The notes below the pieces were generated by a model. The model was not told where the DNA came from and did no database searches. It was given only the letters and a program-made list of their open reading frames with translations. Of a stretch of DNA of 22,564 bases, positions 1-22,564 are shown one piece after another. The stretch comes from a virus: positions 1 to 22,564 of the IMG/VR virus record IMGVR_UViG_3300017743_000142; one strand, written 5' to 3'. Position 1 is the first letter of the stretch. Each line of letters begins with the position of its first letter. The position numbers were made by a program, and so were the translations under genes.

Positions 1-1
1 G

Positions 2-2503
2 TCACATTTCAATAAACTCGTTATACAAACATCAAGAGCAGAAGATGATATTGAATTTAAAGTAGGAGAGAATGCTGCTACTTCTTCAATGTTTATAGAC
101 AGTGCCAATGGTAATGTAGGTATAGGAACAACATCACCTACATCACCATTAACAATTAAATCTAATTCTGCAAGTTCAGCTAATTCCGGCTTTTCAATTC
201 AAGCAAATGGAAGTACAGATGATATAATCAGATTAGCTGAAAAAAGTGGTAATGGCGGTAGGTTACATATGTACGAAGACGGTGTCGAAAAAATTGCATT
301 CTATACAGACGGAACCGATAACCATATATCAGCAGGAGATGTAGGTATAGGTACAACCTCACCAAGCGCTAAACTTCACGTAGTTCATACAGACGCAAGC
401 AAAGATACTCTATGGTTAGGACGTTCTGACAATTCAAGTTATTGGAGAGTAAATCATGCAGGTAATGATTTTCGCTTATATAATAAGGATGCTTCAGGAG
501 CAGATATACTTTTGAGCGTAGATGCCGGAGGAAGTATTGAAAATAACAAAGTTGGTATAAGAACAGCGTCACCCTCATATAACCTGGATGTTTCAGGATC
601 AGGTAATTTTACAGACGGTTTAACCGTTACCGGTTCATTACTTCACGATGGAGATTTAACCGTTACCGGAACAGTAACTGCACAAGAGTTTCATACAGAA
701 TTCGTTTCTGCTTCAATAATCTATCAAAGCGGTTCTACCAAATTTGGAGATACGTCTGATGATATTCATTCTTTTTCTGGTTCTTTAAGAATTTCAGGAT
801 CTGGAAATCATTATTTTACCGATGGCAATGTAGGTATAGGTACAGCATCCCCAGATGAACGTTTACATGTTAGCGGGGGTAATGTACTAGTGAGTAATAA
901 TTCTATTCAACAATATAACTATAAATACGGTAGTAGCTCTACTTGGTCATTTGGTGGGGGTGATTATTATACAATAGCAAGAGCAGGTAGCAGATTATTC
1001 ACCCTTAACCACGCTGGTAATGTAGGAGTTGGAGTAACAGACCCTGATGAAAAATTAGAAGTAGACGGAAATATAAAAGTATCTAACGTTGGAAATGAAA
1101 TTCTATTTGCTAACCACAACGTAGGATTATATAGAGACGGAAGTAATAGATTAGTTTTTGGAGGATATGGAGGTTTTGACTTCAATGCATCTAACACCTC
1201 TGGAATGGAGAATCAAACTCTCCGTATGAGAATGAATGCTGATGGTCAGTTAGGTCTTGGAACATCTCCTTCATCCGGTACTCAATTCTTTATTTTACAT
1301 CCTTCAACTAAAGCTGGTTTAGATGTTTTTGTGTCACAATCTACTGCACCTACATCACCTCAATTAAGAGTAGGTAGAGATGCAGGACAATATTATGGAG
1401 TATTTACAAATGATAGTGTAGCATATCTAGTACATAGACAAGATGAAACAGGAGGTAGTGATCATTTTGTATCTAATGAGATATGGTCTAATACTACAGG
1501 AACTAGGGCATGGAGATGGAGAACAGCCGATAATACCGGAGGTAGTACATCTACTTTGATGACACTTAATCAAGACGGTAATTTAGGTATAGGTACAACT
1601 AGTCCTAATTCAAAGTTAGATATTCAAACAACTGCACAAGCCGATGTAGCGTTAAAAGCAGGTTACGGTTCTAATCCAAACTTAATAGTAGGTACCACCA
1701 CCAGCCATACACGACTTGAAATAGCAACAGGAAGTTATCATCATAGATTCTTCACTAGAACTAACTCAGGAACATCTTCTGAAAGATTTAGGATAGAGGG
1801 AGGAGCAGTAACAGCAAATGCATACTTTGTAAATAGTAATGTTGGTATAGGTACTTCAACACCTGATTCTGTTCTTCATGTTTACGGTTCTACATCAAAT
1901 GAAAACACTGAGAACGGAATCATTATAGAAAATGCAGGTACCGGAGATGCAATAGTACAGTACCTTCTTCCTGGAGTACGTAGATGGGTAACAGGTATAG
2001 ATAATAGTGATAATGATTCTTTTAAAATCGCATCTTCTGCAGGCCTAAGTACTGATGCTGCTCTTACTATTAAAACTGACGGTAATGTTGGTATAGGAAC
2101 AACCTCACCACAGGCAACATTACATGTAGAAGGAAATATAACAGGATCTGGAAATATAGATATAAACGGAACACTTACTGCAGCAGTAAAATCATTTGAT
2201 ATTCCTCACCCAACTCAAGAAGGAAAGAGACTGGTCTACGGTGTTTTAGAGGGACCTGAACATGCAGTATATGTTAGAGGAGAAAGTAAAGCAGACACTA
2301 TCATACTACCGGAAGAATGGGTTGGATTAGTAGATGAAGCTACTATCACCGCACAGCTTACACCTATAGGTTCTCCTGATATTTACTACTATCAAGGATA
2401 TGAAAACAACACAATAAAAGTTGGTGGTCCAGAAGAAAAGAACTACTTTTACTATATACAGGCCACCCGTAAAGATATAGAACCTTTAACTACAGTACAA
2501 TGA
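2..2503 (+). CDS. Repeat-rich tail fibre protein, 5' end missing
   Basis: The frame is open from base 2 without a stop, so the first ATG at 89 is probably internal and the real start lies upstream of the window; 833 residues are visible. The protein carries about nine VGIGTTSP-type motifs, each followed by a short KLxV strand (first near base 110, last near 2084), separated by variable beta-rich stretches. A block around 668-751 (AQEFHTEF to STKFGD) recurs in the giant fibre downstream. The C-terminal part from about 2190 has no VGIGTTSP unit and contains HPTQEGKRLVYG and LEGPEH, a terminal domain I recall from marine phage fibre proteins; I see no S74 chaperone protease signature. Likely role: a trimeric tail fibre or adhesin for host recognition. 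The fibre call is well supported; receptor and position on the virion are unknown. Confidence 0.8.
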   Translation, partial: SHFNKLVIQTSRAEDDIEFKVGENAATSSMFIDSANGNVGIGTTSPTSPLTIKSNSASSANSGFSIQANGSTDDIIRLAEKSGNGGRLHMYEDGVEKIAFYTDGTDNHISAGDVGIGTTSPSAKLHVVHTDASKDTLWLGRSDNSSYWRVNHAGNDFRLYNKDASGADILLSVDAGGSIENNKVGIRTASPSYNLDVSGSGNFTDGLTVTGSLLHDGDLTVTGTVTAQEFHTEFVSASIIYQSGSTKFGDTSDDIHSFSGSLRISGSGNHYFTDGNVGIGTASPDERLHVSGGNVLVSNNSIQQYNYKYGSSSTWSFGGGDYYTIARAGSRLFTLNHAGNVGVGVTDPDEKLEVDGNIKVSNVGNEILFANHNVGLYRDGSNRLVFGGYGGFDFNASNTSGMENQTLRMRMNADGQLGLGTSPSSGTQFFILHPSTKAGLDVFVSQSTAPTSPQLRVGRDAGQYYGVFTNDSVAYLVHRQDETGGSDHFVSNEIWSNTTGTRAWRWRTADNTGGSTSTLMTLNQDGNLGIGTTSPNSKLDIQTTAQADVALKAGYGSNPNLIVGTTTSHTRLEIATGSYHHRFFTRTNSGTSSERFRIEGGAVTANAYFVNSNVGIGTSTPDSVLHVYGSTSNENTENGIIIENAGTGDAIVQYLLPGVRRWVTGIDNSDNDSFKIASSAGLSTDAALTIKTDGNVGIGTTSPQATLHVEGNITGSGNIDINGTLTAAVKSFDIPHPTQEGKRLVYGVLEGPEHAVYVRGESKADTIILPEEWVGLVDEATITAQLTPIGSPDIYYYQGYENNTIKVGGPEEKNYFYYIQATRKDIEPLTTVQ

Positions 2504-2676
2504 TTATCAAAGTTACATATAATAAAACCACAAATGAATTAAACGTTGAAGGAGATGTAAGTGGTATATCTCTAAATAGCGGAAATATAGAAGATATAGC
2601 AGATAACCTTAGTTTTGAAATAGTTGTAGATACAACAGAATATGAAATTGATAATACTATAGAAGTAATAGAATAA
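2500..2676 (+). CDS. Small acidic protein of unknown function, coupled to fibre gene
   Basis: A 58-residue frame starts at ATG 2500, which overlaps the TGA of the fibre gene (ATGA), and stops one base before the next start at 2678. It fills the gap between two large genes exactly, which is the main argument that it is real. The product starts MIIKVTYN, is acidic (many Asp and Glu), has no Cys and looks like alternating beta strands. There is no signal peptide or membrane segment. The position suggests translational coupling and a role as a small fibre accessory or chaperone, but that is inference. I do not recognise the family. Confidence 0.6.
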   Translation: MIIKVTYNKTTNELNVEGDVSGISLNSGNIEDIADNLSFEIVVDTTEYEIDNTIEVIE

Positions 2677-2677
2677 T

Positions 2678-5191
2678 ATGGCTAGTTTAACATCATCACA
2701 AACAGGAAATTGGACTTCTTCTACTACCTGGGGAGGCAGTACTCCTGCAGCAGGAGATACATTTACTATATCAGCAGGACATAGGGTAACTATAGATAGC
2801 GATGTAGAAGTAGCTACAGGATTTGGAGATATTACCTGCCATGGTAGTTTATATTTAGACAACAGTGCTAAATTAGTTATGAATGGAAGAATAACTGTAA
2901 GAGCGAGCTCTAAAACACAATATTTTACAGAAGGAAATACCTCATCAGGAGGTCAACTAGAAATGAGACCTGGATCAGAAATAGCTATTTCAGGTTCAAA
3001 CAGTGATCAACACGGTGTTTGGGTAGAAACAGAAAAATATACTTCTATAATATGTTCTGGTTCTGATAATAATTTAAATACCACACTTTCCTCAAGTCAT
3101 GATTACCAAACCGATTACCTCTCAGTTGCTGATGCTTCAAATTTTGCAGCTGAAGATTGGATTACAGTATTCAAAAGAAATGTAGATTATAGGGTGAGTA
3201 CTGATGAAGGAATGTGGGTACATGATGTTGATACAGGAAATAATAGAATATACTACAGACAGTTTGTTTCACCTTCTGCTACTATTACAAAAGTTTCCGG
3301 TACAAATATTTTTGTAGATAATGTAAAAGTTTTCAGAAAAGGCTATAAAATTATATTTGGCACTGGAGCTAACAGGAATGTAGCAACTATATTATCTATA
3401 AGTCCTAGAAGAAACAAAATGCTAGTAGACACTAGCATATCAGGAACAGTTGTTGGAGAAAAAGTCTACCAAACAGGTACTGAAAAATACCATGTTGACG
3501 GTAGTATGGTCAAAAGAATGGCTACTACTCTAACCACAGCTATTACAACAGCTGATTCTACAGATCAAATTACTATAGGAGATGCTTCAGACATAAACGT
3601 TGGAGATGAAATACTTATAGATGTTAATAACGATACTGATACCGCTTGGGATTATAATACCAGGTATGTTGTAACAGCTAAATCCGGTAATACTTTAACT
3701 TTACACGTTCAAGTAAGGTATGTTCATAAAGTTGGCAGCTTAATTGTCATCTTGACAAAAGATACTAGAATTAGAGCTGCAGACGATTCAAGTAATACAA
3801 GAGTTTTTGTCTATGTAGAAAGATGGACCAGTAACGACGGATACACCAGACGGGTATTATTTAGAAATGTAGAATTCAAAGGCTTAGGTAGAAATACCAG
3901 TTCTACTTACTATAACGGTGTAATGATAGGAGGTAAAACAGCTTACTTAAGAGACGATACTGATACCGATGGCGAAAATTTTGAATCTGCTTTTGATTCT
4001 TGCGTATATAACTCCTGCAACTATCTAAGTTCATATGCCGGTTTAGCATGCAGAGATACCTACAGGTTTATATATAGAAACTGTGTATCTTATAGAGGTG
4101 AAAGAGGATGGTGGGGTTATAGCGGTAACTATGATTTAAGATTTACTAATTTTTATTCAACACGACATTCTTATTCTGGATGGATGTCAGATGGATGGTA
4201 TAACCCCTATAAAAGACTTGCTTATATATATGTTACTAGAACAGATGATTATGCTTGCATAGTAAATCATATAAGAGAAGCCGGGACTATAAGACATTTA
4301 ATTTTATTGAATAACGAACAAAGAGGTTTTTACAGTTTTTATAGAATGCAAGATGGAGTCGTAGTTGAAAGACTTCTTCAAGACGGTTATAGATACCCAC
4401 CCTATATAGGAGCATCCGGAGGAAAGTTAACCTTCCTCGACTGTAAAATACAGCCAAATCGTTGGGACGGATCTGCTGAAGACGGAACCGGACAAGTATA
4501 CAGTAATTATATTTTAGCTCCAAATACAGACGATAGAACAACTTACAATAGAGGCGGGGGAAAATCAAGCTATGCCGAATATATACATTTTGGATTTGAA
4601 GAAAATGAGTTCGTACAATCTCAAGGAGGATGTTTGAGAACCTGGAGCCAGAGTGATAAATGCTGGCATGTACAGGTAGGTAGTGATACTAACTCCGGCT
4701 TTTTTGAAACTATATTTGTACCTGCTTTTACTAAAGTTAGAATTTCATGTGAAGTAGAGCTAGTATCTGGATTTGGAGGCACTAGACCTTACTTATTTGC
4801 AAATTCTTTAAATGATGTTCATAAGTTAGGTAGATATAGAAATCAATATACCGGTCAAGCTTCAATTCTTACTAGCGCTCAATTGTCTTCTAGCTATTAC
4901 CCGGTTGAAGTCGGATTTAGAGAACAAGAACAATACTCAAATTCTAGTTTAGGTTCGTTTGAAAATAAGCAGTTAACTGTAGAACCGCAACAGAAAGATT
5001 ATTTTCTCCAAACCGGTATTTACAATAGTGCGACTAATATTAGAGAAGAAGGGTATAAAATGAGAGATATTATAATATCGGTAGAAAAAAATACTAACAT
5101 GCCTATATTACACCAATTTGCACAAAAAACAAAACTTAAGGTTAGAAATAGTTTCACTGCACAGAAGAAACGTATAAGTGGTAGAATTTAA
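2678..5191 (+). CDS. G8-domain and beta-helix tailspike-like protein
   Basis: This 837-residue protein opens with a region (about residues 10-110) that looks like a G8 domain: GNWTSSTTWGG, then a PAAGD turn, GHRVTID, a GSLYLDNSAKLVMNG strand pair and a later RPGSEIAISG. G8 domains occur in CEMIP/TMEM2-type and other extracellular polysaccharide-related proteins, usually before a right-handed beta-helix. Residues about 110-640 fit a beta-helix: short strands, Asn and aromatic ladders, many Tyr/Trp/Arg (for example RGERGWWGYSGNYDL). The last 200 residues look like a separate beta-rich domain. It sits between two fibre genes, so I infer a tailspike that binds or cleaves a surface polysaccharide. 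No catalytic residues can be assigned by eye; it may only bind. No signal peptide, as expected for a virion protein. Confidence 0.6.
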   Translation: MASLTSSQTGNWTSSTTWGGSTPAAGDTFTISAGHRVTIDSDVEVATGFGDITCHGSLYLDNSAKLVMNGRITVRASSKTQYFTEGNTSSGGQLEMRPGSEIAISGSNSDQHGVWVETEKYTSIICSGSDNNLNTTLSSSHDYQTDYLSVADASNFAAEDWITVFKRNVDYRVSTDEGMWVHDVDTGNNRIYYRQFVSPSATITKVSGTNIFVDNVKVFRKGYKIIFGTGANRNVATILSISPRRNKMLVDTSISGTVVGEKVYQTGTEKYHVDGSMVKRMATTLTTAITTADSTDQITIGDASDINVGDEILIDVNNDTDTAWDYNTRYVVTAKSGNTLTLHVQVRYVHKVGSLIVILTKDTRIRAADDSSNTRVFVYVERWTSNDGYTRRVLFRNVEFKGLGRNTSSTYYNGVMIGGKTAYLRDDTDTDGENFESAFDSCVYNSCNYLSSYAGLACRDTYRFIYRNCVSYRGERGWWGYSGNYDLRFTNFYSTRHSYSGWMSDGWYNPYKRLAYIYVTRTDDYACIVNHIREAGTIRHLILLNNEQRGFYSFYRMQDGVVVERLLQDGYRYPPYIGASGGKLTFLDCKIQPNRWDGSAEDGTGQVYSNYILAPNTDDRTTYNRGGGKSSYAEYIHFGFEENEFVQSQGGCLRTWSQSDKCWHVQVGSDTNSGFFETIFVPAFTKVRISCEVELVSGFGGTRPYLFANSLNDVHKLGRYRNQYTGQASILTSAQLSSSYYPVEVGFREQEQYSNSSLGSFENKQLTVEPQQKDYFLQTGIYNSATNIREEGYKMRDIIISVEKNTNMPILHQFAQKTKLKVRNSFTAQKKRISGRI

Positions 5192-5204
5192 TATTTATAG
5201 TAAA
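5192..5204 (+). promoter_or_regulatory. Late-promoter-like motif, variant copy
   Basis: The sequence TATTTATAGTAAA begins directly after the stop codon of the spike gene and ends 11 nt before the start of the giant fibre gene. It differs at one base from TATTTATAATAAA, found with the same 11-nt spacing before the genes at 11056 and 13619. No Shine-Dalgarno sequence lies between motif and ATG. Promoter function is inferred from recurrence and position. Confidence 0.5.
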
Positions 5205-5215
5205 GTATAGAATAA

Positions 5216-8200
5216 ATGGCTAAAGATGTAATCATAACACCGGCAGATGGAGATATTCAATTTAAAAACTCTTCCGGGACTGAAACAGGAAAAATAGAAC
5301 AATCAGGAAATGATTTAGTCATATCCAATGCTGTAGGAGATGTTTTGATAGGAGACGGTTCATCTGATGTTTACATAGGAGATGGGACTAATAATGTAGA
5401 TATTATATTTGAACAGAACGGTGCAATAAAAGGAGAAACAGGAGCGGGTGTTACCCTTACCTTAGGTTCTTCAGATACTACTCTAGATGTATCGGCTTCA
5501 AGTATAGTAGTAACAGGACCTATTTCTGCATCAGGAGCAATAACTGGTTCTGATGTTAAGATAGACAACTGGGGTTCTATTTCAGCTTCTCTAGCAACAA
5601 TATCGGCTTCTGCTGCTGCTGGTGGCGGAGGAGGTGGAGGTAGTATTGACGGTTCTGGAGCAGCTAATAAAGTAGCTATATGGTCAGACTCAGATACACT
5701 TACCTCAGATACTAATTTACATTGGGATAGTTCTAATGATAGATTAGGTATAGGTACATCTTCTCCTAGTGTAGATTTAGATATAGAAAACACAACCGGT
5801 GTTACCATAGATCTAAACAGTTCTTCAGGAGACGGTAAGTTTAGATTTCAAGATGCAGGAGTATTAAAATGGACTGTTGGTAGAGATAATACAAATCAGA
5901 ATTTTGCATTCTCTTCAGGTTCAGGTTTAGGAAACGGAGATGTTTTAACTTTAACCACTACCGGTTTTGTAGGTATAGGAACATCATCTCCATCAACAAT
6001 ATTAGATATTCAAGGAGATAATCCTATACTAGAATTGAATGATAGTAACTCAACTATAAGGTACGCTGCTTTGAAATACCTAACAGCAGGAGGAACCTGG
6101 TATTTTTCCAGTGGAGATTCTAACACAGGTGCAGGAGTAGCGAATTCAGACCTATGGATAACTAGAAATGCAACCGGTACAAATAACCGATTTAGATTCC
6201 ATAGAGATAGTTATGCATTTAGTATTTATTCTGGAAGTAACCAAAATATAAGTTTAGATGCCAACGGTAATTCGTACTTTAATGGTGGTAATGTAGGAAT
6301 AGATACAACCTCACCTCAAGCTACTTTATCAATAGGTGATAACATAGGTGCATTTAACGGCCTCAGTATTGGAGGCTCTGCCAATAGAGATATTAGAATA
6401 GGTCAAGGTACCTCTTACAACTTAGTTATAGGTTGGAAGTATAACTCAACAGCAACATCTGCTTATTCTATAATAGAGAATTATAACGGAAATAATCCTT
6501 TAATACTTCAAGGCTCTGGGGGTAATGTAGGTATCGGGACAACTTCTCCATCTTATAAGTTAGATGTTGCAGGAAATGCAAATATTTCAAGCTCTTTACA
6601 CGTTACTGGCTCAGTTGGTATAGCAAATTCATCACCAAGTTACGATTTAGAGATAGGTCAAGACGGTGATGGAGAAAGAGACATAAGAATACACTCAGAT
6701 GCTTCTAATGCATACTTTGAGATTAGTACAAGAGGTAATATTGCAAACCTTAAAGCAAATCAAAATCAAAACCTTAGGTTAATATCTACAGGAGGTGGAG
6801 GATACGTTACTATTGCTACAGGTGGAGATACTGAAAGGTTTCGTGTAAATTATGATGGGAAAGTAGGTATAGGAACAACATCACCAAATTCAAAACTAGA
6901 AGTTGTCGATTCTATAACGTTCTCCAATGTAGATACCTTTGGACAGTTTACAATTAAATCAACCTCAGGTACAACCGGTGATATGTTAAATTTTGGAGTC
7001 GATGACACTAACAATGTATCATTTATTCAATCAAATAATAGAGGTACATCTACCCTTCCTCTTACCTTACAGAGATACGGAGGTAACGTAGGTATAGGAA
7101 CAACTTCACCAACTCAAAAACTAGAAGTTAGAGAAGGATTTATAATATCATCAGGTTCAGGAGTAAGTGATACAGGTTTTGTTTTAGATAGAGCAGGATT
7201 AGATACTTATGAGCTAAGACATATGGACGGCGGTTTTACCGTTTATAATTCTACCGAAACTAGAAAAGAAATGTCCTTTAATGGTGCCGGTAGAATAGGT
7301 ATCGGAACTACAGCACCAACAAGAACACTTACAGTATCAGGAAGCATATCAGCCTCTGGAGACATTCATATAGATAATAATCAAGGACTAGTATCAAAAA
7401 ATGTAGCAGGATCTGAAAGAACACTTATAGAATTAGATAGTTCTAATACTTTAAAAATAAAAGGTAACGATAGTGAAGGATCAACAAATGTAATCACAAT
7501 GGTTGCTGGAGGAGATGTTACCTTTCCTGCTGATGTTACAGTACAAGGAACAGTAACTGCTCAAGAATTTCATACAGAATTTATTTCAGCATCTATCATA
7601 TACCAATCAGGTTCAACCAAATTTGGTGACGATATAGACGATGTACATAACTTCACAGGTTCAATAAATTTAAGTGGTAGTATTAACTTAGAAGATAATG
7701 CATTTTTATATTTAGGAGATAGCAGTGATCTACAATTATACCATAACGGTACTAATAGTGTAATAACTAACTATACCGGTCATTTATACATCGGTAATAA
7801 TGCTGATGACAGTGATATAATATTTCAATCAGACGACGGTTCTGGAGGGATAACTGAATATTTTAGATTAGATGGTTCTTCTACTGCGATAATTACTAGT
7901 AAAAATAACCAATTTACAGACAATACTAAGCTTTTGTTAGGTAGTTCAAATGACTTAAAAATATACCACAACGGTACTAATAGTGTTTTTGAAAACACCA
8001 CCGGAAATTTGTCCTTTATTCAATATGCCGACGATAGTGATATAATCTTTCAATCAGACGATGGTTCTGGCGGTGTTACTACATATTTTAGGTTAGATGG
8101 TAGTTTAGGGTACACAGTAGCATCGAAACAGATTTTAGTTCAAGATAACGTAAAACTAAGTGTTGGAACTTCTGAACACGGTATAGTTATGGTTCATGAT

Positions 8201-10366
8201 GGAAGTAATTCCACATTATCAAACGCTATAGGTGATTTGACTATACAGAATTTCGCAAACGATAAAGATATAATCTTTAAATCAGACGACGGTTCTGGAG
8301 GGGTAACTGAATATTTTAGATTAGATGGAGGTGAGACAAATGTACAATTTGAGAAAAATATTAAACTAAACAACGAAGCAGATATATACTTATCAGATAA
8401 TGGTAAAACCCATTACGGTGATAGTAATGATTTAGAGATTTTTCACGACGGTAGTAACAGTAATATCACAGCTAAAGGAACAGGTCATTTATATATTCAA
8501 CAAACCACTGACGACAAAGATATCATATTTAGATCAGACGATGGCTCTGGAGGGATAACAACATATTTCCAATTAGATGGTAGTAACGAACGCTTAAATG
8601 TTGATGCACCTAACGGAATGTTATTCTCTGATAACATAAAATTAAAGGTCGGTACTGGAGGAGATTTAGAGTTTTACCATAACGGCACTAATAGTGTTAT
8701 AGAGAGTAATACTAACGATTTAATTATTAAAACAGATAATGCAGCTGGGAATATTTTGTTTCAATCCGGTAGTACTGAATTTTTTAGATTAAACGGCTCC
8801 TCAGCTATCACTAGAGCATCGAAAAGCTTTTTATTTGTAGATAATGCTAAAGGTATATTTGGAGACGGAAGTGATTTACAAATATACCACAACGGGACTG
8901 ATTCTTTTATTAATAATGATACAGGTCATTTATTTATAAAAAACTTTGGAGACGATAACGACATAGTATTTCAAACAGACGACGGTTCTGGAGGTACGGC
9001 TGAATACTTTAGATTAGATGGTGGCGCGACAATAGTAGTTGTAAATAAAGAGTTTAGATTTGTAGATAATATTCCTTTAAAACTTGGCTCAGGACCAGAT
9101 TTGGAAATGGTTCACAATGGTACAAACACAAACATTGTCAATAGTACCGGTGATCTGACTATAGAGAATACAGCAGATGATAAAGATATTATTTTTAAAT
9201 CAGATGACGGTTCTGGAGGTACTACTGAATACTTTAGATTAGACGGTAGTGAAGTATCAATACGTATGAAGCGTCTTACTAAATGGGATGATAATATTAA
9301 AGCTACATTTGGAGACGGAAGTGATTTACAGATATACCATGATAGTTCTGATAGCTATATAGATGATACTGGAACTGGTAGATTATATGTTAGAGGAAGT
9401 GGAGTTACTATAGGTAAGTATACTGGTGAAAACGGTATTATTTTTAATCAAAACGCAGAAGTAAAACTTTATTATGATAACTCTGGTAAATTAGAAACAA
9501 CCGCTACAGGAGTTACTGTAACAGGAGATATTGATGCAGATGATATAACCGTAGACAACTGGGGATCAGTTTCAGCTTCACTTGCTACTATATCAGCATC
9601 TGCTGCTGCTGGAGGAGGTGGATCAGCAGTACAGGTTTCAGTAGGACAGTATACATCTACAGATACTAGTACCGATATAAATACAGGAACAGCCACTGTA
9701 ATACCTTTTAATTCAACCGATGGAGTAACTGATACTAGTAATTATAGTATTTCTGCCGGTAGAGTAACAGTATCTGAAGCAGGTACCTATTGGGTGGTTG
9801 GTCAAGTTTCATATACTGGGGCCGTTACAAGAGCTAATATTGGAGTATCAATATTTAAAAATGGAACAGATATAGGATACCAAGGTAACATGGGTTATTT
9901 AAGAGATTCAACTGGGCATAATGAAGCTTCTAGTATAGTTTCTGCTTATGTTGACGTATCGGCTAATGATATTATTGATATAAGAGGTATTCAAAAAGCA
10001 GCAGCAGGTACTGTTAACCTAGCATCAGGTGAAAGTGTGTTTGCTTTAAATAAAGTCGGAGGAGCAGTTCCCGCTTCTAACACTTTTGCCGACGCCAGGT
10101 CAGATACTGGAACGGCTTTAGATCTACAATATAGCGGTGGTTCATTCTATAGTATGGGATCAGCTTCTTCTACTACATCATATACCACAGGTAGTGTTAG
10201 AGTAGGAGGTTGGGCTAAAGTATTTGTTAATGCTTCATCTAAACCAACGGTAGGAGGATCCACAGAAATGGACAGTTCAAACAGCGGGTTTACCACAAGT
10301 ACAGATTGCTATCTCGTAGCTACGTATGACGGTTCAAATGCAAGACACTTCTTTACAAAAGTATAA
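5216..10366 (+). CDS. Giant mosaic tail fibre protein
   Basis: A 1716-residue modular fibre. The N-terminus (MAKDVIITPADGDIQF, then IGDGS repeats) leads to a NWGSISASLATISASAAA segment and a glycine run near residue 135-145. About eight VGIGTTSP-type units occupy roughly residues 175-700. A conserved AQEFHTEF block lies near residue 780, followed by eight units of about 75 residues carrying DLQIYHNGTNS and DIIFQSDDGSGG (residues about 823-1432). A second NWGSVSASLATISASAAAGGGG linker follows, then a stretch from about 1475 to 1612 (AGRVTVSEAGTYWVVGQVSY onward, closing near GESVFALNKVGG) resembling a C1q/TNF-like jelly roll, and about 100 terminal residues. Likely a long trimeric adhesin whose tip contacts the host. 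The fibre role is well supported; the jelly-roll call is by pattern only. Start chosen because the promoter-like motif lies 11 nt upstream. Confidence 0.82.
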   Translation: MAKDVIITPADGDIQFKNSSGTETGKIEQSGNDLVISNAVGDVLIGDGSSDVYIGDGTNNVDIIFEQNGAIKGETGAGVTLTLGSSDTTLDVSASSIVVTGPISASGAITGSDVKIDNWGSISASLATISASAAAGGGGGGGSIDGSGAANKVAIWSDSDTLTSDTNLHWDSSNDRLGIGTSSPSVDLDIENTTGVTIDLNSSSGDGKFRFQDAGVLKWTVGRDNTNQNFAFSSGSGLGNGDVLTLTTTGFVGIGTSSPSTILDIQGDNPILELNDSNSTIRYAALKYLTAGGTWYFSSGDSNTGAGVANSDLWITRNATGTNNRFRFHRDSYAFSIYSGSNQNISLDANGNSYFNGGNVGIDTTSPQATLSIGDNIGAFNGLSIGGSANRDIRIGQGTSYNLVIGWKYNSTATSAYSIIENYNGNNPLILQGSGGNVGIGTTSPSYKLDVAGNANISSSLHVTGSVGIANSSPSYDLEIGQDGDGERDIRIHSDASNAYFEISTRGNIANLKANQNQNLRLISTGGGGYVTIATGGDTERFRVNYDGKVGIGTTSPNSKLEVVDSITFSNVDTFGQFTIKSTSGTTGDMLNFGVDDTNNVSFIQSNNRGTSTLPLTLQRYGGNVGIGTTSPTQKLEVREGFIISSGSGVSDTGFVLDRAGLDTYELRHMDGGFTVYNSTETRKEMSFNGAGRIGIGTTAPTRTLTVSGSISASGDIHIDNNQGLVSKNVAGSERTLIELDSSNTLKIKGNDSEGSTNVITMVAGGDVTFPADVTVQGTVTAQEFHTEFISASIIYQSGSTKFGDDIDDVHNFTGSINLSGSINLEDNAFLYLGDSSDLQLYHNGTNSVITNYTGHLYIGNNADDSDIIFQSDDGSGGITEYFRLDGSSTAIITSKNNQFTDNTKLLLGSSNDLKIYHNGTNSVFENTTGNLSFIQYADDSDIIFQSDDGSGGVTTYFRLDGSLGYTVASKQILVQDNVKLSVGTSEHGIVMVHDGSNSTLSNAIGDLTIQNFANDKDIIFKSDDGSGGVTEYFRLDGGETNVQFEKNIKLNNEADIYLSDNGKTHYGDSNDLEIFHDGSNSNITAKGTGHLYIQQTTDDKDIIFRSDDGSGGITTYFQLDGSNERLNVDAPNGMLFSDNIKLKVGTGGDLEFYHNGTNSVIESNTNDLIIKTDNAAGNILFQSGSTEFFRLNGSSAITRASKSFLFVDNAKGIFGDGSDLQIYHNGTDSFINNDTGHLFIKNFGDDNDIVFQTDDGSGGTAEYFRLDGGATIVVVNKEFRFVDNIPLKLGSGPDLEMVHNGTNTNIVNSTGDLTIENTADDKDIIFKSDDGSGGTTEYFRLDGSEVSIRMKRLTKWDDNIKATFGDGSDLQIYHDSSDSYIDDTGTGRLYVRGSGVTIGKYTGENGIIFNQNAEVKLYYDNSGKLETTATGVTVTGDIDADDITVDNWGSVSASLATISASAAAGGGGSAVQVSVGQYTSTDTSTDINTGTATVIPFNSTDGVTDTSNYSISAGRVTVSEAGTYWVVGQVSYTGAVTRANIGVSIFKNGTDIGYQGNMGYLRDSTGHNEASSIVSAYVDVSANDIIDIRGIQKAAAGTVNLASGESVFALNKVGGAVPASNTFADARSDTGTALDLQYSGGSFYSMGSASSTTSYTTGSVRVGGWAKVFVNASSKPTVGGSTEMDSSNSGFTTSTDCYLVATYDGSNARHFFTKV
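5564..5632 (+). repeat. Linker repeat, copy 1 of 2
   Basis: This 69-bp segment encodes DNWGSISASLATISASAAA followed by glycines. It matches 9554-9622, nearly 4 kb downstream in the same gene, in 57 of 69 bases. Eleven of the twelve differences are silent third-position changes and one changes Ile to Val. It marks the boundary between the N-terminal region and the VGIGTTSP region. Confidence 0.85.
7682..9511 (+). repeat. Eight-unit array of about 75-residue fibre repeats
   Basis: In-frame tandem repeats inside the giant fibre. Each unit reads roughly DN.KL.LGDSSDLQIYHNGTNS, then a TGHLYI strand, DDSDIIFQSDDGSGG and TEYFRLDGS. The SDDGSGG codons recur at about 7829, 8054, 8282, 8534, 8975 and 9200, giving a period near 225 nt. 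The fifth unit (about 8615-8830) lacks the SDDGSGG loop and the eighth degenerates after DLQIYHDSSDS. The array resembles stacked beta units of a fibre shaft and would allow length change by recombination. Confidence 0.85.
9554..9622 (+). repeat. Linker repeat, copy 2 of 2
   Basis: Encodes DNWGSVSASLATISASAAA followed by GGGG, the partner of 5564-5632. Here it separates the 75-residue repeat array from the C-terminal jelly-roll-like region. The mostly silent differences argue for an old duplication, or import, kept by selection on the protein. Confidence 0.85.
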
Positions 10367-10369
10367 AAT

Positions 10370-11023
10370 ATGGGTTATTACCAAGAAATTTTAAAGTACG
10401 CTTTTCAAGAACCTCCTGCTGGTGGAATTGCTTTTGTTACATCTATATATGAGTTTGTTGATGGGGCAGGAACAACAACTCTAACAGGTATTCAGTCAGG
10501 GGATTTTGTTGTTGCTGTTATTACAGGAGATTCAGGAGGTGTATCAAATCTCTCCACAGGCTTTACTAATATTCAAGATGATGAGGATAGTAATAGTGTT
10601 AATTATAGAATGGCTTATTCTTTTTCTACAGGAACATCAATTAATTATGTAAGAAATACTGGTGACGAAGGGATTGTTTTAGCTGCCTTTAGAGGTGTTG
10701 ATAGTACAACACCTTTTGATGTCACAACTCCTTCTCTGGAAACCTCAGTTGGAAGTGTTACATCTATAACACCACCTTCAATAACACCTACAAGCGATAA
10801 TTGTATGATTGTAATTGGACTCGGTATTGACGATGATGACAAAACAAATGCAACTATTTCAACAGGATTTACAACTGCAGAGTTTGGCCATGTTGATAAC
10901 ACTAACACAGGTATTTTTTATAAAAAACAAGGAACCGCACAACAAGAAAGCCCATCTGCTATATCTTGGTCTGGAGGAGAGAATGCTATTGCAGGAACAA
11001 TAGCACTTAGACCTGCAAGTTAA
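10370..11023 (+). CDS. Beta-sandwich tail fibre accessory protein
   Basis: A 217-residue protein starting three bases after the giant fibre stop, so probably co-transcribed with it. After MGYYQEILKYAFQEPPAGG the sequence becomes a beta-rich domain: SGDFVVAVITGDSGG, AYSFSTGTS, GIVLAAFRGVDSTTPFDV, PPSITPTSDNCMIVIGLGID and a C-terminal AGTIALRPAS. This VLAAFRG ... PPSITPT pattern is one I recall from small phage structural proteins with a jelly-roll-like fold. It may be a fibre tip, receptor-binding subunit or capsid/tail decoration. No signal peptide or membrane segment. The structural role is inferred from fold pattern and neighbours; the exact role is unknown. Confidence 0.55.
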   Translation: MGYYQEILKYAFQEPPAGGIAFVTSIYEFVDGAGTTTLTGIQSGDFVVAVITGDSGGVSNLSTGFTNIQDDEDSNSVNYRMAYSFSTGTSINYVRNTGDEGIVLAAFRGVDSTTPFDVTTPSLETSVGSVTSITPPSITPTSDNCMIVIGLGIDDDDKTNATISTGFTTAEFGHVDNTNTGIFYKKQGTAQQESPSAISWSGGENAIAGTIALRPAS

Positions 11024-11031
11024 AAAGTAGA

Positions 11032-11044
11032 TATTTATAATAAA
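11032..11044 (+). promoter_or_regulatory. Late-promoter-like motif
   Basis: TATTTATAATAAA, 11 nt upstream of the gene at 11056 and identical to the copy at 13595-13607 with the same spacing. It lies in the short gap after the stop of the preceding gene. Confidence 0.55.
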
Positions 11045-11055
11045 AATTTTAAACA

Positions 11056-11406
11056 ATGGCAATAACTTATTCCTGGGACTGTAAAACATTAGATACGTAC
11101 CCAACACATTCTGACTCGCAAAGTCCGTCTAACACACAAAACGATGTAGTGTATAATGTACACTGGAGATTAACCGGAACAGAAGGAGAACATTCTGCTA
11201 CAGTAATCGGTACGCAAAACCTAACTGTGACTGATCTATCAAGTTTTGCAGATTTTAGTTCGTTAGATAATACTACAGTAACCGGATGGGTCGAAACAGC
11301 TTTAGATGCTGGAGAATCTGGTAGAGTAAATAGTCTGAAAGCTTCTATATCAAGCTCGATCGTAGAAAAAATTTCACCTACATCAGTGACTAAAACTATT
11401 GAATAG
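11056..11406 (+). CDS. Small phage protein starting MAITYSWDC, DUF7936-like
   Basis: A 116-residue protein that begins MAITYSWDCKTLDTYP and continues with DVVYNVHWRLTGTEGEHSAT, a middle GTQNLTVTDLSSFADF and a WVETAL helix near residue 75-80. This layout matches a small family common in marine phage tail regions (MAITYxW start, VxNVxWxLTGT, WVxxAL), which I believe is DUF7936; that assignment is from memory. The function is unknown, but such genes usually sit beside structural genes, so a minor virion or assembly role is plausible. The N-terminal half is beta-rich. It has its own promoter-like motif 11 nt upstream. Confidence 0.65.
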   Translation: MAITYSWDCKTLDTYPTHSDSQSPSNTQNDVVYNVHWRLTGTEGEHSATVIGTQNLTVTDLSSFADFSSLDNTTVTGWVETALDAGESGRVNSLKASISSSIVEKISPTSVTKTIE

Positions 11407-11411
11407 TTGTC

Positions 11412-11454
11412 AAAGTTAAATAACTTTACTATATTAATATATTAATCGATTAAT
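11412..11454. promoter_or_regulatory. A/T-rich palindromes upstream of small coiled-coil gene
   Basis: The short gap before the gene at 11463 holds AAAGTTA and TAACTTT two bases apart (11412-11427), the palindrome ATATTAATAT (11431-11440) and the perfect 14-bp palindrome ATTAATCGATTAAT (11441-11454). No copy of the 13-bp promoter-like motif is present here, so these could be a weak terminator, an operator or an alternative promoter. A/T richness makes short palindromes likely by chance. Confidence 0.3.
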
Positions 11455-11462
11455 TGTTTTAA

Positions 11463-11747
11463 ATGGAAAATCAAAAATTATCTGAAGAACAGGTACAAAG
11501 CTTAAATGAACTGCAGCAAAAAAATCAAGCTTTGATTAACGAACTCGGCCAAATTTCTTTAATTGAAATTAACCTTGAGCAGAGAAGAGAAGCTGCTGAA
11601 AAATTTTTAGAGGAACTTAGAACAGCCGAACAAACACTTGCCAAAGAGTTAGAAGATGCTTACGGAGCAGGAACTATAGATCTTAGCAAAGGAGAATTTA
11701 TTCCTAATCCTGCTAAGGCTGAAGAAGGAGTGCCTTTAGAGCAGTAG
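11463..11747 (+). CDS. Small coiled-coil phage protein
   Basis: A 94-residue protein, almost all helix: residues about 5-70 are rich in Glu, Gln, Leu and Lys with heptad-like spacing (EEQVQSLNELQQKNQALINE, then EKFLEELRTAEQTLAKELED). It ends with YGAGTIDLSKGEFIPNP, a tail pattern (YGxGTIDLxxGEF) that I recall from small proteins of marine phages. It is probably a soluble, perhaps oligomeric protein. The function is not known; position just before the sheath gene would allow a structural or chaperone role. No signal peptide. The start is the first ATG and is preceded only by A/T-rich sequence without a ribosome binding site. Confidence 0.65.
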   Translation: MENQKLSEEQVQSLNELQQKNQALINELGQISLIEINLEQRREAAEKFLEELRTAEQTLAKELEDAYGAGTIDLSKGEFIPNPAKAEEGVPLEQ

Positions 11748-11771
11748 TTTAGAAAATTTATTTTTTTAGTT

Positions 11772-11796
11772 AGGAGGGTTTTTTTTAGATCCTCCT
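11772..11796. terminator. Possible terminator hairpin before the sheath gene
   Basis: AGGAGG (11772-11777) can pair with CCTCCT (11791-11796) around a 13-base loop that itself holds eight T residues. Only three T residues follow the stem, so it is not a textbook terminator. On the opposite strand the stem is followed by an A-run rather than a T-run. Its place between the coiled-coil gene and the promoter-like motif of the sheath gene makes a transcription boundary plausible. Confidence 0.4.
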
Positions 11797-11847
11797 TTCC
11801 TATTTATATACAGTAGACTTAAAAAAACTTTTTACGATATAATTTAA

Positions 11848-11860
11848 TATTTATTATAAA
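11848..11860 (+). promoter_or_regulatory. Late-promoter-like motif of the sheath gene
   Basis: TATTTATTATAAA, identical to the copies at 14484 and 17925, lies 20 nt before the sheath start. A TATAAT hexamer at 11838-11843 just upstream could be a separate host-type minus-10 element, but I see no good minus-35 partner. Confidence 0.55.
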
Positions 11861-11880
11861 CTTAATAAATTCAACCCAAC

Positions 11881-13581
11881 ATGGCAGAAACATTAATATC
11901 TCCAGGTGTATTTACTAGAGAAAATGACATCTCTTTTATCCAACCAGCACCTGTTGAGGCAGGAGCGGCAATCATCGGACCAACAGTAAAAGGACCAGTT
12001 GAAATACCAACCATTGTTACATCTTATAACGATTATGTAAGAAAATTTGGAGCTACATTTGAATCAGGTTCAGATGTAAACGAATTCTTTACATCAATGG
12101 CAGTTAAAAATTATTTCCAACAAGGAGGTAATACTTGCTTAGTAACAAGAGTAGTATCCGGAGCATTTACAGAAGCTTCAAATAGTAATATGGTAGCAGC
12201 AGATACAGGAGACGATCCTTTTGTAATTAAAACTATTGGTAAAGGAACAATTTACAATAATGCTAACACACAAAATACCGATGGTTCTTTGATTTCAGGT
12301 TCAGACGATAATTTAAGATGGGAGATTACTAACGTTGATAATAGCAAAGGTACTTTTAATTTAATTGTTCGTAGAGGTAATGACAGCCGTACAAATAAAG
12401 TTGTTTTAGAGACATTTAATAATGTAAATTTAGATCCTAATTCTACTAACTACATTGAAAGAGTAGTCGGTAATCAATATTTTAGTATTGCAGCAGATGG
12501 TTCTCAAATACAGACATCTGGTTCTTACGTAAATAATTCTAATTACGTATATATTTCATCTGTAGCAAGACAAACTTTAAATTATTTAGGAAACGACGGT
12601 CAAATAAGAATCGGCTCTTTATCAGGTTCATTACCTACAGCACAATCAGGTTCATTTACAGGCGCAACCGGTGACATTGCAGATGGAGCTAACTTGTATC
12701 ACAATATTAATAGTACAAACACACAGGGATTAGTCGGAAGTGATTATTCTAATGTTATTACGTTATTGGGTAATAAAAACGATTATAAGTTTAATATTGT
12801 TACTGCCCCTGGTATTTATAACACAAATTACGGAACAACAGTTGATTCTTTGATTTCTTTAGTAGAAACAAGAGGAGATGCTATAGCAATAGTAGATCTT
12901 ACAGGATATGGAAGTACGGTAAGTACTGCCAATACTCAAGCAGCAGATCTTAATTCTTCTTATGGAGCAGCATACTGGCCTTGGTTACAGACTCAAACCG
13001 GAAACGGTAAAATTGTCTGGGCACCATCTTCAGTATTTATTCCTGGAACTTACGCCTTTACAGATAATAGTTCAGCACCATGGTTTGCACCAGCAGGATT
13101 AGTAAGAGGAGGATTGACAGGAGCTGTACAAGCAGAAAAGAAATTAACTAGGTCGGATAGAGATTCTTTATATTCAAACAAAGTTAATCCAATCGCTACT
13201 TTCCCTGGAACAGGATTAGCAGTATTTGGTCAGAAAACTTTACAATCTAAAGCATCAGCATTAGACAGAGTAAATGTAAGAAGATTGTTAATCGAACTTA
13301 AAGAGTTTATTGGTAACCAAGCTGATTCTTTAGTATTCGAACAAAATACATTAACTACAAGAAACAGATTCCTTGCAGCAGTTAATCCATATTTGGAGTC
13401 TGTAGTACAGAGACAAGGATTATATGCCTATAGGGTAGTAATGGACGATACAAACAATACTGCTGACGTTATTGATAGAAATCAATTAGTAGGTCAGATC
13501 TTTATCCAACCGGCTAAGACAGCAGAATTCATAATCTTAGACTTCGTAGTAGAACCAACAGGAGCTACATTCGGAGCATAA
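11881..13581 (+). CDS. Contractile tail sheath protein, T4 gp18-like
   Basis: A 566-residue protein with the hallmark sheath start: LISPGVFTRENDISFIQPAP, then AAIIGPTVKGPVEIPTIVTS and a YNDYVRKFG segment. The middle (about residues 90-270) is a variable beta-rich insertion likely facing outward. The C-terminal third carries the conserved core: NVRRLLIELKEFIG, FEQNTLTTRNRFL, NPYLESVVQRQGLYAYRVVMD and a final FIQPAKTAEFIILDFVVEPTG. Sheath subunits form the contractile outer tube that drives the inner tube into the host; T4 gp18 is somewhat longer (659 residues). The gene is followed at once by the tail tube gene, as in most myoviruses. Start supported by the promoter-like motif 20 nt upstream and by the conserved N-terminus. 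Confidence 0.95.
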   Translation: MAETLISPGVFTRENDISFIQPAPVEAGAAIIGPTVKGPVEIPTIVTSYNDYVRKFGATFESGSDVNEFFTSMAVKNYFQQGGNTCLVTRVVSGAFTEASNSNMVAADTGDDPFVIKTIGKGTIYNNANTQNTDGSLISGSDDNLRWEITNVDNSKGTFNLIVRRGNDSRTNKVVLETFNNVNLDPNSTNYIERVVGNQYFSIAADGSQIQTSGSYVNNSNYVYISSVARQTLNYLGNDGQIRIGSLSGSLPTAQSGSFTGATGDIADGANLYHNINSTNTQGLVGSDYSNVITLLGNKNDYKFNIVTAPGIYNTNYGTTVDSLISLVETRGDAIAIVDLTGYGSTVSTANTQAADLNSSYGAAYWPWLQTQTGNGKIVWAPSSVFIPGTYAFTDNSSAPWFAPAGLVRGGLTGAVQAEKKLTRSDRDSLYSNKVNPIATFPGTGLAVFGQKTLQSKASALDRVNVRRLLIELKEFIGNQADSLVFEQNTLTTRNRFLAAVNPYLESVVQRQGLYAYRVVMDDTNNTADVIDRNQLVGQIFIQPAKTAEFIILDFVVEPTGATFGA

Positions 13582-13594
13582 ATTTAAAAAACGA

Positions 13595-13607
13595 TATTTA
13601 TAATAAA
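13595..13607 (+). promoter_or_regulatory. Late-promoter-like motif of the tube gene
   Basis: TATTTATAATAAA, 11 nt upstream of the tail tube start, in the 37-base gap after the sheath gene. Identical in sequence and spacing to 11032-11044. Confidence 0.55.
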
Positions 13608-13618
13608 GCAAGCATAAA

Positions 13619-14104
13619 ATGGCAGTATTAGATCCAAATGAAATAATGTTTAGAGCCTTTGAGCCTAAAGTTCAGAATAGATTTGTAATGTATGTTGACG
13701 GCATTCCATCGTTCATGATTAGAACAGTCGGAGGACCAACATTTACAGACAATACAGTAAAACTTGACCATATCAATTCATATAGAAAGATAAGAGGAAA
13801 AAGAGAGTGGGGAGATATAACTATGACTTTATATGATCCAATTACACCTTCTGGAGCTCAAGCTGCTATGGATTGGGCACGTCAATCTTACGAGTCAGTT
13901 ACAGGAAGAGCAGGATACTCAGATCTTTATAAAAAAGATTTAACAGTTAACGTTCTAGGACCTGTAGGAGATGTAGTATCAGAATGGATTATCAAAGGAG
14001 CATTCATTACTAACTTTGGACAAGGAGATTTCGATTGGAGTTCTGACTCACAAGTAGATCTTACAATTACTGTCTCAATGGATTATTGCATCTTAAATTA
14101 CTAA
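13619..14104 (+). CDS. Tail tube protein, T4 gp19-like
   Basis: 161 residues, close to the 163 of T4 gp19. It starts MAVLDPNEIMFRAFEPKVQN with RFVMYVDGIPSFMIRTVGGP, typical of T4-type tubes (a short helix then a strand pair naming the internal face). KLDHINSYRKIRGKREWGDI and MTLYDPITPSGAQAAMDW follow, and a C-terminal VDLTITVSMDYCILNY strand completes the barrel. Subunits stack as hexameric rings to form the inner tube through which DNA passes. Its position between sheath and assembly chaperone agrees. A strong terminator follows 20 bases after the stop, so transcription of the sheath-tube unit probably ends there. Confidence 0.95.
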   Translation: MAVLDPNEIMFRAFEPKVQNRFVMYVDGIPSFMIRTVGGPTFTDNTVKLDHINSYRKIRGKREWGDITMTLYDPITPSGAQAAMDWARQSYESVTGRAGYSDLYKKDLTVNVLGPVGDVVSEWIIKGAFITNFGQGDFDWSSDSQVDLTITVSMDYCILNY

Positions 14105-14123
14105 TCACTACCTACCCAATATT

Positions 14124-14151
14124 AAGCCCGGCTTTTCAGTCGGGTTTTTTT
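14124..14151 (+). terminator. Intrinsic terminator after the tail tube gene
   Basis: AAGCCCGGCT (14124-14133) pairs with AGTCGGGTTT (14138-14147) across a TTTC tetraloop, with two G-T wobbles, and the T-run extends from 14145 to 14151. This is a strong rho-independent signal on the + strand. Confidence 0.9.
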
Positions 14152-14168
14152 ATCTTCATAGTTTTTCC

Positions 14169-14199
14169 AAGTTTAACTTAAGTTTAAGAAAAGTTTAAC
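14169..14199 (+). repeat. Three 9-bp direct repeats, 11 bp apart
   Basis: AAGTTTAAC at 14169, AAGTTTAAG at 14180 and AAGTTTAAC at 14191 are spaced exactly 11 bp, close to one helical turn. They end directly at the promoter-like motif of the moron gene. Such phasing would place a bound protein on one face of the DNA. The first two copies also form the palindrome AACTTAAGTT (14175-14184). None of the other motif copies has this upstream array. Confidence 0.6.
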
Positions 14200-14215
14200 T
14201 ATTTATTAATATAAA
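14200..14215 (+). promoter_or_regulatory. Late-promoter-like motif, longer variant
   Basis: TATTTATTAATATAAA, the recurrent motif with three extra bases (ATA-type insertion), 10 nt before the moron start and after a strong terminator. The altered spacing and the upstream repeats suggest this gene could be expressed differently from its structural neighbours. Confidence 0.45.
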
Positions 14216-14225
14216 ATGATAACCT

Positions 14226-14447
14226 ATGAAGAGAGTAACAACACTAGTGTTACTGTTATTAGGGTTAATAGCAGTAGCCAATCCAGGAGAGCCACAAACT
14301 GCAGAAGAAAAAAAACTTTATCATCTCAAGAAAGCAAAATATCATGAGATTCAAGCTAAGTTACAAGCCGGAGACATAACTCTACAACAGGCACAGCAAC
14401 TGTGGCAAAAGGAACTTAAGAAACTTAAGAAAAGAGAGGGTAAATAG
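14226..14447 (+). CDS. Small exported protein, probable moron
   Basis: 73 residues beginning MKRVTTLVLLLLGLIAVANP, a clear signal peptide: two basic residues, a run of Leu/Val, and AVA before a likely signal-peptidase I cut near residue 18. There is no Cys, so it is not a lipoprotein. The mature part is about 55 residues, helical and strongly basic (YHLKKAKYHEIQAKLQAGDI, then LWQKELKKLKKREGK). It interrupts the tube-to-tape-measure order and has its own promoter-like motif and terminators on both sides, the pattern of a moron. A virion part would not normally carry such a signal, so I infer a periplasmic role during infection, for instance in lysis, envelope change or exclusion of other phages. 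No family recognised. Confidence 0.7.
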   Translation: MKRVTTLVLLLLGLIAVANPGEPQTAEEKKLYHLKKAKYHEIQAKLQAGDITLQQAQQLWQKELKKLKKREGK

Positions 14448-14460
14448 CCCTCTTTTTTTT
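14431..14460 (+). terminator. Intrinsic terminator overlapping the moron 3' end
   Basis: AGAGGG (14435-14440) pairs with CCCTCT (14448-14453) over a seven-base loop, extended by A-T pairs, followed by eight T residues (14453-14460). The stop codon TAG lies inside the loop, so the last codons double as the 5' arm. Confidence 0.85.
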
Positions 14461-14483
14461 GTTATCCGAATTTTTATTTCATA

Positions 14484-14496
14484 TATTTATTATAAA
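14484..14496 (+). promoter_or_regulatory. Late-promoter-like motif of the gp26-like gene
   Basis: TATTTATTATAAA, 19 nt upstream of the start and just after the moron terminator. Exact match to 11848-11860 (20-nt spacing) and 17925-17937. Confidence 0.55.
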
Positions 14497-14515
14497 GTTA
14501 TAACTAATAAAATTT

Positions 14516-15256
14516 ATGAGTACAAAATTTAACTTGCCTACCGAAACGGTAGAGCTTCCTTCCAAAGGTTTACTTTATCCGATAGATTCTCCTTTATCAA
14601 GCGGTACTATTGAAATGAAGTACATGACTGCTAAGGAAGAAGATATTTTAACTAATCAAAACTATATTAGACAGGGTACAGTAATTGATAAATTATTACA
14701 GTCTTTAATTGCTACTCAAGGAATAGATTATTCTGAAATTTTAGTTGGAGATAAAAATGCAATTATGGTAGCAGCACGTATTTTATCTTATGGAAAAGAC
14801 TATGAAATAGACTATAGAGGAGAAAGCATTTCTGTTGATTTGTCTGAAATGAATCCAAAAGAGATAGACGAAAAATTATTTAAAAAAGGGGAGAACTTAT
14901 TCGATTTTCAATTACCTGCTTCAAAAAATAACGTTACTTTTAGACTGCTTACACATAGAGATGAAAAGCTCATTGAAAAAGAGCAGCAAGGCTTAAAAAA
15001 GATTGACAAAAATAGTAGTGCAGAAGTAACTACCAGAATGAAGCATATCATAACATCAGTTAATGGATTATCTGAACAAAAGGACATAAGAGAATTCGTA
15101 GATAAGTATTTATTGGCGAAAGATGCTAGAGCATTAAGAGAATACTACAACGATATTAATCCTGATATGAACCTTGTTTTTACTTACGATAATAACGGCG
15201 TTGAGGAGGACGTCGACTTACCGATAGGGCTTAACTTTTTTTGGCCTGACATCTGA
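14516..15256 (+). CDS. T4 gp26-like baseplate/tail assembly protein, zero-frame product
   Basis: 246 residues. The start MSTKFNLPTETVELPSKGLL and the MKYMTAKEEDILTN segment, with LLQSLI and ILSYGKDYEIDY after it, match the T4 gp26-type baseplate family (PF12322). The end, DLPIGLNFFWPDI, carries an FFWP motif that I recall from this family. T4 gp26 is described as a baseplate hub assembly component. Here the gene lies between tail tube and tape measure, the position of the tail assembly chaperone in many tailed phages, where a second product is made by frameshifting. A T7 run (15236-15242) sits six codons before the stop, and the extension downstream has no start codon, so I predict this short form plus a 322-residue fusion. 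Start supported by family N-terminus and upstream motif. Confidence 0.85.
   Translation: MSTKFNLPTETVELPSKGLLYPIDSPLSSGTIEMKYMTAKEEDILTNQNYIRQGTVIDKLLQSLIATQGIDYSEILVGDKNAIMVAARILSYGKDYEIDYRGESISVDLSEMNPKEIDEKLFKKGENLFDFQLPASKNNVTFRLLTHRDEKLIEKEQQGLKKIDKNSSAEVTTRMKHIITSVNGLSEQKDIREFVDKYLLAKDARALREYYNDINPDMNLVFTYDNNGVEEDVDLPIGLNFFWPDI
15236..15242 (+). promoter_or_regulatory. Predicted programmed frameshift site
   Basis: The zero-frame codons read CTT AAC TTT TTT TGG. A +1 slip of the tRNA-Phe on the run of seven T residues keeps perfect pairing and moves ribosomes into the frame open from 15228 to the stop at 15483-15485. A -2 slip would reach the same frame with one extra Phe. The -1 frame is closed at once by TGA (15247-15249). 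A GAGGAGG stretch lies at 15203-15209 but is too far upstream to match known stimulators, and no clear pseudoknot was found by eye. Confidence 0.65.
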
Positions 15257-15485
15257 TTATAGAACAGCAGTATTTTCTCAAATACACGAAATAGTTTTTC
15301 ACGGTAGAGGAGGATACACCTGGCAAGACGTATACAATATGCCCATATGGCTAAGAAGGTACACCTTTCAAAAAATCCAAGAATGGTTTGATAAACCAAA
15401 CAAAGAAAATCAACAGCAACCGGAAGGTAAAATACACCGTCCGGGTATAGATCCAACTTATAACTATAAAGCCCCTACAAAATAG
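15243..15485 (+). CDS. Frameshift extension of the gp26-like assembly protein
   Basis: This frame encodes 80 residues: GLTSDYRTAVFSQIHEIVFH, a glycine turn, TWQDVYNMPIWLRRYTFQKI, then a hydrophilic tail ending PTYNYKAPTK. It lacks any plausible start: the upstream stop is TAG at 15225-15227 and the first ATG (15339) falls inside the conserved-looking VYNMPIWLRR segment. A fusion to the preceding gene by +1 or -2 frameshift is therefore the simplest explanation. The YNMPxxLRR pattern resembles the small protein encoded after gp26 in other T4-like marine phages (from memory), where it may have its own start. By analogy with lambda G/GT, the extension may contact the tape measure protein encoded next. 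A terminator overlaps its stop codon. Confidence 0.7.
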   Translation, partial: GLTSDYRTAVFSQIHEIVFHGRGGYTWQDVYNMPIWLRRYTFQKIQEWFDKPNKENQQQPEGKIHRPGIDPTYNYKAPTK

Positions 15486-15493
15486 GGGTTTTT
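15468..15493 (+). terminator. Intrinsic terminator before the tape measure gene
   Basis: CCCCTA (15472-15477) pairs with TAGGGG (15483-15488) over a five-base loop, and TTTTT follows; outer A-T pairs lengthen the stem. The stop codon TAG of the frameshift extension forms part of the 3' arm. Confidence 0.85.
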
Positions 15494-15495
15494 GC

Positions 15496-15508
15496 TATTT
15501 ATTAAATA
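15496..15508 (+). promoter_or_regulatory. Late-promoter-like motif, weaker variant
   Basis: TATTTATTAAATA begins three bases after the terminator T-run and ends 12 nt before the tape measure start. It keeps the TATTTATTA half but the right half deviates from the consensus. Confidence 0.4.
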
Positions 15509-15520
15509 TAGTTCATTATT

Positions 15521-17923
15521 ATGGCAGAAGATAATTTAAATGAAGGTTTTACACCCGAACAAGTAAGAAATGCTGAATCTATAAAAGATTCAATGGCCGG
15601 TATACGAACTGCTGTTAATCAACTTAACCAGGCACTAGATTCGACCGAAGAAAGTACAGCTAATGTTGGAAAAATATTTAATCAAATTGAAAACTCAGCC
15701 GGTAAAGTAGCCGATATACAAAAAAAAGCAGCTGATTCTACTAAAGGTACGAAAAATGCTTTAGGAGAGCAGATTAAAAATCAAAATATAGTTTTAACTC
15801 TGAATCAAAAAGTTAATAACCTTTATAGTAAAGCTTTAGATTTAAGAATACAAGCAGCTAAGATAGAAGAAGGTGATAAAGAAGAAGCGATTAAAAAAAG
15901 ACAAGCTTTATTAGATCAAGCTGATCTGCTTGAACGTCAATCTAAAAATCTTGTAGCGGCTAGAGATAGCTCTCAAGAACTAGCAAATACTTATAAATCT
16001 ATTGTAGACTCTTCGACTATACTAGATTCTAATACTACCTTCTTCAGAGGTTTAGAAAGAATTGTAAAAGATATACCTGTTTTAAGACAACTTCCTTTAG
16101 GGTTTGAAGAAGCTGCTAAAGCTGCAAGACAGGCCGCAATGCATAACCTTAAGCAGTTAGTCTATAAAGATAAAATAGATGAATTAAGTAAGGAAGAATT
16201 AAAAACTGGAAAAGGACTAACACAGCAAAGATTGCTAGAGTTGGATTTATTAGATTTGACACAAGGTAAAACAGGTAGTCAAGCTGCAAAAATGTTAAGA
16301 GATTTTAAAAATTCTTCTGAGCAGATTAATGTAATGGGAGCCGGATTCAAAACCCTAGGCACTCAATTAAAAGGTGCCCTCGGTCCACTTCTTTTAATTG
16401 ATCTTGCTGTTAAAGCAGTAAAAGGACTAGTAAATTTATTTATAGGAGCTAATAATCAGGCTGTTGATTTAGCTAGATCATTTGGTACTAGTGTAGATAC
16501 TGCAGATCAGTTTAGAGAACGTTTAAGAGAAGTAAGAACACTCACCGGGAATACAAGAAATAATGTAGAATTTACTATTCAAGCAGCTAAAGAATTAACT
16601 GAAGAATTTAGTATAGTAGGAGATTTATCTGACGATATTTTAGATTCTCAAACATTTTTAACTAGAAAGGTAGGTGCGACAGCACAGGAGGCAAGCAAAC
16701 TTAATCTTATTTTTGCAGCTACTAATCAAAATGCAAAGGAGAGTACTAAAGAAATGAATCAAATAGTACAAGAATTTGCCAATGCAAATGGAGTAGCAGT
16801 ACCTTTAAAAGACGTTATATCAGATGTATCTTCAGCAGGTTCTGAGATAGCCGGTTATTTTGGATTTTCTACAAAAGAACTTACACAAGCTGTAATACGA
16901 ACAAGAAGATTAGGAGTAAATTTAAATCAGGCTAAAAATATAGCCGAAGGTTTATTAAATTTTGAATCTTCTATATCTTCTGAACTGGAAGCAGAGCTAT
17001 TAACCGGACAGCAGTTTAATCTTGAAAGAGCTAGGATGTTAGCTTTTACTGGAGATATAGCTGGAGCGACAGAAGATGTTTTAACTCAAATGCAAAACTT
17101 AACTGAAGAGCAGAGGAAAAGCCCTATTATAATGAAGTCTATGGCCGCTGCAACTGGTCTTTCAGTAGAAGAGTTAAATAAAGCATTTTTACTTCAAGGA
17201 AATATTAATCGTCAAAGAGATGAATATAACAGAATACGTTATGAAGAAGGTGAAGAGGCAGCACGTATAGCTTTAAGAAAAGCAGGAATTGAACAAGCTA
17301 GTATAAATGATATGGAAAGAAGGATAACTTTAAGTGAACAGTTTCAAGAGGCTATGACTGATATAAAACAGCAGTTCATGGGACTAGTAAATGGAGGAAC
17401 AATTCAACTATTAATAGATTCAATACAAGGTTTTGCTGAATTCATGGACAGGTACTTTGGTCCTAGTATGGATGAAAGAGCAAGAAGAGCTGTCACTGCT
17501 GTTCAAAAAGAAGGAACACAGAATATAAATAAAGATGCAATTCTTCGATTAGAAAAACAAAAAAAACAAGAATCTGATAGAATAAATAAATTTATAAACA
17601 TGTCCGGTAGTACCGGTATGTATAACCCCTATACCACATTAAGCCTACGCTACCAGTCATCTCAAAGGCAAAAAGATTTAAATACAAAACAGATTAGGCT
17701 TTACGAAGAAGGAAAACAAGTAAATTCTACTGATGCTAACGATTTTACTATCCGAACCAATCCTAAAGATACTCTAGTAATGGCAGGAGGAACACAGTTT
17801 GGAGAAGAAACTAACACATTACTTAAAGAACTAATATCAGCAGTTAAATCTGGTGGAGATGTATATATGGACGGTAATAAAGTAGGACAATCCTTAGTAC
17901 TTTCTACATATAAATCAACTTAA
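15521..17923 (+). CDS. Tail tape measure protein
   Basis: 800 residues, the longest gene after the assembly chaperone, as expected. The N-terminal 170 residues are coiled-coil-like (NQLNQALDSTEESTANVG, later QALLDQADLLERQSKNLVAA). A hydrophobic segment GALGPLLLIDLAVKAVKGLV near residues 285-310 could cross or insert into a membrane. Long helices follow to about residue 640. The C-terminus has a DTLVMAGGTQFGEETN segment and a GGDVYMDGNKVGQSLV end, typical of tape measure tails. The protein sets tail length and enters the host envelope at infection; at the usual 1.5 Angstrom per residue, 800 residues predict a tail near 120 nm. No muramidase or peptidase domain is evident. Confidence 0.85.
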   Translation: MAEDNLNEGFTPEQVRNAESIKDSMAGIRTAVNQLNQALDSTEESTANVGKIFNQIENSAGKVADIQKKAADSTKGTKNALGEQIKNQNIVLTLNQKVNNLYSKALDLRIQAAKIEEGDKEEAIKKRQALLDQADLLERQSKNLVAARDSSQELANTYKSIVDSSTILDSNTTFFRGLERIVKDIPVLRQLPLGFEEAAKAARQAAMHNLKQLVYKDKIDELSKEELKTGKGLTQQRLLELDLLDLTQGKTGSQAAKMLRDFKNSSEQINVMGAGFKTLGTQLKGALGPLLLIDLAVKAVKGLVNLFIGANNQAVDLARSFGTSVDTADQFRERLREVRTLTGNTRNNVEFTIQAAKELTEEFSIVGDLSDDILDSQTFLTRKVGATAQEASKLNLIFAATNQNAKESTKEMNQIVQEFANANGVAVPLKDVISDVSSAGSEIAGYFGFSTKELTQAVIRTRRLGVNLNQAKNIAEGLLNFESSISSELEAELLTGQQFNLERARMLAFTGDIAGATEDVLTQMQNLTEEQRKSPIIMKSMAAATGLSVEELNKAFLLQGNINRQRDEYNRIRYEEGEEAARIALRKAGIEQASINDMERRITLSEQFQEAMTDIKQQFMGLVNGGTIQLLIDSIQGFAEFMDRYFGPSMDERARRAVTAVQKEGTQNINKDAILRLEKQKKQESDRINKFINMSGSTGMYNPYTTLSLRYQSSQRQKDLNTKQIRLYEEGKQVNSTDANDFTIRTNPKDTLVMAGGTQFGEETNTLLKELISAVKSGGDVYMDGNKVGQSLVLSTYKST

Positions 17924-17924
17924 C

Positions 17925-17937
17925 TATTTATTATAAA
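17925..17937 (+). promoter_or_regulatory. Late-promoter-like motif before the baseplate operon
   Basis: TATTTATTATAAA, just after the tape measure stop and only 5 nt before the next ATG. If it is a promoter, the transcript would be leaderless or would start after this ATG and serve the genes from 18136 on; alternatively the motif also acts in translation. Confidence 0.5.
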
Positions 17938-17942
17938 AAACC

Positions 17943-18131
17943 ATGGGAATATTAACTAACCAATTACAAAATTCTAAATTAGGCTTGAAAGGATCTACTC
18001 CAGAACTTAGAGCAGGAGCATTAGCCGATAATGATTCTAAAGTAAGAAATGGAGTTCATATTACTGCTCCTCATACAGAGTTAGAACTCACAGGAGCTCC
18101 TAAAAAATATTTAGACAACTTACCTGGATAG
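17943..18131 (+). CDS. Small virion-region protein of unknown function
   Basis: 62 residues starting MGILTNQLQNSKLGLKGSTP and ending in LELTGAPKKYLDNLPG. No signal peptide, membrane segment or Cys. It lies 19 bases after the tape measure gene and four bases before the next gene, inside a tight baseplate operon, so a small tail or baseplate part, or a chaperone for its neighbour, is likely but unproven. Its first residues (MGIL, then an N-S-K-L pattern) resemble those of the next protein (MGILKSYNESRL), which may mean a shared docking peptide or be chance. Gly and Pro content suggests an extended chain rather than a compact domain. Confidence 0.6.
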   Translation: MGILTNQLQNSKLGLKGSTPELRAGALADNDSKVRNGVHITAPHTELELTGAPKKYLDNLPG

Positions 18132-18135
18132 ATAA

Positions 18136-19641
18136 ATGGGAATTCTTAAATCATACAACGAGTCTAGACTGACTGAAACTAAGTTTGGACCGGGAGGTAA
18201 TCCTGGCTCCTCATTACCTATTGGGATAAAGTCTAGGATCGATGATTTAACTAGAATGACCAAAATTATTGCCAGCGGTAACGGCTTAAAATTTATTTCT
18301 AATAATGCAAAATTAAATCAAATAAATTCTGATAATAAGATTACCAGTGCAGTTACTACTGGTAAGTTATTTTCTAGAGAAAATTTATCTGCATTAAAAG
18401 ACAGTATAATAGATCAAGCAGCTGATACGGCAAAATTGATAGGTTCAACTTTAGCACAAGTTCCTTTAAATGGTACAGGTACACATTTAGTTCATAAATT
18501 TAGAACTGATACCTATACAGGTGTAGAAGGCGCTCCTATAGTTATTGTAGGAGGTGAAGTAAGAAGTAAAAAGCAGAGTTCTTTTATAAATGAAAACGAT
18601 ACTGAACCAGATAGAACTTATATTGGTAAACCTAAAATTATAAGACCTGTACTACCTAAAAGACCTGGATTAAGTGAAGGTAGAGATAGCGTTAGAGAAA
18701 GAATACATGTAAAGTATTTGATGGGCGATCCATATAAAGATTCACCGCTACCATCTGATTTCATAGGACTTTCTGACGTTTATACAACAAGCAACAGCGA
18801 AACAGAACAAGCTAATCCATACCCAGACTTAGCAGTTTTAAAATTTGCAATTATTACTCCTGAAAAAACTAGTCACATTCAATTTAGAGCTTACATTACT
18901 CAATTTGGTGATAACTTTAGCGGTAATTGGACTGGTTATCAGTATTTAGGTAGAGGTGAAAACTTTTATACATATAATGGTTTTGATAGAAGTATAAGTT
19001 TAGGATTTAAGATATTTGCACAATCGGGTCCTGAAATGAATCCGATGTATGAAAAAATACAGATGTTAGCTTCTTCAACAGCTCCGACGTATAATGAAAA
19101 TGGGTTTATGAGAGGAACGTTAACTAGATTGACTTTTGGAGATTACTTAAATAGAGTTCCTGGATTTATAGAAAGTGTTAATTATAGTATTACTCAAGAT
19201 GATCAATGGGATATAGGCTCAGATTATACAGATAAAGATTCTTTACCTATGAGTCTGGATTGTACAGTCAATTTTAAACCTGTACATACTTTTATACCGC
19301 AAACAGGTGTTAATAATAAATTTATACGTAAGCCTGATCCGAAACCTATTTTACAAAAGTTAGAAGGTACTACCGCTGGTATAGCTCAAGTAGGAAATAC
19401 TGATCTTAGATCTGGAAATATACAGAAACTTAACCCAGTAGTTCCATCTACATCTCCACTACAATCTCGTAATTCAGGTATAAAACAATTACAAACAGAA
19501 CAATTAGATCCATTAGCAGTAAATTCTTTACAGGATATAAAAATACCCCGTAAGTTTACTCCTTCAGTAGATATAGGTATGGGAGATTTTGGTGACTTTG
19601 ATACCTTTGGTGATGAATCATTTTTAGCAGAAGGTTTATAA
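18136..19641 (+). CDS. Baseplate protein, possible tail tube cap or initiator
   Basis: A 501-residue protein between tape measure and LysM-like genes, where P2-type phages have gpU and T4-like phages have tube-cap functions (gp48/gp54). The N-terminal 190 residues are low in recognisable features. The core (about residues 200-400) has KYLMGDPYKDSPLPSDFIGL, DLAVLKFAIITPEKTSHIQF, a GNWTGYQYLGRGENFYTYNG stretch, DRSISLGFKIFAQSGPEMNP and TRLTFGDYLNRVPGFIESVN, then YSITQDDQWDI. Alternating strands ending in a statement-like IESVNYSITQDDQWDI fit a tube-like barrel. The C-terminal 100 residues are polar and end acidic (GDFGDFDTFGDESFLAEGL). The baseplate assignment is by context and pattern; the exact T4 counterpart is uncertain. 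Confidence 0.6.
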   Translation: MGILKSYNESRLTETKFGPGGNPGSSLPIGIKSRIDDLTRMTKIIASGNGLKFISNNAKLNQINSDNKITSAVTTGKLFSRENLSALKDSIIDQAADTAKLIGSTLAQVPLNGTGTHLVHKFRTDTYTGVEGAPIVIVGGEVRSKKQSSFINENDTEPDRTYIGKPKIIRPVLPKRPGLSEGRDSVRERIHVKYLMGDPYKDSPLPSDFIGLSDVYTTSNSETEQANPYPDLAVLKFAIITPEKTSHIQFRAYITQFGDNFSGNWTGYQYLGRGENFYTYNGFDRSISLGFKIFAQSGPEMNPMYEKIQMLASSTAPTYNENGFMRGTLTRLTFGDYLNRVPGFIESVNYSITQDDQWDIGSDYTDKDSLPMSLDCTVNFKPVHTFIPQTGVNNKFIRKPDPKPILQKLEGTTAGIAQVGNTDLRSGNIQKLNPVVPSTSPLQSRNSGIKQLQTEQLDPLAVNSLQDIKIPRKFTPSVDIGMGDFGDFDTFGDESFLAEGL

Positions 19642-19642
19642 T

Positions 19643-19945
19643 ATGAATAGATATAAAACAATAGAAACATATACATCAGAAACTGGAACTAGATTAAAAT
19701 CTAACCCTATCTACCCAACTATACCTGAAACTGCAGATGATATTTACCTTATATCTACTTCTGGAGACCGTTATGACATACTAGCAAGAGAGTATTATGG
19801 AGATCAAACCTTATGGTGGATTATAGCTTCTGCTAACAACTCACAAAAAGCCTCTTTAGCTTTAGAACTTGGTATTCAAATTAGGATCCCTGCAGATAAA
19901 TCATTAGCTTTAAGATTATACGAACAAGTTAATAAAGCAAGGTAA
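19643..19945 (+). CDS. LysM-like baseplate protein, gp53/gpX-type
   Basis: 100 residues, one base after the previous stop. The N-terminus NRYKTIETYTSETGTRLKSN is followed by a LysM-like unit: SGDRYDILAREYYGDQTLWW, IIASANN, and LELGIQIRIPADKSLALRLY. The pattern GDxxxxxAxxxYGxxxxWxxIxxAN followed by a G-x-x-I-x-I-P strand is the classic LysM layout. T4 gp53 and P2 gpX carry such folds in the baseplate, where they join neighbouring parts rather than bind peptidoglycan. The next gene, the hub, overlaps its stop codon (TAATG), so the two are probably translationally coupled and their products partners. Confidence 0.85.
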   Translation: MNRYKTIETYTSETGTRLKSNPIYPTIPETADDIYLISTSGDRYDILAREYYGDQTLWWIIASANNSQKASLALELGIQIRIPADKSLALRLYEQVNKAR

Positions 19946-22008
19946 TGAGCTTACATTATACAAATAGTAGTGAAGTTCTAGGAGGCCCTATAACAGGTGC
20001 TCTTATTAATCAGTTAGAGAAAAGGAAAGCTATAATAGGTAAAAGAACAGGTAGAACTACTGAAGAGTTGCAATTTCTTAACTCACAAAATATCTGGGTT
20101 AAAATGACATCTGCAGTAGATGTTTTTGATAATAATTACAAAAAATACTCAGACACCTCAGCGAAATCTAATATACTTGTAGGAGGTACTTTACTTAACG
20201 GTAAACTAACCGGTGGGATTTTAACTGATGATAATCCGGCTTACTTAGTAGATGAAAATTTAGGTTATAGACCTAAAGCAGGTATAACCAATTTTTCAGT
20301 ACAACCTAAAAATTTATATGGAACTCTAAGAACTGCAACAGTTGAATTTTATGTTGCCTCTAGAGATCAATTCGATGAAATTGAGCAGTTATTTTTAAGA
20401 CCAGGTTTTTCTGTATTACTAGAATGGGGTCATTCGTACTATGTAAACAACGAAGGAGAGTTTTTACCCGGTGAAAAAGTCTATGATGATTTTTTTATTC
20501 CTAATAAAGGGGTACTGAAAGTAACTAATGAGGTAAATAAATTAAAACGAGATACAGATTTCAACTACGATGGTCTGCACGGTATAATAAAAAACTTTTC
20601 TTGGAGTTTTAATCTAAATGGTGGTTATGATTGCACAGTTGAATTAATTACCTACGGTGAACTTTTAGAATCGCTACAGGTTGCCGTTCCTAAACCTCAA
20701 TTTACTTTTACTGAAAGTAGTAATGAAGGGGCAAATAAATTACTTATAGAAAATGTTTTAAAGGATGTAAACTGTGACTTAGAATTTAAACTTACTTTGG
20801 ATAAAATTGAAACCAAAAAAAGTAGACCTTACCTTTTAGAGTTCCAAACAAAAGCAATAGTGGGTCCATTTAATTTAGGTGAACAAGATCATGGCGTACA
20901 TAGGTTTATTACGTTAGGAAAGTTTTTAGAGTATATTAATAATTCTTTAATGTTAAAAAAATCTAAAGAAGTAAATATACTTAAATGGAATACTCAATTA
21001 AACAAATCAAATTTTGTTACTTTTCCTGAGCATATTTCTAGTAATCCTTTTTTAGTCTTATTTCCTAAGACAAGTCTCGGTAGCATTAATGTTTTAGACT
21101 TAGACAAAAAAACAGATAGTTATAATATTCCGAGACCTCCTCGAGAGGGTGAAGTGTATAATACTTTGAATATTTGGTTAAATGTAGATTTTTTGAAACA
21201 ATGTGTAAAAGAATGTATCTCTGATATTGACCCTAAAAGTACATCTATCAAGGATTTAATTGATAAAGTAGTTGCTACTATGAATAAATGCTCCGGAGGT
21301 GTAAACTCATTTGACACTACCTTCGATTTTTCTACTAACCAATGGTATGTTATAGATAGAAAAACTGTACCTGTTAAATCTACTTTACCTAAATTAAACC
21401 TTTTTGGAGTAGGAAGCATGGTAGAAAACTTAAGCTTTACATCAAAACTTACAAACAGCATCAGTACTATGCTCGCTATTTCAGCCCAAGCTAATCAAGT
21501 ATCTTCTGTTGAAAATGTTTTGAATTTACATAAATGGAATACCGGATTAAAAGATAGACAGAATCCAATAAGAAAACAACAAGCTACTACCGATCAGGAA
21601 GATCTAAAAGAATTAGAAAAAGCAAAAAGTAATCCGCTTAATGAATTTAATAGAGTAATAGGAAAATTTAATACAAGGGAAGAATTAGACGAAGGTAGAT
21701 TTAACACAGACGGTAAAGAATTTTCCGATTTTAGTTTTGAACCAATTCACAGATCTGTTATGCAAATGTACCTTAAAAATAAATTTAAAAATAAATCTCA
21801 AAAACCTGGACTAGTACCTTTCGAATTAACTTTCTCAATGAGAGGAGCATCAGGATTGAAAATAGGTCAGGCATTTACAATAGATGATACAGTTTTATTA
21901 CCTAATCGTTATAGAGGAAATATAGGATTTATAATTACCGGAGTTACTCACCGTTCGACCAGTAATAGGTGGGTTACCGATGTAAAAACACAAATGATAG
22001 TTTTATAA
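19945..22008 (+). CDS. Baseplate hub protein, gp27/gpD-like
   Basis: 687 residues. The start overlaps the stop of the LysM-like gene (TAATG). Residues about 110-165 hold TNFSVQPKNLYGTLRTATVE and RPGFSVLLEWGHSYY, a pair of motifs I recall from hub proteins of large environmental phages. FSWSFNLNGGYDCTVELITY (about 225) is a barrel strand pair. The C-terminus, PFELTFSMRGASGLKIGQAF to GVTHRSTSNRWVTDVKTQMI, matches the last domain of gp27/gp44-type hubs. Hubs join the tail tube and sheath to the central spike. It is longer than T4 gp27 (391 residues), with a variable middle part. The LysM-then-hub gene order (X-D in P2) supports the call. Confidence 0.75.
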   Translation: MSLHYTNSSEVLGGPITGALINQLEKRKAIIGKRTGRTTEELQFLNSQNIWVKMTSAVDVFDNNYKKYSDTSAKSNILVGGTLLNGKLTGGILTDDNPAYLVDENLGYRPKAGITNFSVQPKNLYGTLRTATVEFYVASRDQFDEIEQLFLRPGFSVLLEWGHSYYVNNEGEFLPGEKVYDDFFIPNKGVLKVTNEVNKLKRDTDFNYDGLHGIIKNFSWSFNLNGGYDCTVELITYGELLESLQVAVPKPQFTFTESSNEGANKLLIENVLKDVNCDLEFKLTLDKIETKKSRPYLLEFQTKAIVGPFNLGEQDHGVHRFITLGKFLEYINNSLMLKKSKEVNILKWNTQLNKSNFVTFPEHISSNPFLVLFPKTSLGSINVLDLDKKTDSYNIPRPPREGEVYNTLNIWLNVDFLKQCVKECISDIDPKSTSIKDLIDKVVATMNKCSGGVNSFDTTFDFSTNQWYVIDRKTVPVKSTLPKLNLFGVGSMVENLSFTSKLTNSISTMLAISAQANQVSSVENVLNLHKWNTGLKDRQNPIRKQQATTDQEDLKELEKAKSNPLNEFNRVIGKFNTREELDEGRFNTDGKEFSDFSFEPIHRSVMQMYLKNKFKNKSQKPGLVPFELTFSMRGASGLKIGQAFTIDDTVLLPNRYRGNIGFIITGVTHRSTSNRWVTDVKTQMIVL

Positions 22009-22517
22009 TGTATCTACCAAAATCAAAATACAAACCGGCAAAATATACTCAAGGGGATAAATTACAGTTCTCTGATAAAAGAGAATATGTAGGATGGTAT
22101 TTTGAAACTTATCAAAAAAGATACTTTACAGGTAAGTTACCCGGTTCTAACAACAAAGAGTTATTTTTAATTGAAGAGGAAGAGCCTAAAGTTCCAAGAT
22201 TCCTATCTGACGAGATTGGACCCTTATTAGAAGACTACGATAAAAAATATTTTATCAGATATATACTTTTAGATACGAGAAACGGTAAAATAATTGAAGC
22301 AAATAAATCAAAGTTTGACTACTTCAAAAAATTTACCTATATTAAAGTTATAGAGTTAAAGTGGGACTTAAGTACCCCGATAGAAAATGTTATGGTAAAC
22401 GGTTATGAATATAAAGGTTCTGCTTATAAAAATGAGCAGGTAGTTTTACAAGCTAAAAAACAAATACCTGAAATAGATAGTTTTATAACCGATTACTCTG
22501 AATTTATAATAGAGTAG
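22008..22517 (+). CDS. Phage tail-region protein of unknown function
   Basis: 169 residues when started at ATG 22008, whose A is the last base of the hub stop (TAATG, the same overlap as at 19945). An ATG upstream at 21969 in the same frame would lie inside the hub gene and gives an N-terminus (MGYRCKNTNDSF) unlike the rest, so I prefer 22008. The protein starts MYLPKSKYKPAKYTQGDKLQ and has YVGWYFETYQKRYFTGKLPG at residues 27-46, a pattern I recall from small proteins beside baseplate genes of marine phages. It is charged, with many Lys, Glu and Tyr, and has no signal peptide or membrane segment. The function is unknown; a baseplate or connector role is inferred from coupling to the hub. Confidence 0.7.
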   Translation: MYLPKSKYKPAKYTQGDKLQFSDKREYVGWYFETYQKRYFTGKLPGSNNKELFLIEEEEPKVPRFLSDEIGPLLEDYDKKYFIRYILLDTRNGKIIEANKSKFDYFKKFTYIKVIELKWDLSTPIENVMVNGYEYKGSAYKNEQVVLQAKKQIPEIDSFITDYSEFIIE

Positions 22518-22520
22518 TGA

Positions 22521-22564
22521 ATGTTTTATATAGTAGAGACTGAAGATCAGATACAACATCTTCA
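22521..22564 (+). CDS. Start of a further gene, 3' end outside the window
   Basis: ATG at 22521, three bases after the previous stop, opens a frame of 14 codons (MFYIVETEDQIQHL) that runs off the window without a stop. The tight spacing matches the operon pattern. Too little is visible for any assignment. Confidence 0.45.
   Translation, partial: MFYIVETEDQIQHL

Follow-up and report, generated by a model that had tools for sequence, protein, structure and literature searches.

A widely conserved signal for predicted +1 programmed frameshifting in a T4-type tail assembly chaperone gene

Judged from its sequence, the tail assembly chaperone gene described here carries a real and widely conserved +1 programmed frameshift signal of a T4-type chaperone. 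We analyzed IMG/VR record IMGVR_UViG_3300017743_000142 from position 1 to 22,564 (this whole stretch of 22,564 nucleotides is hereafter the window), and conclude that the locus very probably makes its chaperone in two forms through a +1 slip. The features that matter for this argument are the following:

11881-13581, plus strand: tail sheath of a contractile tail (PF04984, 8e-15; phrog_23, 4e-76)
13619-14104, plus strand: gp19-like tail tube, upstream neighbor of the chaperone (PF06841, 8.1e-8; phrog_4542, 5.9e-28)
14516-15256, plus strand: zero-frame ORF of 246 amino acids, the G-like short form (TAC-N) of a gp26-like tail assembly chaperone
15225-15227, plus strand: +1-frame stop codon TAG upstream of the T-run
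15228-15485, plus strand: +1-frame ORF, 85 codons from stop to stop
15236-15244, plus strand: slip site TTT TTT TGG, in zero-frame codons
15243-15482, plus strand: T-like C-terminal domain of the long form, 80 residues, with its stop codon at 15483-15485
15254-15256, plus strand: zero-frame stop codon TGA, end of the short form
15521-17923, plus strand: putative tape measure of 800 amino acids, downstream neighbor, assigned by position

The zero frame ends in CTT AAC TTT TTT TGG CCT GAC ATC TGA, with a run of exactly seven T residues at 15236-15242. An earlier sequence-only reading of this DNA had described a gp26-like gene ending at TGA 15254, a downstream frame that is closed by a stop at 15225 and lacks a start codon, and an overlap of the two at seven Ts read as TTT TTT TGG in the zero frame. 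All of this is present as described, and no ATG, GTG or TTG precedes the conserved core of the +1-frame ORF in the window. The same reading gave the downstream frame 80 residues, which holds for the residues that would follow the slip; the ORF itself is the longer one listed above. By composition alone, a stop-free frame of 65 codons would arise here with a chance of about 0.005. The reality of the +1 ORF is settled by its conservation in homologous loci.

That the shift occurs, how efficient it is and what each form does are inferred along the following lines. Most ribosomes would read 14516-15256 to the zero-frame stop and release the G-like short form. In a minority, the P-site tRNA-Phe on UUU, with UGG in the A site, would re-pair with the overlapping UUU one base downstream, so that the next codon becomes GGC and translation continues in the +1 frame. 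If the slip follows the second TTT, 242 codons of the zero frame are fused to 80 of the +1 frame, and the resulting GT-like long form of 322 amino acids would carry a small helical domain at its C-terminus. If lambda is a guide, the G parts may coat the tape measure, and the T part may bring in tail tube subunits.

Position and family membership, together with modest fold matches, point to a G/GT-type tail assembly chaperone as the product. The gene lies between the gp19-like tail tube and the putative tape measure, bearing out the lambda G/GT position that had been proposed for it. The 15521-17923 ORF found no family match in our profile searches of the window; we call it a putative tape measure because the gene at the same position is annotated so in Flavobacterium phage immuto, LIS04 and SP-15, whose annotations show the same order of tube, chaperone and tape measure. 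The G part matches PF12322 (T4_baseplate) with 26.6 bits (cutoff 24.5) and phrog_150 with 4.7e-12, as do T4 gp26 and gp51. The G and T structures were modeled separately. With the AF2 model of the G part (pLDDT 92.3), the best PDB chains in a fold search were YqbN (3klu, Z 5.6), which we take to be a member of the XkdN-like tail chaperones, and the HK97 tail assembly chaperone (2ob9, Z 4.6), followed by 5ir0 (Z 4.0) and then by unrelated rows at Z 2.3; these matches to the TAC fold are modest, as a Z under 8 is no proof. A sequence search of the PDB returned nothing relevant. The T domain is predicted to be helical, with pLDDT 82-92 across its first 50 residues and a disordered tail, and its fold search gave weak matches only, to short unnamed myovirus ORFs and to a 107-aa baseplate protein of Klebsiella phage KPV15.

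Between the tail tube and the chaperone, the window holds a 73-aa ORF (14226-14447) with a hydrophobic, signal-like N-terminus, for which no family scored over the cut-off. Upstream of the tail sheath, 11056-11406 matches DUF7936 (PF25590, 4.9e-17), and an 837-aa protein at 2678-5191 has a sub-threshold match to the G8 domain (E 0.0017).

The two-frame layout is a property of the family. Scanning IMG/VR with the 246-aa protein yielded at least 596 confirmed relatives, 80 of which were kept, and the layout is present in 80 of these 80. Together with relatives of a Microcystis phage, a huge phage and a Listeria phage, they form a set of 185 readable loci, and the +1-frame extension occurs in 183 of them, representing 97 lineages at 80% protein identity. 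In untruncated loci the +1 ORF reaches 61 to 109 codons past the zero-frame stop; across the 176 such loci the +1 frame contains 0 stops, and the other two frames contain 1632 and 625. Past the zero-frame stop, differences among relatives fall on the three +1-frame codon positions as 1822/1238/4481, the third varying most, a pattern that, at the level of sequence, is the mark of a translated protein under purifying selection in the +1 frame. Among 124 conserved degenerate codon columns, the four that vary least are those of the slip-site residues F, F, P and D; two-frame coding explains part of the constancy of the P and D codons. The second Phe codon of the site is never TTC, which accounts for 185 of 837 Phe codons elsewhere (p 9e-10).

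A DNA-pattern scan, separate from the protein scan, ran from the slip site to the YNMP motif and allowed 31 gap lengths; its contigs overlap in part with the earlier loci. Among the matches listed, 80 of 80 contigs were in phase and open in the +1 frame with the site TTT TTT TGG, at spans of 99, 102, 105 or 117 bases. Isolate phages share the +1 layout as well, namely Flavobacterium phage immuto, Microcystis phage Mel-JY01, Rhodothermus phage RM378, Bacillus phage SP-15, Listeria phage LIS04 and Streptococcus phage GXN1. In the annotated +1 relatives that we read, the T part is left unannotated, shortened, or entered as a separate hypothetical gene.

The site itself varies within narrow limits. 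TTT TTT TGG occurs at 150 loci (plus RM378, where AAT follows), TTC TTT TGG at 14, TTT CTT TGG at seven, CTT TTT TGG at three and TTT TTT TAC at two, and TTT TTT CAC, TTT TTT CGT, AAC TTT CTA, TTC TTT CGT and GAG TTT TTT AGT at a single locus each; in one further locus of this tally the script's rule chose a later CTT TGA. In immuto, which infects Flavobacterium sp. LMO8, the site reads AGC TTT CTT TGG. A UUU_Y or CUU_U option for the P site is kept in all 183 +1 loci, supporting the proposal of a +1 slip at the T-run that preserves Phe pairing. Of the alignment of homologous loci that had been suggested as a check, phase and site held in 183 of 185 loci; an unbroken T-run turned out to be dispensable. 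The A-site codon is TGG, TAC, CAC, CGT, CTA, TTC or similar; the UGG of the window is a sense codon, and a stop codon of the prfB type does not occupy this place. Nor does a -1 heptamer (X_XXY_YYZ) describe the site, as the T ORF lies in the +1 frame at 183 loci.

These variants bear on how the two frames could be joined. The sequence-only reading had left the direction as +1 or -2, and the data choose +1. A -2 ribosomal shift of the kind seen in phage Mu would, at this site, enter the same frame with one extra Phe, and the TTTTTTT run does let Phe re-pair two bases upstream, both in the window and at most loci with TTT TTT TGG. Yet re-pairing is not available to all members: it fails in 10 loci, nine with TTC TTT TGG plus GXN1 with TTC TTT CGT, because no codon anywhere in the overlap can re-pair two bases upstream, and it fails at the slip site itself in the huge phage with AAC TTT CTA, so we regard -2 as very unlikely. 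The same interrupted runs speak against transcriptional slippage on the seven Ts, which would produce mRNAs of mixed length, some of them joining the frames. The run and the AT-rich genome would suit such slippage, but the identical architecture exists with runs of 3-4 Ts (TTT CTT TGG, TTC TTT TGG, TTC TTT CGT, AAC TTT CTA); homopolymer slippage is excluded in these variant lineages because their T-runs are interrupted, and for the family we consider it very improbable. That the run really has six Ts, an error of sequencing or assembly of the kind to which homopolymers are prone, had been raised as well; the identical phase at 183 loci from independent metagenomes and isolate genomes, along with the non-homopolymer variants, rules this out and leaves it a negligible chance.

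The downstream frame might instead be a separate gene, reached by re-initiation or through a non-standard start codon. In its favor, an ATG stands just past the G stop in L180 and L185, TAATG overlaps occur in LR756511 (L087) and Cygsa01 (L205), and many relatives have some ATG, GTG or TTG in the +1 frame, at no conserved place. Against it, the window and 66 others of the 176 loci have no such codon between the upstream +1 stop and the 12th codon past the zero-frame stop, only 28 of 176 have a start downstream of the slip, at scattered positions, and the block that is conserved is the slip site rather than a start. Start codons in the second frame of relatives had been named beforehand as evidence against a shift. 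L180 and L185 (3205-3500 in each), close relatives whose T domain has its own ATG after the G stop, do have one, but both are nested inside the +1 clade, and judging from the sequences their own-ATG T domains look like a later replacement of the frameshift. A separate gene therefore strikes us as a highly doubtful reading, and the sequence data best support +1 frameshifting by the ribosome at a Phe codon.

We found no sign of a conserved stimulator of the +1 shift. Folding downstream of the site (z -0.60) does not exceed that of a control region (-0.67), RNAalifold predicted no conserved pairs there, and the bases upstream of the slip are variable apart from codon-position constraints. What might boost the rate is a matter of guesswork: UGG may be decoded slowly, the E site may contribute, or the nascent Phe-Phe may act. 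The sequence-only reading had also connected the shift with starts that lack Shine-Dalgarno sequences. Such sequences are indeed absent before 14 gene starts in the window, whose leaders are A/T-rich. Translation of this kind is no precondition, because sites of the same type occur in SP-15, LIS04 and GXN1, whose hosts generally use Shine-Dalgarno sequences. A/T-rich leaders without Shine-Dalgarno sequences, as in the window, are also seen in Bacteroidota and their phages. The two-frame site also occurs on contigs filed with Winogradskyella and Flavobacteriales genomes, and these, together with the immuto phages, fit a Bacteroidota host for the window.

Beyond the +1 clade, the gp26 family reaches a short and a long form by other means. 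In cyanophage-type relatives gp26 ends in T-TTT-TTC and the T domain follows in the -1 frame in 80 of 80 cases (two cut by contig ends), an arrangement also present in S-RIM8, Aeromonas 65.2 and SRB7757 (-1 loci L202-L204 and L210-L289). These chaperones share with the window the G family, the place of the T domain and a shift at a Phe-Phe pair, UUU UUC; they differ in using the heptamer U UUU UUC to enter the -1 frame. The S-RIM8 annotation makes the -1 T domain a gene of its own, a 45-aa 'baseplate hub assembly catalyst', and calls the long gene after it, at the expected place of the tape measure, 'endolysin'. Profile comparison with hhalign relates T(+1) to T(-1) (prob 89.8, E 1.8e-6) and T(-1) to the C-terminus of T4 gp51 (prob 97.9, E 3e-13), and reversed or permuted controls stay at prob of about 6 or below. 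Compared directly, T(+1) and T4 gp51 give an insignificant match (prob 1.5), so their relation is transitive, via the T(-1) profile. In T4, gp26 is the G part alone and gp51 is a G part plus this C-terminal extension, and behind neither gene did we find a T-like +1 or -1 extension.

A tree of the G parts separates the +1 side from the -1/duplicate side with 100/99 support, its deepest joins being uncertain because of long branches; own-start forms occur on both sides. Shift direction thus largely tracks an ancient split in the family. Xanthomonas phage XacN1, a long branch on the +1 side, has a possible -1 site, GCT TTT TTT A, and an unusual T-like ORF (L206:4200-4450). On balance we favor a history in which the gp26 family split anciently into forward and backward recoding at the same Phe-Phe junction, with duplication (T4) and separate starts as later replacements; the forward clade, relying on a bare UUU_Y slip at a sense codon with neither a stop codon nor an RNA structure to help, would then rank among the larger +1 frameshift families of bacterial viruses. 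One homologous family would offer four routes to a short and a long form (+1, -1, two paralogous genes, a separate start), making the evolution of recoding direction testable. The +1 signal is simple and is missed by annotation: UUU_U before UGG in phages whose hosts have SD-less starts, and UUU_Y in Firmicutes phages.

Frameshifted tail chaperones usually shift by -1, and in a major review T4 figures as the exception to the conserved tail-chaperone shift (PMC5009743). T4 gp26 and gp51 appear elsewhere in a list as hub assembly chaperones (PMC3004832). For T4-like tail assembly chaperones, the PRFect paper (PMC10885494) and the phage Adele paper (PMC12846349) cite Vladimirov, Gautam & Davidson 2022 (Virology 566:9-15), which by their account describes poly-T -1 sites as well as a short gene accompanied by a longer fusion gene. 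We had considered the G/GT nature of T4 gp26/gp51 as a new idea and rejected this, since it is cited as published (PMC10885494). The earlier view of gp26 as a chaperone homologue is right, and was already in print for T4-like phages. Our literature search, in which Vladimirov et al. is represented by the papers citing it, found no report of +1 shifting in gp26-type chaperones, and the clade-wide +1 version appears to be the new part.

The closest known systems each share part of this arrangement. The CUU_UGA site of prfB (RF2) resembles the lineages with TTT CTT TGG and CTT TTT TGG, where a CUU_U slip is possible, but prfB has a stop codon in its A site and the gp26-family sites have none. In influenza A PA-X, mass spectrometry proved a +1 slip on UUU_C at UCC_UUU_CGU (PMC3498833); there too a P-site tRNA-Phe slips beside a sense A-site codon, albeit on a eukaryotic ribosome and in an unrelated protein. 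The GXN1 site TTC TTT CGT (L086:4709-4720) is almost identical to that of PA-X. Among tail chaperones with a shift other than -1, Atkins et al. (PMC5009743) give a likely +1 in the TAC of halovirus HSTV-2 and a -2 in Mu; these concern other phages and sites, in single or few phages, whereas the layout described here is clade-wide in the T4 gp26 family. Lambda G/GT occupies the same place between tail tube and tape measure and has a short and a frameshifted long product, but its shift is -1, at another slippery sequence. T4 gp26/gp51 belong to the same PF12322/phrog_150 family and likewise pair a short form with a longer one that carries a C-terminal extension; T4 does so with two paralogous genes and no frameshift, and the window would do so with one gene and a +1 shift.
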